DNA of 64,000 nucleotides. Source: Ferruginibacter albus (GTDB lineage: Bacteria > Bacteroidota > Bacteroidia > Chitinophagales > Chitinophagaceae). Shown one piece after another: positions 1 to 64,000 of the stretch. How positions within the stretch are numbered: the first letter of the stretch is position 1; each line of letters begins with the position of its first letter. The position numbers and the translations under genes were made by a program. The notes under the pieces were generated by a model. That model ran no database searches, was not told the DNA's origin, and saw only the letters and a list, made by a program, of their open reading frames with translations. The stretch lies in NCBI RefSeq assembly GCF_020042285.1, contig NZ_CP083388.1, positions 62,001 through 126,000 of the forward strand, in the 5' to 3' direction.

Positions 1-407
1 TCGTCCCGAACTACTTTTTGTTGTCCTTTATTTAATGTGCTGTTTAAAAAATGGGCTACATCATCCTTGCTGCTGTAGCTTCTTACCAGGTCAACCTGGT
101 TTTTCATTAATGCAATTAATGGAGAAACGATAATGGCGCAACCCTCACTTATAATGGCAGGCAATTGATAGCATAAGCTTTTACCCCCTCCGGTCGGCAT
201 TATTACGAATGTATCTTTACCGGCTAATAAATTTTTAATGATAACTTCCTGCTGACCTTTAAATCCTTCAAACCCAAAATGTTCTTGCAATTGAGCAGCA
301 AGATTATTGTTTTCTTTCGATGAGGTTTTTATAGTTTTTCCTTTGACAGCAGTTTCTTTAACAGGTTTTTCTGCTTTAGGTTTGGGTTTTGCTTTTGTTG
401 TCGTCAT
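1..407 (-). CDS. recQ: ATP-dependent DNA helicase RecQ, N-terminal part (cut by window edge)
   Basis: Reading the minus strand from an ATG at 407 gives about 135 residues before the window ends. After a Lys/Thr-rich extension of about 35 residues comes the RecQ start (EHFGFEGFKGQQEVI, the adenine-recognising Q-motif region), then Walker A PTGGGKS at about residues 71-77, followed by CYQLPA and SPLIALMKNQV (motif Ia). RecQ is a 3'-5' superfamily 2 helicase that works in recombination and fork repair in the cytoplasm. The DEAH box, RQC and HRDC regions lie outside the window, so completeness cannot be judged. The basic N-terminal extension is longer than in E. coli RecQ. Confidence 0.93.
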   Translation of the reverse strand, partial: MTTTKAKPKPKAEKPVKETAVKGKTIKTSSKENNNLAAQLQEHFGFEGFKGQQEVIIKNLLAGKDTFVIMPTGGGKSLCYQLPAIISEGCAIIVSPLIALMKNQVDLVRSYSSKDDVAHFLNSTLNKGQQKVVRD

Positions 408-570
408 TCTCTCTCTACATTAGTTTAGGACAAAAAATATTCATCAAAAATTTAAAGGGTAGCGAAGTTACTTTAATATGCCCGCAATTTCAAATTGGCA
501 GTACATTTTAAGTTATCATTAAGATACATAAAATTCCCGATAATCCTATGGGTTTAACAAACTATATTCT

Positions 571-601
571 TTTGCTTTATCGGGTAATTAAAGTAGGTTT
601 G
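571..601 (+). promoter_or_regulatory. Bacteroidota-type promoter for the guanylyltransferase gene
   Basis: TTTG at 571-574, a 19-base spacer, then TAGGTTTG at 594-601: an exact match to the Bacteroidota sigma-A pattern TTTG-N19-TAnnTTTG. The predicted start is about 605, giving a leader of about 22 nt before the ATG at 627. Basis: motif match only. Confidence 0.75.
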
Positions 602-626
602 TGCTTTTTTATAACAGATATACAGC

Positions 627-1709
627 ATGGGTAAACATCATTATGTGGCAATAATGGCAGGTGGTATTGGAAGCCGTTTTTGGCCAATGAGCAGAACAGA
701 TTTTCCTAAACAATTCCTGGATATTTTAAACACAGGCAGAACGCTGATACAAGGCACGTACGATCGTTTTGCTAAATTTATTCCTGCAGAAAATATTTAT
801 ATAGTTACATCTGCTCAGTACAGGGACTTAGTTATTAAACAACTTCCCGAATTAAGCGAAGATAATATTCTGTGCGAACCTTCCCGTAAAAACACAGCAC
901 CTTGCGTTGCTTATATTTCTTATAAATTATATCAAAAAGATCCTGCTGCTAATTTGATTTGTGCGCCTGCAGATCACATTGTTACAGATATAGAAGGATT
1001 TAAAAACGTTTGCGAAAATGCACTGCATTTCACGTCGCATATTAAAGCGTTGGTAACATTGGGCATAAAGCCTACACATCCAAATACTGGTTATGGGTAC
1101 ATACAGTTTGAACAACAACCTGTAACGGAAAATGTATATAAGGTAAAAACTTTTACCGAAAAGCCGGATAAAGAATTGGCAAAAACGTTTTTGGCAAGCG
1201 GAGATTTTTTATGGAATGCCGGCATATTTGTGTGGCAGGTTAAGAATATTATTAAAGCATTTGAAAAGCTGCTACCCGAAATTCATGAGTTGTTTGAACA
1301 GGAAAAAGTGAATTTTAATAGCAATAAAGAAAAAGAGTCAATCGAAAGAATTTATCCTCAATGCGTAAATATTTCAATTGATTACGGCATTATGGAAAAG
1401 GCAGATAATGTGTATGTAATACCTTCTTCATTTGGATGGAGTGATCTGGGAACCTGGGCCAGCGCTTATGAAAATCTGGAAAAAGACTATCTTGAAAATG
1501 CTGTGGCAGGCAATAATGTAATGGTTATTGATGCAACCAAAAATGTGATTCACGCGGATAATAAAAAACTTGTATTACTGCAGGGATTAGACGATTTTAT
1601 AGTTGTTGACACAAAAGATGTATTGCTTATTTGTAAAAAAGATAAAGAACAAACCATTAAAGAATACGTAGCAGAAGTAAAAAGAAATAAAGGCGATAAA
1701 TATTTGTAG
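627..1709 (+). CDS. manC: Mannose-1-phosphate guanylyltransferase
   Basis: The protein makes GDP-mannose from mannose-1-phosphate and GTP in the cytoplasm, a precursor for polysaccharides and GDP-fucose. The nucleotidyltransferase signature MAGGIGSRFWPMSR starts at residue 10. Later come the PCVAY and APADHIV (metal-binding Asp) segments, the sugar-binding FTEKP and LWNAGIFVW region (about 176-203) and SFGWSDLGTW near residue 270. At 360 aa it has only the guanylyltransferase module and lacks the C-terminal phosphomannose isomerase half of bifunctional AlgA/ManC proteins. The start fits the promoter just upstream. The closely following transglutaminase-like gene may be co-transcribed. The symbol is by family; GMP/ManC naming varies. 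Confidence 0.92.
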   Translation: MGKHHYVAIMAGGIGSRFWPMSRTDFPKQFLDILNTGRTLIQGTYDRFAKFIPAENIYIVTSAQYRDLVIKQLPELSEDNILCEPSRKNTAPCVAYISYKLYQKDPAANLICAPADHIVTDIEGFKNVCENALHFTSHIKALVTLGIKPTHPNTGYGYIQFEQQPVTENVYKVKTFTEKPDKELAKTFLASGDFLWNAGIFVWQVKNIIKAFEKLLPEIHELFEQEKVNFNSNKEKESIERIYPQCVNISIDYGIMEKADNVYVIPSSFGWSDLGTWASAYENLEKDYLENAVAGNNVMVIDATKNVIHADNKKLVLLQGLDDFIVVDTKDVLLICKKDKEQTIKEYVAEVKRNKGDKYL

Positions 1710-1739
1710 GTTTTATGTAAATTGGGTTTTAAATCAACC

Positions 1740-2534
1740 ATGACAAAACCCCTGCTTGCGCTGTTTTCTTTTGTTTTATTTATACCCAACCTTATCCATA
1801 AAGATATTAATGAAGTGTTGCCTTATAATGGCATAGAAGCATATGATCCTTCACTTGCTTACCTGAATTCAATTTCAAAACTGGAAAATTATGTGGATAG
1901 TGTAGCAGAGAAAAAGAATATTCCTATAAATGATAACCTGGCTTTTATGGAAGTAATGGCGAATACCATAAGAGAAAGATTTTATCATGGATTTTCGCAC
2001 TATACTTTAAATGAAAATTGGATAGCGGCAGTTTCTGGTAAATATATTTGGTATAACCTTGCATGTATAGTTAACCCTGAAGAAATCATGAAACACGATT
2101 ATGCTGCTTGCTCTCAGCAGGCGCTGGTTGTGATATCAATACTAAGACATAAAAAGATTCCTTACCGCACAGTTCTCTTTCCACATCATTATGCACTGGA
2201 AATAAATATTAATGAGCATTGGTATTATTTTGACACCAATCTTGAGCCTAAGATCTATGGCGAGCAACGGTCGGCGGAAAAATGGAACGACTCGAACGAT
2301 AGCATAAAACAATATTACACTTGGTTGAATCGCGGTAATGGTTGGTTAGATACAACATTTGGCGTACATCAGAAAACTCAATATGGACCTGTAAATAATA
2401 TACCGGCCCGGCATGCAAAACTTTTCCATTTAAGTACCAAGATCATTTCAAAAACAGCATGGTTGCTGCCTTTGCTATTTATTTTTTTCTTAGAAAGAAG
2501 ACAAACTAAAAGAGCAGATTTTTCTGTTGAATAA
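1740..2534 (+). CDS. Transglutaminase-like exported protein, unknown substrate
   Basis: This 264-aa protein has a signal peptide or membrane anchor (TKPLLALFSFVLFIPNL) and a hydrophobic C-terminal segment (AWLLPLLFIFFLERR). The middle shows a transglutaminase/protease-like triad: Cys124 in YAACSQQA, His150 in FPHHYALEI and Asp165 in YYFDTNLEP. In that superfamily such triads carry out amide or peptide chemistry; no specific substrate can be named. A TTG start at 1722 would add six residues, but ATG 1740 puts the hydrophobic signal at the N terminus and is preferred. It lies 30 bp after the guanylyltransferase gene in the same direction, so a role in envelope or polysaccharide metabolism is possible but only inferred. 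Confidence 0.7.
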   Translation: MTKPLLALFSFVLFIPNLIHKDINEVLPYNGIEAYDPSLAYLNSISKLENYVDSVAEKKNIPINDNLAFMEVMANTIRERFYHGFSHYTLNENWIAAVSGKYIWYNLACIVNPEEIMKHDYAACSQQALVVISILRHKKIPYRTVLFPHHYALEININEHWYYFDTNLEPKIYGEQRSAEKWNDSNDSIKQYYTWLNRGNGWLDTTFGVHQKTQYGPVNNIPARHAKLFHLSTKIISKTAWLLPLLFIFFLERRQTKRADFSVE

Positions 2535-2595
2535 CATCTCTTCCCTGGAATTTTTTCTTTACACTTTATGCGAAATAAAAATCTAATTTTATTTC

Positions 2596-3744
2596 ATGAA
2601 CCCTTTTATACAAAGTAAGCTTCCTACTATTGGCACTACTATATTTACAGTAATGACTTCTTTGGCTGCGGAGTATAGATCTGTTAACCTGGGGCAGGGC
2701 TTCCCTGATTTTGAAATGAGTGAGCAACTGGTTGAGTTGGTAAATACCGCCATGAAAAAAGGGAACAATCAATATGTACATATGAATGGCTTACAGCTGT
2801 TACGGGAACGCATATCCGAAAAAATACATACCCTTTATAACACTTCCATCGACCCGGATAAAGAAATCACCATAACTCCGGGTGGTACTTATGCTATTTA
2901 CACCGCACTAACAACTGTACTGCAACCTGGCGATGAGGTAATTGTTTTTGAACCCGCATACGACAGCTATATCCCTAACATTGTAATAAATGGCGCAATT
3001 CCGGTTTTGATTCCCCTCATCCACCCTGAATATAAGATTGACTGGCAGTTAGTGAGAAATAAGATATCGCCCAAAACAAAAATGATAATGCTGAATACGC
3101 CACATAACCCTACCGGCAGTATTTTAAGTAAAGAAGATATTGAACAATTGCGCAGTATTGTTAATGACACTAATATTTTTATTTTGAGTGATGAAGTGTA
3201 CGAACACTTGATATTTGATGGCAAGCAACATGAAAGCATGTTGCGTTATCCTGATCTATTGGAACGAAGCTTTATTTGTTTTTCGTTTGGTAAAACCTAC
3301 CACTGCACCGGATGGAAATTGGGGTATTGCATTGCGCCTGCATCATTAATGAAAGAATTCAGGAAAGTACATCAGTTCAATTGCTTTAGTTGTAATAGCC
3401 CAGCACAATTTGCCTTGGCTGAATTTTTACAACAGAAAGAAGCGTATTTGCAGGTAGGAAAATTGCTTCAACAAAAAAGAGATCATTTCCAAGGCCTGAT
3501 GCAGCAAACAAAATTCAAAGCATTACCTTCTTACGGCAGTTATTTTCAATTGTACGATTACAGTAACATTAGCAATGAAAAAGAAAATGACTTTGCAGTT
3601 CGGTTAACGAAAGAATATGGTGTCACAGTAATTCCGGTTTCAGCCTTTTATCAAACTGAAACCAATAATAATGTAGTGCGATTCTGTTTTGCCAAAAAGA
3701 ACACAACATTGGAAGAAGCCGTTAACAAATTGATTACAATATAG
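2596..3744 (+). CDS. ybdL: PLP-dependent aminotransferase, YbdL-type (methionine aminotransferase)
   Basis: This class I/II fold-type I aminotransferase resembles E. coli YbdL closely along its length: the start SKLPTIGTTIFTVMTSLA, then NLGQGFPDF, NQYVHMNG, TPGGTYAIYTAL, FEPAYDSY and NTPHNPTG. The PLP-binding lysine is K233 in SFGKTYHCTGWKLGY, and the C-terminal arginine is in VVRFCFAKK. YbdL-like enzymes prefer methionine, and some relatives act on kynurenine or glutamine; a role in methionine salvage is likely but the substrate is not fixed by sequence alone. The length (382 aa) is normal. It stands as a single gene between the transglutaminase-like and universal stress genes. Confidence 0.88.
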   Translation: MNPFIQSKLPTIGTTIFTVMTSLAAEYRSVNLGQGFPDFEMSEQLVELVNTAMKKGNNQYVHMNGLQLLRERISEKIHTLYNTSIDPDKEITITPGGTYAIYTALTTVLQPGDEVIVFEPAYDSYIPNIVINGAIPVLIPLIHPEYKIDWQLVRNKISPKTKMIMLNTPHNPTGSILSKEDIEQLRSIVNDTNIFILSDEVYEHLIFDGKQHESMLRYPDLLERSFICFSFGKTYHCTGWKLGYCIAPASLMKEFRKVHQFNCFSCNSPAQFALAEFLQQKEAYLQVGKLLQQKRDHFQGLMQQTKFKALPSYGSYFQLYDYSNISNEKENDFAVRLTKEYGVTVIPVSAFYQTETNNNVVRFCFAKKNTTLEEAVNKLITI

Positions 3745-3847
3745 AAATTTTCGTTGTGCTTCTTCTCCTCCTTTGTTGGAAAAATCAAGATATCTCTTTT
3801 AAAAGGCATCCTTTTTTTGTAACTTTAAGAGAACTAAAAACTTGGTT

Positions 3848-4672
3848 ATGAAAACGATTCTTGCGCCTGTAGATTTTTCAGATGCAGCCTTCAATGCAGC
3901 TGAATTTGCAGGAAACCTGGCGTCTTTTTATGGTGCTGATCTATGGTTATACCACGCTTACGAGTTACCGGTTTCCATTTCAGAATATGTTTTTCCAATA
4001 ATGGGCAGCGAAGAAATGCAATTAGCTGCGGAACATGAGCTACAGACATTTGTCGATGATATACATGATAAGCTAAGGTTCCCCATCACTATAAAAACTA
4101 AAACAGAGATGAGCGTTCTACGTGATGGCTTGAACAATCTTGCAGAAAACATAAAACCTGATATTATTGTAATGGGTTTAACGGGTAAAACAGAATTTGA
4201 AAAATTATTAGTAGGAAGCAACACGATCAAAGCCATTCATTATCTAAAATTCCCTGTATTGGTTGTTCCTTATATGGCAACGTTTACGCCTGTACGAAAA
4301 ATAGGTTTTGCCTGCGATTATGAAAAAGTATTGGAGAACACTCCAATAGATGTGCTTGGAAAAATTGTAAAAGATTTTAATGCTGAGCTGCATGTAATGG
4401 ATGTGCATCCTAAAGATAAATTATACAAGCCCGCAGAAATTACAGAAGGGTTATTGATAAGTGAAAAACTGAAGGAATTTAAACCTGAATATCATACAAT
4501 AGAATCGAATGATGTTACAGAAGGAATAAACTGGTTTGCTGAAAGGACAAGACTGGATTGGATTGTAGCTATTCCTAAAAAACACAATTTGGCAGACAAA
4601 CTATTTAAAAGAAGCCATACTGCACACTTGCTACATCATACGCATGTACCGGTATTATGTATGCATGAATGA
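3848..4672 (+). CDS. Universal stress protein, two tandem UspA domains
   Basis: This 274-aa cytoplasmic protein is made of two Usp domains. The first starts with MKTILAPVDFSDAAFNAA and ends with VMGLTGKTEFEKLLVGSNT, which keeps the ATP-binding pattern G-2X-G-9X-G-S. The second (from about residue 150, VRKIGFACDYEKVLE) ends with WIVAIPKKHNLADKLFKRS and lacks that pattern, so probably only the first half binds nucleotide. Such tandem Usp proteins are common in Bacteroidota and are linked to stress survival; the exact role is unknown. A TTG at 3842 extends the frame by two codons, but ATG 3848 matches the family start. Confidence 0.88.
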   Translation: MKTILAPVDFSDAAFNAAEFAGNLASFYGADLWLYHAYELPVSISEYVFPIMGSEEMQLAAEHELQTFVDDIHDKLRFPITIKTKTEMSVLRDGLNNLAENIKPDIIVMGLTGKTEFEKLLVGSNTIKAIHYLKFPVLVVPYMATFTPVRKIGFACDYEKVLENTPIDVLGKIVKDFNAELHVMDVHPKDKLYKPAEITEGLLISEKLKEFKPEYHTIESNDVTEGINWFAERTRLDWIVAIPKKHNLADKLFKRSHTAHLLHHTHVPVLCMHE

Positions 4673-4680
4673 TGCTATTG

Positions 4681-5136
4681 TTATAAAGAGATGAAATAAG
4701 AATAATCTCCACTGCCTTTTGATATAAAAAAGAACGACCAAACTTTATTTCGCTTAAATAATAGATACGTCAAAACGGTTTCTCCTAAAAGGACACCATA
4801 AATATTTTTATTGCTTTTGCCGCCAAACACCTGCTTCTGTTTTGCTTCAATTGTATCGTATTGAACAATTTTAATTTTATCTAAATTTTGGCCGGCAAGT
4901 AACGTATCCAATTCTTTTTTAGTTTCTACAACAAAATATTTTAATATACTATTTACAGTATCAGCGTTATTTCCGCGATGGTAAATCGGTGGCATGTAGT
5001 TTTTTAAGTTTTCTACAGATGAATCCAACAACAAATTTGTAATAAAAGCTTTACCTGTTTTTATTCTGGATTCCTGTGCAACTGTAATTGCGGAAAAGTA
5101 TATAATGCAAAAAAGTATAAGGGTGCTTTTTTTCAT
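4681..5136 (-). CDS. Hypothetical exported protein
   Basis: This is a 151-aa protein not recognised as any family. It has a clear signal peptide (MKKSTLILFCIIYFSAITVAQ, cleavage probably after VAQ), so it is exported to the periplasm or outer membrane. The mature part has a mixed alpha/beta composition with AKQKQVFGGKSNKNIYGVLL in the middle, and ends in the strand-rich SFFFISKGSGDYSYFISL. Its ATG lies 12 bp downstream of the stop of the upstream DUF1569 gene on the same strand, so the two are probably co-transcribed. It is convergent with the universal stress gene, 8 bp away. Confidence 0.65.
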   Translation of the reverse strand: MKKSTLILFCIIYFSAITVAQESRIKTGKAFITNLLLDSSVENLKNYMPPIYHRGNNADTVNSILKYFVVETKKELDTLLAGQNLDKIKIVQYDTIEAKQKQVFGGKSNKNIYGVLLGETVLTYLLFKRNKVWSFFFISKGSGDYSYFISL

Positions 5137-5148
5137 TTTTCAAATTTA

Positions 5149-5598
5149 TCATACACCAAACTGTCTCAAATGATGATCCAAATGTTTGTACATCATTTGT
5201 CCCCATTGTTCTTTGGTAAATTTTCCAAAAAAAGGGTGTGGATGATTACCCGCTTTCATTGGGCCTGCCGAATAAAATTTATCAACCAACGTTATCAATT
5301 GTTGTTTTTCCTCAGTAAAATTTCGCTGGTCTTTGATTATAAAATCAGGAGAGGTAGGTAAGCCCTGTTTCCAAACCTTATCGTTATACAATTGAGACTT
5401 GAACATAAAGCCAATAACTCTGCCCAGAATCATCCTGGGATAAGCAAGATCACTTAAAGGTATTTTAAAAGCTTCTATACAATGAGCCATCATTTGCGCC
5501 ACATCCATTTTTCCCCATTGGCGAGGCGATTGTTCGGATAATTTATTAAGCCGTTCTTTTATTTCCGTGTAAGTAGAATTATCGAATAAAGATTTCAT
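5149..5598 (-). CDS. DUF1569 (DinB-like) domain protein
   Basis: The 149-aa sequence matches the DUF1569 pattern, a DinB-like four-helix bundle. It has KMDVAQMMAHCIEAF (first metal-ligand-type His), NHPHPFFGKFTKEQWGQMMYKHLDHHLRQFGV at its end (second His cluster HLDHH), and the PMKAGNHPHPFFG loop. DinB-fold proteins often bind a metal through three His residues and some are bacillithiol- or glutathione-dependent transferases; the activity of this branch is unknown. It is probably the first gene of a two-gene unit with the exported protein downstream. Confidence 0.8.
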   Translation of the reverse strand: MKSLFDNSTYTEIKERLNKLSEQSPRQWGKMDVAQMMAHCIEAFKIPLSDLAYPRMILGRVIGFMFKSQLYNDKVWKQGLPTSPDFIIKDQRNFTEEKQQLITLVDKFYSAGPMKAGNHPHPFFGKFTKEQWGQMMYKHLDHHLRQFGV

Positions 5599-5675
5599 GG
5601 ATTAAACTTATTGCTCTTATTTTTCATCCCATTATTAAAATAAGAAATTGGAATTTGTTGGTTACAACCTGGAAT

Positions 5676-6800
5676 TTAATAATTGATCACCTGCTCTTCC
5701 ATTACTTCCGGCATCTTTCTAAACTCGTATTGCTGGTTGCGCAATTGAGGTTCAAAGCCCGCTTCTCTTATAGCTTCCTGAATTCCTTTGCTTGTAAAGC
5801 GGTGTGGCGCACCTGCTGCACTAACAACATTCTCCTCGATCATGATACTGCCGAAATCATTAGCGCCTGCCTGTAAACATAGTTGCGCTGTTTTTTTGCC
5901 AACTGTTAACCAGCTTGCCTGTATGTTTTTTACATTCGGTAACATGATGCGGCTCATGGCGATCATACGAATATATTCTTCAGGAGTAGTTAAATTATGA
6001 ACGCCACGTATTTTAGTAAGTAATGTATCAACATCTTGAAACGTCCATGGTATAAACGCTATAAAACCCTTTGCTTCTTCAGGCTTCCTGCTTTGTACCT
6101 CACGTAGCTTTACCAAATGCTCAAAACGTTCTGTAATTGTTTCAACGTGACCAAACATCATTGTTGCCGATGTGGTAATATTTAGCTTATGTGCCTCATG
6201 CATGATATCCAGCCATTCCTGGCTGCCGCATTTTCCTTTGCTGATCAAGCGACGAACCCTGTCCACTAAAATTTCTGCTCCAGGCCCAGGTAAGCTGTCC
6301 AAACCTGCCTCTTTTAATGCCATTAATACTTCACGATGTGTACTCTTTTCTAACTTGGTAATATGCGCTACTTCCGGCGGGCCAAGTGTATGTAATTTTA
6401 ACGTAGGATATAATCGCTTTAAATCTTTAAAAAGATCTACATAATATTTCAATCCTAAGTCTGGATGATGACCGCCCTGTAATAACAACTGTTCACCACC
6501 ATATCGAAACGTTTCATCGATCTTCTTTTTGTACGTTTCAATGTCGGTGATATATGCTTCCGAATGGCCGGGTATTCTGTAAAAGTTGCAAAACTTGCAA
6601 TTAGCAATGCATACATTGGTAGTGTTTAAATTCCTATCAATGATCCAGGTTACTTTTCCATGCGGCACTTGTTTCTTTCTAAGTTCATTTGCCACATACA
6701 TTAATTCGGTAAGCGGTGCATTTTCAAATAAATAAACTCCTTCTTCTACTGAAAGAAATTCAAAGTCTAACGCACGTTGCAATAAGTTATTCAGTTCCAT
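5676..6800 (-). CDS. mqnC: Cyclic dehypoxanthinyl futalosine synthase (radical SAM)
   Basis: MqnC cyclises dehypoxanthine futalosine in the futalosine route to menaquinone, using an iron-sulfur cluster and S-adenosylmethionine in the cytoplasm. The radical SAM cluster motif CxxxCxxC is CIANCKFC near residue 63, followed by NFYRIPG. Other family blocks are LQGGHHPDL, LHTLGPPEV, LPGPGAEIL, TTSATMMFGHVET, FIPWTFQ, and the C-terminal GANDFGSIMIEENVVSAAG. The length (374 aa) is normal. The other futalosine genes (mqnA, B, D, E) are not in the window. Menaquinone is the expected electron donor for the ACIII encoded at 25-34 kb. Confidence 0.94.
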   Translation of the reverse strand: MELNNLLQRALDFEFLSVEEGVYLFENAPLTELMYVANELRKKQVPHGKVTWIIDRNLNTTNVCIANCKFCNFYRIPGHSEAYITDIETYKKKIDETFRYGGEQLLLQGGHHPDLGLKYYVDLFKDLKRLYPTLKLHTLGPPEVAHITKLEKSTHREVLMALKEAGLDSLPGPGAEILVDRVRRLISKGKCGSQEWLDIMHEAHKLNITTSATMMFGHVETITERFEHLVKLREVQSRKPEEAKGFIAFIPWTFQDVDTLLTKIRGVHNLTTPEEYIRMIAMSRIMLPNVKNIQASWLTVGKKTAQLCLQAGANDFGSIMIEENVVSAAGAPHRFTSKGIQEAIREAGFEPQLRNQQYEFRKMPEVMEEQVINY

Positions 6801-6822
6801 TTTCCGTTTATATAATTAATAA

Positions 6823-6830
6823 CAAAAGTA
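6823..6830 (-). promoter_or_regulatory. Predicted -7 box of mqnC promoter
   Basis: The minus strand carries TACTTTTG (6830 to 6823), matching TAnnTTTG; the predicted start is about 6819, 19 nt before the mqnC ATG. I see no clear -33 TTG at the right spacing. The 64-bp gap also serves the divergent protease gene. Confidence 0.45.
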
Positions 6831-6864
6831 CGTTCATTCGGTTGTATATTTATTTGTAATTGCC

Positions 6865-8040
6865 ATGAAAAAAACAATTTGCATACTGCTTATTTTATTA
6901 TGCCATTTTTGTAATGCTCAGAATGCAGCGCAGGCAAGCTTTTTGACGTCGTTTAATTTTGAGCAGTTTACCGGCGGTATCATATTGGTGAAGGCAACCC
7001 TGAACAATTTTCCTGATTCATTAAATTTTATTTTAGACACCGGTAGTGGCGGTATCTCGCTCGATTCAACTACTTGCGTAGAGCATGGATTAGATCCTGT
7101 ACCCTCTGATACCACCATTACTGGTATGGGAGGCGCACGAAAAGTAAAATTTCTATTTAATCAAACACTTCATTTACCCGGCTTGGCAATCAGTGGCTTA
7201 AATTTTCATATTAATGATTATAGCTTACTTACCAGCGTATATGGAGAAAGAATTGATGGGGTGATCGGTTACGGATTTTTTAACAGGTATATAGTGAGAA
7301 TAGACTTTGACAGTACAAAGATTGAAATATACCGTCCCGGTAAAATTCAATATCCAAAGCAAGGCTATTTGTTACATCCTCTGTTTACAAGTATTCCAAT
7401 ACAATCAGTACAGTTAACAGATGCTCGTCCTATCGATTTTAATTTTTATTTTGATACCGGCGCCGGTATTTGCTTTTTAATGAGCGAACAGTTTGCACAG
7501 GATAGCGCTGTTTTATTATCAAAGAGAAAACCTGTTGCCACTTTTGCTGAAGGTGTTGGTGGCCGATTGCAGATGCACTTGACAGTGGTGAATAAAATAC
7601 GTATTGGCAAATACAAGTTTAGAAAGGTACCTGCTTATATTTATAAAGATGATTACAACGTAACATCTTACCCTTATATAGGTGGATTGATTGGGAATGA
7701 TCTATGGCGTCGTTTTAATTTAATGATCAATTATCCCAACAGGGAAATTTATTTGACTCCTAATACTCATTTCAGAGATGCTTTCGATTATGCTTACACC
7801 GGAGTGTCGCTTTACTATGAAAACAGCTTAATTGTGGTTGATAATATTGCACCGGGTTCTCCTGCCGAAAAAGCCGGTTTAAAAAAAGATGATATTGTAA
7901 TAGGTGTTTCTAATAATTTCAGCAATAATATCCAGCAGTATAAATTGTTGCTGCAATCCCCTCATGAAAAAATAAGATTATACATCAATCGGAACGGACA
8001 ATTATTAGACCTTATTTTAAAACCCCAAAGTATTTTATAA
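6865..8040 (+). CDS. Exported retropepsin-like aspartyl protease with C-terminal PDZ domain
   Basis: After a signal peptide (MKKTICILLILLCHFCNAQ) come two retropepsin-like lobes, each with an active-site triplet: FILDTGSGGISLD near residue 57 and FYFDTGAGICFLM near residue 197. A single chain thus holds both catalytic aspartates. The last 80 residues form a PDZ domain (NIAPGSPAEKAGLKKDDIVIGV). The location is periplasmic or extracellular. Related aspartyl protease-PDZ proteins are common in Bacteroidota but their targets are mostly unknown. It is divergent from mqnC, and the downstream M16 peptidase has its own promoter, so co-regulation is not required. Confidence 0.85.
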   Translation: MKKTICILLILLCHFCNAQNAAQASFLTSFNFEQFTGGIILVKATLNNFPDSLNFILDTGSGGISLDSTTCVEHGLDPVPSDTTITGMGGARKVKFLFNQTLHLPGLAISGLNFHINDYSLLTSVYGERIDGVIGYGFFNRYIVRIDFDSTKIEIYRPGKIQYPKQGYLLHPLFTSIPIQSVQLTDARPIDFNFYFDTGAGICFLMSEQFAQDSAVLLSKRKPVATFAEGVGGRLQMHLTVVNKIRIGKYKFRKVPAYIYKDDYNVTSYPYIGGLIGNDLWRRFNLMINYPNREIYLTPNTHFRDAFDYAYTGVSLYYENSLIVVDNIAPGSPAEKAGLKKDDIVIGVSNNFSNNIQQYKLLLQSPHEKIRLYINRNGQLLDLILKPQSIL

Positions 8041-8066
8041 AATATTTCAGTGAAGAATCTTATCCC

Positions 8067-8096
8067 TTGAAGCTTGCTTCTTGTAACTTACCTTTG
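8067..8096 (+). promoter_or_regulatory. Bacteroidota promoter giving a near-leaderless M16 mRNA
   Basis: TTG at 8067-8069, exactly 19 bases, then TACCTTTG at 8089-8096. With the usual geometry transcription starts at about 8100, one base before the ATG at 8101. This also argues against the longer reading frame starting at 8074, which would begin inside the promoter. Confidence 0.72.
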
Positions 8097-8100
8097 CCGC

Positions 8101-9339
8101 ATGATTCACTACGAGAAATTTACCCTAAGCAATGGCTTGCGAGTTTTAGTGCATCCCGATAAAAGTACGCCCATGGCGGTTATCAACGTTATGTACGATG
8201 TGGGAGCAAAAGATGAAAATCCTGACAAAACCGGCTTTGCGCATCTATTTGAACACTTAATGTTTGGTGGCAGCATCAACATTCCAAGTTATGACGAACC
8301 CTTGCAATTGGCAGGTGGTGAAAACAATGCGTTTACCACAAATGATCTAACAAACTATCATTGCCAGTTGCCGGCAGAAAATATTGAAACAGCTTTTTGG
8401 CTGGAAAGCGACAGAATGCTAAGCCTTGGCTTCAACGAGAAAAGCTTAGAAGTGCAACGCAAAGTTGTTAGCGAAGAATTTAAAGAACATTACATTAATA
8501 AACCTTATGGTGATGTTTGGCATCAGATAAGAGAGCTGGCATATACAACACATCCTTATAAATGGATGACGATCGGTAAAGAATTAAGTCATGTTGAAAA
8601 TGCAACCTTGCAGGATGTAAAAGACTTTTTCTTTAAACACTATACACCAATCAATGCCATCCTGGTGGTTGCAGGTAACGTAGAAGTTGATAAAATAAAA
8701 GAATTGGCTGAAAAATGGTTTGGTCCTATTCCCGCAGGAACAAAATATCAACGCAATATTCCTATTGAGCCCGAACAAAAAATTGCCCGTAAAAAACAAG
8801 TACACGCCAATGTTCCGTTGGATGCATTGTATAAAGTATGGCACATCTACCCCCGTTTAGATAAAAGATATTACACGGTTGATTTAATGACCGAGATATT
8901 GAGTGGTGGCGGTTCTTCACGTTTAGTGCAATCATTGGTAAAAGAAAAGCAATTGTTCAGTGGTATCAGCTGTTATCATTTAGGAAGCACAGATGCAGGC
9001 TTACTAACTATTGAAGGCAAATTAGTAAAAGGCGTTAAGATGGAAGATGCTGAAGCCGCACTCAATCATGAATTACAATTATTACAACAACAAGGTATTT
9101 CCGAAGAAGAATTGCATAAAGTGATCAACAAAACAGAAAGTCTGCTTTCTTTTGAAGACATGAGCGTAGAAAATCGTGCAACCAAATTAGCCATGTACGA
9201 GTTGTTGGGGGATGTATCCTTAATAAATACAGAACTCGATAATTACCAGTCTGTAACCGCAGAAGAAATTGTAAACGAAGCAAAAAAAGTTTTTGACCCC
9301 AATAATAGTAATACGTTATACTACTATTCAAATAATTAA
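8101..9339 (+). CDS. M16 family zinc peptidase (active subunit)
   Basis: This pitrilysin/processing-peptidase-type enzyme has the inverted zinc motif HxxEH (HLFEH in GFAHLFEHLMFGGS, about residue 50), with the distal Glu in VVSEEFKEHYINKP. It is 412 aa from ATG 8101 and has no obvious signal peptide. The next gene encodes an M16 partner without the zinc site, only 2 bp downstream, so the two probably form an alpha/beta heterodimer in which the partner contributes substrate-binding residues (known for such pairs). The substrate is unknown; family members degrade short peptides or process precursors. The start is fixed by the promoter at 8067-8096. Confidence 0.9.
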   Translation: MIHYEKFTLSNGLRVLVHPDKSTPMAVINVMYDVGAKDENPDKTGFAHLFEHLMFGGSINIPSYDEPLQLAGGENNAFTTNDLTNYHCQLPAENIETAFWLESDRMLSLGFNEKSLEVQRKVVSEEFKEHYINKPYGDVWHQIRELAYTTHPYKWMTIGKELSHVENATLQDVKDFFFKHYTPINAILVVAGNVEVDKIKELAEKWFGPIPAGTKYQRNIPIEPEQKIARKKQVHANVPLDALYKVWHIYPRLDKRYYTVDLMTEILSGGGSSRLVQSLVKEKQLFSGISCYHLGSTDAGLLTIEGKLVKGVKMEDAEAALNHELQLLQQQGISEEELHKVINKTESLLSFEDMSVENRATKLAMYELLGDVSLINTELDNYQSVTAEEIVNEAKKVFDPNNSNTLYYYSNN

Positions 9340-9341
9340 AG

Positions 9342-10622
9342 ATGATCGACAGAACAATAGCTCCATCCATAAAAGACGCAGTAGAATTTGATCTAAAATT
9401 AAAGCCATACGAAAAATTTGTATTAGACAATGGCGTAGAAGTATATGCTGTAGATGCAGGTGTACAGGAAGTATTGCAATTGGAATTAGTATTGTATGCA
9501 GGCAATAGTTTTGAAACACAAAATGCTGTAGCCACTGCAACTAATTACATGTTAAAGTCGGGCACATCCGGTAAAACAGCCTTTCAATTAAACGAACACT
9601 TTGAATATTACGGTTCATTTTGCAAGCGGGCTTGTTATAATGAAACAGCTGTTTTCTCTTTGCATTCACTAACCAAACATTTATCACACTTATTACCTGT
9701 AATGAGTGAAATGCTTACTGATTCTATCTTTCCTGAAAATGAATTGAGTATCTATAAGCAAAACACCAAGCAAGCGTTGGCTGTTAGTTTAAAGAAAAGT
9801 GATTTTGTTGCAAACAGGATGATCGATGTTTATCTTTTTGGAAAAGATCATCCGTATGGAAAATATAACAATGCCGAAGATTATGATGCACTACAAACGG
9901 AACAACTTAAAAAATATTACCAACAATATTATTTAAATGGTAACTGTGTAATTTTTGTTGCGGGTAAATTACCTAAAGATTTGTTTCAACAACTCAATAA
10001 CAATTTTGGCAAGCTAGCCTTACGTCCAAAACCTTCAGCTTTAGACCTTTTATCTCCTTCTCCGGTGGTAGAAAAAAAATATCGTTTGCAAAACGATGAT
10101 AATGGTGTACAGGGTTCAATAAGAGTAGGAAGAGATTTTCCCAATCGCCATCACCCTGATTTTGCAAAAGCAATGGTGTTGAATAGTTTGCTTGGCGGTT
10201 TCTTTGGTTCACGTTTAATGAGCAACATCCGTGAAGATAAAGGTTATACCTACGGTATATACAGCTATCTCCAAAACAGTATTCAGCAAAGCGCATGGAT
10301 AATCAGCACAGAAGTCGGGCGTGATGTTTGTGAGCCAGCTATCAAAGAAATTTATCATGAACTTAAAACATTGCAGGATAAGTTAGTAAGTGATGAAGAA
10401 TTATTATTGGTACGCAATTTTATGATGGGCAGTATTCTCGGTGATTTAGATGGCCCGTTCCAGATCATCGGCAGATGGAAAAATCTTATTTTAAATAACC
10501 TGGATGAACAATACTTTTATAGTTCAGTCAACACTATAAAAAATATTACCGCGGCTGAAATAAAACAGTTGGCAGAAAAATATTTTAACCCGCAAGATTT
10601 CTACGAATTAGTCGTTATATAA
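9342..10622 (+). CDS. M16 family peptidase-like protein, zinc site lost (partner subunit)
   Basis: This 426-aa M16 fold protein (VLDNGVEVYAVDAG start; GSIRVGRDFPNRHHPDFAKAMVLNSLLGGFFGSRLMSNIREDKGYTYG in the C-terminal half, quoted in parts) keeps the R-Y substrate-binding segment SNIREDKGYTYG. Where the active subunit has HxxEH it reads TNYMLKSGTSGK, so no zinc can be held. This is the pattern of the non-catalytic subunit in bacterial M16 pairs. The ATG lies 2 bp after the stop of the active subunit, a strong sign of co-expression. The next gene starts 3 bp later, suggesting a three-gene unit. Confidence 0.88.
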   Translation: MIDRTIAPSIKDAVEFDLKLKPYEKFVLDNGVEVYAVDAGVQEVLQLELVLYAGNSFETQNAVATATNYMLKSGTSGKTAFQLNEHFEYYGSFCKRACYNETAVFSLHSLTKHLSHLLPVMSEMLTDSIFPENELSIYKQNTKQALAVSLKKSDFVANRMIDVYLFGKDHPYGKYNNAEDYDALQTEQLKKYYQQYYLNGNCVIFVAGKLPKDLFQQLNNNFGKLALRPKPSALDLLSPSPVVEKKYRLQNDDNGVQGSIRVGRDFPNRHHPDFAKAMVLNSLLGGFFGSRLMSNIREDKGYTYGIYSYLQNSIQQSAWIISTEVGRDVCEPAIKEIYHELKTLQDKLVSDEELLLVRNFMMGSILGDLDGPFQIIGRWKNLILNNLDEQYFYSSVNTIKNITAAEIKQLAEKYFNPQDFYELVVI

Positions 10623-10625
10623 GCA

Positions 10626-10988
10626 ATGAAGTTTTTATTAAAAATATTGATCACTACCGTTAATGTTTTTATACTGGCGTATATATTACCGGGCGTTGAT
10701 ATTGTGAATAACAATATTTTTACGGCAGTAATAGTGGCGTTTGTATTAGCCATTTTGGATTCATTTGTAAAGCCAATATTGATCTTATTTACGCTACCCG
10801 CTACCATTTTCACGCTCGGTTTGTTTTTGTTTGTCATCAATGCCTGTATTATTTTGATCGGCGCATATTTTGTACACGGTTTTAAAGTAGATAGCTTCTG
10901 GCATGCATTATTGTTCAGCGTATTCCTTTCATTTTTCAATTCTTTCATTCACAAACGAGCCTTTTCCGACGAAAAGGGTAATAAATAG
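10626..10988 (+). CDS. Phage-holin-family-4-like small membrane protein (YvlD type)
   Basis: This 120-aa protein consists almost entirely of four hydrophobic helices (about 5-25, 33-53, 57-85 and 92-108), matching the phage holin 4 superfamily IV pattern: ITTVNVFILAYILPGVDI, AFVLAILDSFVKPIL, TLPATIFTLGLFLFVINA and LLFSVFLSFFNSF. Despite its name the family is chromosomal and not lytic as far as is known; its role is unclear. Its ATG is 3 bp after the M16 partner stop, so it is probably translated from the same message. It could be an envelope-stress membrane protein; no function is shown. Confidence 0.8.
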   Translation: MKFLLKILITTVNVFILAYILPGVDIVNNNIFTAVIVAFVLAILDSFVKPILILFTLPATIFTLGLFLFVINACIILIGAYFVHGFKVDSFWHALLFSVFLSFFNSFIHKRAFSDEKGNK

Positions 10989-11040
10989 TTATCCTCGCCG
11001 ACTGTATTTGTTTTCTCAAAAACAACCAATAAATTGTGTA

Positions 11041-11102
11041 TGATTTTTGGGAACAAACATTGTGCTGTTATTAAGCATCGTTGTGTCACTCCCTTGTACG
11101 GC
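11041..11102 (-). repeat. Dispersed intergenic repeat, copy A
   Basis: On the minus strand this stretch begins (11102 to 11076) with 27 bases identical to 37781-37807; the core is GAGTGACACAACGATG. The following part (AATGTTTG then CCCAAAAAT) is still similar to the copy at 37.8 kb. It lies between the holin-like gene and the E1 gene. Related copies are at 33771-33830, 37781-37841 and, weaker, 29599-29650. Confidence 0.8.
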
Positions 11103-11120
11103 ATACCATTATTGAACTTA

Positions 11121-11193
11121 TTTCACACAGCGTCACTAAGAATACAAAGTAAACAAAGGTATTGCGTTGTTTCTCTGTGTCCTTTGTGTGAAA
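11121..11193. repeat. Imperfect palindrome of the TTTCACACAAAG type
   Basis: The stretch starts with TTTCACACA (11121-11129) and ends with TGTGTGAAA (11185-11193), with further similarity of the arms inwards (purine-rich CACTAAGAATACAAAG against CACAGAGAAACAAC). It ends about 25 bp before the E1 start. A related half-copy ends at 39957. Such sequences recur between genes in many Bacteroidota; function unknown. Confidence 0.6.
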
Positions 11194-11218
11194 TTTAAGC
11201 TGAGAGAAACAAAACAAA

Positions 11219-13252
11219 ATGCAATTCAATCGCAAACAATATAACAACGAATTACTCATCAATCTTTATAAGAGCCTTCTTTATCCAAGATTGATAGAAG
11301 AAAAAATGCTGTTGTTATTACGACAAGGAAAAATCTCAAAATGGTTTAGCGGCATCGGTCAGGAAGCAATAGCAACAGGCGTTACCATGGCGTTGCAAAC
11401 TGATGAATGGATAATGCCTTTGCATCGCAATCTCGGCGTATTTACCACACGACAAATGCCTTTGAATAAATTATTCAAACAATGGCAAGGCAATAAAGAC
11501 GGTTATAGCAAAGGAAGAGAAAGAAGCTTTCATTTCGGAAGTAAGGAATATCACATCTGCGGAATGATCTCACATCTGGGACCACAACTGGCATTAGCAG
11601 ATGGCGTTGCATTAGCACATAAACTAAGAAAAGAAAATAAAGTGTCTGTTGCTTTTACCGGTGAAGGCGGTACCAGCGAAGGCGATTTTCATGAGGCATT
11701 AAATGTTGCCGCTGTGTGGGATCTTCCTGTAATATTCATTGTTGAAAATAATGGCTATGCATTAAGTACACCAATCGAAGAACAGTTTCGCTGTTACAGC
11801 ATAGTGGACAAAGCAAAAGGTTACGGCATGGAAGGTGTTCGGATTGATGGTAATAATGTATTGGAAGTGTATGATACTATAAAAGGAGTAAGAGAGTATT
11901 GCATCAAGTATCAAAAGCCATATTTAATTGAATGTATGACCTTTCGCATGCGTGGACATGAAGAAGCAAGCGGCACCAAATATGTTCCGCAACGGCTATT
12001 CGACTTATGGGAAAAGCAAGATCCCATTAAAAACTATGAACGTTTTTTATTGGACCAAAAAATTTTAACCGATCAAGCAGTTGTGGCTACACGAAACGAC
12101 TTGCACGCTAAAATTGAAGAAGAACTGCAGATTGCTTATACAGCTCAACCAGTTTCACCAAATACTGAAGAAGAATTAAATGATGTATATGCTCCTAAAC
12201 TACAAAGCATAAACTTAGCGCCACAAGCAAAAAAAAGCTCACGCTTTACTTCGCCTGCACCTTCTTTTGATCCTTCAGATCTCACGTCTCACCCATTACG
12301 TTTCATCGACGCTGTTCAACAAGCGCTTCGTCAATCCATGCAAAAACATTCTAACCTTGTTTTAATGGGACAGGACATTGCAGAATATGGCGGTGCTTTT
12401 AAAATAACAGAAGGCTTTGTGCAGGAGTTTGGAAAAGAAAGAGTGCGTAATACTCCCATCTGCGAAAGCGCTATAATCGGTGCCGGACTTGGGTTGAGCA
12501 TTGAAGGGTATAAAAGTGTTGTTGAAATGCAGTTTGCCGATTTTGTAACAATGGGCTTTAACCAGATCGTAAATAATCTTGCTAAATCATATTATCGCTG
12601 GGGGCAAAATGCAGATGTAGTTATACGAATGCCAACAGGCGGCGGCGTTGGAGCAGGACCTTTTCACAGTCAAAGCAATGAAGCATGGTTCACGCATGTG
12701 CCTGGCTTAAAAGTGGTGTATCCTTCTTCGCCTGCGGATGCAAAAGGATTACTCATTGCAGCAATCAACGATCCTAACCCTGTTTTATTTTTTGAACACA
12801 AGGCTTTGTACAGAAGCGTTACCGGCGATGTTCCGGAAGAATATTATGAAACAGCAATTGGAAAAGCAACACATGTTCGTACAGGCGCTGACGTTAGTAT
12901 TATAACTTATGGCATTGGCGTTCATTGGGCGTTGGAATTTGTAAAAGCAAATCCCGGCATTGATATAGATATTTTAGACCTGCGAACTTTGCTGCCACTG
13001 GATCATGACGCCATTCGTTCATCTGTTGCCAGAACCGGAAAAGTTTTACTATTGCACGAAGACACGTTGACCGGTGGTATTGGCGGCGAAATAGCTGCAT
13101 GGATAGCTGAACATTGTTTTGATGTGTTGGATGCTCCAATTATGCGTTGCGCAAGTTTGGATACACCTATTCCTTTTAATATCGACCTGGAAAAAAATTT
13201 TATGGCGTATTCGAGATTAAAAGAAAGCATTCACAAACTAATGAAGTATTGA
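11219..13252 (+). CDS. 2-oxoacid dehydrogenase E1, fused alpha and beta subunits
   Basis: This 677-aa thiamine diphosphate enzyme joins the alpha and beta chains of a branched-chain/pyruvate-type E1. Alpha (about 1-320) has GIGQEAIATGV, the ThDP/Mg motif region GEGGTSEGDFHEALN ending in ENNGYALSTP, and the RMRGHEEASG loop. A linker of about 40 residues (to about 350) leads to beta with GQDIAEYGGAFKITEGF, TPICESAIIGAGLG, GGVGAGPFHSQS, FEHKALYR and LHEDTLTGGIGGEIAAWI. It decarboxylates a 2-oxoacid and passes the acyl group to the lipoyl E2. No E2 or E3 gene is adjacent, so the partner is encoded elsewhere. The sequence resembles the branched-chain group more than pyruvate dehydrogenase, but the substrate is uncertain. 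Confidence 0.9.
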   Translation: MQFNRKQYNNELLINLYKSLLYPRLIEEKMLLLLRQGKISKWFSGIGQEAIATGVTMALQTDEWIMPLHRNLGVFTTRQMPLNKLFKQWQGNKDGYSKGRERSFHFGSKEYHICGMISHLGPQLALADGVALAHKLRKENKVSVAFTGEGGTSEGDFHEALNVAAVWDLPVIFIVENNGYALSTPIEEQFRCYSIVDKAKGYGMEGVRIDGNNVLEVYDTIKGVREYCIKYQKPYLIECMTFRMRGHEEASGTKYVPQRLFDLWEKQDPIKNYERFLLDQKILTDQAVVATRNDLHAKIEEELQIAYTAQPVSPNTEEELNDVYAPKLQSINLAPQAKKSSRFTSPAPSFDPSDLTSHPLRFIDAVQQALRQSMQKHSNLVLMGQDIAEYGGAFKITEGFVQEFGKERVRNTPICESAIIGAGLGLSIEGYKSVVEMQFADFVTMGFNQIVNNLAKSYYRWGQNADVVIRMPTGGGVGAGPFHSQSNEAWFTHVPGLKVVYPSSPADAKGLLIAAINDPNPVLFFEHKALYRSVTGDVPEEYYETAIGKATHVRTGADVSIITYGIGVHWALEFVKANPGIDIDILDLRTLLPLDHDAIRSSVARTGKVLLLHEDTLTGGIGGEIAAWIAEHCFDVLDAPIMRCASLDTPIPFNIDLEKNFMAYSRLKESIHKLMKY

Positions 13253-13291
13253 TCTAAAACATTTATCTCCGCCATTCGTTCTATCTAACAA

Positions 13292-14383
13292 ATGATAATC
13301 ACTCTACTAATAATTATTCTTTTTGTTGCGGCAATATTTGTATTCATGCAACAACCTGTTTTTGGAAAAAAGCTTATGGGACAAAGATTAAAGGAAATAA
13401 AAAAGCTGCCGAACTATAAAAAAAGTTTCCAAAATATCAGTTATACTCCGAGTATTTCTGAAGACACCAATATCTGGAAAGTATTGTACGAGTTCATGTT
13501 TAAATCAAGCAAACGAGCAAAGCCTTTGCAAAAATTACCCTCAATAAAAACGGATCTATTGAATCTTAATAAAGATGAAAATGTATTGGTTTGGTTTGGA
13601 CACTCTTCTTATTTTTTACAGATAGATGGAAAAAGATTTTTAGTTGATCCGGTTTTAAGCGGTTCTGCATCGCCGGTAAGCTTTACCAATAAAAGCTTTG
13701 TTGGCAGCGATATTTATACAACCAATGATATTCCTGAAATAGATTACTTATTTATCTCTCACGATCATTATGATCATTTGGATTATATCACCATTAAAAA
13801 ATTACAACCCAAAATAAAAAAGATCATTACAGGCATTGGTGTTGCAGAACATCTGCTGTTATGGGGCTATAAACGGGAACAGATCATTGAAAAAAATTGG
13901 AATGATAAAGAAACACTCGAACCAGGGTTTTCTATCGCTGTAGTTTCTGCACGCCATTTTTCAGGAAGAAGTTTTAAAAGAAATAGTTCATTATGGATCT
14001 CATTGGTGCTGCAAACGCCTACTATGAAATTGTTTTTAGGCGGCGATAGCGGTTATGATAAGCATTTTAAAGAAGCAGGAGAACAATATGGTCCGTTTGA
14101 TTTAGCGATCTTAGAGTGCGGTCAATATAATAAAGGCTGGAAGTATATTCACATGATGCCGGAAGAAACGGTACAGGCTGCCATCGATCTAAAAGCAAAA
14201 AAATTATTACCGGTGCATTGGGCAAAGTTCAAGCTGGCAAACCATTCCTGGGATGAGCCAATTATAAGGGTAACTAAAGAAGCAAAAGAAAAGAGCTTGT
14301 TAATTGCTACGCCAATGATCGGCGAAGCAGTACATTTGAACACGCAACAACAATTCTCCGATTGGTGGACAACGATGCAATAA
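13292..14383 (+). CDS. Metallo-beta-lactamase-fold hydrolase (NAPE-PLD/UlaG-like), membrane-anchored
   Basis: The 363-aa protein begins with one hydrophobic segment (MIITLLIIILFVAAIFVFM), a signal anchor. The metal site motif HxHxDH is HDHYDH in FISHDHYDHLDY (about residue 160), with later ligands in ARHFSGRSF, GGDSGYDKHF and LLPVHWAKF. The order WFGHSSYFLQIDGKRFLVDPVL is typical of the NAPE-PLD/UlaG-like branch, which includes phospholipase D-like and lactonase-like members. The substrate is not determinable. The gene is about 40 bp after the E1 gene, and a terminator-like hairpin follows its stop. Confidence 0.85.
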   Translation: MIITLLIIILFVAAIFVFMQQPVFGKKLMGQRLKEIKKLPNYKKSFQNISYTPSISEDTNIWKVLYEFMFKSSKRAKPLQKLPSIKTDLLNLNKDENVLVWFGHSSYFLQIDGKRFLVDPVLSGSASPVSFTNKSFVGSDIYTTNDIPEIDYLFISHDHYDHLDYITIKKLQPKIKKIITGIGVAEHLLLWGYKREQIIEKNWNDKETLEPGFSIAVVSARHFSGRSFKRNSSLWISLVLQTPTMKLFLGGDSGYDKHFKEAGEQYGPFDLAILECGQYNKGWKYIHMMPEETVQAAIDLKAKKLLPVHWAKFKLANHSWDEPIIRVTKEAKEKSLLIATPMIGEAVHLNTQQQFSDWWTTMQ

Positions 14384-14401
14384 ATATTATTGATCATTTA
14401 A

Positions 14402-14421
14402 AAAAAGCATTCCTGCTTTTT
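14402..14421 (+). terminator. Weak intrinsic terminator after the MBL-fold gene
   Basis: AAAAAGCA (14402-14409), loop TTCC, TGCTTTTT (14414-14421) forms an 8-bp stem ending in a U-run. It is low in GC, so termination strength is uncertain, but it lies 18 bp after the stop at 14383. Confidence 0.55.
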
Positions 14422-14533
14422 AATGCAATTTATTTTTAGTGGCTGCAATGTTTTTGCCCCCAAGCGATTTTACCCGTAATCAAAACCATTTTCCATTTAT
14501 CATCAGCAGAAAACCTGCAGGAAAATTTATAGT

Positions 14534-16477
14534 TTAATTCTTCGGCGCCGATGGATTAATTATTCCTCCGTCACTTTTATCCGTATTTTTCTTTTGTAGC
14601 ATTTCCAATAATTGCAAACCCATTAATCCGCTTAAGCTTCCATCAGCCCCATTACCACCATTAATTAAAACCTCCGGAATAATTTTTATACTGCCTTTTC
14701 CAATCTCTTCGGTGATCTTATAACGGGTAAAGTTGTCGCCGCCCATTGCTTTTACTTGTAATTCATACGCCTCCGCAGTTGATTTACCAATTGCCATAAT
14801 TTTTTCCGCTTCTGCCAAGCCTGTTTTGCTTATTTTCTCTGCATCGGCACTGGCATTCAGCTTGGTGGCTTCTGCCTGTGCACCTGCTCTTGCCTTAGTA
14901 GCTTCTGCTTCGGCATTGGCCCGCATTTTAGTAGCAGTAGCTTCCGCATCCACTTGTAGTTTTAAACTGCTGGCATCCCCTTCTGCTTTTTTAACGGTGG
15001 CATCTGCAGTACGTTGTGCGATTTCTACACTTTGTTGTGCTTTTACAATTTCCTTTTGCATATCGGCAATGGCAGTTTCTTTTTCCATTCCCTGCCTTTG
15101 CTCCTGCGCCATCTTTTGTGTTTGATATGTTTTTTGTTCTTCCTCTGCGATCTTTCTGTCAGTCAATGTTTTCATCAGTGCTTCAGGAGGAACGATATCG
15201 CCGATCAATGTATCAACAGCGTTTACATTATAATCGTCTAACACAGCTTTAATATGTTCTTTAGCTGCAACCTGTCTTTCTTTACGGGTAGATAAGAAAG
15301 AGATAACATCACTGTCCTGAGCAGAGTTGCGGAAATAGTTACCGATAGTAGGTTCCAACACTTGTGATACGAGATTACTCATACTGCCAAAGCGAGCAAT
15401 AACTTTGGGTGCTTCATTAGCTGGTATATGAATGATCTGTGCCACATCTAAATTAAAAGGAAAACCATCTTTCGACCGAACAGTGATAGTTGATAGGTTT
15501 TTATCAAGATTATGTGCTTCACTTCTTGCCGTAGCCCAGTTCAATACAAGATTGGTTGTTGGTACCAATTCAACCTTCATGGTGTATTTATTAATGGGAT
15601 ATTTACCCGGGCCAAGCGGCTCCAGCCAGACTCCACGAAATCCTTTATCAACAATGTTACCATGTTTAAATGTATCACCGGTAAGATCTTTCCCATCTTC
15701 TCCGATATAACTTATTACTACACCCACATAACCAATAGGAACATCCGTCATGGGAATTTCTTCGATCTGCACTGCCCATGGATTTAAATAATAACTACCC
15801 GCTAAAATTACCTGTGGCTGTAACCCACGATTACCGCCGGTTTGTAAAAAACTGTCTATGTCCTGGAAATTATTATGACCTTCTATATGCTTACCAGCGA
15901 TCTGTCCTTGTATAATCGGCGCTCCGTCCATGGTAGTTATAATGCCCAACATGTTTTCATGAATAACAGCCATATCAACCGTTGTAATTGTAAAAGCATA
16001 GGTGTTGATACGATAAGTACCCGGTGTAAGCAAATGTGTTTGTCTACCTTTTTGTCCGCCATTATTTAAAAATGCTTCCGCATCCTGGAAATTATCAGAA
16101 GGTACTTTTCTTGCGAGGATATTTCCTGTTGGCAACTCTGCACCATCATTACTTAATATCAAGCCCACTTTTCCTTCAGGAATAACAGTGAATGCCTGCA
16201 TATCTACACCATATTGCCAGGGCCAATAACCCCAATATAAACCGGGCGCTAACGCTTTAGCCTGGAAACCAGCTTCACCTTTTGTAGCAATAATTCTTCC
16301 ATCGGGCAACGATTTATTGGCGCCTACCAATGCAAACTTTTTGGTGACCAACCCGATTCTGTCTTCGGGAACGATCACCATCCCAAAGAAAACACGTAAA
16401 ATAAATTTGTAAAAAACAATAGCAAGAATGACTACGATTATCCACCAGTAACTTGCTAAGAATTGACCGAAATCCAT
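14534..16477 (-). CDS. Flotillin-like SPFH/band 7 membrane protein with N-terminal tandem repeats
   Basis: This 647-aa protein has one N-terminal transmembrane segment (WWIIVVILAIVFYKFILRVF, residues 11-30). Residues about 40-310 hold four divergent repeats of 60-75 residues, each starting hGhhx (IGLVTKK, VGLILSN, LGIITTM, VGVVISY) and closing with a G-x-Y turn (APGLYW, TPGTYRIN, LAGSYYLN, GPGKYPIN). Then come the SPFH domain (about 325-440) and a long Ala/Glu-rich coiled coil (about 450-590, many AEATK units) as in flotillins. It probably forms membrane oligomers. Flotillins organise membrane microdomains; no partner NfeD-type gene is adjacent. It stands alone on the minus strand. Confidence 0.85.
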   Translation of the reverse strand: MDFGQFLASYWWIIVVILAIVFYKFILRVFFGMVIVPEDRIGLVTKKFALVGANKSLPDGRIIATKGEAGFQAKALAPGLYWGYWPWQYGVDMQAFTVIPEGKVGLILSNDGAELPTGNILARKVPSDNFQDAEAFLNNGGQKGRQTHLLTPGTYRINTYAFTITTVDMAVIHENMLGIITTMDGAPIIQGQIAGKHIEGHNNFQDIDSFLQTGGNRGLQPQVILAGSYYLNPWAVQIEEIPMTDVPIGYVGVVISYIGEDGKDLTGDTFKHGNIVDKGFRGVWLEPLGPGKYPINKYTMKVELVPTTNLVLNWATARSEAHNLDKNLSTITVRSKDGFPFNLDVAQIIHIPANEAPKVIARFGSMSNLVSQVLEPTIGNYFRNSAQDSDVISFLSTRKERQVAAKEHIKAVLDDYNVNAVDTLIGDIVPPEALMKTLTDRKIAEEEQKTYQTQKMAQEQRQGMEKETAIADMQKEIVKAQQSVEIAQRTADATVKKAEGDASSLKLQVDAEATATKMRANAEAEATKARAGAQAEATKLNASADAEKISKTGLAEAEKIMAIGKSTAEAYELQVKAMGGDNFTRYKITEEIGKGSIKIIPEVLINGGNGADGSLSGLMGLQLLEMLQKKNTDKSDGGIINPSAPKN

Positions 16478-16534
16478 AATAAGGGTATTTTAATGTTACG
16501 AATAAAAGCTAATTAAAATTCTCTTAAATGTAGA

Positions 16535-17494
16535 TTATTTTATTGATCCCTTTGGCAAATAATCAGCTGATTTAAGATAATTTAATAAAGTGGTAGTATT
16601 TGCTGTTGCACCACATTTATTGAGATGATAATGTGGAACATCCATTTGATTGTTTAAGAACTGGCTGCTAGAAAATGAATTTATTGTAGAAAAGATATTT
16701 GCCAAAGTGTCTATTTCTGTAGTTCTAAAAGAATAATTATTTTTATTTAACTCAGGAAGATAGTAGTAGTGCGGCTGATTAAAATTAGCATCGATATAAT
16801 TCTTTACTTTTTTAATGTAAGTCATATTTAGTTCATTCCCTACTCGCTGTTCTTTTGCTTTGTAAGGATAAGAGCAATCGAAATAGGAATCTAAAAAACT
16901 TCCATTATGTGGAGTTTGTGTTATTAATAATTCATTTTTCCCCAATGGGTTAAGTACAGAACTAGTAGAGTTCTTCCAATTATTGAATACGAGTTCAAAA
17001 TAAGTAATTAGGTTTGAATTTAAAACAGATTGGTTAATTAAATATTTGCAAAGAATTTTTGGAGAAAATTTTAAAACAGATTTATAATCTTCCAGAGACA
17101 AACATCCATACACAGCTGTATTGGCTGGAAGAAAATTATCTTCTTCGTAAATATTATACGTAAAATCAAACAACATAATATCATTTAATGTGCTATTTGC
17201 TTTTGCATTCTTTAACATTAAATATAATCCCCATGGAGACGTCAATGATGACGATCTTGCTGTAAAGCCATTTAATTGATTATTTATTCTGTTATAGTCA
17301 AAATTTGCCTTTACGTTTGAGGTGCCAACAATTATAAAGTTTTTGGCAGAATTAATTCCATAGTCTCTTTCCCTATAATTTGCAGTAACATTGTATGGGG
17401 AGGATTTGCACCACATAATGGCACCAAATAATATTAGTTTATACCCAACAAAAATTGCCGCCAGAATAGAAAGAGATTTTATAAAACGACGCAT
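16535..17494 (-). CDS. SGNH-like exported protein paired with MBOAT acyltransferase
   Basis: The 319-aa protein has an N-terminal membrane anchor (FIKSLSILAAIFVGYKLILFGAIMW). A block I-like turn, FIIVGTSNVKANFDY (about residue 55), and a C-terminal DVPHYHLNKCGA resemble the SGNH hydrolase Ser and Asp-x-x-His blocks; here the nucleophile would be the Ser in GTSN. It lies 4 bp downstream of the MBOAT gene. In AlgI/AlgJ/AlgX- and DltB/DltD-type systems such a partner transfers the acyl group outside the membrane. The acceptor polymer is unknown. Sequence conservation is weak, so the family call rests partly on context. Confidence 0.65.
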   Translation of the reverse strand: MRRFIKSLSILAAIFVGYKLILFGAIMWCKSSPYNVTANYRERDYGINSAKNFIIVGTSNVKANFDYNRINNQLNGFTARSSSLTSPWGLYLMLKNAKANSTLNDIMLFDFTYNIYEEDNFLPANTAVYGCLSLEDYKSVLKFSPKILCKYLINQSVLNSNLITYFELVFNNWKNSTSSVLNPLGKNELLITQTPHNGSFLDSYFDCSYPYKAKEQRVGNELNMTYIKKVKNYIDANFNQPHYYYLPELNKNNYSFRTTEIDTLANIFSTINSFSSSQFLNNQMDVPHYHLNKCGATANTTTLLNYLKSADYLPKGSIK

Positions 17495-17498
17495 AAAT

Positions 17499-18896
17499 TT
17501 AAAATTGGAAATAAATAAATTGCTGTGCGATGGATTTATTAAAGCTAATTAGAATAATTTCAACGATGGCAACATAACAAATCATTCTTGCCCATTTTGG
17601 TTTTATAAGTTCGAAAATGGTAATAACTTTTTTTCTGTTTTGTATAAATTCTATAACAAATAAAAATAAGATTAATCCTAAGTAAGTGATCAGCGAACCA
17701 ACTTCCTGCCCTTCTGAGTATTTGAAATTCCAATATTTTAAATTATTAAAAATCTGTAAAGACTGGGAAAAATTTTCTGCACGAAAGAACACCCAAATAA
17801 GGCTAACAATAGAAAAGGTTATTAATGTTGCCGGTATTCCTTTATTCCTATCAAGTTTAAAGATCCTTTCAGCAATAACCAATAGACCATGTAGAGCTCC
17901 CCACACAATAAATGTCCAGTTTGCACCGTGCCAAATACCGGAAATCATGAAAACGATCATTAAATTTTTATAGATTTTCCATTTTGAACTTGATTGACTT
18001 CCTCCTAATGGAATGTACACATAATCTCTAAACCAACTCGATAAAGATATATGCCATCTTCTCCAAAACTCTGTAATGGAAGCTGAAAAATATGGGTAGT
18101 TAAAATTTTTCATTAACTCTATTCCCATAACCCTTGATGCCCCTAATGCTATATCTGAATAGCTGGAAAAATCACAATATATCTGTATTGAAAAAAAGAG
18201 GATAGGGAATATTGAACTAGAGGAAGTCTCATGTAAATTAGAATAATAGGTATTTACAAAAAGGGCGAATTTATCTGCAATAACAATTTTTTTAAAAAAA
18301 CCCCAGAGCATTTGTCTAAGTCCAGATACTACGCGATCATAATCAAAAAAATATTTCTTTTTAAATTGATGCAATACATTTTGAGGACGTTCAATGGGCC
18401 CCGCCACTAATTGTGGGTAATACATTACGTATAAAGCATAGTAGCCAAAATGTTTTTCTGAATGTTGATTTTTTCTATACACTTCTATTGTATAGCTCAT
18501 GGCTTGAAAAGTGTGAAACGAAAGCCCTATTGGCAATATCATATGCAGATAAGGAATATGATTTTTAAAACCTAATAGAGAAGCTAGTCCTGTAATGTTA
18601 TCGTTAATAAAATTATAGTATTTAAAAACTGCCAATATTGAAATGTTGGCAATTAAAGAAATAACCAAAATTCTTTTTCTTTTCTTTTGATCCGCTGTTC
18701 TTTCCAAAAAAATACCTACATAATAATCAATTATGATAGTAAACAAGAGTATTAAGATATACTCCGGTTTGAAGAACATGTAAAAGAAACAGCTTGCCGA
18801 TAATAATAACAGCCACCTATAACGAAACGCTAAAAGAAAATACAATATAGTAACAACAACAAAAAATATAATAAACTCAAATGAGTTGAATAACAT
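17499..18896 (-). CDS. MBOAT family O-acyltransferase (AlgI-like)
   Basis: This 465-aa polytopic membrane protein has about 11-12 hydrophobic helices. AlgI family signatures are present: MILPIGLSFHTFQAMSYTIEVYR, VAGPIERPQNVLHQF, WRRWHISLSSWFRDYVYIPLGG (conserved His of WHISL) and MISGIWHGANWTFIVWG (the second, catalytic-type His). It takes an acyl group from a cytoplasmic donor and moves it across the membrane onto a polysaccharide or similar acceptor, with the adjacent SGNH-like protein as the likely partner. The two genes are 4 bp apart. No polysaccharide synthase is adjacent, so the acceptor is unknown. Confidence 0.9.
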   Translation of the reverse strand: MLFNSFEFIIFFVVVTILYFLLAFRYRWLLLLSASCFFYMFFKPEYILILLFTIIIDYYVGIFLERTADQKKRKRILVISLIANISILAVFKYYNFINDNITGLASLLGFKNHIPYLHMILPIGLSFHTFQAMSYTIEVYRKNQHSEKHFGYYALYVMYYPQLVAGPIERPQNVLHQFKKKYFFDYDRVVSGLRQMLWGFFKKIVIADKFALFVNTYYSNLHETSSSSIFPILFFSIQIYCDFSSYSDIALGASRVMGIELMKNFNYPYFSASITEFWRRWHISLSSWFRDYVYIPLGGSQSSSKWKIYKNLMIVFMISGIWHGANWTFIVWGALHGLLVIAERIFKLDRNKGIPATLITFSIVSLIWVFFRAENFSQSLQIFNNLKYWNFKYSEGQEVGSLITYLGLILFLFVIEFIQNRKKVITIFELIKPKWARMICYVAIVEIILISFNKSIAQQFIYFQF

Positions 18897-18954
18897 TTTA
18901 TAAAGGATTGTTTGTAAAGTACAATATAATTAATTGAACTGTCCATTAATTTTC

Positions 18955-19500
18955 TTAATCTTCTTTGCTTCCTTTCTCACCCACAAACCAATGTTCTTTA
19001 TCTTTAAACAACACATTAAAGGTAGTAAGCGAACCATAACAACGGGTAATATATTGCTGGATGTTTACTTTTTCTTCATCATTTAGTTTTTTATTGCTAT
19101 TGATATTTTGCTCCAATACTCGTAGCCTGTCTCTTAACATTACTACTTTGTGAAAAAAATCTTCAATCGGGATTTCTTTCGCCTTTTGTGTTTTGTCATA
19201 AGGCTGCAGTAATAAAGTGCCGCCTTTCCAACGATCTCCTAAAGAAACAACTTCGCTAACGCCACCCCATAAACGCAAAATCTTTAATAAAGATTTTTCT
19301 GTTTCCGAAACGGTTTCAACCTCAACACTTGCATTCTCAGGAATGATCTCATCTAATTGCGGATCGGTTTTATCGATTTCTTTTATTCCATGATTAATGA
19401 AGGAGATAAGATAAGTTGCGTAACGAATGCCAACAATAACCCCGGGTCCAAATTGAGTATGTTGTAAGCGGGTACCAACTCCTAAAGTTGTTTGTTCCAT
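18955..19500 (-). CDS. Hypothetical cytoplasmic protein with UvrD-C-like N-terminal module
   Basis: The 181-aa protein is soluble. Its start, GTRLQHTQFGPGVIVGI, resembles the small beta module found at the C terminus of UvrD/PcrA (pattern GxxVxHxxFGxGxV), which binds partner proteins such as RNA polymerase in that family. The rest (about 60-181) is mostly helical with no recognised motif and a charged C terminus. A predicted TACTTTTG -7 box on the minus strand at 19525-19518 would give a 14-nt leader. It may contact the transcription machinery, but this is inference from the module alone. Confidence 0.65.
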   Translation of the reverse strand: MEQTTLGVGTRLQHTQFGPGVIVGIRYATYLISFINHGIKEIDKTDPQLDEIIPENASVEVETVSETEKSLLKILRLWGGVSEVVSLGDRWKGGTLLLQPYDKTQKAKEIPIEDFFHKVVMLRDRLRVLEQNINSNKKLNDEEKVNIQQYITRCYGSLTTFNVLFKDKEHWFVGEKGSKED

Positions 19501-19517
19501 GTTGTAAATGATTTGAA

Positions 19518-19525
19518 CAAAAGTA
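19518..19525 (-). promoter_or_regulatory. Predicted -7 box upstream of the UvrD-C-like gene
   Basis: The minus strand reads TACTTTTG from 19525 to 19518, matching TAnnTTTG. The expected start is about 19514, 14 nt before the ATG at 19500. No clear -33 TTG is visible. Confidence 0.4.
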
Positions 19526-19622
19526 CAGAAGATATTGTATTTATATAATATTAGCGGTTAAGGAGATATTTGGTATAACTTTACAAAGCCTGCTAAATTA
19601 ATAGACTATTAAATTATGTATT

Positions 19623-20078
19623 ATGGCAAATTCTATTGATTGTCCGGTTGATCTTATACCGGTTAATGAAAACAGGGTTCGCTTAACAGCTCTGTGGGTG
19701 TTTTTGTTGGTTGTAACAGCATTACTATTAAATAAATTCGGACATTTTGTTTTTGCTTTTTTAACGGTGGATTTTTTTCTGCGTGCATTTAAGTATGGGA
19801 AGATAAGCCCTTTGAATATTTTGAGTGGAGCTGTAGTAAAAAAATTAAACATTCCTAATAAGCCTATCGATCAGGCTCCTAAAAGATTTGCTGCAGGAAT
19901 AGGATTTGTTTTATCGCTGGCAGTATTCGTTTTTATTATTACAGGGTTTTCTAAAACAGTAATAGTGCTTTCAATAATATTTGCAGCTTTTGCTTTCCTG
20001 GAATCTTTTCTGGCTTTTTGTGCAGGTTGTAGGGTATATACCTTACTGGTAAGATTAAAATTGATACGTAAACAGTAA
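19623..20078 (+). CDS. DUF4395 family membrane protein
   Basis: The 151-aa protein opens with SIDCPVDLIPVNENRVRLTAL, the DUF4395 hallmark (Cys-Pro followed by NENRVR). Hydrophobic helices follow at about 22-40, 43-55, 94-110 and 115-135, and the end FCAGCRVYTLLVRL has a conserved CxxC pair. The conserved cysteines suggest redox or metal chemistry at the membrane; some relatives sit near thiosulfate or rhodanese-type genes, but no such neighbour is present here. It is convergent with the CWC/DUF5522 gene, 7 bp away. Confidence 0.82.
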   Translation: MANSIDCPVDLIPVNENRVRLTALWVFLLVVTALLLNKFGHFVFAFLTVDFFLRAFKYGKISPLNILSGAVVKKLNIPNKPIDQAPKRFAAGIGFVLSLAVFVFIITGFSKTVIVLSIIFAAFAFLESFLAFCAGCRVYTLLVRLKLIRKQ

Positions 20079-20085
20079 AAAAATT

Positions 20086-20478
20086 TTATTGATAACCGTA
20101 AGCACAATGCTTACAATTGTTGCCGCAACAAGCACCTCTTTGAATATGATACAATTCTGTAAAAACAAATAAGCCCTTTTCCATAGTATAATGCAGCCCT
20201 TCCACCAGCAATTCTTTTTGTAAAGGAAAAGAATGTTGATGGCTGAATTTTACCATTTCGTTGATCTGTCGTAAACAATTGTTGCAAAGACAATCATATC
20301 GTGTTTTTTGTAAAAATCTTTTTGTTTCGTCAGATATTGTGACAGCACCGCATTGGCAATTAACGATATCACCAACCTTACACTCAAATACAGCTTTACA
20401 ACGTGGACAATATTTTTCTTCGTGCTTCTTCAAACAAAAAAATTTAAAATGACAGGCTATAAATATACAGCCCGTCAT
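20086..20478 (-). CDS. Cysteine-rich CWC domain fused to DUF5522
   Basis: This 130-aa protein contains two small cysteine-rich modules. The first (about 22-70) has KYCPRCKAVFECKVG, NCQCGAVTIS and YDCLCNNCLRQIN, matching cysteine-rich CWC proteins with a zinc-ribbon-like pattern. The second (about 90-130) is DUF5522-like: LHYTMEKGLFVFTELYHIQRG ending in CCGNNCKHCAYGY. In many Bacteroidota these are separate adjacent proteins. The function is unknown; metal binding is likely. The first 17 residues before KKHEEKYC look atypical, so a shorter start using a non-ATG codon is possible. It lies 9 bp downstream of metE and may share its message. Confidence 0.75.
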   Translation of the reverse strand: MTGCIFIACHFKFFCLKKHEEKYCPRCKAVFECKVGDIVNCQCGAVTISDETKRFLQKTRYDCLCNNCLRQINEMVKFSHQHSFPLQKELLVEGLHYTMEKGLFVFTELYHIQRGACCGNNCKHCAYGYQ

Positions 20479-20487
20479 GGATTAAAA

Positions 20488-22812
20488 TTATACGGTTGCC
20501 GCAACAGCTTCTCTTAATTCTTTTGCTGCTGCCACCATTTCTGTTAATGCGGTTTTTGTTTCATCCCAGCCGCGGGTTTTTAAACCACAATCGGGGTTTA
20601 CCCACAATTGTTCACCCGGAACAACTGCTTTTGCTTTTTCCATTAGTTCCATCATTTCAATTTTAGATGGTACACGTGGCGAATGAATATCGTATACGCC
20701 CGGGCCAATATCATTTGGATATTTAAATAAAGCAAATGCATCCAATAATTCCATTTGCGAACGGGATGTTTCAATCGTAATGACATCCGCATCCATATCG
20801 GCAATACTTTTAATGATATCATTAAACTCGGAGTAACACATGTGCGTATGTATTTGTGTACTATTCTGCACACCACTTGCCGAAATGCGAAATGCACGAA
20901 CCGCCCAATCCAAATATTGCTGCCAGTTTTCTTTGCGTAACGGTAAGCCCTCTCTTATTGCCGGCTCATCAATTTGTATAATTTTTATTCCAGCTTTTTC
21001 AAGATCAACAACCTCATCTCTTATTGCCAGAGCAATTTGTGTGCAGGTTTCGCTGCGAGGCTGATCATTACGTACAAAGCTCCATTGTAAAATCGTAACA
21101 GGCCCGGTTAGCATCCCTTTCATCCATTTTTTAGTAAGTGATTGTGCATATTCACTCCATTCAACGGTCATTGGTTTTGGTCTATACACATCGCCATAAA
21201 TAACAGGCGGTTTTACGCATCTGCTTCCGTAGCTCTGCACCCAACCATTTTCTGTAAAAACAAATCCTGCTAATTGTTCGCCGAAATATTCCACCATATC
21301 ATTGCGTTCAAATTCGCCATGCACTAAAACATCCAAACCAATTTCCTCCTGCCAGCGAACGGCTTTTTCTGTTTCTGCTTTTAATAGATTATTGTACTCA
21401 TTATCAGTTAATTCCTGCTTTTTCCATTTGGCTCTCCAGCTTCTTACTTCTTTTGTTTGAGGAAAAGAACCGATGGTTGTTGTTGGGAAAGATGGAAGTT
21501 GTAATAATTCTTGTTGTAATTGTTTTCTTATTGCAAATACACTTTCACGTTGGTTATCTTTTGCTGTTAAATGTTGAACTCTTGACTTTACATTTGGTTT
21601 ATGAATTAATGAAGAGGTATTTCTATCTTTTATTGCCAGCTTATTTTCTTCCAATGCTTTTAATGCTTGCTCAGAAGGTTCGTCGGTTGCGAGCTTTGCT
21701 AATGTTACTACTTCATCTAATTTTTGTTTAGCAAATGCCATCCAGTTTTTTACTGTTAAAGGAAGGCATAGTTCGTTTGTTTCTAAATCTAAATCACATG
21801 GTGTATGCAATAAAGAACATGACGGAGCGATCCACAAGCGTTCTTTACCAATTGCTGCAATTGCTTTTTTTATGATTGTCAATGATTGTTCAAAATCGTT
21901 CTTCCAGATATTTCTACCATCAACTATACCCAATGAAAGTTGTTTATTCGATTGAATGAATTCGTTTGTTAGAATATCATCTAACTGCGATGGACAACGC
22001 ACTAAATCCAAATGCAATGTTTTAACAGGAAGACTTACTGCTGTTTGTAAATTTTTTCCGTAACATTCAAAATAGCCGGCTACAATAAAATGTATATGCG
22101 AAAACTCTTTCTGCAATTCCTTATAAACATTTGTAAATACCTGCTGTTCTTTCTCTGTAAGATTTAATGACAAGCAAGGTTCATCTAACTGTAAATAAAA
22201 TACATTGCCATCATCCAATTTCTTAATTACTTCTTTGTAAACAGGCAATAATTTATTGATCAAATCAAGCCGATGAAAGCCCTTTTCTTTCTCTTTACCT
22301 AATAACAAAAATGAAACCGGGCCTAATAAAACAGGCTTTGCAGTATATCCTTCTCTCTTTGCTTCGTTAAATTGATTAATAACTTTTTCTGAAAAAAAAG
22401 TAAAGCTTTGATTGATGGAAAACTCCGGGACGATGTAATGATAATTGGTATCAAACCATTTGGTCATCTCCATTGCCGTAATATCATACTCGTCTTTTTG
22501 ATAACCTCTTGCCATAGCAAAAAGCAGATCGACCTCGGACAATTGTTTTTGAATTAACAGGTCATGATAGCGCTTGGGAATAGCGCCTACCATCAGGCAG
22601 GTGTCTAATACATGATCATAAAAAGAAAAGTCATTACAGGGAATTACATCAATGCCGGCATTCTTTTGTGCTTCCCAGTTTTGTACACGAATGCTTCGTG
22701 CAGTTTGCTGCAATTCGTTTGCAGAAATTTTGCCTGCCCAATACTGCTCGCAGGCTTTTTTCAGTTCGCGGTGGTTACCAATGCGGGGATAACCAAGATT
22801 GTGTGTTTGCAT
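20488..22812 (-). CDS. metE: Cobalamin-independent methionine synthase
   Basis: MetE transfers the methyl group of 5-methyltetrahydropteroyltriglutamate to homocysteine in the cytoplasm. The 774-aa length is normal for the two-barrel enzyme. The N-terminal barrel opens with NLGYPRIGNHRELKKACEQYWAG. The catalytic C-terminal barrel has PTTTIGSFPQTKEVR, VHGEFERNDMVEYFGEQL, GPVTILQWSF and QIDEPAIREGLPLR. Zinc ligands are seen as HTHMCYSEF (His and Cys) and VNPDCGLKTRGW (Cys). Transcription or translation is predicted to be controlled by the cobalamin riboswitch at 22976-23130, so the enzyme is made when B12 is scarce. Confidence 0.97.
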   Translation of the reverse strand: MQTHNLGYPRIGNHRELKKACEQYWAGKISANELQQTARSIRVQNWEAQKNAGIDVIPCNDFSFYDHVLDTCLMVGAIPKRYHDLLIQKQLSEVDLLFAMARGYQKDEYDITAMEMTKWFDTNYHYIVPEFSINQSFTFFSEKVINQFNEAKREGYTAKPVLLGPVSFLLLGKEKEKGFHRLDLINKLLPVYKEVIKKLDDGNVFYLQLDEPCLSLNLTEKEQQVFTNVYKELQKEFSHIHFIVAGYFECYGKNLQTAVSLPVKTLHLDLVRCPSQLDDILTNEFIQSNKQLSLGIVDGRNIWKNDFEQSLTIIKKAIAAIGKERLWIAPSCSLLHTPCDLDLETNELCLPLTVKNWMAFAKQKLDEVVTLAKLATDEPSEQALKALEENKLAIKDRNTSSLIHKPNVKSRVQHLTAKDNQRESVFAIRKQLQQELLQLPSFPTTTIGSFPQTKEVRSWRAKWKKQELTDNEYNNLLKAETEKAVRWQEEIGLDVLVHGEFERNDMVEYFGEQLAGFVFTENGWVQSYGSRCVKPPVIYGDVYRPKPMTVEWSEYAQSLTKKWMKGMLTGPVTILQWSFVRNDQPRSETCTQIALAIRDEVVDLEKAGIKIIQIDEPAIREGLPLRKENWQQYLDWAVRAFRISASGVQNSTQIHTHMCYSEFNDIIKSIADMDADVITIETSRSQMELLDAFALFKYPNDIGPGVYDIHSPRVPSKIEMMELMEKAKAVVPGEQLWVNPDCGLKTRGWDETKTALTEMVAAAKELREAVAATV

Positions 22813-22820
22813 TTTTTTTG

Positions 22821-22956
22821 TTTAAATCGTGAAACAATTAATGATGCTATTTGCAAACAGCACAGCGGTACAATAAAAGAATAGAAAAGGTGAATAGACA
22901 GACGTTTCCCTTACAGGAAAGAATTTCAATACGCAACCAAACTTTATATCGTGAAA
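22821..22956 (-). repeat. Direct repeat in the metE leader, between riboswitch and start
   Basis: TTTATATCGTGAAA (22943-22956) and TTTAAATCGTGAAA (22821-22834) agree at 13 of 14 bases. One lies just after the B12 box in the message, the other just before the ATG. Given the riboswitch context they may take part in alternative folding, but this is inference. The minus strand also holds a short hairpin TTTCC-TGTAAG-GGAAA between them. Confidence 0.5.
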
Positions 22957-22975
22957 GCTGTGTCATTAAGATATA

Positions 22976-23130
22976 GGCAAGTCTCCTGGCTTGTAACATT
23001 TTGTCTCCTTCTCATCTCGCCTTAGGCAAGACAATGGATTTGATTGACAAAACTTTTTTGTTACTTACAGTTGCACGACAGCCCGTGATTTTCACACGGT
23101 TCCTTATTAATTCCGGTTAGGGAAACCAAT
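22976..23130 (-). promoter_or_regulatory. Cobalamin (B12) riboswitch controlling metE
   Basis: Read on the minus strand from about 23130, the hallmark segments appear in order: GGTTTCCCTAACCGG, AAGGAACCGTGTGAAAATCA, CGGGCTGTCGTGCAACTGTA and finally the B12 box AGCCAGGAGACTTGCC (22991-22976). This is the conserved core of the cobalamin aptamer. It lies about 160 nt upstream of metE on the same strand, with no other gene between. Known function: adenosyl- or methylcobalamin binding represses the downstream gene, which makes sense for a B12-independent enzyme. No clear terminator is visible between aptamer and ATG, so control of translation initiation is more likely (inference). Confidence 0.93.
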
Positions 23131-23160
23131 ATCTGATTGTAGTATGCAAAGAACGTGGGG

Positions 23161-23168
23161 CAAATATA
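23161..23168 (-). promoter_or_regulatory. Predicted -7 box of the riboswitch-metE promoter
   Basis: The minus strand reads TATATTTG (23168 to 23161), matching TAnnTTTG. The expected start, about 23157, lies 27 nt before the first aptamer segment, giving a leader of about 345 nt ahead of metE. No clear -33 TTG. Confidence 0.5.
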
Positions 23169-23196
23169 CAGGATAAAGATTGTTTGAGAGATGAAC

Positions 23197-23961
23197 TTAT
23201 TGTTCTTCCTTTTTTTTCTGCATCAGCATTTCGCTTTTAAATTGATACGATGCATCGAGAATGTATTGATAGAACTGAACCGTAGAACTGGTGCTGGTAA
23301 ATAAATAATCAGGACGATAGATCTTCATAAAGGTGTCCAGCTCTGCACTGTCCAAGCGTGTAATCCTTTTTACCAATCGTTTATTAAAACGATAATCAAT
23401 GTATTTATCCTGCTCCTCTTCTTCCAGTCTTTTTTGTAAAGATTGCAGCTGGCGGTTTCTTCTAAAGCGAAACACATTGATCAACTCATCCAGGTCTAAT
23501 CCGGCACCACCGGAATAGCTGTCTGTGGTAGTGCTGATGCCAGGTTTTTGATAACCAAATACATCTCTGTTATCAATGCGGTTTTCCAATGAATCCTGTC
23601 GGTATGTATTACTATAAACTCTTACTTCTTTTAATATTTTATATTTTTCGTTTACCCGTACCAGTAAGGAAATATCAAATTGTGCCAGGTTTTGTATTTG
23701 CTTAACAGAAAATTTTAAAGTAGACTTGTTATTATAAATAAAAGTAAGAGAATCCTCCTCTCTCACCATAATATCATAATGCCCTAATGAATCGGTTTTT
23801 GTTGTACTGCCAAAGCTGCTTTTGACAATTACGTTTTTTACGGGAACAACTTTGGAAGAGTCATACACGTTACCACTTACGATGAATTGCGCCATGCTGC
23901 TATTGGTGAGCATGAGTAAAAGAAAAAAACCTAAAAACGAAAATCCTTTGTGGTATCTCAT
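23197..23961 (-). CDS. Exported protein with carboxypeptidase-regulatory-like domain
   Basis: The 254-aa protein has a signal peptide (GFSFLGFFLLLMLTNSSMAQ). Residues about 27-105 form a CarboxypepD_reg/CNA-B-like beta-sandwich (FIVSGNVYDSSKVVPVKNVIVKS, TKTDSLGHYDIMV), the module also seen at the N terminus of TonB-dependent receptors. The C-terminal half (about 160-254) is charged and helical (RRNRQLQSLQKRLEEEE) with no known motif. It is probably periplasmic or cell-surface. Similar small proteins occur widely in Bacteroidota without an assigned role. It is separate from metE (riboswitch between them) and 58 bp downstream of purN. Confidence 0.7.
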   Translation of the reverse strand: MRYHKGFSFLGFFLLLMLTNSSMAQFIVSGNVYDSSKVVPVKNVIVKSSFGSTTKTDSLGHYDIMVREEDSLTFIYNNKSTLKFSVKQIQNLAQFDISLLVRVNEKYKILKEVRVYSNTYRQDSLENRIDNRDVFGYQKPGISTTTDSYSGGAGLDLDELINVFRFRRNRQLQSLQKRLEEEEQDKYIDYRFNKRLVKRITRLDSAELDTFMKIYRPDYLFTSTSSTVQFYQYILDASYQFKSEMLMQKKKEEQ

Positions 23962-23989
23962 TCGTGTAATTCGCTAAAATTCGTGTAAT
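23960..23989. repeat. Short direct repeat ATTCGTGTAAT at a start codon
   Basis: ATTCGTGTAAT occurs at 23960-23970 and again at 23979-23989, abutting the start codon of the minus-strand gene ending at 23961. This is one of several short repetitive motifs next to starts in this window. Confidence 0.5.
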
Positions 23990-24019
23990 AAAAACTCATT
24001 TAAGCAAAGGGTTAATTTT

Positions 24020-24613
24020 TTAACTGCGATTTTGCAATTCTATCAATTCTCCCAAAACTCTTGGAAAATGTAAATGCTCCAATACATGAATTTTTTTTGC
24101 CAGCAAATCAGGAGTATCGGCTTCGTCTATATCACAGGTTGCCTGGTATATAATATTACCGTGGTCATACAATTCATCTACATAATGTATGGTAATGCCG
24201 CTTTGTTTTTCTTTAGCAGCAATTACAGCTTCGTGCACAAAATGCCCATACATTCCTTTGCCGCCGTAATTAGGTAATAATGCAGGATGAATATTGATGA
24301 TCTTATTTGGATAGGCTTGTATCAATGCCAGGGGAATTTTCCATAAAAAACCTGCCAGTACTATAAAGTCGATGTGATGTTCTTTTAATTCCGGTAAATA
24401 AGCATCGCCTTTAAAAAAACGTTCTTTATTTATTAATAGTGATGGGATCTTTTCGGTTTTGGCGATATTCAAAACGCCGGCACCTTCTTTATTGCAAACG
24501 ATCAAAGCAATTTTAATGTGAGATGAGCTTCTGAACCTATCGATTATTTTTTGCGCATTGCTTCCTGCCCCGCTGGCAAAAATGGCAATATGCATAACAC
24601 TGGATGATGACAT
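24020..24613 (-). CDS. purN: Phosphoribosylglycinamide formyltransferase
   Basis: PurN adds a formyl group from 10-formyltetrahydrofolate to GAR, the third step of purine synthesis, in the cytoplasm. The phosphate-binding N terminus is HIAIFASGAGSNAQKIIDRF. The catalytic Asn and His are in INIHPALLP, followed by YGGKGMYGHFVHEAV, and the catalytic Asp is in VDELYDHGNIIYQ. The length (197 aa) is normal. The start could be ATG 24613 or the internal ATG at 24595 (MHIAIFAS). A CACCTTTG box on the minus strand ends 4 nt before ATG 24613 and would give a near-leaderless message, which slightly favours the longer form. Confidence 0.95.
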   Translation of the reverse strand: MSSSSVMHIAIFASGAGSNAQKIIDRFRSSSHIKIALIVCNKEGAGVLNIAKTEKIPSLLINKERFFKGDAYLPELKEHHIDFIVLAGFLWKIPLALIQAYPNKIINIHPALLPNYGGKGMYGHFVHEAVIAAKEKQSGITIHYVDELYDHGNIIYQATCDIDEADTPDLLAKKIHVLEHLHFPRVLGELIELQNRS

Positions 24614-24653
24614 GGCACAAAGGTGAATTAAATAATGGTGAAACAGAAATTTG

Positions 24654-24748
24654 ATGAATAGAACGTCGATGTGTTATAATACTGCTGATTTCCGAAGATT
24701 TTTATTTTGTCAAATCATAAAAATCGGAGGAATCTATGTTCTATTCAT
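24654..24748. repeat. Nested inverted repeat upstream of the respiratory operon
   Basis: The outer arms ATGAATAGAAC (24654-24664) and GTTCTATTCAT (24738-24748) are perfectly complementary. Inside, 24687-24705 and 24717-24734 form a second imperfect stem rich in GATTTTTAT/ATAAAAATC with an 11-bp loop. The element is about 95 bp long and lies in the 371-bp gap between purN and actA. It looks like a small palindromic mobile or structural element; it does not encode a protein. Confidence 0.65.
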
Positions 24749-24758
24749 TTACGAAATC

Positions 24759-24770
24759 GGGAACGTTCCC
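24759..24770. promoter_or_regulatory. Perfect 12-bp palindrome, candidate operator
   Basis: GGGAACGTTCCC is a perfect dyad in the gap upstream of actA, about 136 bp upstream of the predicted -33 box at 24906. In an otherwise AT-rich region such a dyad suggests a binding site for a dimeric regulator. The regulator is unknown. Confidence 0.4.
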
Positions 24771-24905
24771 AACTAAAACCGACATAAAAAAAATATAAAA
24801 TATGAGTATCGGGACCAGTTGACCAAAATATGACAATCATCTTAACAAAAAACCCAAAATCGGCTGAAACTCAAGCCAGATGCGGATAAATTTTTTTTAA
24901 AAATG

Positions 24906-24938
24906 TTGATATTATATCATCTTACTGGCTTATTTTTG
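24906..24938 (+). promoter_or_regulatory. Predicted promoter of the act-cox operon
   Basis: TTG at 24906-24908, a 22-base spacer, then TATTTTTG at 24931-24938, matching TAnnTTTG. The predicted start is about 24942, 43 nt before the actA ATG at 24985. The spacer is slightly longer than the usual 19-21. Confidence 0.55.
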
Positions 24939-24984
24939 CAACCGAAATAGGATTTTTTTCCACACAAGCATCCGAATTAACTAT

Positions 24985-26232
24985 ATGAGTTGTTACCGAA
25001 ACATCATTACAAGAGCGTTCATAAGTTTATTATTCGTTTTTTCTTTTTCTCTATTTAATATAAGTTTTGCGCAAGACGGTGAAGCCTTGTTTAAGGCGAA
25101 TTGTGCATCGTGCCATAGGCCTTTAGAAGACTTTACCGGTCCGGCTTTAAAAGGAGCTCGCGATAGAGAACCAAGTAAAGACTGGGTTTATAAATGGGTT
25201 TACAATACCAATTCAATGGTAAACAGCGACCCTTATGCGATGGCTTTGAAAGCTAGGTTTCAATCGGTAATGACTCAGCAAAGCGAAGCCAATCTTAGTA
25301 AAAAAGATGTTGAAGCAATTTTAGATTGGGCAGATAAATACGAAAAACCTGCACCAACAAAGACTCCTAATGGTGGAACAGGAGAAGACAATTCTTTATT
25401 ATACGGTATTCTTACTATCATATTAGCGGTAATTGCATTTATCCTATTGCAGGTAAACAGCAGCCTTCGTAAATTATCAGATGAAAAAGAAGGCATTCGC
25501 CGTTCAGAACCGGTTCCTTTCTATCGTAACAAAACTTACCTGATGGCGGGTATTTTAGTATTGTTCCTGATAGGTGGTTATTTTGTAATTGATGCTGCGA
25601 TTGGCTTGGGTCGTCAACAAAATTATCAGCCTGAACAACCTATTTATTATTCTCACCAGGTACATGCAGGTGTTAACCAGATAAGCTGTTTGTATTGTCA
25701 TACCAATGCACAATACAGCAAAACAGCAGGTATTCCTTCGGTGAATGTTTGTATGAACTGCCACAAAGGAATTAAAGAATATACCGGCGAACCTATTTTA
25801 AGAGAAGACGGTTCCCAGGTAGATGCTACAGGAGAAATTCAAAAATTATATGAATATGCCGGATGGAATCCAGTAAAGAAAGTATACGACAAGCCTGGCA
25901 AACCAATTCAATGGGTAAAAATTCATAACCTTCCTGATCACGTTTATTTCAATCATAGTCAACACGTAATGGTGGGTAAACAACAATGTCAAACCTGCCA
26001 CGGACCAATTCAGGATATGCCACAAGTTTACCAGTTTAGTCCTTTAAGTATGGGCTGGTGTATCAATTGCCACAGAACTACCAAAGTGGATTTCTACAAT
26101 AAAGAAACCGGCGAAGGCAATAAGTTTTACAGCATTTACGAAAAATTCCACAACGATATAAAATCAGGTAAGATCGATAGCGTAACCGTTGAAAAGATCG
26201 GTGGAACGGAGTGTCAAAAATGTCACTACTAA
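24985..26232 (+). CDS. actA: Alternative complex III subunit A, six-haem cytochrome c
   Basis: ActA is the multihaem cytochrome c of the menaquinol-oxidising alternative complex III in the inner membrane. After a signal peptide (residues 1-30, cut near FAQ) there is one CxxCH motif at C40 in a small cytochrome c domain. Then come a membrane segment at about 135-155 and another at about 184-206, and five more motifs: CLYCH (235), CMNCH (256), CQTCH (335), CINCH (359) and CQKCH (410). That makes six haems, against five in the classic pentahaem description. It is the first gene of a six-gene act cluster followed by cytochrome oxidase genes. Confidence 0.93.
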   Translation: MSCYRNIITRAFISLLFVFSFSLFNISFAQDGEALFKANCASCHRPLEDFTGPALKGARDREPSKDWVYKWVYNTNSMVNSDPYAMALKARFQSVMTQQSEANLSKKDVEAILDWADKYEKPAPTKTPNGGTGEDNSLLYGILTIILAVIAFILLQVNSSLRKLSDEKEGIRRSEPVPFYRNKTYLMAGILVLFLIGGYFVIDAAIGLGRQQNYQPEQPIYYSHQVHAGVNQISCLYCHTNAQYSKTAGIPSVNVCMNCHKGIKEYTGEPILREDGSQVDATGEIQKLYEYAGWNPVKKVYDKPGKPIQWVKIHNLPDHVYFNHSQHVMVGKQQCQTCHGPIQDMPQVYQFSPLSMGWCINCHRTTKVDFYNKETGEGNKFYSIYEKFHNDIKSGKIDSVTVEKIGGTECQKCHY

Positions 26233-26258
26233 GCAATATGCTAATTAGCTAATATTGC
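26233..26258. repeat. 26-bp hairpin directly after actA
   Basis: GCAATAT (26233-26239) pairs with ATATTGC (26252-26258), with an inner palindrome GCTAATTAGC (26240-26249). It begins at the base after the actA stop. There is no U-run, so it is not a standard terminator. It could protect or separate the actA message from actB (inference). Confidence 0.6.
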
Positions 26259-26294
26259 TAATGTACTGGTGAAAATGCAGAAACTAACAATTGA

Positions 26295-26356
26295 AGAATT
26301 AGCATATCAGCACATTATCGAATTAGCACATTATTAAAAGAATTATCGAATTAGTA
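26295..26356 (+). repeat. Repeated AATTAGCA/ATTATCGAATTAG motifs before actB
   Basis: The actA-actB gap carries several near-repeats: GAATTAGCATATCAGCACAT, then ATTATCGAATTAGCACATTA, then ATTATCGAATTAG, ending next to the actB ATG at 26361. The pattern resembles short intergenic motifs repeated through many Bacteroidota genomes; no coding potential. Confidence 0.55.
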
Positions 26357-26360
26357 TAAT

Positions 26361-29300
26361 ATGGAAAAAAAATATTGGCAAAGTTTCGGAGAATTAAATC
26401 ATACTGAATCCTTTGAGGAGTCGAACAAGAATGAGTTTAAGGAAGATCTATTGCCGTTTGAGGATGTAGATACCGGGATGCTGGATGCAAAAACACCACG
26501 TAGAGATTTCCTTAAATATTTAGGTTTCAGCACTGCCGCAGCAATGATTGCAGCAAGCTGCGAAATGCCTGTGCGTAAAGCAGTTCCTTATTTGCATAAG
26601 TCCGATGAGGTGGTTCCGGGTGTTGCTAACTATTATGCTTCTACTTATATTAATGAAGGCGATGCAGTTCCCGTTGTTGTAAAACAAAGAGATGGTCGTC
26701 CGATCAAGATAGAAGGAAATGAATTATCAACGATCACAGGAGGCGGTACCAGTGCGGCTGTTCAGGCTTCTGTGTTGGATCTATACGATACAACACGTTT
26801 ACGTTTTCCTTTACAAAAAGATGGCGGTACATTTAAAGAAGTAACTACGTTTGATGCATTCGATAAATTGGTGGGTGATGCAATAGCTGGTATCGGGGCA
26901 AAGCCTGTAGTATTATTAACTTCTACTATCAACTCTCCCTCTACTTTAAAATTAATTGAAGAGTTTAAAGCAAAATTTGCCGGAAGCCGTCACGTACAAT
27001 ACGATGCGGTGAGCTACAGCGGTATGTTGTTGGCGAATGAAGCTACTCACGGTAAAAAAGCAATTCCTTCTTACCGTTTTGATAATGCAAAAGTAATTGT
27101 GAGCCTGGCGGCTGATTTCTTAGGCACCTGGTTAAGTCCTGTAGAATTCGGTCATCAATATGCACAAACTAAAAAGATAAAAGGCGAAAAGCCTGAATTA
27201 AGCCGCCATATTCAGTTTGAAAGCAACATGAGTATGACCGGTAGTAACGCAGATGATCGCTTTGCACACAAACCTTCTGAAAAAGCAGCGGTTGCTTTGG
27301 CTTTATTAGCTAAAGTAAGCGGCGGTGCAGAAGTAAGCATCAGCGATGCGAAGTTGAAAAAAGGAATTGATTTAGCTGCTGAACAATTATTAGCTCACAA
27401 AGGCGAAGCATTGGTAGTAAGCGGTAGCAACGATGTAAATATTCAGATAGTTGTAAACGCAATTAACGAAGCTATTGGTGCTTATGGCAAAACAATCGAT
27501 TGGTCGGTAACCTCCAACTATCGTGCAGGCATAGACGCAGATTTTGAAGCGTTGGTTGCAGACATGAATTCCGGCGCTATCGGTGCGTTGTTCATTCAAG
27601 GTGTTAATCCTGTTTATAATTATTACGCAAAAGATAAATTCATCAGCGGACTTAAAAATGTTGGTGTAACTGTTTCGTTCAATGCAACGATGGATGAAAC
27701 AACGGAGCTGGTAAAATACATTGCTCCTTCTCCTCATTGGTTGGAAAGCTGGGGCGATGCTGAACCTAAAACCGGTTATTACAGCATTCTTCAGCCAACA
27801 ATTTACCCTTTATTTAAAACGCGTCCATTCCAGACTTCTTTATTAAAATGGAGTGGTAACAATACCAGCTACGACAATTATTTCAAAGCATATTGGATCA
27901 GCAAATTAGGTAGTGAAGATGCTTACTTTAAAGCATTGCAGGATGGTGTGATTGAACCAGCATTGCTTGCTGCTGCAGTAGCAGCCGTTGCTTCTACAAC
28001 AATCACTTTCAGCAATGCAAAATTGGCTGAAGCAACTTCTAAATTGAGCGCTGAAAAAGTTAGCGGTGCAGATACTATTGAATTGGTATTGTATCAAAAA
28101 ATTGCAATGGGAACCGGTAACCAGGCAAATAACCCTTGGTTACAAGAGTTGCCAGACCCAATCACTAAAGTAACCTGGGATAACTATGCTGTTATAAGCC
28201 CTGCATTGGCAGAAAAATTATTAGGCATTGATGTTGTAAAAAATCAACGCCAGGGAGATGCTTATGAAGTACATCCAGAAAAGCCAACGATCAAGGTTAC
28301 ACTAAATAATATTTCAAGAGAATTGCCGGTGTTGATCATTCCGGGAGTTCATCCAAGTGTAATCGCAGTGGCTGTTGGTTATGGTCGTCAAAGTGCAGAT
28401 GATAAAAACACGAGTGACTATATAGGAAGAGCAGCTGCAGGTGCAGGTTTTAACGCTTATCCTTTTGTAACGTATGATGGGATCAGTCGCCGTTACTCCT
28501 CTGTAGTAAAAGCAGAAAAAACAGGCAACACTTATATTATTGCTCAAACACAAGTGCATGGCTTTACAGAAGGTCGCCCTGTTATTTACGAAACTACTTT
28601 AGAAGAGTTTATCAAAAACCCTGAAGAAGTTTTAAAAGAACCAAATGAAGAAAGAGAAAAATTAATTCCTTACGGACATACAGATTTTGTAAAAGATGCT
28701 ACCATTTATCCTCAGCACGATAAGCCGGGAATTAAATGGGGTATGAGTATCGATTTAACTACCTGTACAGGATGTAGCGCCTGCGTAGTGGCTTGTACCG
28801 CTGAAAATAACGTAGCAGTTGTAGGAAAATCGCAGGTAAAGGCTGCGCACGAAATGCATTGGTTACGTATTGATCGTTACTTTACCGGTGATGTTGAAAA
28901 TCCGGATGTGGTGTTCCAGCCAATGTTGTGTCAGCATTGCGATAATGCACCTTGCGAAAACGTTTGCCCGGTAGCCGCTACCAACCACAGCAGTGAAGGA
29001 TTAAACCAAATGGCTTATAACCGTTGTATCGGTACAAGATATTGCGCTAACAACTGCCCGTTCAAAGTTCGTCGCTTTAACTGGTTAGATTTCACCGGCG
29101 CTGATAGTTTCCCTGATAACCAAAAACCGTTGATGGGTTCTGCAGAAAATGGATTAGATCCTGCAGTATTTCAGATGAACGAAGACCTAACAAGAATGGT
29201 ATTGAATCCGGATGTTACCGTTCGTTCAAGAGGTACTATGGAAAAATGTTCTTTCTGCGTACAGCGTTTACAGGATAGTAAATTACAAGCGAAGAAAGCG

Positions 29301-29534
29301 CAGGATCCAAGCTTGGTTCGTAATGTAAAAGTAGCTTGTGCACAGGCTTGTAGCTCAGGTTGTATCACATTCGGCAATGTGAACGATCCCGAAAGTGAAG
29401 TATCGAAATTAAGAGCAGACAAGCATCGTACGTTCTACGTGTTGGAACAACTGCACGTACTCCCTAACGTTAGTTACATGGCGAAGATCAAGAATACGGA
29501 TAGAAAAGTAACGAACGAAAAGGCAGAAGCTTAA
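26361..29534 (+). CDS. actB: Alternative complex III subunit B, molybdopterin-oxidoreductase-like/iron-sulfur protein
   Basis: ActB (1057 aa) is the large periplasmic subunit of ACIII. The N terminus has a twin-arginine-like RRDFLKYLGFSTAA followed by a lipobox-like IAASC, fitting a lipid-anchored protein. Residues about 70-760 resemble a molybdopterin oxidoreductase (catalytically inactive in this family). The C-terminal third has ferredoxin-like cluster motifs: CTGCSACVVACTAEN, CQHCDNAPCENVCPVAA, CIGTRYCANNCPFKVRRFNW, and CSFC with CAQACSSGC. These carry electrons from quinol towards the haems. The length is normal for the fused ActB of Bacteroidota. A repeat-bearing gap of 134 bp separates it from actC. 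Confidence 0.95.
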   Translation: MEKKYWQSFGELNHTESFEESNKNEFKEDLLPFEDVDTGMLDAKTPRRDFLKYLGFSTAAAMIAASCEMPVRKAVPYLHKSDEVVPGVANYYASTYINEGDAVPVVVKQRDGRPIKIEGNELSTITGGGTSAAVQASVLDLYDTTRLRFPLQKDGGTFKEVTTFDAFDKLVGDAIAGIGAKPVVLLTSTINSPSTLKLIEEFKAKFAGSRHVQYDAVSYSGMLLANEATHGKKAIPSYRFDNAKVIVSLAADFLGTWLSPVEFGHQYAQTKKIKGEKPELSRHIQFESNMSMTGSNADDRFAHKPSEKAAVALALLAKVSGGAEVSISDAKLKKGIDLAAEQLLAHKGEALVVSGSNDVNIQIVVNAINEAIGAYGKTIDWSVTSNYRAGIDADFEALVADMNSGAIGALFIQGVNPVYNYYAKDKFISGLKNVGVTVSFNATMDETTELVKYIAPSPHWLESWGDAEPKTGYYSILQPTIYPLFKTRPFQTSLLKWSGNNTSYDNYFKAYWISKLGSEDAYFKALQDGVIEPALLAAAVAAVASTTITFSNAKLAEATSKLSAEKVSGADTIELVLYQKIAMGTGNQANNPWLQELPDPITKVTWDNYAVISPALAEKLLGIDVVKNQRQGDAYEVHPEKPTIKVTLNNISRELPVLIIPGVHPSVIAVAVGYGRQSADDKNTSDYIGRAAAGAGFNAYPFVTYDGISRRYSSVVKAEKTGNTYIIAQTQVHGFTEGRPVIYETTLEEFIKNPEEVLKEPNEEREKLIPYGHTDFVKDATIYPQHDKPGIKWGMSIDLTTCTGCSACVVACTAENNVAVVGKSQVKAAHEMHWLRIDRYFTGDVENPDVVFQPMLCQHCDNAPCENVCPVAATNHSSEGLNQMAYNRCIGTRYCANNCPFKVRRFNWLDFTGADSFPDNQKPLMGSAENGLDPAVFQMNEDLTRMVLNPDVTVRSRGTMEKCSFCVQRLQDSKLQAKKAQDPSLVRNVKVACAQACSSGCITFGNVNDPESEVSKLRADKHRTFYVLEQLHVLPNVSYMAKIKNTDRKVTNEKAEA

Positions 29535-29598
29535 TAAAAAGGCGCCGTTGCGTGAGATTATCTCATTCTTTTACTGAAAGAAATAGATAACAGAACAA

Positions 29599-29650
29599 GT
29601 TCACAACGGTGTTGATTAAAGAAATATAGTTGACAACAAAATAAAAAATA
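29599..29650 (+). repeat. Dispersed intergenic repeat, diverged copy D
   Basis: The actB-actC gap contains AGTTCACAACGGTGTTGATT followed by AAAGAAATATAGTTGACAAC and AAAATAAAAAATAG. It lines up with the copy at 33782-33840 (ACAACGATGTTGAATAAAG, then CAT, then AAAATAAAAATAG) with several substitutions. The match is weaker than among copies A, B and C. A small TGAGATTATCTCA hairpin precedes it at 29553. Confidence 0.45.
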
Positions 29651-29668
29651 GCCGAAGGCTTAAAAGAT

Positions 29669-31120
29669 ATGTCATTATTAAAATACGAATCGCAATTAAG
29701 GGAACCGTTGGTAGATGGCGAGAAAACCTATCACCAGGTAACGGAAGACATTATACGTCCGATTGAGGCAAAGCCAAGCCGTTTGTGGTATGTTGGTTTT
29801 TACATTAGTGTGGCATTGCTGATGTTTGGAGTGTATAGTATTTATCGTGAGGTTACTTATGGTATCGGTCAGTGGAACCTTAATAAAACCATCGGTTGGG
29901 GTTGGGATATTACCAACTTCGTTTGGTGGGTTGGTATTGGTCACGCCGGTACGTTGATCTCTGCGATTCTATTATTATTCCGCCAGGGTTGGAGAACAGG
30001 TGTGAACAGAGCTGCGGAAGCGATGACAATTTTTGCGGTAATGTGTGCGGGTCAGTTCCCGATCTGGCATATGGGTCGTGTATGGATGGCATTTTTCGTA
30101 TTACCTTATCCAAACACCCGCGGTCCTTTGTGGGTTAACTTTAACTCACCATTACTTTGGGACGTGTTTGCGATCTCTACTTATTTCACTGTATCATTAT
30201 TGTTCTGGTATAGTGGTTTGATTCCTGATATGGCAACCATCCGCGACAGGGCTAAAACTAAAACACGTAAATTATTATACGGTATCGCTTCATTTGGTTG
30301 GAGCGGAAGTACCAAACACTGGCAACGTCATGAGAGTTTATCATTGGTGTTAGCGGGGTTGAGTACTCCACTTGTATTATCGGTGCATACGATCGTATCT
30401 TTTGACTTTGCCACTTCAGTAATTCCTGGTTGGCATACAACTATCTTCCCTCCTTATTTTGTGGCGGGTGCGATCTTTAGTGGATTTGCAATGGTGCAAA
30501 CATTGATGATCGTATTACGTAAAGTTTTTTATCTGAATGATTATATCACATTGGGTCATATCGAAGCAATGAATAAGGTTATTGTATTAACCGGTTCTAT
30601 TGTGGGTATTGCCTACTTAACCGAGTTGTTTGTTGCATGGTACGGACAAAATCCTTACGAATGGTGGGCATTCAGCCAAAACCGTGTAAACATCAACAGT
30701 CCTTACGGATGGAGCTATTGGTTAATGATGTTCTGTAACGTGGTTTCTCCGCAAGTATTCTGGAGCCGTAAGCTGAGAAGAAATATTCCTTTTACTTTCT
30801 TCATGAGTATTATTGTAAACATCGGTATGTGGTACGAACGTTTTGTGATCATCGTTACATCTACGTATCGTGATTATTTACCATCATCGTGGAGCACGTA
30901 CTATAGTCCTTCTCCTTATGAAATAGGATTTTATCTAGGAACGTTCGGATTGTTCTTTACTTGTTTCTTCTTATTTGCTAAATACTTCCCTGTAATTGCA
31001 GTGGCGGAAATTAAGTATGTATTGAAAACAAGCGGTGAGAACTATAAGCGTAAAATGACGGATATTGAAAAAGCGGATGCAGAGAAGTTTTATCATGACG
31101 AAGTAGAACATGCTCATTAG
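29669..31120 (+). CDS. actC: Alternative complex III subunit C, NrfD-like quinol-interacting membrane protein
   Basis: ActC (483 aa) is a polytopic NrfD/PsrC-family inner-membrane protein that with ActF provides the quinol site and possible proton paths of ACIII. It has about ten hydrophobic helices; characteristic stretches are WWVGIGHAGTLISAILLLFRQGWR, CAGQFPIWHMGR, SLVLAGLSTPLVLSVHTIVS, FPPYFVAGAIFSGFAMVQ and NIGMWYERFVIIVTS. The conserved charged or polar residues in helices (His in GIGHAG, Asp in SFDFATS) are those expected for the family. It is followed 35 bp later by actD. Confidence 0.95.
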   Translation: MSLLKYESQLREPLVDGEKTYHQVTEDIIRPIEAKPSRLWYVGFYISVALLMFGVYSIYREVTYGIGQWNLNKTIGWGWDITNFVWWVGIGHAGTLISAILLLFRQGWRTGVNRAAEAMTIFAVMCAGQFPIWHMGRVWMAFFVLPYPNTRGPLWVNFNSPLLWDVFAISTYFTVSLLFWYSGLIPDMATIRDRAKTKTRKLLYGIASFGWSGSTKHWQRHESLSLVLAGLSTPLVLSVHTIVSFDFATSVIPGWHTTIFPPYFVAGAIFSGFAMVQTLMIVLRKVFYLNDYITLGHIEAMNKVIVLTGSIVGIAYLTELFVAWYGQNPYEWWAFSQNRVNINSPYGWSYWLMMFCNVVSPQVFWSRKLRRNIPFTFFMSIIVNIGMWYERFVIIVTSTYRDYLPSSWSTYYSPSPYEIGFYLGTFGLFFTCFFLFAKYFPVIAVAEIKYVLKTSGENYKRKMTDIEKADAEKFYHDEVEHAH

Positions 31121-31155
31121 AATTAATAATTTATAATTAATAATTAGAAATTAAT

Positions 31156-31749
31156 ATGGCTGGTGGAATTAAAAAATTTGTGGTAGGAAGCTTTGATGAT
31201 GAAAAGGTATTGTTCCCTGCGGTAAAAAATGCCCGCAAGTCAGGATACAAAATACACGATGTGTATACGCCTTTTGCTGTTCACGGTTTAGACCACGCAA
31301 TGGGCTTACGTGAAACAAGCTTACACACTGCCGGTTTCTTTTACGCTATTACCGGAACAACTACTGCGTTAAGTGGTATCAGCTGGATATTGGCAAAAGA
31401 CTGGCCGTTAAACATTGGCGGTAAGCCACACTTTTCTTTACCGGCGTGGATTCCTATTACGTTTGAGTTAACGGTATTGTTCTCTGCAGTAGGTATGGTA
31501 TTGACGTTTTGTTATTTGTGCCAGATAGCGCCATTTGTAAAAAAGCACGTGTTTAGCTCAAGAGCTACCGATGATGCATTTGTTATGGTTATTGAATGCA
31601 CCGATAAAACAAACGATGTAGAAGTACAAAGCTTTTTACAAAATGCAGGAGCGTCAGATGTAAATGTTCAAACAGTAGAATCAGGCTGGTGGATCGGAAC
31701 ATACGATAAAGAACAAAAACTATACAAAGAATACGAGCCGGGATATTAA
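31156..31749 (+). CDS. actD: Alternative complex III subunit D (DUF3341)
   Basis: ActD (197 aa) is a membrane protein of the DUF3341 family: KFVVGSFDDEKVLFPAV, KSGYKIHDVYTPFAVHGLDHAMGLRETS, two membrane helices (about 55-78 and 95-125) and a C-terminal soluble domain like a ferredoxin fold (AFVMVIECTD, VQSFLQNAGASDVN). It is a structural subunit of ACIII without cofactors. The gap before it is an AT-rich stretch of TTAATAATT repeats that runs into its ATG. Confidence 0.93.
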   Translation: MAGGIKKFVVGSFDDEKVLFPAVKNARKSGYKIHDVYTPFAVHGLDHAMGLRETSLHTAGFFYAITGTTTALSGISWILAKDWPLNIGGKPHFSLPAWIPITFELTVLFSAVGMVLTFCYLCQIAPFVKKHVFSSRATDDAFVMVIECTDKTNDVEVQSFLQNAGASDVNVQTVESGWWIGTYDKEQKLYKEYEPGY

Positions 31750-31782
31750 TTGAAATTGATAATTATTTAAGATAATTTATAA

Positions 31783-32439
31783 ATGAAACGAATTACTTTT
31801 TTAACAGCTATTATAATTGGAGTTATTGTTACGGTAACGAGTTGTGATAGTAAGAAGGAGCCTGGCAAAGTATATATGCCTGATATGGCTTATAGCCGTG
31901 CGGTAGAAACGTACGCCGGTTTAGACTCTGCTGTTTTTATGGATGATACTGCTGAATTAGGTCATAAAATATTTTATAATCGTTTACCGGTAGATAGCAC
32001 TATCAGAAGAGGGCATGATGATGATTTTCCTTTCTTAGCACCTCCTCCAACAGCCGATGCAAATGGTAAAATAGATTCTACAGGATACAGAGTAAGCGAA
32101 AGCATTAAAAATCCTTTACCTCCTTTGGTAACAAAAGATAGCATTGAAGCAGCCCGCTTGTTTAATATTAATTGTGCGGTTTGTCATGGTGCAAAAGCAG
32201 AAGCAAACGGACCGGTGGCTGCAAAAATCGGTGGTGTAAAAAGTATAATGAGCGCTGCCGCAACTTACAGCGATGGGCATATTTATTATATAATGACCTA
32301 CGGACAGGGAAACATGGGAAGCTATGCTTCGCAATTGGATAGAAAGCAACGTTGGATGATCATACAATTCATTCGTTCGTTGCAACCAAAGCCTGAAGCA
32401 AAGCCAGTAGCGGACAGCGCAGCAGTAACTAAAAAATAA
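31783..32439 (+). CDS. actE: Alternative complex III subunit E, monohaem cytochrome c lipoprotein
   Basis: ActE (218 aa) has a lipoprotein signal peptide ending in the lipobox TVTSC (Cys at about residue 20), then CDSKKEPGKVYMPDMAYSRA. A single haem-binding motif CAVCH is at residues 131-135, with a distal Met ligand probably in GNMGSYASQL. It belongs to the class I cytochrome c fold and, with ActA, passes electrons out of ACIII to the oxidase. The Pro/Ala-rich tail (KPEAKPVADSAAV) is flexible. In the Flavobacterium johnsoniae complex ActE carries one haem and a lipidated N-terminal Cys (known). Confidence 0.93.
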   Translation: MKRITFLTAIIIGVIVTVTSCDSKKEPGKVYMPDMAYSRAVETYAGLDSAVFMDDTAELGHKIFYNRLPVDSTIRRGHDDDFPFLAPPPTADANGKIDSTGYRVSESIKNPLPPLVTKDSIEAARLFNINCAVCHGAKAEANGPVAAKIGGVKSIMSAAATYSDGHIYYIMTYGQGNMGSYASQLDRKQRWMIIQFIRSLQPKPEAKPVADSAAVTKK

Positions 32440-32470
32440 TTAAAAGCATTCATTCAAAATAGAAGTTTAA

Positions 32471-33721
32471 ATGAGTAATCATTCATTCGAATTACCGGCA
32501 GGATATAAAAAGTGGACGATAGGCCTTATAGTTGCCGGTGTTATAGCCTTGTTATACGGGGCAATAGCATACCATCCATTTGGTCATTCCGAAGGGATAA
32601 CGGACAGCACACGCTTTTGGGCAGTGTTATTACAAAACAGTGTGTTTTGGCTATTAATAGTAAATGCAAGCATGTTCTTTATTTGTATTACTACTTTAGC
32701 ATGGGGCGGATGGCAGGTTGCTTTTCGTCGTGTGCCGGAAGCGATTTCGAGTGTATTACCTGTATTAGGCATTATTGCTTTTGTGGTATTGATGGCAATT
32801 GTTTGGGGAGGGCATCACGATATTTATCATTGGACAGATAATGAAGTGTATAATAAAAGCTCTTCGCTTTACGATAAAATATTGGATGGTAAACACGGCT
32901 TTTTAAATCCAAAATTCTTTACCATCTGGTCGGTTATTACAATTGGATTATGGTGGTTTTTAGGACAAAAAATGCGTAGCCTTAGTTTGGAAAGTGACAA
33001 AGGCGGCCCAATGGATTATGAAACAGCTAAGAAATGGAACATTACTAATATTACTTACGGATCTGCTTATCTTATATTTTTTGGTTTAACAGTAGGTTCA
33101 ACCATTCCCTGGTTATGGCTAATGAGCATTGATGCACATTGGTACAGCACCATGTTTAGCTGGTATACTTTTGCGAGCTCATTTGTATCTGGTTTATCAT
33201 TGATGGCATTGTTTGTTATCTTCTTAAAAAACAGGGGACAACTAGAATATGTTACAGACGAGCATTTACATGATATAGGTAAATTCATGTTTGCATTCTC
33301 TATTTTCTGGACATACTTATGGTTCTCTCAATACATGTTGATATGGTATGCGAACATACCGGAAGAAACAGGATACTTTAAAATAAGAGTGCAGGGTCCT
33401 TTCCGTGGAATATTCTTCCTGAACCTGATCATCAACTTTATTTGCCCGATCTTGATATTAATGAAGAAAGGCTCTAAACGTAACTGGACATTAATGACGT
33501 TCATGGCCGTATTGATCATATTCGGACACTGGATAGATTTCTGGCAAATGGTAATGCCTGGCACATTAAAAGAAAATGCTCATTTATCATTCTTTGAATT
33601 TGGTATCGGTGCTTTGTTTGTAGGTATTATAATGTGGAGAGTGGGTGTGTATTTAACAAAGAATCCATTGTTGGCAAAAAATCATCCTTTCTTAAAAGAA
33701 AGTATAATACACCATACCTAA
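32471..33721 (+). CDS. actF: Alternative complex III subunit F, NrfD-like membrane protein
   Basis: ActF (416 aa) is a polytopic membrane protein with about ten helices, related to ActC. Recognisable blocks are WTIGLIVAGVIALLYG, FWAVLLQNSVFWLLIVNASMF, AFRRVPEAISSVLPVLG, WLWLMSIDAHWYSTMFSWYTF, WFSQYMLIWYANIPEETGYF and FGHWIDFWQMVMPG. It pairs with ActC in the membrane part of ACIII. It is the last act gene; a 143-bp gap with a repeat copy and a promoter box precedes coxII. Confidence 0.93.
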   Translation: MSNHSFELPAGYKKWTIGLIVAGVIALLYGAIAYHPFGHSEGITDSTRFWAVLLQNSVFWLLIVNASMFFICITTLAWGGWQVAFRRVPEAISSVLPVLGIIAFVVLMAIVWGGHHDIYHWTDNEVYNKSSSLYDKILDGKHGFLNPKFFTIWSVITIGLWWFLGQKMRSLSLESDKGGPMDYETAKKWNITNITYGSAYLIFFGLTVGSTIPWLWLMSIDAHWYSTMFSWYTFASSFVSGLSLMALFVIFLKNRGQLEYVTDEHLHDIGKFMFAFSIFWTYLWFSQYMLIWYANIPEETGYFKIRVQGPFRGIFFLNLIINFICPILILMKKGSKRNWTLMTFMAVLIIFGHWIDFWQMVMPGTLKENAHLSFFEFGIGALFVGIIMWRVGVYLTKNPLLAKNHPFLKESIIHHT

Positions 33722-33723
33722 TA

Positions 33724-33755
33724 AATTATAATTGATAATTAAGAATTATCAATAG
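33724..33755. repeat. AT-rich dyad with ATTGATAATT/AATTATCAAT
   Basis: Just after the actF stop, ATTGATAATT is followed shortly by AATTATCAAT, forming a 10-bp inverted repeat. Related AT-rich motifs (AATTAATAATT, AATTGATAATTA) precede actD and actE. They may be remnants of one repeat family. Confidence 0.5.
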
Positions 33756-33770
33756 GCTGAATAAAAATTT

Positions 33771-33830
33771 ACGGTTGAAGAGAGTGACACAACGATGTTG
33801 AATAAAGTGATAATGCTTGTGTCATAATAA
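33771..33830 (+). repeat. Dispersed intergenic repeat, copy B, with hairpin
   Basis: The core at 33782-33802 is identical over 21 bases to 37792-37812, centred on GAGTGACACAACGATGTT. In this copy TGACACAA (33785-33792) is complementary to TTGTGTCA further on (33817-33824), so the transcript could form a hairpin with an 8-bp stem and a 24-base loop. It lies between actF and coxII. Confidence 0.75.
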
Positions 33831-33852
33831 AATAAAAATAGAATTAGTAAAA

Positions 33853-33860
33853 TAACTTTG
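33853..33860 (+). promoter_or_regulatory. Predicted internal promoter box at coxII
   Basis: TAACTTTG at 33853-33860 matches TAnnTTTG, and the predicted start is about 33864, one base before the coxII ATG. No -33 TTG at 19-21 bases is visible, so this is weaker than the M16 promoter. If used, the oxidase genes could be transcribed apart from the act genes. Confidence 0.45.
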
Positions 33861-33864
33861 CATC

Positions 33865-34920
33865 ATGACAGGAATTTTGTTAGTAGCGATTATTGTGATG
33901 ATATTCGTTATCATCTTTCAAATCTCGAAGGCGAGCGAATACGTTAGTGTTTTAAAAGGAGAAGAAACAGCTCGTAAACAAAACAACAAGATCAATGCTT
34001 TTTTGATGATCACATTTTTGATCCTGGGTTTGATCGGTGTTTGGGTATGCAATGATTTTTACTATGGTAAAACATTATTTGTACAAGGGTCTGCTTCTGA
34101 ACAAGGAAAGAAAATTGATCTGATGCTGTACATTACCATTGGCGTAACCGGGGTGGTATTTGTAATTACGCAGGTATTGCTTTTCTGGTTTGCGTTTAAA
34201 TACCAGGAAAAAGATAATCGCAAAGCATTTTATTTTCCTCATAACAACAAGCTGGAATTATTATGGACAACCGTTCCTGCTATTTTCTTAACGGTACTGG
34301 TAGTATTTGGTTTAAAGTATTGGTTTAAGATGACGGGTCCGGCACCTGATAATGCAGTTGAAGTGGAAGTTACAGGGCACCAGTTTGGATGGGAATTTCG
34401 TTATCCCGGACCTGATGGAATATTAGGTCATAAAGATTATAAATTAACACAAGGAGCAAATAGCTTAGGTATTGATTTTAGTGATAAAGCAAGCTTAGAT
34501 GATATTCACGTTGGCGGAACAATGCACATACCTGTTGGCAAACCAATTAAATTAGTTATCAATTCACAGGATGTAATTCATGATGTCGGGTTGTCACATT
34601 TCAGAATGAAAATGGATGCGGTTCCCGGTATTCCAACTACGCTTTGGTTTACTCCTTTGTATACTACAGAACAAATGAAGAAAAGGACCGGCAATCCTAA
34701 TTTTGCTTACGAGATCAGTTGCGATCAGATGTGTGGTAAGGGCCACTTCTCTATGAGGGGTGTAATTATTGTAGAATCAGAAGAAGAGTATAAAAAATGG
34801 TTGGCTCAGCAAACCCCGGAATACTACACGGTATATCCGGAAAAGAAACCACCAGTGCCTGCAGCACCTGCAGACAGTACAGAAAAAGGTAAAACAGCGA
34901 TGCTGTCTGCAACTAAATAA
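33865..34920 (+). CDS. coxB: Cytochrome c oxidase subunit II (CuA)
   Basis: Subunit II (351 aa) takes electrons from the cytochrome c/ACIII side through its CuA site. Unusually for the family it has three hydrophobic segments near the N terminus (about 1-20, 46-66 and 89-115) before the soluble cupredoxin domain. CuA ligands are seen as LSHFRM (His) and CDQMCGKGHFSM (two Cys, His, Met). There is no CxxCH, so it is not a haem-bearing caa3-type subunit II. The usual Glu between the two cysteines is replaced by Gln. It begins the oxidase part of the cluster. Confidence 0.95.
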   Translation: MTGILLVAIIVMIFVIIFQISKASEYVSVLKGEETARKQNNKINAFLMITFLILGLIGVWVCNDFYYGKTLFVQGSASEQGKKIDLMLYITIGVTGVVFVITQVLLFWFAFKYQEKDNRKAFYFPHNNKLELLWTTVPAIFLTVLVVFGLKYWFKMTGPAPDNAVEVEVTGHQFGWEFRYPGPDGILGHKDYKLTQGANSLGIDFSDKASLDDIHVGGTMHIPVGKPIKLVINSQDVIHDVGLSHFRMKMDAVPGIPTTLWFTPLYTTEQMKKRTGNPNFAYEISCDQMCGKGHFSMRGVIIVESEEEYKKWLAQQTPEYYTVYPEKKPPVPAAPADSTEKGKTAMLSATK

Positions 34921-34956
34921 AATATTATTAGAGAATAGAAAATATTCAAAAAGACT

Positions 34957-36765
34957 ATGAGTAACGCGGCTACATTACATGCAACAGATGCACATCACGG
35001 ACACGATGATGCGCATCACGAACATCACCATCACGAAACGTTTATTACCAAATACGTTTTCAGCCAGGATCATAAAATGATCTCTAAACAATTCTTAATA
35101 ACCGGTATTATCTGGGCTATTATTGGTGGATTGTTTTCGGTGTTGTTTCGTTTGCAATTAGGTTATCCTGAATCTACTTTCCCTTGGTTGGAAGATATTT
35201 TGGGACATTGGGCAAAAGGAGGAAAGATTTCTCCTGAGTTCTATTATGCGTTGGTTACCATGCACGGAACCATATTGGTATTCTTTGTATTAACAGCCGG
35301 CTTAAGCGGAACCTTTGCTAACTTTTTAATTCCTTTACAGGTGGGTGCAAGAGATATGGCTTCACCCATGTTGAATATGTTGAGCTATTGGTTTTTCTTT
35401 TTGGCATCTATCATCATGTTCTCTTCTTTATTTGTAGAAACAGGTCCTGCAGCAGGCGGTTGGACGATCTATCCTCCGTTGAGTGCATTAGGAGAAGCAT
35501 CAATAGGATCTAAAATTGGTATGGACTTGTGGCTGGTAAGTATGGCAATGTTTATTGTAAGTTCTTTATTAGGTGGTTTGAATTATATCTCTACCATTCT
35601 TAACCTTCGTACAAAAGGAATGAGCATGACGAGAATGCCATTAACTATTTGGGCTTTGTTCTTTACGGCTGTATTAGGAGTGTTATCTTTTCCTGTATTA
35701 TTATCAGGTGCAATTTTATTATTGTTTGATAGAAATCTAGGTACGAGTTTTTATTTAAGTGATATAGTAGTTAATGGTAAAATATTGCCGAATGAAGGCG
35801 GTAGCCCTATTTTATTCCAGCACTTATTCTGGTTCCTGGGTCACCCTGAAGTATATATCATCTTATTGCCTGCAATGGGAATGTCATCAGAAATATTAGC
35901 AACACATAGCCGTAAACCTATCTTTGGTTATATGGCGATGGTAGGTTCTTTATTTGCTATTGCGATATTGGCTTTCTTGGTATGGGCACATCATATGTTC
36001 GTAACAGGGTTGAATCCATTCTTAGGAGCATTCTTTGTATTATTAACACTATTAATTGCGGTTCCATCTGCCATTAAAGTATTTAACTGGTTAACTACCT
36101 TATGGCGAGGGAATATTCGGTTTACGCCGCCAATGATGTTTGCCATTGGTTTTGTGAGCTTATTTATCAGTGGTGGTTTAACCGGTATCTTCCTGGGTAA
36201 CTCCGCTTTAGATATTCATTTGCACGATACATACTTTGTTATTGCACATTTCCATATTGTAATGGGTGTGGCATCCTTCTTTGGAATGTTTGCAGGCGTA
36301 TATCATTGGTTCCCTAAAATGTATGGCCGTTATTTAAATAATACCATGGGATATATCCATTTCTGGGTAACGATCATCGGTGCTTATTTGATCTTCTGGC
36401 CAATGCATTACGAAGGATTAGCAGGTATGCCTCGCCGTTATTACGATTATTCAGGATGGGAATCATTTAAAATGTTTGCAGGATTGAACCAGTTCATCAG
36501 CTTTGTTGCGATGATCGTGTTTGCTACGCAATTGTTGTTTGTATTTAATTTCTTCTATAGCATTTTTAAAGGAAGAAAAGTTACTACTCCTAATCCATGG
36601 GGTTCAAATACATTGGAGTGGACAACACCTATTCGTCCGGGTCACGGAAACTGGCCGGGTGAAATACCTGAAGTATTCCGTGGGGCTTATGATTATGCGA
36701 AAGACGGAAAAGAATTTATTCCGCAAAATGTACCTATTGGTGCAGATGAGAGCGAAAGCCATTAA
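34957..36765 (+). CDS. coxA: Cytochrome c oxidase subunit I (aa3 type)
   Basis: Subunit I (602 aa) contains the haem a and haem a3/CuB centre of the proton-pumping terminal oxidase. A His-rich N terminus (HDDAHHEHHHHE) precedes about 12 helices. Key blocks are YALVTMHGTILVFFVLTAG (haem a His), LFWFLGHPEVYIILLPAMG (CuB His-Tyr cross-link region), LVWAHHMFVTGLNPFLGA (CuB His pair), and IHLHDTYFVIAHFHIVMG (haem His ligands). It is an A-type oxidase. The histidine-rich N terminus may bind metal during assembly; this is inference. Confidence 0.97.
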   Translation: MSNAATLHATDAHHGHDDAHHEHHHHETFITKYVFSQDHKMISKQFLITGIIWAIIGGLFSVLFRLQLGYPESTFPWLEDILGHWAKGGKISPEFYYALVTMHGTILVFFVLTAGLSGTFANFLIPLQVGARDMASPMLNMLSYWFFFLASIIMFSSLFVETGPAAGGWTIYPPLSALGEASIGSKIGMDLWLVSMAMFIVSSLLGGLNYISTILNLRTKGMSMTRMPLTIWALFFTAVLGVLSFPVLLSGAILLLFDRNLGTSFYLSDIVVNGKILPNEGGSPILFQHLFWFLGHPEVYIILLPAMGMSSEILATHSRKPIFGYMAMVGSLFAIAILAFLVWAHHMFVTGLNPFLGAFFVLLTLLIAVPSAIKVFNWLTTLWRGNIRFTPPMMFAIGFVSLFISGGLTGIFLGNSALDIHLHDTYFVIAHFHIVMGVASFFGMFAGVYHWFPKMYGRYLNNTMGYIHFWVTIIGAYLIFWPMHYEGLAGMPRRYYDYSGWESFKMFAGLNQFISFVAMIVFATQLLFVFNFFYSIFKGRKVTTPNPWGSNTLEWTTPIRPGHGNWPGEIPEVFRGAYDYAKDGKEFIPQNVPIGADESESH

Positions 36766-36793
36766 TCCCTAAATTCCCTGAAAGGGGACTTAA
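36766..36793 (+). repeat. Short palindromic repeat of the CCCTAA..AAAGGG family, copy 1
   Basis: Directly after the coxA stop comes TCCCTAAATTCCCTGAAAGG followed by GGACT. It contains the hairpin TCCC-TGAAA-GGGA. It resembles the reverse complement of 37855-37873 and the sequence at 50547-50566. Confidence 0.6.
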
Positions 36794-36820
36794 GAGGAGT
36801 AAAATAATTTGAAGTTCTTT

Positions 36821-37774
36821 ATGGAGGAGCAGCAGGATAAAACTACCATATCCAATTCAACATCGTTTGCATTGGCAGCTAAGGTGAAAGATTACTTTCA
36901 GTTGATCAAGTTCACTTTAAGTTTTATGGTGGTGTTTAGTACAGTAGTAAGTTACCTGCTGGCACCGAATGTAACGTTTAACTTACTATCAGTTCTTTTA
37001 CTTTTTGTTGCAGGCATGTTGATAACGGGTTCTGCCAATGCTATTAATCAGGCAATGGAAAAAGATACCGATGCCATGATGAAACGCACTGCTAAACGTC
37101 CGGTTGCATCCGGCCGTATGAGCGTAAGTGAAGCACATACTTTTGCAATGATTGCAGGAATATTGGGCGGTTTTATCTTGTGGTCTGTGTTTAATATTTC
37201 CAGCGCATTATTGGGCATAGCAAGTTTGTTTTTGTATGGGTATGTTTATACACCATTAAAAAAAGTGAACTCTGTTGCGGTATTGGTTGGCGCATTGCCG
37301 GGAGCTTTACCTTGTTTGATCGGCTGGGTGGCAGCTACAGGAGAAATAAACCCCGTAGCGGTTATTCATACAAATCATGGTGATTATACAAATGCGGGCG
37401 GATGGATCTTGTTTGCGATACAGTTCTTATGGCAATTCCCTCATTTTTGGGCAATTGCCTGGGTAGCGCACCAGGATTATTCCAAAGCAGGATTTAAATT
37501 ATTGCCAAGTGATAAAGGGCCGACGAAGTTTACAGCAATACAAACCATCATGTACAGCACATTGATGATACCGGTGGGAGTATTGCCGTATTATTATCAC
37601 ATAAGCGGTGCAATCAGTTTATGGATATTATTGGCTTGTAATTTATGGATGGTTTTTGTGAGCGTGTTGCTATATATAAAGATGGATGTGAAGAGTGCCA
37701 GAAAAGTGATGTTCAGTTCTTATTTTTATTTGATGATCGTGTTTTTGTCGTTGTTGGCAGATAAAGCTCATTAA
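36821..37774 (+). CDS. ctaB: Protohaem IX farnesyltransferase
   Basis: CtaB/CyoE converts haem B to haem O by adding a farnesyl group, the first step towards haem A of the aa3 oxidase. It is a polytopic prenyltransferase: the metal/prenyl-diphosphate motif is NAINQAMEKDTDAMMKRTAKRP (NxxxDxxxD), with a second Asp-rich loop AHQDYSKAGFKLLPS. About eight helices are seen. An in-frame TTG at 36809 has a GAGGAG-like stretch 9 bases upstream and would add four residues; ATG 36821 is preferred because SD use is rare here. It lies between coxI and the subunit III genes. Confidence 0.93.
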   Translation: MEEQQDKTTISNSTSFALAAKVKDYFQLIKFTLSFMVVFSTVVSYLLAPNVTFNLLSVLLLFVAGMLITGSANAINQAMEKDTDAMMKRTAKRPVASGRMSVSEAHTFAMIAGILGGFILWSVFNISSALLGIASLFLYGYVYTPLKKVNSVAVLVGALPGALPCLIGWVAATGEINPVAVIHTNHGDYTNAGGWILFAIQFLWQFPHFWAIAWVAHQDYSKAGFKLLPSDKGPTKFTAIQTIMYSTLMIPVGVLPYYYHISGAISLWILLACNLWMVFVSVLLYIKMDVKSARKVMFSSYFYLMIVFLSLLADKAH

Positions 37775-37780
37775 GAGCAA

Positions 37781-37841
37781 GCCGTACAAGGGAGTGACAC
37801 AACGATGTTGAAAGAAGAACAAATGTTTGGGACAAAAATTA
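37781..37841 (+). repeat. Dispersed intergenic repeat, copy C
   Basis: Bases 37781-37807 are identical to the reverse complement of 11076-11102 (27 of 27). The core is GAGTGACACAACGATG. The following part continues with CAAATGTTTGGGACAAAAAT, similar to copy A. It lies between ctaB and the first subunit III gene. Confidence 0.8.
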
Positions 37842-37854
37842 ATAACAAAAAATT

Positions 37855-37873
37855 GCCCTTTAGGGGTTAGGGG
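37855..37873 (+). repeat. Short palindromic repeat of the CCCTAA..AAAGGG family, copy 2
   Basis: GCCCTTTAGGGGTTAGGGG ends one base before the ATG at 37875. Its reverse complement, CCCCTAACCCCTAAAGGGC, closely matches TCCCTAACCCTAAAAGGGA at 50548-50566. Confidence 0.65.
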
Positions 37874-37874
37874 T

Positions 37875-38441
37875 ATGAGTACAGTGGTGATGGAACAACG
37901 AAAAAGAATACATCCGCACAAGTTTACACTTTGGGTGGGCATTGCAAGCATTATTATGATGTTTGCAGGGTTTACAAGTGCGTATATCGTAAAACGTAAT
38001 CAACCCAATTGGGTATCGTTCGATCTGCCTAAGGTTTTTTGGTACTCAACGGCGGTGATGGTTTTAAGTAGTGTAACCATATGGCAGGCATTAAAGGCTT
38101 TTAAGCAACGTGCCATGCTGAATTACAGGAGACTGGTGATGGTAACGTTTTTTTTGGGAGTTCTTTTTGTAGTGTTACAGATAATTGGATTTAACGAATT
38201 ATATCAAAAAGGAATTACGTTGCAGGGAAATGTTTCGTTTTCGTTTTTGTTTATAATTGTAGGATTACATGCATTGCATGTTTTGGGAGGAATAATTGTT
38301 TTGTTGATACTTTTTTTAAAAGCATTCAGCAGTTCGGTTAGAAACTACAATACAGTACCGATTGAACTGGCGAGTACGTACTGGCATTTTGTAGATTTTT
38401 TATGGGTTTACTTATTGATTTTTTTAATATTGATTAGATAA
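37875..38441 (+). CDS. Cytochrome c oxidase subunit III family protein, short paralogue
   Basis: This 188-aa membrane protein belongs to the haem-copper oxidase subunit III family: five helices, WVGIASIIMMFAGFTSAYIV at the start, FIIVGLHALHVLGGIIVLLIL and the closing signature ELASTYWHFVDFLWVYLLIFL. It lacks the first two helices of the seven-helix mitochondrial type, as in many bacterial quinol-type forms. The ATG at 37875 is preferred to a TTG at 37827 because the extra residues fall in the repeat sequences. A second subunit III gene starts 5 bp downstream. Confidence 0.9.
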   Translation: MSTVVMEQRKRIHPHKFTLWVGIASIIMMFAGFTSAYIVKRNQPNWVSFDLPKVFWYSTAVMVLSSVTIWQALKAFKQRAMLNYRRLVMVTFFLGVLFVVLQIIGFNELYQKGITLQGNVSFSFLFIIVGLHALHVLGGIIVLLILFLKAFSSSVRNYNTVPIELASTYWHFVDFLWVYLLIFLILIR

Positions 38442-38446
38442 AAATT

Positions 38447-39322
38447 ATGTCAACAGCAGCAGCACAACAAGGCACTAAATGGTGGAGCGGTGGTAGAAGC
38501 CCGTTCAATGCAAGCTATGGTAAAGTGATGATGTGGTATTTTTTAATGAGCGATGCATTTACATTTGGCGCTTTCCTGATTAGCTATGCTACACTTCGTT
38601 TTAGCTTGAACGATTGGGTGGATGCTAACCATGTATTTAATGCATTTCCATTTTTTGGGCATCAGAATTTGCCACTGGCATTTGTGAGCTTGATGACATT
38701 TATTTTGATCGCCAGCTCTGTTACCATGGTGTTAGCTGTACATGAGGGACATCATATGAACAAGAAAGGTGTTGAAAAGTACATGTTGTTAACCATTTTG
38801 GGAGGTTTGGCCTTCTTAGGTTGCCAGGCTTGGGAATGGACGCACTTGTTAACTGGAGAGCATTTTATTTTAGCGGCAAACGGAACAATTGAAACATTAA
38901 ATACTACTGTTAGTCATAACCCATGGGGACATTTGGTAGGTAGTGCAGAAATATCTGCAGCATTGCAAAAAACATCACCGGAAGTATTGCGTGCAATGAT
39001 CCTGGAACATGATCACTCTGCAACAGCCGCTTCTTTACAAAGTTTATCTGTAAGCGACCTGATCAGCAAGATAGATCTAAATGCAGTACAGATACATCAT
39101 ATCGGTCCCCCATCATTTGGTAGTTACTTCTTTGGTATTACGGGGTTCCATGGTTTTCACGTATTTAGTGGGGTGGTGATAAACGTAATTATGTATATCA
39201 AAACAAAGCTGAACCATTTTGAAGACAGAGGACATTATGAAATGATCGAAAAGGCAGGATTATACTGGCACTTTGTGGATCTGGTTTGGGTGTTTGTGTT
39301 CTTATGTTTCTATTTAATCTAA
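38447..39322 (+). CDS. coxC: Cytochrome c oxidase subunit III
   Basis: The 291-aa protein is a second subunit III family member, in tandem with the shorter one. Helices include MMWYFLMSDAFTFGAFLISY, FVSLMTFILIASSVTMVLAV and YMLLTILGGLAFLGCQAWEW. A soluble insert of about 70 residues (about 150-215, LNTTVSHNPWGHLVGSAEIS onward) precedes FGSYFFGITGFHGFHVFSGV and LYWHFVDLVWVFVFLCFYLI. Subunit III stabilises the oxidase and its proton uptake. The start overlaps nothing; spacing of 5 bp from the previous stop implies translational coupling. Confidence 0.92.
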   Translation: MSTAAAQQGTKWWSGGRSPFNASYGKVMMWYFLMSDAFTFGAFLISYATLRFSLNDWVDANHVFNAFPFFGHQNLPLAFVSLMTFILIASSVTMVLAVHEGHHMNKKGVEKYMLLTILGGLAFLGCQAWEWTHLLTGEHFILAANGTIETLNTTVSHNPWGHLVGSAEISAALQKTSPEVLRAMILEHDHSATAASLQSLSVSDLISKIDLNAVQIHHIGPPSFGSYFFGITGFHGFHVFSGVVINVIMYIKTKLNHFEDRGHYEMIEKAGLYWHFVDLVWVFVFLCFYLI

Positions 39323-39344
39323 TAATTATTTTAATAAAGATAGT

Positions 39345-39764
39345 ATGAGTGAAGTTTTAGCATCTCCGGAAATTACGTTTGCACACGAGCCTGCAAAAGG
39401 TACCGGAAGAATCTGGAAAATATTTTGGATTTTATCAGGCATCACAATTATTGAGCTGGCGTTGGGCTTTGGTTTAGCCAAGGAATGGTATGGCGATCCA
39501 CATGCACATGCAACTGCTATTCTTTTTGTAAAAGGAGTTATCTGTATTTTATCGTTAGCCAAAGCATTTTATATTGTTTCTGTATTTATGCATCTGGGTG
39601 ATGAAATAAGAAATTTTATCATGACAATTGTTGTTCCTCTTTCTTTATTCATTTGGTTTATTGCTGCGTTTTTGTGGGATGGGAACAGTTGGAGAAACTT
39701 ACGTAATGAGTATAAAGAGAAAAGGCCGACAACAGAACAAGTAGCGCCTGCCCCGGAGCATTAA
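39345..39764 (+). CDS. Cytochrome c oxidase subunit IV family protein
   Basis: The 139-aa protein has three hydrophobic helices (about 22-45, 62-82 and 88-110) with FWILSGITIIELALGFGLA, FVKGVICILSLAKAFYIVSVFMHLGDE and FIMTIVVPLSLFIWFIAAFLWDG, matching the small subunit IV (caa3-type/COX4 prokaryotic) family. It is the last gene before a strong terminator, so it closes the structural part of the operon. Confidence 0.88.
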   Translation: MSEVLASPEITFAHEPAKGTGRIWKIFWILSGITIIELALGFGLAKEWYGDPHAHATAILFVKGVICILSLAKAFYIVSVFMHLGDEIRNFIMTIVVPLSLFIWFIAAFLWDGNSWRNLRNEYKEKRPTTEQVAPAPEH

Positions 39765-39802
39765 TTGTGTTATAAACTTAGTTAAAAACATTTTTTATAA
39801 AT

Positions 39803-39834
39803 AAAACCATCGCATCTTTGCGGTGGTTTTTTTT
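39803..39834 (+). terminator. Strong intrinsic terminator of the act-cox operon
   Basis: AAAACCATCGCA (39803-39814), loop TCTT, TGCGGTGGTTTT (39819-39830) continuing into a T-run to 39834. Twelve pairs with one T-G wobble. It lies 39 bp after the subunit IV stop. Confidence 0.9.
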
Positions 39835-39841
39835 GAAATAC

Positions 39842-39957
39842 GCCGGTAAGACAGCAAGACATTTAATATATCATTCTTCAGCTTTCCGCCTTTCCGGCAA
39901 AAAATAATCTCAATAAATTCTTTGCGACTTAGCTCCTTTGCAGCTTTGCGTGAAATA
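39842..39957. repeat. Two intergenic repeat motifs between terminator and SCO gene
   Basis: GCCGGTAAG (39842-39850) and CTTTCCGGC (39890-39898) form an imperfect inverted repeat. It is followed at about 39905-39957 by a sequence whose reverse complement starts TTTCACGCAAAGCTGCAAAG, related to the TTTCACACAAAG palindrome at 11121-11193. It ends 8 bp before the SCO ATG. Confidence 0.55.
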
Positions 39958-39964
39958 AGTGATT

Positions 39965-40681
39965 ATGAATAAGAAAGCTTTTTTAGCGTTAATGCTGGCG
40001 ATACTGATGCCTGTTACAGGTTACCTGTTGGTAAAATATTATGCAGAACGTGATGTGCAAATGCCCCGCCGTTATTTTTATGATGATGTAAAAATAATTG
40101 AGAAAGACGGAAAGATATCTAGGGATACTATTTGGCACAGCGTACGAAATATTACATTGGTAAACCAGTTAGGCGATACCGTTAACCTTGATGATCTGAA
40201 AGGAAAGGTATTGGTAATTGATTTTTTCTTTACACACTGTCCTACCGTTTGCCCGGGATTGGCCCGCAGCATGCAACGGTTGCAAAATTCTTTTAAGGAT
40301 AATAATGATTCTATTGTTCAGTTTCTTTCTATCAGTATTGATCCGGTACACGATTCAGTTAAAAATCTAAGAAGCTTTGCCAATCATTACACTTCCAATC
40401 ATGATACATGGTGGTTTTTAACCGGCGATAAAAAAGACATCTATGATTTTGCTTTGCATGAAATAAAGGCAAATATTGCGGACATTAATATAGATACAGC
40501 ATTTGTACATACTCCTATGTTTTTTTTATTAGACAGAGACAGGGTAGTAAGGGGCTGGTATGATGGACGTGATTCTGTTGAACAGGCAAAGCTGGTACGG
40601 GATATTCCTTTATTGATGTTGGAAAAAGACAGGAAACGAACCTTTGGTCAGTTTTTAAAAGAGTTATTTCAAAGAAGTTAA
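39965..40681 (+). CDS. SCO family copper chaperone (SCO1/SenC/PrrC)
   Basis: The 238-aa protein has an N-terminal membrane anchor (MNKKAFLALMLAILMPVTGYLLV) and a thioredoxin-like periplasmic domain. The copper site is CPTVCPG (Cys-x3-Cys) in FFFTHCPTVCPGLARSM and the distal His in AFVHTPMFFLLD. SCO proteins help load copper into CuA of subunit II, which fits the oxidase genes upstream. A GTG at 39959 would add two residues; ATG 39965 is preferred. It lies after the operon terminator, so it may have its own promoter, and is 8 bp upstream of the DUF420 gene. Confidence 0.92.
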   Translation: MNKKAFLALMLAILMPVTGYLLVKYYAERDVQMPRRYFYDDVKIIEKDGKISRDTIWHSVRNITLVNQLGDTVNLDDLKGKVLVIDFFFTHCPTVCPGLARSMQRLQNSFKDNNDSIVQFLSISIDPVHDSVKNLRSFANHYTSNHDTWWFLTGDKKDIYDFALHEIKANIADINIDTAFVHTPMFFLLDRDRVVRGWYDGRDSVEQAKLVRDIPLLMLEKDRKRTFGQFLKELFQRS

Positions 40682-40689
40682 TTTAAACT

Positions 40690-41283
40690 ATGTTACCGGA
40701 ACCATCTATAAAAAAAGATGATAAAAAAGCTGCTATCTTAATATGGGTAGTGTCAATAGTTGTTTTTGTGGCTGTTGCTTTTTTAGCGTCTAAAAAATTC
40801 GATATTAAATTAGGTTTTGATGTACACATTTTTGCATTGATAAATGCTATCCTCAATTCGATAGTGGTTATGTTATTAATTGCAGCACTGCTGGCAGTTA
40901 AGCAAGAAAAATATGTACTGCATAAAAACTTAATGCTGATAGCAATTGTTCTATCGGTGTTATTTTTAGTTTCATACATCTGTCATCATTTATTGGCAGG
41001 AGAGACAAGATTTGGAGATATCAATCATGATGGTATTTTAAGCGATGATGAAAAAGTAAAAGTCGGCGTTGTACGGTATATTTATTTTATTCTTTTATTT
41101 ACACATATTCCATTAGCGGCAATTGTATTGCCTTTTATTTTATTTACTGCTTATCGTGCCTTGATAGGAGAATATCCCCAGCATAAAAAATTAACTCGTA
41201 TTACTTGGCCAATGTGGTTATATGTAGCTGTTACCGGAGTAATTGTTTATTTAATGATAGCTCCCTATTATACATTAAAGTAG
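40690..41283 (+). CDS. DUF420 family membrane protein
   Basis: The 197-aa protein has five hydrophobic helices: AAILIWVVSIVVFVAVAFLA, IFALINAILNSIVVMLLIAALLAV, LMLIAIVLSVLFLVSYICHHLLAG, YIYFILLFTHIPLAAIVLPFIL and WPMWLYVAVTGVIVYLMIA. The conserved Asn in helix 2 and the His residues of YICHHLLAGETRFG and THIPLA are the family marks; the family (CtaM-like) is linked to cytochrome oxidase assembly. Its place beside SCO and the oxidase genes supports that role. It is probably co-transcribed with SCO. Confidence 0.88.
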   Translation: MLPEPSIKKDDKKAAILIWVVSIVVFVAVAFLASKKFDIKLGFDVHIFALINAILNSIVVMLLIAALLAVKQEKYVLHKNLMLIAIVLSVLFLVSYICHHLLAGETRFGDINHDGILSDDEKVKVGVVRYIYFILLFTHIPLAAIVLPFILFTAYRALIGEYPQHKKLTRITWPMWLYVAVTGVIVYLMIAPYYTLK

Positions 41284-41379
41284 TTTCATAGGAGTACGGA
41301 TGGGTTGGGTTTTTAGGGTTATTCGAACGCTTTACAGTATTCCAGGGTGATCGTTTAATATCTGTTGCGTTTAACAAAA

Positions 41380-42327
41380 TCAATTCCTTGGGCTTATCTT
41401 TTTTAAGTCGCCATTTGGTGTGATGATAAAATATTCTTTAAGATCATTTTTGATGTCTTTTTCCATATCAACTTCTAACTTAATTTCATAAGTTATTTGG
41501 ATGGCGGGTTCTAAAATTGTTGGGTTTAGTACAAGATCAAAGTCTTTGTTAACGACGGGCTGATAGTATAGAGTTGTCGATTTTTCAACCTGGTTACTAT
41601 TTGCGGTTTTCTTTAGATCAAGGTCTGAATTGGAATATGCCTGGTATGAATTATACATTTCAACCGGATACATTATTTTAAATCCATCCACTAAATTCTT
41701 CTCGCTGCTGTCAATTCTTGAGCCTATAATTTGCTTGTAGCCTTTAATTTTTTCCTGCAGTAAAAGCTTAGCTCTATTCACAAGGTCTGCTTTAGTAGCT
41801 TCTATCTTATCCGAAATATAATCTACACGAACCAGGTCATAAATTTCTGAATTTGCAAGAGTGGCAATTATTTCATTCAACAGGTTCGGATCCTTATATT
41901 TTATGTGAATGTTTTTTTTGACCTCAAAGCCTTTGGGAATTTCATTGTAAGTTTTTTTATTGAATAATTTTTTCTCTACTTCATACTCATACACCGGTAC
42001 AAAAGAGATCATATCTACGTATGTTTCTACTCCTTGTTTAGTCTTTATGTTTTTTAAGGCTTCATTTATTCTGTTATCGATCAAATTATTGACCTCTTCT
42101 GTAGTTTTTCCTGTTTGCGCCACACTAAAAATTGCTACATAATTGTCTGCAGTAAGATTTGCTAATCCTTTTACAACTATTGTCAATTTAGAGTTAGAAG
42201 GAATATCTAATTCGAAATTATCGTTTGAATACCGAACCTGTCTTTGGTAATTAATATTTCCCGATACCTGTCCGCAAGAAATTTTGCTGACAATACAAAC
42301 CAAAGAAATTAGAAATATTTTTTTCAT
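41380..42327 (-). CDS. SIMPL (DUF541) domain exported protein
   Basis: The 315-aa protein has a signal peptide (MKKIFLISLVCIVSKISCGQ). The SIMPL domain covers about residues 30-230: VVKGLANLTADNYVAIFSV, a helix DNRINEALKNIKTKQGV, then EVKKNIHIKYKDPNLLNEII and the helical ATKADLVNRAKLLLQEKIKGY. Family members are periplasmic or surface proteins of unclear function; one homologue is linked to oxidative stress and another to signalling. A possible operon with the MuiA-like gene upstream (45 bp) is supported by orientation. Confidence 0.8.
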   Translation of the reverse strand: MKKIFLISLVCIVSKISCGQVSGNINYQRQVRYSNDNFELDIPSNSKLTIVVKGLANLTADNYVAIFSVAQTGKTTEEVNNLIDNRINEALKNIKTKQGVETYVDMISFVPVYEYEVEKKLFNKKTYNEIPKGFEVKKNIHIKYKDPNLLNEIIATLANSEIYDLVRVDYISDKIEATKADLVNRAKLLLQEKIKGYKQIIGSRIDSSEKNLVDGFKIMYPVEMYNSYQAYSNSDLDLKKTANSNQVEKSTTLYYQPVVNKDFDLVLNPTILEPAIQITYEIKLEVDMEKDIKNDLKEYFIITPNGDLKKISPRN

Positions 42328-42371
42328 GATGATTTTTTATTTGAAGCATTATAAACAGTACCTGAATAGTA

Positions 42372-44051
42372 TTATAGATTCGCTAATTTTTTATCTTTTG
42401 GATATTTAACAGTATAGCTGAATTTGACTTTTTGGCTTTCGCCTGGTTTTAATTGTAGCTTCCAGTTGAGAATACCCGTTTCCGGAATTACTTCTGCGTT
42501 GTCTGAATCATTTAATGTTACTTCAACTTCTGAAGTAGTGCTTATTGGATATTGATCTTTCAAGGCTACATTAACTGGTGTCAATTTGTTATTCTTGACT
42601 GTTATTTCGTAAGTTACTGTTTGAGAAGTGGTGTTGCCTTTGGTTTTTACCGTCGTAAACTCTTTAACAATATTTCGTTTTATAGCGATGCGTTTGTCTT
42701 TTCCTAACGATAAACTTAATGTATCCGCAATACTGTTAGGATCAATAACAGATTTACCTAAATAAGTATCATCTATAATAATATTGGCGGTGCCTGGCAG
42801 TAAATCCAGGTTTTCCCAATCAGTTATGTCCGCAAGTAAATAAGCGCTGTTGTCTAATTTAGGGATCGCATAATTTTTTAAGCCTGCATTTATCTTTTCT
42901 TCTTTGATCGTTACTGCATGTATTTCTCCATCGCTTTCTATATCATAAGGCAGTGCAATTTCAAAATTGGTATTTAACTGACTTTCTTTTAAAGTGGTAA
43001 ACTCCTGTAACGTGCTGGGTGTAACAGTGTCATTGGTAGTTTGAGGAGCAAGGTAGTTTAGGCTATTGGATGTGCTGTTTGCAAAGCCAATGAAAGAAGT
43101 GTTCATTGTTGCTTGATTGCCGATTTTTCTTTGTAATGAGTTAGAAAGATCTTTATACAATAACGGTACATACCATTGCAAATACCACGCATTTAAAACG
43201 GGCATTGTATTGCTCATAGAAGGATTAGCCGTGCTTAATGTTAGATTTGTGTGCTTCCAGTCAATGCCTGTTGATTGTGTTAATGAAGCTTTGTAAACCA
43301 ATTTTATTTCATTGGTTTTGGAATTTACTCTAACGTCGTAAAGTGGCGTCCAACCGGCAGTATTAGTAAAATAACTGAACGATATAGGTACAGTTTGTGC
43401 TTCATTGCAAATAACCTGTAAAGTTAATTGCCCGTAAGGCTTTGATGAAGGAAGCGTATTGTCATTAGCTGTATTAATTCTTTCTTGTAAAGATTGAACT
43501 TTGGCATTCAATGCGGTTTCTATTTCTTTATAATTGAAGATGTTGGTCTTTGCTTTTTCAATTTTGATGGTATAAGCATTTACCAATTTCAATATTTCAT
43601 CTGATGAAGTTGCTTTGTTTCCCTCATTTGAAACGGCGGCTTCTATTAATACTCCTGTTTTAGCTAACGTTTGCTCTTCTATCGAGATCAAATTAGCATT
43701 GCGTCGTAGTTGTATATTAAGAAGCGTAATGCTATCCTGTAATGTTGTTGTGAGCGGATCCTTTACAACCTCAGCCTGTGGATAGATCACTTTAAATTTT
43801 TGCGATAATAAGGTGATGCTTTCAGGGACTTTTATCTGCAAGCTGTTTTCATCAATAGAAGTACTTAACTGGCTTATCACAATTTGTTTGGTGCTGTTGT
43901 TTACAGATGCTTTTGTTTCATGTGTCAGCTCTGCGCCATAACCATAATAAACAGTTGCAGAAATTAATTTGGAAGATGCTTTTGTAGTGTCTTGTGCTGC
44001 TGTAGTAAAGTAAGAAGCGATCATTAGTACAGCGATAACTATTTTCTTCAT
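42372..44051 (-). CDS. MuiA-like exported protein (DUF4140 and DUF4139)
   Basis: The 559-aa protein has a signal peptide (MKKIVIAVLMIASYFTTAAQ). The N-terminal part (about 28-130) is DUF4140-like: ISATVYYGYGAELTHETKASV, followed by a coiled coil (about 105-200). The C-terminal part (about 210-555) is DUF4139-like: SYFTNTAGWTPLYDVRVN, YKASLTQSTGIDWKHTNLTLSTA, IDDTYLGKS and PGESQKVKFSYTVKYPKD. Known family members are called mucoidy inhibitor MuiA, from a gene that reduces colony mucoidy; the mechanism is unknown. It lies 44 bp upstream of the SIMPL gene on the same strand and is divergent from the histidine kinase. Confidence 0.82.
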   Translation of the reverse strand: MKKIVIAVLMIASYFTTAAQDTTKASSKLISATVYYGYGAELTHETKASVNNSTKQIVISQLSTSIDENSLQIKVPESITLLSQKFKVIYPQAEVVKDPLTTTLQDSITLLNIQLRRNANLISIEEQTLAKTGVLIEAAVSNEGNKATSSDEILKLVNAYTIKIEKAKTNIFNYKEIETALNAKVQSLQERINTANDNTLPSSKPYGQLTLQVICNEAQTVPISFSYFTNTAGWTPLYDVRVNSKTNEIKLVYKASLTQSTGIDWKHTNLTLSTANPSMSNTMPVLNAWYLQWYVPLLYKDLSNSLQRKIGNQATMNTSFIGFANSTSNSLNYLAPQTTNDTVTPSTLQEFTTLKESQLNTNFEIALPYDIESDGEIHAVTIKEEKINAGLKNYAIPKLDNSAYLLADITDWENLDLLPGTANIIIDDTYLGKSVIDPNSIADTLSLSLGKDKRIAIKRNIVKEFTTVKTKGNTTSQTVTYEITVKNNKLTPVNVALKDQYPISTTSEVEVTLNDSDNAEVIPETGILNWKLQLKPGESQKVKFSYTVKYPKDKKLANL

Positions 44052-44186
44052 AACATTCTTTTTTGTTTGGTAAAAATAGATGGGGCAAAAGGCGTTTTAT
44101 TGGCATACTTGGTGAAACCGCATTTTGACTTGGTGAAGGATAGTATAAAACGGCTTAAAAAGTTCTTATTTTGTATAAAGTTTATA

Positions 44187-46010
44187 ATGCGCCGGAATTA
44201 TAATTTTTTAATTGCAGGTTTTTTGTTGCTTTTTAGCAGCATGCAACTCCGTGCCCAGGATGCAAAGGGTTATACTAATATGAATGATGCTTCTAATAAA
44301 ATAGAAAAAGGATTTAAGCAAAACAATTCGGACACATTGGCGCAAGGTTATTTTGATTTTGCTGAAGGTCTTTACCAAAAAGGGCAAGTACAAAAAAGCG
44401 AATACTACTTTAATAAAGCAAAGGAATTATTTACAAGCGCAAACAATTTAGAAGGTATTGTTAAGAGCAGTCGGTATTTAGCTAAAGTGCAGGAAGAGCT
44501 GCATAAAAACAATGAAGCCATTTCTAATTATAAAATAGCGCAGCAAAACAGCACAAAAAACAATGACAGTATTACCAACTTTTTAAGCACCAATGATGTG
44601 AATAGGCTAAGCTATGCACAGCCATTAAACAAACAGGAACAATTTTTATTCAAGAATATTAAGTTAGGGGTTATAAAAAAAGACACCAATGAAATTGTAA
44701 CAGGATTTTCAAAAATAGCAGATATTAGTCTTCAGAAAAAAGATACGGGCGCTGTTGTTCACGCATATCTCAATGCGTATAATTATTCAAGAAAAGTTCC
44801 CGATCAGGCATTGTTTTATAATCAAAAGATCACAGATGTATATATTCAAAATAAAGATTTTGCAAAAGCAATTGAAACCAAACAAACAGCACTCAAGGAA
44901 CCATTTGTACAAAACTCTACAAAATTAAAGGCACAGGAAATAACCTCACTTGCTGCTATTTATGCGTTACAGAATAAAGGACGAGATGCCATTGACCTTT
45001 TGAAAGAATCGTTTAAAATATCTACAGAAAATGGCCATACGCTACAGGCAAAAGAAAGTGTGGAGAAGCTGGATAGCATTTTTACCAGCCAGAACAAAAA
45101 AGATTCAAGCTTATTGTTGTATAAAAAATTTGTAGCACAGCTACCTTCTATAATTGAAAAAGACAGTTCTTTAATTGATGGCAGAATTATTAGCGCAACG
45201 GAAACAAGAATAAGAGAACTGGAAGGAGATAAAGCGTTAAAAGATGATCTTATCCGAAGAAAGAATATTTTTAATTATTGGCTGATGGGCTCTTTACTTG
45301 TGGTAGTAGCTTTTACAATAATTACTTTACTCATCCTTAAAAAGCTAAGAGTTAAAAATAAAAAAATTGCACTGCAATCATTGCGCAGGGAAATGAATCC
45401 TCATTTTATTTTTAACAGCTTAAATAGCATTAATCAATTTATATCTAATAATAACGAGCTGGCAGCAAATCAATACCTCACAAAGTTCTCTATGTTAATG
45501 CGGCGGGTTATGGAAAATTCCAAGGAGGATTTTGTATTATTTTCAAAAGAACTGGAACTGTTGCAGCATTATCTCGAATTAGAGAAAAGCAGGTTTTCAG
45601 ATAAATTTGATTTCAGTATAGAAGTTGATGATAGTTTGTTGTTGGAGGAACAACTATACATTCCAGGTATGTTGATACAACCTTATATAGAAAATGCCGT
45701 GTGGCATGGATTGCGCTACATGGATAAAAAGGGATTTTTAAAATTATCTTTTAATAAAAATACAGGGAATGTGATCATTGTAGTGGAAGATAATGGCATT
45801 GGCATGGCTGAAAGCAAAAAAAATAAGACATCCAATCAGAAGAAACATTCCGGCAGAGGAATTACAAATACGTTAGAGCGAATTAAGATTTTAAATCAAC
45901 TATATAACAAGAACATCACTTGTAAAATGGAAGATAAAGCCGCTCCACAAAATGGAGTGAGAGTAGAAATCATTGTTCCTGTTTTAAATAAATGGTCGCA
46001 TGAAGATTAA
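44187..46010 (+). CDS. LytS-type sensor histidine kinase with periplasmic helical repeats
   Basis: The 607-aa protein has a signal-type N terminus (NFLIAGFLLLFSSMQLRAQ), a large extracytoplasmic region of helical, TPR-like repeats (about 25-340), one membrane helix (about 366-388, WLMGSLLVVVAFTIITLLIL) and a cytoplasmic kinase of the His_kinase (PF06580) group. The phospho-acceptor is His406 in MNPHFIFNSLNSINQF. The ATP-binding part has QPYIENAVWHGLRY (N box) and VVEDNGIGMAES (G box). It signals to the LytTR regulator encoded directly downstream, whose ATG overlaps its end by 11 bp. ATG 44187 is preferred to a start at 44067, which adds a non-signal region. Confidence 0.9.
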   Translation: MRRNYNFLIAGFLLLFSSMQLRAQDAKGYTNMNDASNKIEKGFKQNNSDTLAQGYFDFAEGLYQKGQVQKSEYYFNKAKELFTSANNLEGIVKSSRYLAKVQEELHKNNEAISNYKIAQQNSTKNNDSITNFLSTNDVNRLSYAQPLNKQEQFLFKNIKLGVIKKDTNEIVTGFSKIADISLQKKDTGAVVHAYLNAYNYSRKVPDQALFYNQKITDVYIQNKDFAKAIETKQTALKEPFVQNSTKLKAQEITSLAAIYALQNKGRDAIDLLKESFKISTENGHTLQAKESVEKLDSIFTSQNKKDSSLLLYKKFVAQLPSIIEKDSSLIDGRIISATETRIRELEGDKALKDDLIRRKNIFNYWLMGSLLVVVAFTIITLLILKKLRVKNKKIALQSLRREMNPHFIFNSLNSINQFISNNNELAANQYLTKFSMLMRRVMENSKEDFVLFSKELELLQHYLELEKSRFSDKFDFSIEVDDSLLLEEQLYIPGMLIQPYIENAVWHGLRYMDKKGFLKLSFNKNTGNVIIVVEDNGIGMAESKKNKTSNQKKHSGRGITNTLERIKILNQLYNKNITCKMEDKAAPQNGVRVEIIVPVLNKWSHED

Positions 46011-46743
46011 AAGTATTATTGTTGACGATGAAAAAATTGCCAGGGATGTAGTAGCAAATTACCTGGAAAAATATTGTCCGGTAGTAGAAGTTATCGGGCA
46101 GGCGCAGCATATAAAAGAGGCGGTACCCATGATACAATCCTTACAACCTCAATTGGTTTTTTTAGATGTTGAAATGCCTTTTGGTAATGCATTCGATATT
46201 TTGGAAGCCTGCGAAGGCATTCCATTTGAAACTATTTTTATTACTGCATACAGTGAATATTCTTTAAAAGCGCTTAATTTAAGCGCAGCATACTACATAC
46301 TGAAACCTATCGACATCACTGAATTGGTTGCGGCAGTAAATAAAGTACAGCTTTCTTTATTAAAGTCAGATGAATTTAACAGGAATAAAATACTATTACA
46401 AAATCTTCGATCAAAACCGGAACTTCAGCAAATTGCATTACCCACATTGCATGGTTTTGACATTATAAAAACAGCGTCCATTACAAGGCTGCAGGCAAAA
46501 GGAAATTTTACAGAAGTTTATTTTACAGACGGCTCTTTTAAACTCATTTGTAAATTTCTAAAACATTTTGATGAATTGCTGGATGCTCCGTTCATTCGAA
46601 TACATCGCTCTTATATTGTGAACAGTAACTTTATTAAGTCGTATTCTAAAAGTGCAGGCGGTTATGTTACGTTACACGATGGAACTGAGATAGAAGTATC
46701 CACTACCTACAAAGAACATCTACTAAAAATGATGGGTGTTTGA
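46000..46743 (+). CDS. LytTR family response regulator
   Basis: The 247-aa regulator has a receiver domain (about 1-125) with acidic residues in IIVDDEKIARD, the phospho-acceptor Asp56 in LVFLDVEMPFG, the Thr in FITAYSEYSL and the Lys in YYILKPIDI. The C-terminal LytTR DNA-binding domain (about 140-247) has RLQAKGNFTEVYFTDG, CKFLKHFDELL and FIRIHRSYIVNSNFIKSY. It is partner to the kinase just upstream, with translational coupling through an 11-bp overlap. LytTR regulators bind direct-repeat sites near promoters; the target genes are unknown but the adjacent efflux operon is a candidate only by position. Confidence 0.93.
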   Translation: MKIKSIIVDDEKIARDVVANYLEKYCPVVEVIGQAQHIKEAVPMIQSLQPQLVFLDVEMPFGNAFDILEACEGIPFETIFITAYSEYSLKALNLSAAYYILKPIDITELVAAVNKVQLSLLKSDEFNRNKILLQNLRSKPELQQIALPTLHGFDIIKTASITRLQAKGNFTEVYFTDGSFKLICKFLKHFDELLDAPFIRIHRSYIVNSNFIKSYSKSAGGYVTLHDGTEIEVSTTYKEHLLKMMGV

Positions 46744-46763
46744 TTTTTTATTAAGAATGTTGG

Positions 46764-46792
46764 AAATAAAAACTCCCCGTAGAAACGGGGAG
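46764..46792 (-). terminator. Shared terminator between the LytTR gene and the RND operon
   Basis: CTCCCCGT (46773-46780), loop AGAA, ACGGGGAG (46785-46792) is a GC-rich 8-bp stem. The U-run lies on the minus strand (plus AAATAAAAA at 46764-46772), so it serves best to end the efflux operon whose last stop is at 46831; it may also stop plus-strand readthrough from the LytTR gene. Confidence 0.85.
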
Positions 46793-46830
46793 CGTAGATA
46801 TTATACAGCAACCAAACTGTATATTTCAAC

Positions 46831-49800
46831 CTAAAACCAACTTTCATTCCATGCTTGACTGGAATTTTTATCGTTAATTAATTTTCTTTTTCTCCTGGTT
46901 ACTTCTGATTTGTGTTTAATCCAGGTAATGATCATCAGTATCGGAAAACCTAAGACCAATAAAAGTGTTAACAGCATATTACCTCCGGCTAACGCATTAC
47001 CGAAACCTAAACCGGGGAATAAAAGGAAGCTAAATGATATCCATTTGCCGCCAAACATTCTTCTCATCGGGCGTTTCAATCTTTCTCCAATTAAATACAT
47101 TGATGGTACGATAACCAATGTCATAAAGAAAGCAAAGGCCAAACCAAAGATGATCGTCCAACTCAATGGCTTCCAGAACACATTGTTATCACCTCCGAAA
47201 TAAATATGCGGGTTTAATTCGGAGAACATAGTTACGAAATTTATATTAAAACCAATGGCTAGTGGTATTAATGCTAATATCGCAGCCAGTGCCGTTAACA
47301 ATACAGGAATGATACGCGTTTTACCTGCCTGTATCACCGCTTCTCTTGTTTTTAAACCTCTTCCCCGCAATTCATCGGCAAACTCAATTACCAGGATACC
47401 ATTCTTTACCACAATACCCGCTAATCCAACAATTCCCATACCTGTCATTAATATTGATACTTCCATTCCTGTAATTGCAAAACCAAGTAATACACCAATA
47501 ACGCTAAATATGATCTCGGTTAAAATTATGATAGGCTTACTTACAGAGTTAAATTGCAAAACGAGAATAACTAAGATAGATCCTAATGCGATCAATAATG
47601 CTTTACCAAGGAAAGCCGCTGTTTCTGCTTGTTGTGCACCCTCGCCTGTTTGACGAAGCATTACATCATCCGGTTTCTTTTTAAATTCATCAATTGCTTT
47701 TGCAATATCTGCATTCACCGCCGTTGGTGTGTAACCTGTCAATACATTTGAAATAAGAGAGATGGTTCTTTTTTCATTTTTTCTTTTAACACTTCCCAAT
47801 GTGCTCGTTAGATCAAACTTTACTACGCTGCTGATAGGAACACGCTTGATAGCGCCACCGCTTGCCATATCGCGGAACATGATATCCATATTCAATAAGG
47901 CGGTAAGATCATTGCGCTGCTGTTCATTATTGCGAATCTGGATTTTATATTCATCTTCTCCTTCTTTGATCTTTGATGCTTCTTTACCAAACAAAGCAGT
48001 ACGCAATGCATCGCCGATCTGGCCGCTGGATACACCTGCCGCCAAAGCTCTTTCACGATCAACGGTTAATGTTATTTCAGGATTGGTCAGATCCACATCC
48101 ATTTTTAATTCTTCTACTCCGGGAATATTAATAGAATCCAAATAGTTTTTAAGTGTGACTGCTGTTTTGGTCAGATCATTAAAATCATCACTTACTACTT
48201 CCACATTGATTGGTGGATCTGTAGGCGGCCCGCCTTTTTCCTGGTCAACAGAAATCTGTGCGCCTGGTATTCCTTTTAAAGAGCTCCGGATATCATCTAA
48301 ATATTTTTTAGTAGATACACCATTGCGTTTTTCAAATTCAACAAAGGAAATCTGTATGCGACCTAATTCACTACGGGTGCTTCTATCGCCGCTTGTTGGA
48401 TCGTTTGCACCAACTGCTACGTTGGCAATGATACTTTCCACCGCAGGATTTGTTTTTCCATTTTCAGTGCCCAATACTTTATTTACTTTTTCCTCCAATA
48501 CTCTTGTTAGTGAATCAGTGTATTCCACCGAAGTACCAACAGGTAATTTTAAGTAAACGTAAATGTAATTAGGATCGCCTTGCGGGAAGAATACCACGGG
48601 AACTTTTCTTGCGCCGAAGAAAATGAAAGTAAATATTAATAATGCTATGGTGCCCAATAATAATTTTACAGGACGCCATCCCGTTAGAGCCCAGCGCAAT
48701 AAGTTTTCGTAATGACTCATTATCCAAGGCAATACTTTGTTTTGGAAACGATGAATTAAACCATCCAATACAAAGCGATTTAATAAGATCAGCAATGCAA
48801 AGAAGATCAATAAATTTCCAAAGAACAACGCACTACCTCCCGGTTTTACAATATCTGTACCTGTTGTAATGCCTTGTACAGCACTGTTCATGTTTATACC
48901 CACAAGATCCAGTATAATACCAACAACGATCAATGCCCAGAAGACCGGTTTTTTGAAGATCGCTGTTTTCTTTTCTTTTTCTTCGCCTTCAGGATGATTC
49001 ATGAAATCAACCGCAAACACAGGGTTCATTATGAACGCAACAATTAACGATGCTGTTAATGTAAAGATCAGCATGGTAGGCAGGTAGATCATGAACTTAC
49101 CAATAATGCCCGGCCAGAATAATAATGGTACAAACGGAGCCAATGTGGTTAACGTTCCTGCTAATACCGGAATGAACACTTCGCCGGCGGCCATCTTGGC
49201 ACTTGTTGGAGCATCGATCTTTCCTTTACTTTCCGTAAAAATGCGATGCGTATTTTCAATTACCACAATAGCATCATCCACGATAATTCCTAATCCAAAC
49301 AGCAACGCAAATAACACAATGAAGTTGAGCGTAACATGCGTACCAACAATAAGATCTGCAGCAGGTAAAAAGATGAACGCCACAAACATACTTAACGGAA
49401 CACTTAATGCTACGAAGAACGCATTGGTAACACCCATAAAGAACATCAGGATAATTAATACCAACACAAACCCGATCACAATAGAGTTTACCAGGTCGTT
49501 AAAAGATGTTTTAGTTTGTTTGCTTTGATCACCGGTAACAACTACACCCAGGTCTTTAGGAAATTCTTTTGCTTTTAATTCATTTACAGCCTGCTTTACA
49601 TTATCGCTTGTTTCAATTAAATTTTCTCCTGCACGCTTAATAATGTTTAAGGTAATTACATTTTTACCATTTAAACGGGCATAACTTTCACGTTCTTTAG
49701 TTGTGTCTTTAATAGTAGCAATATCTTTTAAATACACAGGAGCGCCACTGGTATTGCGTACCAATATCTGGGAAATATCTTCCGATGTTTTAAGCTGACC

Positions 49801-50535
49801 TTTTAGTTGCAGGTTACGCTTCATATTGCCAACATTCAATAAGCCGCCGCTTACATCCAGGTTTTCGTATTGCACAGCTCTTGAAATATCGTCAAACGTA
49901 ACATTGGCAGCCTGCATACGATAATTATCTACATTAATTTGAAACTCACGTTCAGGTGCACCTACCAGATCCACTCTTGTAATTTGTGGTAATTCTTCCA
50001 GCTGATCTTTTAGATCATCGGCATATTTTTTCAATCTTACCAGGTCATAATCGCCATACACGTTCACATACATGATGGGCTGATCGCTAAAGCTAACTTC
50101 CAATGCGGTGGGTTCCTGTGTTAGATCGGTCGGCAGATCTTTCTTCGATTTGTCGATCGCATCTTTTACTTTTTGCAGCGCAATATCTGTTTTCACATCT
50201 GTACTAAATTCTACCGTTATAGCAGAATAGTCCTGTTGCGATGTGCTCGTTACTTTATTGATCTTGGCACCGGTAATACCCTTGATCTGTTTCTCGATCG
50301 GCTTGGTAACAAGGTTCTCGATATCTTTCGGCGAGTTACCTACATAAATTGTTTGCACATAAATAGTAGGAATTACAATATCCGGAAACTGCTCTTTTGG
50401 TAACGTAACAAATTGCATTACACCCCAAAGAGTAACAAACAACATTATTAAATAAATAGATGTTTTGTTTTTAATACTCCACGTGGTGGGTTTAAATTGC
50501 TTGAACTTGTTTGTAAAATTTTCTAATGCACTCAT
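46831..50535 (-). CDS. RND efflux transporter permease (HAE1/AcrB family)
   Basis: The 1234-aa inner-membrane pump exchanges substrates for protons. Twelve helices are in the usual RND arrangement, with periplasmic loops after helices 1 and 7. The proton-relay Asp pair is in GLGIIVDDAIVVIENT (helix 4). The start IYLIMLFVTLWGVMQFVTLPKEQFPDIVIP and ALREALFG-like porter motifs support the family. It is longer than AcrB (about 1050), with extra segments around residues 520-600 and at the C terminus. The drug or lipid substrates cannot be read from sequence. It is the last gene of the tetR-tolC-mfp-rnd operon. Confidence 0.95.
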   Translation of the reverse strand: MSALENFTNKFKQFKPTTWSIKNKTSIYLIMLFVTLWGVMQFVTLPKEQFPDIVIPTIYVQTIYVGNSPKDIENLVTKPIEKQIKGITGAKINKVTSTSQQDYSAITVEFSTDVKTDIALQKVKDAIDKSKKDLPTDLTQEPTALEVSFSDQPIMYVNVYGDYDLVRLKKYADDLKDQLEELPQITRVDLVGAPEREFQINVDNYRMQAANVTFDDISRAVQYENLDVSGGLLNVGNMKRNLQLKGQLKTSEDISQILVRNTSGAPVYLKDIATIKDTTKERESYARLNGKNVITLNIIKRAGENLIETSDNVKQAVNELKAKEFPKDLGVVVTGDQSKQTKTSFNDLVNSIVIGFVLVLIILMFFMGVTNAFFVALSVPLSMFVAFIFLPAADLIVGTHVTLNFIVLFALLFGLGIIVDDAIVVIENTHRIFTESKGKIDAPTSAKMAAGEVFIPVLAGTLTTLAPFVPLLFWPGIIGKFMIYLPTMLIFTLTASLIVAFIMNPVFAVDFMNHPEGEEKEKKTAIFKKPVFWALIVVGIILDLVGINMNSAVQGITTGTDIVKPGGSALFFGNLLIFFALLILLNRFVLDGLIHRFQNKVLPWIMSHYENLLRWALTGWRPVKLLLGTIALLIFTFIFFGARKVPVVFFPQGDPNYIYVYLKLPVGTSVEYTDSLTRVLEEKVNKVLGTENGKTNPAVESIIANVAVGANDPTSGDRSTRSELGRIQISFVEFEKRNGVSTKKYLDDIRSSLKGIPGAQISVDQEKGGPPTDPPINVEVVSDDFNDLTKTAVTLKNYLDSINIPGVEELKMDVDLTNPEITLTVDRERALAAGVSSGQIGDALRTALFGKEASKIKEGEDEYKIQIRNNEQQRNDLTALLNMDIMFRDMASGGAIKRVPISSVVKFDLTSTLGSVKRKNEKRTISLISNVLTGYTPTAVNADIAKAIDEFKKKPDDVMLRQTGEGAQQAETAAFLGKALLIALGSILVILVLQFNSVSKPIIILTEIIFSVIGVLLGFAITGMEVSILMTGMGIVGLAGIVVKNGILVIEFADELRGRGLKTREAVIQAGKTRIIPVLLTALAAILALIPLAIGFNINFVTMFSELNPHIYFGGDNNVFWKPLSWTIIFGLAFAFFMTLVIVPSMYLIGERLKRPMRRMFGGKWISFSFLLFPGLGFGNALAGGNMLLTLLLVLGFPILMIITWIKHKSEVTRRKRKLINDKNSSQAWNESWF

Positions 50536-50546
50536 ACAATTAGTTT

Positions 50547-50566
50547 GTCCCTAACCCTAAAAGGGA
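50547..50566. repeat. Short palindromic repeat of the CCCTAA..AAAGGG family, copy 3
   Basis: GTCCCTAACCCTAAAAGGGA lies 12 bp upstream of the RND pump start codon (minus gene). Similar to copies at 36766-36793 and 37855-37873. It sits in the gap between the membrane-fusion gene and the pump gene. Confidence 0.6.
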
Positions 50567-50648
50567 ATAAGGAATTAGTATTTATTTTCTTTCGTCAATC
50601 ATGAATGGCAAAAACAAAGACGTGGTATTCACGTCTCCCGCCTAAGAA

Positions 50649-51827
50649 CTATTGTGTTGTGATAACCTGTCCATCGTACAATCCCTGGAAGCCATCAGTG
50701 ATCAAAACATCTCCTGCTTTCAATCCTTCTTTTATTTCCAGTTGATCATCATTGATCGATCCAATAGTAACTGTACGTTTGTGGGCAATCAATTTGCCAC
50801 CTTCTTTTACAGCTACCATGATATATTTACCGGTAAGGTCGTTTTGCAGCGTAGCTACCGGCACAACAATGCTATTGTTGGCAGCATAATCTTTGATCTT
50901 CATTTCAACAACTTGGTTAGGCTTTAATAAAGTCTCGGTTGGTAATTTAGCCTCAACATTAAAGCCACGAGTTAAAGGATCAATAGAAGCACTAACAAAA
51001 CTTAAAGTAGTATTAATAGTTTTGTTTACATCAGGTACTGTTACAATTACTGCAGCTCCTTTGCTTACGCTGCTTAAATAATTTTCAGGAATAACGCCTT
51101 TTGCTTTTAGGTTAGAATTATTTACAATTTCAATTTGAGGGCCTTGTTGCGTCATTCCCTGGAATGTTTCACCAACTCTTATATTCACGATATCAGCTAT
51201 GCCATCCACATCACTATTTACATTCGTTGTATTTAATTGGGCTAATGCCTGCTTTGCAGATTCCTGGGCTGTTTTCAGTTGGTTTTCTGCAGTTGCTGCA
51301 TTATTTTTTGCGCTTATTACCTGCACTTCCGTTCCAATATTTTGATTCCATAAGTTTTGCTGGCGTTGATAAATATTTTGCAAATACGCCAATTGTGTTT
51401 TTGCATTTTCTACATTTTGCTGGGCAGTTACGTAAGCTTGTTTCATAACTGCATCATCTAATTTTAAAAGGGCTTGTCCTTTTCTAACATGATCGCCTTG
51501 TTTTACATAAACTGCTTTTACTAAACCCGGCGCTCCGGAAGGAGCTATGTAACTGATGTTTTCGGCATCTATCTTACCTTGTAATTTTATGTAGTGTGTA
51601 AAGTCTGATAGCTGGATAGTTTGCACTGCTACCAGTTTTGCTTTTTGTGCATTGGCAGCACTTGTATCCAACTTGTCTACTTCTGCCTGTAAAGTTTTTA
51701 CCTGTTCTTTTAATTTCTCCAGTTGAGCTTTTTTCTCACTCAATCCGCCGTTGTTGTCTTTCTTTCCTCCGCATGAAGAAAGAAGAACGATTACTGCTGT
51801 TGTTCCTATTATTAAATATTGTTTCAT
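50649..51827 (-). CDS. RND efflux periplasmic adaptor (membrane fusion protein)
   Basis: The 392-aa lipoprotein has a signal peptide with lipobox (IVLLSSCGGK, Cys at about 19). A short coiled coil (EKKAQLEKLKEQVKTLQAEV) precedes the biotinyl-lipoyl-like half (APSGAPGLVKAVYVKQGDHVRKGQALLKLD), the hairpin helices (about 130-200, AQQNVENAKTQLAYLQ), and the beta-barrel and membrane-proximal parts. It bridges the inner-membrane pump (next gene downstream) and the TolC-like channel (upstream gene). The order TolC, adaptor, pump is common in Bacteroidota. Confidence 0.94.
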   Translation of the reverse strand: MKQYLIIGTTAVIVLLSSCGGKKDNNGGLSEKKAQLEKLKEQVKTLQAEVDKLDTSAANAQKAKLVAVQTIQLSDFTHYIKLQGKIDAENISYIAPSGAPGLVKAVYVKQGDHVRKGQALLKLDDAVMKQAYVTAQQNVENAKTQLAYLQNIYQRQQNLWNQNIGTEVQVISAKNNAATAENQLKTAQESAKQALAQLNTTNVNSDVDGIADIVNIRVGETFQGMTQQGPQIEIVNNSNLKAKGVIPENYLSSVSKGAAVIVTVPDVNKTINTTLSFVSASIDPLTRGFNVEAKLPTETLLKPNQVVEMKIKDYAANNSIVVPVATLQNDLTGKYIMVAVKEGGKLIAHKRTVTIGSINDDQLEIKEGLKAGDVLITDGFQGLYDGQVITTQ

Positions 51828-51864
51828 ATCCAGTTTGTTTATTGGTTTAATTGTTGATTATTTA

Positions 51865-53268
51865 TTAAAGTTTACCTACCGCTTGTAAATAGCTTATTTT
51901 GGCAACAATGGCATCGTATAACGAGCTGTAATAATTGTTTTGTGCTATTTCTAATTGAGTTTGTGCATCGTACATTTCCTGGTTGCTGCCCAATCCTTGT
52001 GCATATTTTAATTGAGTACTCTTGAATACACTTTCCGCTAATTGAATATTTTGTTTTTGATTGTCAATAGTAGCTAACGCTGTTTTCATATTTTCTCTTG
52101 ATTGCACCACATCGTTATCAATTGATTGCTTTAGTTGCTCCAGACTGTTTTTTGATTTTTCAACTGCAATTTTAGCCTCTTGAATTTTTGAATTAGTATT
52201 AAAACCTGTGAAGATTGGAATTTTAAGGTTTACTCCAACATATGAGCTGGTGTACCAGGTTCCTTTATAAAAATCAAAGTCGGTTCCAAATGCATTTTTT
52301 CCATAGCTCGCCACTCCGGATAATGTAGGTATCTTGCTTAACTGGTAGCGTTTAACATTATACTGACTCATTTTAGTGGTTATACTTAAAAGTTGAAATT
52401 CTTTTCTATCTTCATAATTATAGGATTCATCTAAAATGTTTTGTTTTAGCTCGTCCTCATTTAATGTATCTGTAAGAATTAATTCTTCTTTTTGTGGCAT
52501 CCCGATAAGCATTTTTAGAGCTGCATTGCCTGCCGATACCTGGTTTTCTATTTTCTCTTTTTGAGTTTGAAGATTATTTAGCTGAACGGTTATTTTATCT
52601 ACATCTAATTTTTCCGCGAAGCCATTCTTATAAATTTCTTTTGTGTCGTTAAGCTGTTTAGAAATATTATCAATATTTGCCTGTATACTTGCCTGCTGCT
52701 TTTTGGCAACTACCAACTGGTAATAAACTTTGTAAACATTGGCTTTGATCTGCTCTTGCGTTACTTCAGCTTGTTTTTTGAAAGAATTTAATACGGTATT
52801 CTTTGCCTGTAATCCTACAAAAACTTGCCCATCAAATAATATCTGGTTCAAGGTTACTCCTATATTAGAGGTCCAGGGGAGCGTAAAAGAAAATGCTAGA
52901 TCCGGATATACTCCATGATTAGGATCTGTAATGGGTTGTCCATTTCCATTTTGCACACCATTTTTTGTCAGGATATTATAGAACTGAGGGCTGATAAAAT
53001 CCGGAATAGGTTGCACGGGAATATCATAATAATGAGTAAGCCCTGCGCTTGCACTTATTTGAGGAAAGGCAGCCGAAGTTACCTCACGATTAACTTGTTG
53101 TTGGTTTTTAATATCCAGCAATGCATTTTTAACCTGTATAGAATTTTTCAACCCATAGTCGACGGCTTGCTTTACCGAAAATTCATTTTTCGTTTGTGCG
53201 GTAACGGTAGTTGCCGTTATTATCAGCGTAAATAATGTAGTTAGGTTTAGTAAAAGCTTTCTTCTCAT
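51865..53268 (-). CDS. TolC family outer membrane channel
   Basis: The 467-aa protein has a signal peptide (LLLNLTTLFTLIITATTVTAQ) and the TolC/OEP pattern of long helices repeated twice: SVKQAVDYGLKNSIQVKNALLDI, the hairpin QQASIQANIDNISKQLNDTK, NGFAEKLDVDKITVQLNNLQ, then VGVNLKIPIFTGFNTNSKIQ and YAQGLGSNQEMYDAQTQLEIAQNNY. It forms the outer-membrane exit duct of the efflux system. It lies 5 bp downstream of the TetR stop and 38 bp upstream of the adaptor gene, so it belongs to the same operon. Confidence 0.93.
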   Translation of the reverse strand: MRRKLLLNLTTLFTLIITATTVTAQTKNEFSVKQAVDYGLKNSIQVKNALLDIKNQQQVNREVTSAAFPQISASAGLTHYYDIPVQPIPDFISPQFYNILTKNGVQNGNGQPITDPNHGVYPDLAFSFTLPWTSNIGVTLNQILFDGQVFVGLQAKNTVLNSFKKQAEVTQEQIKANVYKVYYQLVVAKKQQASIQANIDNISKQLNDTKEIYKNGFAEKLDVDKITVQLNNLQTQKEKIENQVSAGNAALKMLIGMPQKEELILTDTLNEDELKQNILDESYNYEDRKEFQLLSITTKMSQYNVKRYQLSKIPTLSGVASYGKNAFGTDFDFYKGTWYTSSYVGVNLKIPIFTGFNTNSKIQEAKIAVEKSKNSLEQLKQSIDNDVVQSRENMKTALATIDNQKQNIQLAESVFKSTQLKYAQGLGSNQEMYDAQTQLEIAQNNYYSSLYDAIVAKISYLQAVGKL

Positions 53269-53273
53269 CTTGA

Positions 53274-53897
53274 TTATTTTTTATTTCTTTCCTGTTGGTA
53301 TTTTAAAATTAACTTGTGTCCTTTAGGTGAAGCAAGGCCGAATAAATACTGTATCATTAACCCTTCGTGTATGCCGATCATATTCAATCTCACTTTGCTC
53401 TGAAACTCAGGATTAAAAGGCAGCATCATGGTTTCTACTCTAAATCGTGCTATCAATTCAATATTAATATCTGCTCTAAACAGCTCTTCTTTTATCCCCC
53501 TGACAATATTTTCCTTTACAACGTTGTACACAAAATCGTTTTTGTGCTTTTGAAATTTGGCAAAAGCATTAGGGTGATACTTTTGCATATCGAACAGCAA
53601 AGAAGGATTCATTTTGCTGAACATTTCCACTACCATGTCAATTGCCAGGAAAATTTCGTGTACTGCGTTGTCGGCCGTTTTTACATCGCTAACACAGCAT
53701 TCCTTGTTTTGTAGCAAAACCTGTTCCACCACAGCATCGATCAGTTCATCTTTATCGGCATAAAACTGGTAAATGGTTTTTTTGCTCATGCCTAATTTGG
53801 TGGCAATATCATCCATGCTTACGCTTCTAAAGCCGTATTGCATAAACAGGTCATTCGCCTGTGTTCTTATTCTTTCAACTGTATCTGTCGCTATCAT
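53274..53897 (-). CDS. TetR/AcrR family transcriptional regulator
   Basis: The 207-aa protein has an N-terminal helix-turn-helix: VERIRTQANDLFMQYGFRSVSMDDIATKLGMSKKTIYQFYADKDELI, quoted in parts as RSVSMDDIATKLGMSKKTIY. The C-terminal ligand-binding part is divergent. It is the first gene of the efflux operon and probably represses it until a ligand binds. The start at 53897 is chosen over 53969 because an exact TTTG-N19-TAGTTTTG promoter (53937-53907, minus strand) lies just upstream and predicts a 6-nt leader; the longer frame would begin inside or before it. Confidence 0.9.
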   Translation of the reverse strand: MIATDTVERIRTQANDLFMQYGFRSVSMDDIATKLGMSKKTIYQFYADKDELIDAVVEQVLLQNKECCVSDVKTADNAVHEIFLAIDMVVEMFSKMNPSLLFDMQKYHPNAFAKFQKHKNDFVYNVVKENIVRGIKEELFRADINIELIARFRVETMMLPFNPEFQSKVRLNMIGIHEGLMIQYLFGLASPKGHKLILKYQQERNKK

Positions 53898-53906
53898 AAT
53901 CGGGCG

Positions 53907-53937
53907 CAAAACTAAGGAAACTTTTTGTGTAGCCAAA
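53907..53937 (-). promoter_or_regulatory. Promoter of the TetR-led efflux operon
   Basis: On the minus strand TTTG (53937-53934), 19 bases, then TAGTTTTG (53914-53907). Predicted start about 53903, 6 nt before the ATG at 53897. An exact match to the Bacteroidota promoter pattern. Confidence 0.72.
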
Positions 53938-54067
53938 GTTTCCGACTGTCTTTTTTTACCGTTCATCAAAAATTAATCTGCTTAAGGGTTAATAGGTAAA
54001 GACGAAACAGCGAGGTAAATAATTTACTGCTCTTTGCATTTTAGAAAAAAGCATAGCCCGCAATCGT

Positions 54068-54075
54068 TAACTTTG
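54068..54075 (+). promoter_or_regulatory. Predicted -7 box for the DUF502 gene
   Basis: TAACTTTG at 54068-54075 matches TAnnTTTG; the expected start is about 54079, 15 nt before the ATG at 54094. No -33 TTG at the usual distance. Confidence 0.42.
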
Positions 54076-54093
54076 GTAACTAAATCTTTTATT

Positions 54094-54726
54094 ATGAAAG
54101 GATTCGATTACAAAAAGCTGTTTCAGTATTTTTTGCAGGGATTGTTGATATTGGCGCCCATTTCCATTACTTTTTGGGCAATTACTACTGCTTTTAATTT
54201 TATTGACGGCATTTTACCCAATTTGGTGGATGCTGTTTTTTCAAGAAAGCCGGGCGATGGGCATATTAACCATATTCCGGGACTTGGCTTTTTAATAATT
54301 ATCGCCATTGTCTTTTTTGTTGGATACATTTCTTCTTCTTTCATCTTTAATAAGGTTGTTTCTGCATTTGACCAGCTTTTACAAAGAACCCCCGGAATAA
54401 AATTTATATATTCAACACTAAAAGATTTCTTTGAAGCATTTGCGGGCGAAAAAAAGAAATTTACTAAAAACGTATTGGCAAATGTGGATGATAACGATGT
54501 TTGGCGTGTTGGATTTATTACACAAGATGATATGGAAGAGTTTGGATTAAAGGATTATGTGTCTGTTTATGTACCAATGGCTTATTCGGTAGCGGGAAAC
54601 GTGTATATCATTCCTAAAAGCAGGATTCGCCCTATTACAAATATCAGCGCTACACAAACCATGAAGTTTGCGGTGAGCGGTGGTGTTACCTCCATCGATG
54701 ATTATCATCATCACAAAGAAATATAA
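54094..54726 (+). CDS. DUF502 family membrane protein
   Basis: The 210-aa protein has two hydrophobic helices (about 11-35, FLQGLLILAPISITFWAITT; and 63-85, GLGFLIIIAIVFFVGYISSSF), then the soluble DUF502 region: TPGIKFIYSTLKDFFEAF, NVDDNDVWRVGFITQDD and VYVPMAYSVAGNVYIIPKSRI. Plant homologues (COV) affect membrane and vascular processes; the bacterial role is unknown. It starts at ATG 54094, just after a -7 box; an upstream TTG (54034) is not needed. It lies 20 bp before the phospholipase/nuclease-like gene. Confidence 0.88.
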   Translation: MKGFDYKKLFQYFLQGLLILAPISITFWAITTAFNFIDGILPNLVDAVFSRKPGDGHINHIPGLGFLIIIAIVFFVGYISSSFIFNKVVSAFDQLLQRTPGIKFIYSTLKDFFEAFAGEKKKFTKNVLANVDDNDVWRVGFITQDDMEEFGLKDYVSVYVPMAYSVAGNVYIIPKSRIRPITNISATQTMKFAVSGGVTSIDDYHHHKEI

Positions 54727-54746
54727 AAATGCAGTAAATTCACTTA

Positions 54747-55733
54747 ATGTTTAAGATGAGAAAATATTTGCAACGACTTGCTATCATTGTATTGCTGTTA
54801 AGCTTTAGCCTGCAATCTTATTGCTGGGGCTTTTTTGGGCACCAGAAAATAAATTACTATGCTGTTTTTTTATTGCCTCCGGAGATGTTGGTTTTGTACA
54901 AGCCAAACATAAATTTTATAACGGAGCATGCGGTGGATCCAGATAAAAGAAGGTACGCTGTAAAAAATGAAGCGCCCCGCCATTATATAGACATTGATCA
55001 TTACGGAAAATATCCATGGACGGAAGTGCCACGCAAATGGAAAGATGCTGTTGCAAAGTTTGGAGAAGATACCTTGCAGGCTTATGGAATTGTTCCATGG
55101 TATGTGCCGCAAATGCTGGGTAAGCTTACCAAAGCCTTTAAGGATAAGGATTTTAGCAAGATAATGAAATACAGCGCAGAGATCGGCCATTACATTGCCG
55201 ATGCACATGTGCCGTTACACGCAAGTGAAAATCATGACGGACAACTCACCAATCAAAAAGGTATCCATGCATTTTGGGAAAGCCGAGTACCGGAATTATT
55301 AGCAGATAAACAATTTGATTTTTTTATTGGTAAAGCTGCTTATATAAAAGACCCGAATGATTTTATCTGGGCAAGAGTATTGGAAAGCGGTCAGGAAGCA
55401 GATTCCGTTTTATCAATCGAACGACAACTCACCAAAGAATTTGGTCCCGATAAAAAATATTCTTTTGAAGAAAGAAACGGGCAGGTGATCCGTCAATATT
55501 CCACAGCGTTTACAATTGCCTTTAATGAACGCTTGAATGGTATGGTGGAAAGAAGAATGCGCCAGGCAATTTTTGCGGTAGCTTCCTTCTGGTACACAGC
55601 CTGGGTTAACGCCGGGCAACCAGACCTAAAAGGGTTGGTAGATCAAAAATTTTCTGCTGAAGATGCCAAAGAATTCGAAGAGTTAAATACACAATGGCAA
55701 TCGGGAAGTAAGATGATCGGAAGAGAAGAGTAA
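54747..55733 (+). CDS. Exported zinc-dependent phospholipase C / S1-P1 nuclease-like protein
   Basis: The 328-aa protein has a signal peptide (LAIIVLLLSFSLQSYCWGFF) whose cleavage would expose a Trp near the N terminus, as in zinc PLC and S1/P1 enzymes where that residue binds zinc. Metal-type motifs follow: FGHQKINYYAV, RHYIDIDHYG, SAEIGHYIADAHVPLHASENHDGQ and GIHAFWESRVPEL. The His and Asp set fits a three-zinc site for cleaving phosphodiesters. Substrate (phospholipid or nucleic acid) is undecided. An alternative ATG at 54756 would shorten it by three residues. Confidence 0.82.
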   Translation: MFKMRKYLQRLAIIVLLLSFSLQSYCWGFFGHQKINYYAVFLLPPEMLVLYKPNINFITEHAVDPDKRRYAVKNEAPRHYIDIDHYGKYPWTEVPRKWKDAVAKFGEDTLQAYGIVPWYVPQMLGKLTKAFKDKDFSKIMKYSAEIGHYIADAHVPLHASENHDGQLTNQKGIHAFWESRVPELLADKQFDFFIGKAAYIKDPNDFIWARVLESGQEADSVLSIERQLTKEFGPDKKYSFEERNGQVIRQYSTAFTIAFNERLNGMVERRMRQAIFAVASFWYTAWVNAGQPDLKGLVDQKFSAEDAKEFEELNTQWQSGSKMIGREE

Positions 55734-55754
55734 TTGCGACATTAATCTTATGTA

Positions 55755-56333
55755 ATGAAAATACTTTTTTCTCAGCCACTATTAACTGTAATTTATTTAT
55801 GGTGTTTGTCTTGTTCAACACATACTAAATCAATAAAGACATTCCAATCCTTAAACAAAGATTCTGTTTACATAACTTCAACCAGGCTTTTACAAAGCAA
55901 TAAAATTCCCGATAGTGTTTTTCAAATAAAAAATTTAAAAACCTTAATAGTACATGGGGAAGACTGTGATTACGGAGGTTCAAATTGTTGGATGATAGCA
56001 GAAATTCCTGCGTCTATCGGCAACCTTACAAACCTGGATACATTAAGATTAACATTAGGAGCATTCAAAAAATTACCAAAAGAGATCTCAAACTTAAAAA
56101 ATTTAAGATTTTTAGATCTTACAGACACATACTTATCTGACATTGATAATTTAATATCTCTAAAAAGTCTTGACCAGCTCTTGTTGTATGGTTGTAACTT
56201 GTCAAAATTGCCTGATAATATTAGTGAACTAACTCACTTAAGAGTTCTTGGGTTAACAGGTAATAATTTAGATGCCCAGGAAATTAATAGAATCCGGAAA
56301 GCGTTGCCCAACTGTAAAGTTCATTTTAATTAA
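55755..56333 (+). CDS. Leucine-rich repeat lipoprotein
   Basis: The 192-aa protein starts with a signal peptide and possible lipobox (TVIYLWCLSCS). From about residue 50 it has about five leucine-rich repeats of 22-23 residues: IPDSVFQIKNLKTLIV, IPASIGNLTNLDTLRL, LPKEISNLKNLRFLDL, ISLKSLDQLLLYG and LPDNISELTHLRVLGLTGNN. Such repeats form a curved surface for protein or ligand binding. The gene may be surface-exposed. Its role is unknown. The cysteine-rich loop DCDYGGSNC interrupts the first repeats. Confidence 0.75.
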   Translation: MKILFSQPLLTVIYLWCLSCSTHTKSIKTFQSLNKDSVYITSTRLLQSNKIPDSVFQIKNLKTLIVHGEDCDYGGSNCWMIAEIPASIGNLTNLDTLRLTLGAFKKLPKEISNLKNLRFLDLTDTYLSDIDNLISLKSLDQLLLYGCNLSKLPDNISELTHLRVLGLTGNNLDAQEINRIRKALPNCKVHFN

Positions 56334-56374
56334 CCATCACTCATCTTATCGTCCTTAACCTTATACCTTTTTAG

Positions 56375-56382
56375 TATCTTTG
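56375..56382 (+). promoter_or_regulatory. Predicted -7 box of serC
   Basis: TATCTTTG at 56375-56382 matches TAnnTTTG; the expected start is about 56386, 16 nt before the serC ATG. The -33 region is weak (CTTA). Confidence 0.45.
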
Positions 56383-56401
56383 GCCTCTTAATTTTTTTAC
56401 A

Positions 56402-57496
56402 ATGAATGCAACGGACCAATTGGTAAAACAGGTGCATAATTTCAATGCAGGACCTTCTATTTTACCTAAAGAAGTTTTTGAACAAGCCGCACAGGCAGTA
56501 TTGAACTTTAATAATACAGGATTATCTATCCTTGAATTAGGGCATCGTACTTCCACTTTCCAGGCGGTGATGGACGAAGCGCAGTCATTGGTAAAAGAAT
56601 TGATGCAATTGGATGCTGATCATGAAGTTCTTTTTTTGCATGGTGGCGCCAGCACACAGTTTATGCAGGTGCCAATGAACTTGCTAAACGAAAAAGACAC
56701 TGCTGCCTATACCGATACCGGTGTTTGGGCAAATAAAGCCATTAAAGAAGCAAAGTTATTTGGCAAGATAGAAGTGGTTTGCAGCTCTAAAGAAAGCAAC
56801 TATACTTTTATTCCAAAAGATTTTGCCGTACCTAACGATGCTACCTATCTACATATAACCACCAACAATACCATTTACGGTACACAATGGCAAAATATTC
56901 CTAAAACAAGTGTGCCATTAGTGGCTGATATGAGCAGCGATATATTAAGTCGTGTATTGGATTTTAATGCCTTTGACATTATATACGCCGGAGCGCAAAA
57001 AAATATGGGTTGTGCAGGGGTGAATTTAGTAGTGGTAAATAAAAACAAGCTGGGAAAAGTAAATCGTGCTATTCCAACCATGATGGATTACAGGGTGCAT
57101 ATTAAAGAAGGAAGCATGTTTAATACGCCGGCTGTATTTGCGATATATGTCAGCATGCTTACATTGCGTTGGTTAAAGAAAATCGGGGGTGTAGCTGCCA
57201 TCGAAAAAATCAACAACGCAAAAGCAGCATTACTTTATAACGAAATAGATGTCAACCCTTTATTTAAAGGAACTACTGCCAAAGAAGACAGAAGCAAAAT
57301 GAACGTGTGTTTTGTAATGCAGGATGCAACCTTGGAAGAAAAATTTTTAGCATACGCTAAAGAGAATGGTATTATCGGTATCAAAGGACATCGTTCTGTT
57401 GGCGGTTTCAGGGCATCTTTGTACAATGCATTGCCGCTTGAAAGCGTAGAATTTTTAGTTTCTTTAATGAAAGAATTTGCTTTAAAACACGGATAA
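56402..57496 (+). CDS. serC: Phosphoserine aminotransferase
   Basis: SerC converts 3-phosphohydroxypyruvate to phosphoserine (serine synthesis) and acts in pyridoxal phosphate synthesis in some bacteria. The family start HNFNAGPSILPKEVFEQAA, the substrate loop LELGHRTSTFQAVMDEA, the segment FLHGGASTQF, the PLP Lys in YAGAQKNMGCAGVNLVVV and the Arg-rich GHRSVGGFRASLYNALP near the C terminus are all present. Length (364 aa) is normal. It is followed 50 bp later by a DUF1015 gene; in many Bacteroidota serA lies between the two (from memory), but it is absent here. Confidence 0.97.
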   Translation: MNATDQLVKQVHNFNAGPSILPKEVFEQAAQAVLNFNNTGLSILELGHRTSTFQAVMDEAQSLVKELMQLDADHEVLFLHGGASTQFMQVPMNLLNEKDTAAYTDTGVWANKAIKEAKLFGKIEVVCSSKESNYTFIPKDFAVPNDATYLHITTNNTIYGTQWQNIPKTSVPLVADMSSDILSRVLDFNAFDIIYAGAQKNMGCAGVNLVVVNKNKLGKVNRAIPTMMDYRVHIKEGSMFNTPAVFAIYVSMLTLRWLKKIGGVAAIEKINNAKAALLYNEIDVNPLFKGTTAKEDRSKMNVCFVMQDATLEEKFLAYAKENGIIGIKGHRSVGGFRASLYNALPLESVEFLVSLMKEFALKHG

Positions 57497-57508
57497 AAAC
57501 AAAAGCAA

Positions 57509-57516
57509 TACATTTG
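57509..57516 (+). promoter_or_regulatory. Predicted -7 box of the DUF1015 gene
   Basis: TACATTTG at 57509-57516 matches TAnnTTTG; expected start about 57520, 27 nt before the ATG. No clear -33. Confidence 0.4.
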
Positions 57517-57546
57517 CGGTTTGAAAACACTGCTTAGAACCAAACG

Positions 57547-58776
57547 ATGATCTCTATTACACCATTTAAAGCGCTTAGGCCACAAGCGCAGTTCGCAAAA
57601 AAAGTGGCATCTCGCCCTTACGATGTTTTGAATAGTAAGGAAGCTAAAATTGAGGCTCAGGGTAATCCGCAAAGCTTTTTGCATATCACTAAAAGTGAGA
57701 TCGACCTTCCCGAAGATACCGATATGCACTCTTTACCTGTGTATGAAAAAGCAAAAGAAAATCTTACTGCCTTTATCAACCGCGATATTTTATTCAGGGA
57801 AAATAAAGATTGCTATTACATCTATCAATTAATAATGAATGGCAGAAGCCAAACAGGATTAGTATGTGGTAGCAGTGTAAATGATTACGAAAAAGACCTC
57901 ATTAAAAAACATGAGTTCACCCGGCCTGAAAAAGAACAGGACAGGATCAATCATATTATTACTACCGGCGCACAAACCGGCAATGTTTTTTTAGCATATA
58001 AAAATGTTGCTGAAGTAGATGAGGTTATTAATAAATGGAAGACTGAAAAAGCGCCTGTATACGATTTTATAGCTGATGATGAAATTCAACACAGCATCTG
58101 GATCGTGAATGATGATAAGGTGATCAAGCAAATATCAACTTTGTTTAAAACCAAAGTTCCTGCTACTTATATTGCAGATGGCCATCACCGTGCAGCTTCT
58201 GCTGCAAAAGTGCGCAAGGCTTTAGGTGAAAATGCACATAATGGCGCCGATATTTTTTTAACCACTCTTTTTCCTTCTGATCAGCTGGCGATACTTGATT
58301 ATAATCGGGTAGTGAAAGATCTGAATGGATTAAGCGCCGAAGAATTATTAGAGAAATTATCTGAAAAATTTACTGTTGAAAAAGTAAATAAATCAGTTTC
58401 ACCCGCTAATCTACACGAGTTTGGAATGTACCTTGGTAATCATTGGTATAAGCTAATTTCAAAAGAAGGTACTTATACAAATGATCCTATTGGTGTATTG
58501 GATGTAACCATCTTGCAAAATAATATATTAGATCCTTTGCTGGGAATTAAAGATCAGCGTACAGATAAACGCATCGATTTTGTTGGAGGTATACGTGGCT
58601 TAGGTGAGTTGGAAAAAAGAGTAAAAAGCGGAGAAATGGCGATTGCCTTCAGTTTACACCCGGTAACCATTCAGCAATTATTTGATATTGCAGATAGTGG
58701 AAACGTTATGCCACCCAAATCAACCTGGTTTGAACCAAAGTTGAGAGACGGGCTGCTAACACATTTGATCAATTAG
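57547..58776 (+). CDS. DUF1015 family protein
   Basis: The 409-aa cytoplasmic protein matches DUF1015 along its length: ITPFKALRPQAQFAKKVASRPYDVLN, GNPQSFLHITKSEID, LVCGSSVNDYEKDLIKKHEFTRPEKEQDRINHI, YIADGHHRAASAAKVR and DQRTDKRIDFVGGIRGLGEL, ending MPPKSTWFEPKLRDGLLTHLI (all quoted in parts of the sequence). The conserved DGHHR suggests an enzyme, possibly with nucleotide or phosphate chemistry, but the function is unknown. Its frequent neighbourhood with serine-synthesis genes suggests a link to that pathway (inference). A strong terminator follows. Confidence 0.88.
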   Translation: MISITPFKALRPQAQFAKKVASRPYDVLNSKEAKIEAQGNPQSFLHITKSEIDLPEDTDMHSLPVYEKAKENLTAFINRDILFRENKDCYYIYQLIMNGRSQTGLVCGSSVNDYEKDLIKKHEFTRPEKEQDRINHIITTGAQTGNVFLAYKNVAEVDEVINKWKTEKAPVYDFIADDEIQHSIWIVNDDKVIKQISTLFKTKVPATYIADGHHRAASAAKVRKALGENAHNGADIFLTTLFPSDQLAILDYNRVVKDLNGLSAEELLEKLSEKFTVEKVNKSVSPANLHEFGMYLGNHWYKLISKEGTYTNDPIGVLDVTILQNNILDPLLGIKDQRTDKRIDFVGGIRGLGELEKRVKSGEMAIAFSLHPVTIQQLFDIADSGNVMPPKSTWFEPKLRDGLLTHLIN

Positions 58777-58794
58777 AAATTATAAATAGATTTT

Positions 58795-58831
58795 AAAAAT
58801 AAAGCCTCTATTAATAGAGGCTTTATTTTTT
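58795..58831 (+). terminator. Strong intrinsic terminator after the DUF1015 gene
   Basis: AATAAAGCCTCTA (58798-58810), loop TTAA, TAGAGGCTTTATT (58815-58827), then a T-run to 58831: a perfect 13-bp stem. It is symmetric with A- and T-runs, so it could work in both directions. It closes the serC-DUF1015 unit. Confidence 0.9.
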
Positions 58832-58902
58832 ATGTTAACGATATCTTTACTAATAAGTCAATAAACAAGTAAACCATTAAACTTTTTTATCTTTACTATA
58901 CA

Positions 58903-59907
58903 ATGAAAAAATTTATCTCCGTTGTTTTAGTAGTGATGATCACCACTGCAGGCTTTACGCAGGAAAACGTGGGTCAATTGCATGAAAATGCCAGAAAATT
59001 TATGTCGCAGGGCGATTACTCTAATGCTGCATTAATATTGAACAAAGCGCATACACTTAGCCCTAATGATCTTGAAGTAACCAAAGACCTTGCATTGAGT
59101 TATTTATTTCAAAGCAATAATAACAAAGCGCTGGAAACTATTACACCTACATTAGAAAGAGAAGATGCAGACGATCAATGTTACCAGATTGCAGGAAGCG
59201 TATACCAGGCTTTAGGCAGAGCAGATGAATGTGAAAAGCTATATAAAAAAGCAGTAAAAAAATTCCCTTCCAGTGGCGGACTTTATAATGATTATGGCGA
59301 ACTCTTGTGGAACAGGCAGGATTATTCCGGCGCCACTACCCAATGGGAGAACGGAATTAATGCAGACCCATCGTATTCAAAAAATTATTACAATGCCTGT
59401 CGCAATTATTATTTATCCGGCGATAATGTATGGGCGATTTTGTGTGGCGAGATTTTTTTAAACATGGACCCTGCCAGCAGTAAAACACCGGAAATAAAAA
59501 ATATTTTGTTGGAAAGTTACAAGCTGGTATTTACCAACATAAGCTCTTTATTAAATAAAAAAGACAACAGTAAGTTTACTGCTGTTTTTTTAGAAGCATT
59601 AAATAAACAATCCGATTTAGCAGCAAATGGCATTACTCCTGAAACGCTAACGATGATACGTACACGATTTATACTGGATTGGTATCAAAACGATGCAACC
59701 AAATACCCGTTTCGGTTGTTTGATCTGCAAAAGCAGTTGTTACAAACCGGCATGTTTGATGCATATAATCAATGGATATTTGGTACAGCACAAAACCTTT
59801 CGGCGTATCAAAACTGGACGATCGCTCACACTGCCGAATACAATGAGTTTAATTATTTTCAACGGGGCAGGATATTTAAAATACCCAAAGGACAGTACTA
59901 TAAATAG
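58903..59907 (+). CDS. Exported tetratricopeptide repeat protein
   Basis: The 334-aa protein has a signal peptide (KKFISVVLVVMITTAGFTQ) and about four TPR units in its first half: HENARKFMSQGDYSNAALIL, DLEVTKDLALSYLFQSNNNK, DQCYQIAGSVYQALGRADECE and GLYNDYGELLWNRQDYSGAT. The second half (about 170-334) is a helical region without clear repeats. TPR proteins mediate protein contacts; the partner is unknown. A TATCTTTA box ends 6 bp before the ATG, so the message may be nearly leaderless. Confidence 0.82.
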   Translation: MKKFISVVLVVMITTAGFTQENVGQLHENARKFMSQGDYSNAALILNKAHTLSPNDLEVTKDLALSYLFQSNNNKALETITPTLEREDADDQCYQIAGSVYQALGRADECEKLYKKAVKKFPSSGGLYNDYGELLWNRQDYSGATTQWENGINADPSYSKNYYNACRNYYLSGDNVWAILCGEIFLNMDPASSKTPEIKNILLESYKLVFTNISSLLNKKDNSKFTAVFLEALNKQSDLAANGITPETLTMIRTRFILDWYQNDATKYPFRLFDLQKQLLQTGMFDAYNQWIFGTAQNLSAYQNWTIAHTAEYNEFNYFQRGRIFKIPKGQYYK

Positions 59908-60012
59908 AGAGCATAATATTTTAAACGCTTTTATAATCGGTGCTTATCGAAGACAGCATGTAAAAAATTGCTTTTGATAAGAATAAAGGTATTAGAATGG
60001 TATAGCAGGATT

Positions 60013-60040
60013 TCACTATTGACCATTCACTATTCACTAC
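60013..60040 (+). repeat. Short repetitive stretch before the acyl-CoA ligase gene
   Basis: TTCACTATTGACCATTCACT is followed by ATTCACTAC: the units CACTATT, CCATTCACTATT and TTCACTA repeat. It ends 12 bp before the ATG. Such CATTCACTATTCAC strings recur between genes of many Bacteroidota. Confidence 0.45.
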
Positions 60041-60052
60041 AAACTTGCCATT

Positions 60053-61828
60053 ATGATTGACCACAAAAGATTATTCGATCTGCTGCAATACCAGCTGGAT
60101 AAATTTCCTAAAAATGATATGCTGGTAAGTAAAGAAGAAGGCGAATGGAAACCATATAGCACTTCGGAGGTTAAGGCAATAGTAGATGCGTTAAGCGCAG
60201 GCCTATTGCAATTGGGGTTAAGTGGCAATAACATGCAGGTAGATCAGCAGGATAAGATCGCGTTAATAAGCAAGAACCGACCTGAATGGATATTTTTAGA
60301 CCTGGCTTGCCAACAAATTGGTGTTATACTTTGCCCCGTCTATCCAACCACCAATCCCAACGAACTGGAGTTTATTTTTAATGATGCTGCCGTAAAATAT
60401 ATTTTCATTAGCGGAGAAGATATTTTACATAAAGTAAACAGCATTCAACATAATGTGAATTCGCTAAAAGCAATATATAGCTTTGACAAGCTGCAAGGCG
60501 CTTTATATTGGAAAGACCTGTTACTGGCTAACCAAAACGATCAGCAATTGGATGCCATTAAAGCAACGATCCTTCCACAGCATTGCGCTACTATAATTTA
60601 TACATCAGGCACAACAGGCACTCCTAAAGGAGTAATGCTAAGCCACTATAATGTTGTAAGCAATGTATTTAATTCAAAAGAAAGTTTTCCTTTTGCAGAT
60701 TCTCCCAATGGAAAAGCATTAAGCTTTCTACCGCTTAATCATATTTTCGAACGCATGGTTTCTTACATCTATATTGTAAGTGGCATCAGCATTTATTATG
60801 CGCAGAGTATGGATACTATTGGAGATGATCTGAAAGAAGTAAATCCTACGCTATTTTGTACCGTACCAAGATTATTGGAAAAAGTATTTGAAAAGATAAT
60901 GGCAAAAGGAGCTGAGCTCAAAGGCATTAAAAAGAAATTATTTTATTGGTCGATAGCATTGGCAGATAAATATAACAATAGAAAAAGCGGTGGCGTATTG
61001 TATGATCTTCAATTAGCCATTGCCAATAAATTGGTATTTAGCAAATGGAGAGAAGCATTAGGTAATAAAGTGGAATTGATTGTTACCGGAGGTGCTGCCT
61101 GCCAGGTACGGTTGATACGTTTATTTACCGCAGCAAAAATTCCTATTTATGAAGGATATGGCCCCACGGAGAATAGCCCGGTTATATGTGTAAATAGAAA
61201 AGACGATGCAAAGTTTGGAACTGTTGGACCCTGCATTAATGGGCAAGAACTTAAGCTGGAAGCAGATGGCGAGATCTGTGTAAAAGGACCTAGTGTGATG
61301 ATGGGTTATTACAAGCGTCCTGATCTGACTGCAGAAACAATCATAAACGACTGGCTGCATACCGGTGATATTGGTGAATTGGATAGCGAAGGATTTTTAA
61401 AAATAACCGATCGAAAAAAAGAATTATTTAAAACAAGCGGTGGTAAATATGTAGCGCCGCAACCTATTGAAAACCGTTTGAAAGAAAATCCATTGATAGA
61501 ACAGGCAATGGTAATAGGCGCAGAAAGAAAGTTTACTGCTGCGTTAATTGTTCCATCTTTTACGCACTTAAAAGAATGGATAAAGCAAAACGGATTGTCT
61601 TCATTGAATGATAGCGAGATCGTTCATGATCCTAAAGTGTTAGAATTATTTAGTAAGCTGATAAACGAGGACAACCAGGCTTTCAATCATGTAGAACAAA
61701 TTAAAAAGTTTGTGTTGTTACCTGTTGAATGGACAATCGAAACCGGAGAATTAACGCCTACTCTTAAATTAAAGCGTAAAGTGATCCTTGAAAAATTCAA
61801 AGATGAGATAGAAAAGATCTATGGCTGA
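60053..61828 (+). CDS. Long-chain fatty acid-CoA ligase (AMP-forming)
   Basis: The 591-aa enzyme activates fatty acids to acyl-CoA using ATP. The ANL family motifs are in order: the P-loop-like IIYTSGTTGTPKGVMLSH (about 180), SFLPLNHIFERMVSY, VTGGAACQVRLIRLFTAA, the YEGYGPTENSPV signature, WLHTGDIGELDSEGFLKITDRKKELFKTSGGKYV (hinge Asp and catalytic Lys region, quoted in part as HTGDIGELDSEGF) and the C-terminal subdomain. It resembles the FadD15/long-chain group. It may supply fatty acids for lipid synthesis or degradation. It is convergent with the receiver-domain gene, 2 bp away. Confidence 0.92.
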   Translation: MIDHKRLFDLLQYQLDKFPKNDMLVSKEEGEWKPYSTSEVKAIVDALSAGLLQLGLSGNNMQVDQQDKIALISKNRPEWIFLDLACQQIGVILCPVYPTTNPNELEFIFNDAAVKYIFISGEDILHKVNSIQHNVNSLKAIYSFDKLQGALYWKDLLLANQNDQQLDAIKATILPQHCATIIYTSGTTGTPKGVMLSHYNVVSNVFNSKESFPFADSPNGKALSFLPLNHIFERMVSYIYIVSGISIYYAQSMDTIGDDLKEVNPTLFCTVPRLLEKVFEKIMAKGAELKGIKKKLFYWSIALADKYNNRKSGGVLYDLQLAIANKLVFSKWREALGNKVELIVTGGAACQVRLIRLFTAAKIPIYEGYGPTENSPVICVNRKDDAKFGTVGPCINGQELKLEADGEICVKGPSVMMGYYKRPDLTAETIINDWLHTGDIGELDSEGFLKITDRKKELFKTSGGKYVAPQPIENRLKENPLIEQAMVIGAERKFTAALIVPSFTHLKEWIKQNGLSSLNDSEIVHDPKVLELFSKLINEDNQAFNHVEQIKKFVLLPVEWTIETGELTPTLKLKRKVILEKFKDEIEKIYG

Positions 61829-61830
61829 TA

Positions 61831-62205
61831 TTAATTGAGTTGAGAATCATACACAATACCCGGAACTACTCCAAAATCGGGATAATCTAAAAAGTAGTTT
61901 ACTCCCATCGTTTCGCAAAAATCAATATACTTTTTATTGGAAAGATTGGTTATTAAAATAGCCTTTGCATCTTTCCGCTCATTGCACATCTCTTTTAAAA
62001 TATTGCTTTTTAACTGCCCGTTCAGGCTTACATCTATCAAAATAAAATCGGGCTTATAATTTTCCATTATGTGCATGGCTTCTATATAATCATTTGCCTG
62101 CAATACAACCTGAGCATTGTCGGCTTCTATCATTGAGATAAGATGATTGCTTACGGTGGATTGATTATCGATAAGCAGTACAAGATTGATTTTGTTTGTT
62201 GTCAT
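61831..62205 (-). CDS. Stand-alone receiver domain protein, degenerate
   Basis: The 124-aa protein is a single response-regulator receiver domain: VLLIDNQSTVSNHLISMIE (acidic pocket with only one Asp), PDFILIDVSLNGQ (phospho-acceptor-type Asp) and KAILITNLSNKKY (switch Thr). The usual conserved Lys near the end is replaced: the segment reads YFLDYPDF where most have FLxKP. It thus lacks one acidic residue and the Lys needed for normal phosphotransfer, and probably works as a phosphorylation-independent adaptor or has lost activity (inference). It has no output domain and no kinase neighbour. Confidence 0.75.
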   Translation of the reverse strand: MTTNKINLVLLIDNQSTVSNHLISMIEADNAQVVLQANDYIEAMHIMENYKPDFILIDVSLNGQLKSNILKEMCNERKDAKAILITNLSNKKYIDFCETMGVNYFLDYPDFGVVPGIVYDSQLN

Positions 62206-62460
62206 GGCATTGAATTTTATACAACAAAGAAAATATGTTACACACTTAAAAAAAGTAGTATTTAATATGAAGGTGTTGTTGTAAATGACTACAAGCTTGT
62301 AATAGATTTACTACAAATCAGCCTTTGAAAAGGTGGTTAAAGGGATATTAAGAGTATATATTTTCTCTGTTATGTAGAAGTTTCTTCTCAATACCATTTA
62401 AACACCGACTGAATTATCTGGCATAAATATTTATTTATAAGATATCTAAATAACTATTTT

Positions 62461-62724
62461 ATGAAGAGATTCTTATTAATTGCAGTAGTGATGATCCTGA
62501 TTTCGACTGTAAGTTTTGGACAGGTAAAGAATAGCGATACTTTAAAAATTGCGGATACTATACCATCGCTCAACAACAGAACTCAACCGCCCGGCGGCTT
62601 AACTCCCGGGGCTAATACTATGCCCAACAATACAAATCCTAATGCGCCGGTAACGCCCAATACGCCAAGCACAGCACCCAGCACATCACCGGGTAATCCG
62701 CCCCCGCGATCAACTCCGTATTAA
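62461..62724 (+). CDS. Small exported Pro/Asn/Thr-rich protein
   Basis: The 87-aa protein has a signal peptide (MKRFLLIAVVMILISTVSFGQ, cut after FGQ). The mature part is low-complexity: RTQPPGGLTPGANTMPNNTN, then APVTPNTPSTAPSTSPGNPP, rich in Pro, Asn, Thr and Ser, and likely disordered. No domain is recognised; it could be a cell-surface spacer or linker protein. It is 23 bp upstream of the CsbD-like gene in the same direction. Confidence 0.6.
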   Translation: MKRFLLIAVVMILISTVSFGQVKNSDTLKIADTIPSLNNRTQPPGGLTPGANTMPNNTNPNAPVTPNTPSTAPSTSPGNPPPRSTPY

Positions 62725-62747
62725 TAGTTAACTTAAAATATTGAACT

Positions 62748-62960
62748 ATGACTTACAATTTAAAGCTGGAAAGACCTTGGGAAGAAGTAAAAGAAAAGCT
62801 TAAAGAAGCGGATAGCGAACTTAGTGATGAAGATTTGAAATATGAACCGGGAAAAGAAAATGAACTTTTAGGAAGGGTGGGAAAAAAGATTAAGAAATCG
62901 ATAGATGAAACTAAAAAATGGATTGAAAGTGTTGCCGGGAATGAAGGGAAAGCATCTTGA
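62748..62960 (+). CDS. CsbD-like small stress protein
   Basis: The 70-aa charged helical protein has the CsbD arrangement: a Trp-containing first helix (LERPWEEVKEKLKEADSEL), then SDEDLKYEPGKENELLGRV (pattern DLxxxxGKxxELxGR) and KKIKKSIDETKKWIESVAG. CsbD-type proteins are stress-induced in many bacteria; the biochemical role is unknown. It ends 6 bp before the tRNA gene, which is on the other strand. Confidence 0.72.
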   Translation: MTYNLKLERPWEEVKEKLKEADSELSDEDLKYEPGKENELLGRVGKKIKKSIDETKKWIESVAGNEGKAS

Positions 62961-62966
62961 CGGTTG

Positions 62967-63038
62967 TGGCCTCGCCAGGAATCGAACCTGGATCTGGAGC
63001 TTCGGAAACTCTTATACTATCCATTGTACTACGGGGCC
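62967..63038 (-). tRNA. tRNA-Arg (anticodon CCG)
   Basis: Read on the minus strand, 72 bases fold as a tRNA: acceptor GGCCCCG/CGAGGCC, D arm GTAC-AATGGATA-GTAT, anticodon loop TTCCGAA (anticodon CCG, reading Arg CGG), T arm CCAGG-TTCGATT-CCTGG, discriminator A. The CCA tail is not encoded. Two unusual mismatches are visible: C5-A68 in the acceptor stem and A27-C43 in the anticodon stem, plus a T31-G39 wobble. Its first base G (63038) is the last base of the marC stop codon on the same strand. Confidence 0.9.
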
Positions 63039-63634
63039 TATTTGATCAATCCATGCACATTAGCGCTAAATATTTTTACAGCGATGGCGAGCAAAATTAC
63101 ACCGAAAAACTTTCTGATAACTAATAATCCGTTGGGGCCTAAAACTATTTCCAACAACTTTAATGATTTTAGCACAACATAGATAACAACGCAGTTTATA
63201 AGAATAGCAATAAGAATATTAATATCGTAATAACCTGCTTTTAAACTCATGATAGTAGTTAATGTGCCTGAGCCCGCTATGATGGGAAAAGCAATAGGCA
63301 CCACACTTCCGCTGGCCCTCGGGTCTTTTTCCGGTTTAAAAAATTCTATTCCCAATATCATTTCCAACCCTAAAATAAAAATCACGATGCTCCCGGCTAC
63401 GGCAAATGATTTAATATCCAATCCCAGGAGATTTAAAAACTGCTCACCAAAAAATAAAAAGATGATCATCAATATGCCGGATACAACGGTAGCCTGTGTA
63501 GCGTGGATAGGTCCGCCGAGTTTTTCTTTCATGGCAATCAATACAGGAATAGAACCTAACATATCAATTACAGCAAATAATGTAAAGGAGATCGTTAGAA
63601 CTTCCTGGAAGGAAATATGTCCGAAGTTGAGCAT
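63038..63634 (-). CDS. MarC family membrane protein
   Basis: The 198-aa protein has six hydrophobic helices in the MarC/UPF0056 pattern: ISFTLFAVIDMLGSIPVLIAM, VVSGILMIIFLFFGEQFLNLLGLDI, FAVAGSIVIFILGLEMILG, VPIAFPIIAGSGTLTTIMSL, ILIAILINCVVIYVVLKSL and GLLVIRKFFGVILLAIAVKIF. The family was once linked to multiple antibiotic resistance, but this has not held up; the function is unknown. The stop codon TAG (63040-63038) shares its last base with the first base of the tRNA downstream, so the tRNA is probably cut from the marC transcript. Confidence 0.9.
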   Translation of the reverse strand: MLNFGHISFQEVLTISFTLFAVIDMLGSIPVLIAMKEKLGGPIHATQATVVSGILMIIFLFFGEQFLNLLGLDIKSFAVAGSIVIFILGLEMILGIEFFKPEKDPRASGSVVPIAFPIIAGSGTLTTIMSLKAGYYDINILIAILINCVVIYVVLKSLKLLEIVLGPNGLLVIRKFFGVILLAIAVKIFSANVHGLIK

Positions 63635-63696
63635 AGTTAAAGATTAAAGAAATTTTCATCATTCTCTATTCCTCTTCCACAATTAAAAGATACTCA

Positions 63697-64000
63697 TTAT
63701 AAATTAAACTTCAGCTTTAATCCGCCATAAAAATTTTTCGGTGCGCTTGGATTAAAGAAACGATTGCCAGCTGCATTCAGATCATTCCCTAAGCTATAAG
63801 GTGTGTTGAATGAATTATCAAAAGCAATATAAATTTCCGATTGTAACAGTTTGCTGAGGTTCTTTTTATAGCCAACTCTTCCTGATAATAAATTGTATTG
63901 TTTTGCAAAAAATGTATTGGCATCATCTAAAGCAATTTTATCGGTATAAGAATAAGTAAAGTTTCCGTATAACCCCGGCGTAGTTTCAATATCGGCACCC
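63697..64000 (-). CDS. TonB-dependent receptor, C-terminal fragment (cut by window edge)
   Basis: The minus strand from 64000 to the stop at 63697 gives about 101 residues of beta-strand-rich sequence: GLYGNFTYSYTDKIAL, QYNLLSGRVGYKKNLSKLL, LQSEIYIAFDNSFNTPYSLG and the end NFYGGLKLKFNL. Alternating hydrophobic strands and a C-terminal aromatic-x-hydrophobic strand (GLKLKFNL, ending just before the stop) are typical for the last strands of an outer-membrane TonB-dependent receptor. The substrate cannot be told. Confidence 0.85.
   Translation of the reverse strand, partial: GADIETTPGLYGNFTYSYTDKIALDDANTFFAKQYNLLSGRVGYKKNLSKLLQSEIYIAFDNSFNTPYSLGNDLNAAGNRFFNPSAPKNFYGGLKLKFNL

Follow-up and report, generated by a model that had tools for sequence, protein, structure and literature searches.

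What is the short stretch of DNA that recurs between the respiratory genes of Ferruginibacter albus, and does it serve those genes? Within the window, by which we mean the whole 64,000-nucleotide stretch analysed (positions 62001-126000 of the single 3.76-Mb Ferruginibacter contig), positions 37781-37807 are identical over 27 bases to the reverse complement of 11076-11102. An earlier note, made from the letters of this stretch, had called that identity far beyond chance, and our counts agree: GAGTGACACAACGATG is found exactly three times in the window, and none of 100 shuffled windows held three matches to it, even with three mismatches permitted. The note had also described a 21-base sequence shared with 33782-33802. 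This holds for the 37.8-kb copy and not for the 11-kb copy; the sequence common to all three is 16 bases. The length given for the repeat likewise needed revision, as the 27-bp identity is the middle portion of a ~85-bp repeat. A model (R1) built from 30 genomic copies, on which the copy extents in Table 1 are based, matched 82–83 bp in each of the three (E 7e-19 to 9e-21). A weaker copy that the note had placed near 29.6 kb proved to be real, but of another subtype (type D), with the same right arm and a different hairpin centre.

The reported position of the copies between genes, in gaps of the act-cox operon, matches the gene annotation. The 11-kb copy sits between a gene ending at 10988 and a 2-oxoacid dehydrogenase gene starting at 11219. 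The operon gene content around the copies comprises ActB, NrfD-type ActC, ActD, cytochrome c, COX2, COX1, UbiA-type CtaB and COX3. Here the type D copy lies between actB (ending at 29534) and the NrfD-type actC gene (29669), and the 33.8-kb copy between a putative actF (ending at 33721) and coxB (COX2, starting at 33865). The 37.8-kb copy overlaps the final codons of the UbiA/CtaB gene (ending at 37774) and occupies most of the ctaB gap up to the COX3 gene (37875). Two other strings were seen in these gaps. Directly downstream of the 33.8-kb repeat, and directly before coxB, bases 33838-33866 read TAACTTTGCATCATG; relatives have TAATTTTGCA[AT]CATG, and the string is kept in many genomes of the genus. 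From its letters it resembles the TAnnTTTG promoter of Bacteroidetes, followed by a very short leader. Before the COX3 gene, TTGCCCTTTAGGGGTTAGGGG lies at 37852-37873, and similar strings occupy the same place in two other loci (L239, L255); strings of this type are perhaps another small intergenic repeat.

Table 1. Repeat copies, cores, centres and transposase loci. Positions are those of the window unless a locus handle (L) is given.
Feature	Position	Strand	Basis or remark
Type A repeat, singlet	11041..11123	-	R1 70.1 bits, E 8.8e-21
Invariant core GAGTGACACAACGATG of this copy	11076..11091	-	exact match
Type D hairpin centre ATTATCTCATTCTTTTACTGAAAGAAATAGATAAC	29556..29590	+	DNA fold
Type D repeat, right arm CACAACGGTGTTGATTAAAG...ACAAAATAAAAA	29591..29647	+	R1 22.1 bits, E 8.2e-6
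Type A repeat	33752..33833	+	R1 65.7 bits, E 2e-19
Core of this copy	33782..33797	+	exact match
Type A repeat	37761..37842	+	R1 64.0 bits, E 7.1e-19
Core of this copy	37792..37807	+	exact match
Centre type B			GATGAACGAAATGTGACACAACGATG
Centre type C			GATCCTTCGTTCCTCAGGA, hairpin
Centre type D			TTTCTTTCAGTGAAAGAAA, hairpin; includes the 29.6-kb window copy
RAYT gene	L351:2517-3038	-	
REP pair around RAYT	L351 ~2450-2480 and ~3050-3090		G000:C1 ~1448450 and ~1449070
Palindromic repeats by YVKNQKEHH-type gene	L162:7530-7900; L341 780-1000	L341 reverse strand	

We searched the 3.76-Mb genome for the core and found 116 copies with at most two mismatches (59 and 57 per strand), compared with none for a reversed control; a profile search gave at least 149 copies. 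Among 90 sampled copies, 87 were intergenic, in stretches of which 89% is coding sequence (p 5e-78), and the other three overlapped called gene ends. The gene calls are hexamer-based ORF calls made in this analysis, so single gene boundaries are possibly off.

The conserved stretch begins ~31 bases upstream of the core start and ends 52 bases downstream of it. A type A unit consists of a left arm with the consensus GYTGAATAAnGgTATGCCGTACAAG, a t, GAGTGACACAACGATG, and a right arm with the consensus YTGAATAAAGaACAAATGCY[g or t]GTnACAAAAA. The core is GAGTGACACAACG in the Ferruginibacter genome, or GAGTGACACAA-CGATG within the unit; its 11 bases are invariant and non-palindromic, and the arms are AT-rich. 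An upstream extension, GCTTnnATAAAAG, is carried by ~15% of copies (19/127 compared with 3.3 expected). The two arms are alike as direct repeats (alignment score 4.9 vs 4.1 for shuffled arms), not as inverted repeats. Lower-scoring copies have the same arms around other, often hairpin, centres (types B, C, D and E). The centre of the 29.6-kb type D copy recurs in loci L004, L332, L333 and L336, and its DNA fold had a z of -2.65 in the window copy and -4.5 in a sister copy. A sister type, F, has the core AGTGCGACGCAA (or TACAAG[AT]GTGCGACGCAA) with arms of the same kinds, and it is absent from the Ferruginibacter albus genome. We detected no invariant GTAG/GTGG or CGTC tag beside the core, no terminal inverted repeats in singlets and no target-site duplication (mean longest flanking direct match 6.03, compared with 6.14 by chance). 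Inserts of 1–30 nt splitting the core were not found in the Ferruginibacter albus genome. At one other locus (L091 ~7850-7960, minus strand), a 39-bp unit including the left arm was present in tandem (TGATTCTTCGCTCCTTATTGCTGAAAATGTACAAGTGAG).

In related genomes the units also come in pairs. A 240-kb stretch of one relative (G064) contained 96 copies, none of them in called genes and 48 on each strand, at a density of up to ~1 copy per 2.5 kb. Where two copies lay less than 200 bp apart, the pair was in the -+ orientation in 19 of 20 cases; in other loci outside the Ferruginibacter albus genome 27 of 32 close pairs were so arranged, giving 46 of 52 for all combined. In these doublets the left arms make up the spacer, with the right arms on the outer sides. 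Because the cores are inverted around the spacer, they can pair with each other in single-stranded DNA, giving a stem that reaches 20 bp (z -5.2). Of four doublets folded, three beat their shuffles (z -5.2, -4.4 and -2.3), and a mixed A/F doublet was not significant. Inverted core pairs that form stems are the architecture of REPINs. The 97 type A copies of the Ferruginibacter albus genome included no doublets; all were singlets, or half-units.

The family is patchy within Chitinophagaceae. Among 99 genomes, type A ranged from 0 to 135 copies (0 to 81 in the genus when Ferruginibacter albus is excluded) and type F from 0 to 1,466, with high counts of 1,466, 953, 771 and 413. Outside Chitinophagaceae, ~285 genomes of a 296-genome phylum sample gave no matches. 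In a pair of sister species (G114 and G129), 13 of 14 examined copies were common to both, indicating that copies can persist for a long time; the 14th site holds other repeats. Between these species the 11-base core had changed at 0 of 143 sites, arms at 6–7% and flanks at 4–7%, a contrast between core and arms that is suggestive only, because an exact core match was used to select the G129 copies. Two observations concern palindromes in the same pair. A 15-bp palindromic insert, CCGATAACTATCGGC, splits a type A core in G114 and not in G129 (L291:1262-1277, minus strand, vs L281), with hardly any other change nearby, so that a mini-palindrome was precisely gained or lost. Another palindromic family, CGGTCGGTACCGAAGGTCAGACCG-like, is present in G114 intergenic sites (L298; flanks of L266 and L288), including a site where the sister species has a type A copy. 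Copy number, intergenic bias, patchy taxonomy, differences between orthologous gaps and inverted doublets in relatives thus bear out the earlier description of a dispersed, intergenic and mobile REP-like family: its copies number more than 100, lie outside genes and are present in sister species. The term REP-like fits the character of the family and not the strict definition of a REP; we call the family REPIN-like, not REP, because it is without a palindromic unit, a GTAG or CGTC tag and a linked RAYT.

The proposal that the repeat sets transcript stability in the respiratory operon, as a processing site or regulator target, was not supported. A cis-acting RNA element (a processing, stability or termination signal, including one in the act-cox transcript) would fit the bias of copies towards gene 3' ends, where 61% of them lie compared with 39% of random intergenic points, and the ability of one operon copy to form a hairpin. 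However, the orientation of 90 copies to their neighbouring genes (-- 36, ++ 26, -+ 19, +- 9) resembled that of random intergenic points. The hairpin, TGACACAA/TTGTGTCA of the 33.8-kb copy, is present as described but not conserved: 30 type A copies had no consensus base pair, single type A copies folded no better than shuffles, and none of 18 loci reached the gathering score of an Rfam family. Among 30 genus genomes, the actF-coxB gap contains a copy in Ferruginibacter albus alone (29 without) and the ctaB-COX3 gap in three (27 without). As most Ferruginibacter genomes examined keep the same operon with no copy in these gaps, and the hairpin is not common to the copies, the operon-specific role is not upheld either, and we consider an RNA element highly unlikely. 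In one relative (G171, L233:2380-2480), the ctaB frame apparently continues through a repeat copy, so that the repeat would encode a C-terminal extension of the protein. A site bound by a transcription factor, or by a protein that organises the chromosome, would explain a strictly conserved, non-palindromic core and the uneven spread of copies along the chromosome (chi-square p 4e-4); the genome of Ferruginibacter albus also has a broad excess of copies near the contig ends (Rayleigh p 0.008). Yet the copies have no tie to promoters or divergent gaps and, with the origin assumed at the contig start, no replichore strand bias; their positions are mostly not conserved between species, and within one genus their number runs from 0 to more than 100. 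Such a site is very improbable.

Other readings concern how the copies might accumulate. DNA-uptake signals, the DUS of Neisseria and USS of Pasteurellaceae, have an invariant short core and AT-rich flanks, and occur on both strands and in inverted pairs. A signal of this kind, accumulated by biased uptake and recombination, could account for the invariant 11-base core in its AT-rich arms, the conservation of core over arms between sister species, the equal strands, a density reaching ~1 copy per 2.5 kb, and the inverted pairs close to the ends of genes, with types A and F as per-genome dialects. But uptake signals occur within genes too, whereas only 0 of 96 and 3 of 90 repeat copies do; ~85 bp are conserved here, with long, specific arms common to copies with different, exchangeable centres, and the core figure of 0/143 partly reflects ascertainment, as an exact core was the selection criterion for the G129 copies. 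On the sequences compared, an uptake signal would be a most unlikely explanation. It is unlikely, too, that the repeats would be a classical REP/REPIN population copied by the RAYT of Ferruginibacter albus itself. The genome does encode a single RAYT of the Bacteroidetes type (NF047646 79.1 bits, cut-off 80), with the motifs NHIH, WQ and YLHYNP, near subclass 2.6 (PMC6006769). Moreover, 16 of 22 genus genomes having Y1_Tnp contain at least two copies, compared with 0 of 4 without Y1_Tnp, a weak association (Fisher p 0.014) in which genome size and phylogeny are uncontrolled. However, five genomes have Y1_Tnp and zero copies, the unit is without a palindrome and GTAG tag, and the RAYT gene is bracketed by a different inverted REP pair (GCCGYTGTTGnGCGTCYCGCCAACARCCGAAG), with no type A-family copy within 2 kb. 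No further copies of this flanking REP were found in the window or the compared loci. Eleven of 12 Y1_Tnp loci had no repeat copy nearby. Only one Y1 gene, at a locus orthologous between L162 and L341, had a copy next to it. The gene belongs to the YVKNQKEHH type and has other repeats adjoining; this group (subclass 1.2) is reported to be without REP-like repeats (PMC6006769). Downstream of that gene we observed clusters of the palindromic repeats GTCCCTACGGGAC and CCGTTAGGGAT...AAGATTGGTAGA. No mobile protein recurred among 860 proteins encoded beside copies that could mark an autonomous partner.

Three further candidates were rejected. A peptide coded by the repeat was dismissed by inspection, as the core is invariant at every codon position and there are in-frame stops. 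An integron attC site was dismissed in the same way: GTTGAAT resembles the GTTRRRY core site, but there is no RYYYAAC partner and there are no arrays. A phage or plasmid origin found no match other than a single viral contig (L260, IMGVR_UViG_3300047994_000588), in which, by inspection, the match adjoins an lpxB-like, chromosomal-looking gene; given this neighbour, the contig probably includes bacterial chromosome.

We think it probable that the window copies are singlets of a non-autonomous, REPIN-like superfamily of mobile repeats of Chitinophagaceae, mobilised in trans. The unit is a left arm, a short invariant core of type A or F, and a right arm; in sister genera, many units are paired as an inverted doublet with the cores on either side of a left-arm spacer. 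An enzyme acting in trans would copy or transpose the hairpin-forming single strand with no target-site duplication, and the restriction to intergenic DNA would come mainly from selection against insertions into genes. The copies look more like DNA that spreads than like a switch controlling the respiratory genes, and any influence they have on that operon is probably incidental. We infer transposition rather than see it, because the G114/G129 comparison yielded no clean pair of filled and empty sites. The singlets also have no hairpin, yet their core is better conserved than their arms, which is unexpected for dead remnants. REPIN singlets are described as decaying remnants in most cases (PMC8049555), and the persistent core of the Ferruginibacter albus singlets is not fully consistent with this. 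A less likely alternative is a separate class of bacterial mobile repeat, with constant arms and exchangeable cores (A, B, F or hairpins), whose core dialects would be favoured by a non-RAYT enzyme and which would spread as half-units or inverted doublets, to a density of about one copy every 2.5 kb in certain soil Bacteroidota.

In the openly accessible main texts searched, we found no earlier description of the family, nor its core strings in a relevant paper, and the family is apparently undescribed. It is a major part of the intergenic DNA of Chitinophagaceae, one 5.5-Mb genome holding over 1,400 copies, and apparently has no name yet. As a REPIN-like population it combines core dialects that differ by genome with exchangeable centres, and no transposase for it is obvious. 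How such repeats are copied and maintained can thus be tested directly in Segetibacter, Foetidibacter and Ferruginibacter, which are culturable genera. The findings also call for caution, in that operon gaps of this kind should not be taken for operon-specific regulatory sites.

Among known systems, MITE and ERIC-type elements resemble the family in being ~80–200 bp, non-coding, non-autonomous and intergenic, and differ from it in that the singlets have no detected terminal inverted repeats or target duplication and no parent transposon was found. CGTC-tagged REPs, in which each unit has an 8–9 bp stem, a 4–5 nt loop and a CGTC tag (PMC3733652), are also found in Bacteroidetes, largely extragenic and unlinked to transposase genes, mostly as head-head dimers; type A and F units are without such a stem-loop or tag. 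The REPs of Bacteroidetes RAYT subclass 2.6 (Bertels group 5), described as having 'atypical secondary structures' (PMC6006769), share with our family the phylum, the absence of a GT[AG]G tag and repeats elsewhere in the genome. They flank the RAYT gene, however, whereas here a different repeat does so. REPINs are inverted doublets of REP sequences, described in Pseudomonas fluorescens SBW25 (PMC3116915). In contrast to these, the unit of our family is not palindromic, its right arms are conserved outside a stem formed from two cores, singlets dominate in Ferruginibacter albus, and no linked RAYT was found among the Y1_Tnp loci examined. In other respects the likeness to REPINs is close: the copies are extragenic, number hundreds to more than 1,000, lie on both strands, have an over-represented ~16-mer signature, and occur as singlets and as inverted, spacer-bearing hairpin doublets whose presence is patchy between species (PMC3116915).
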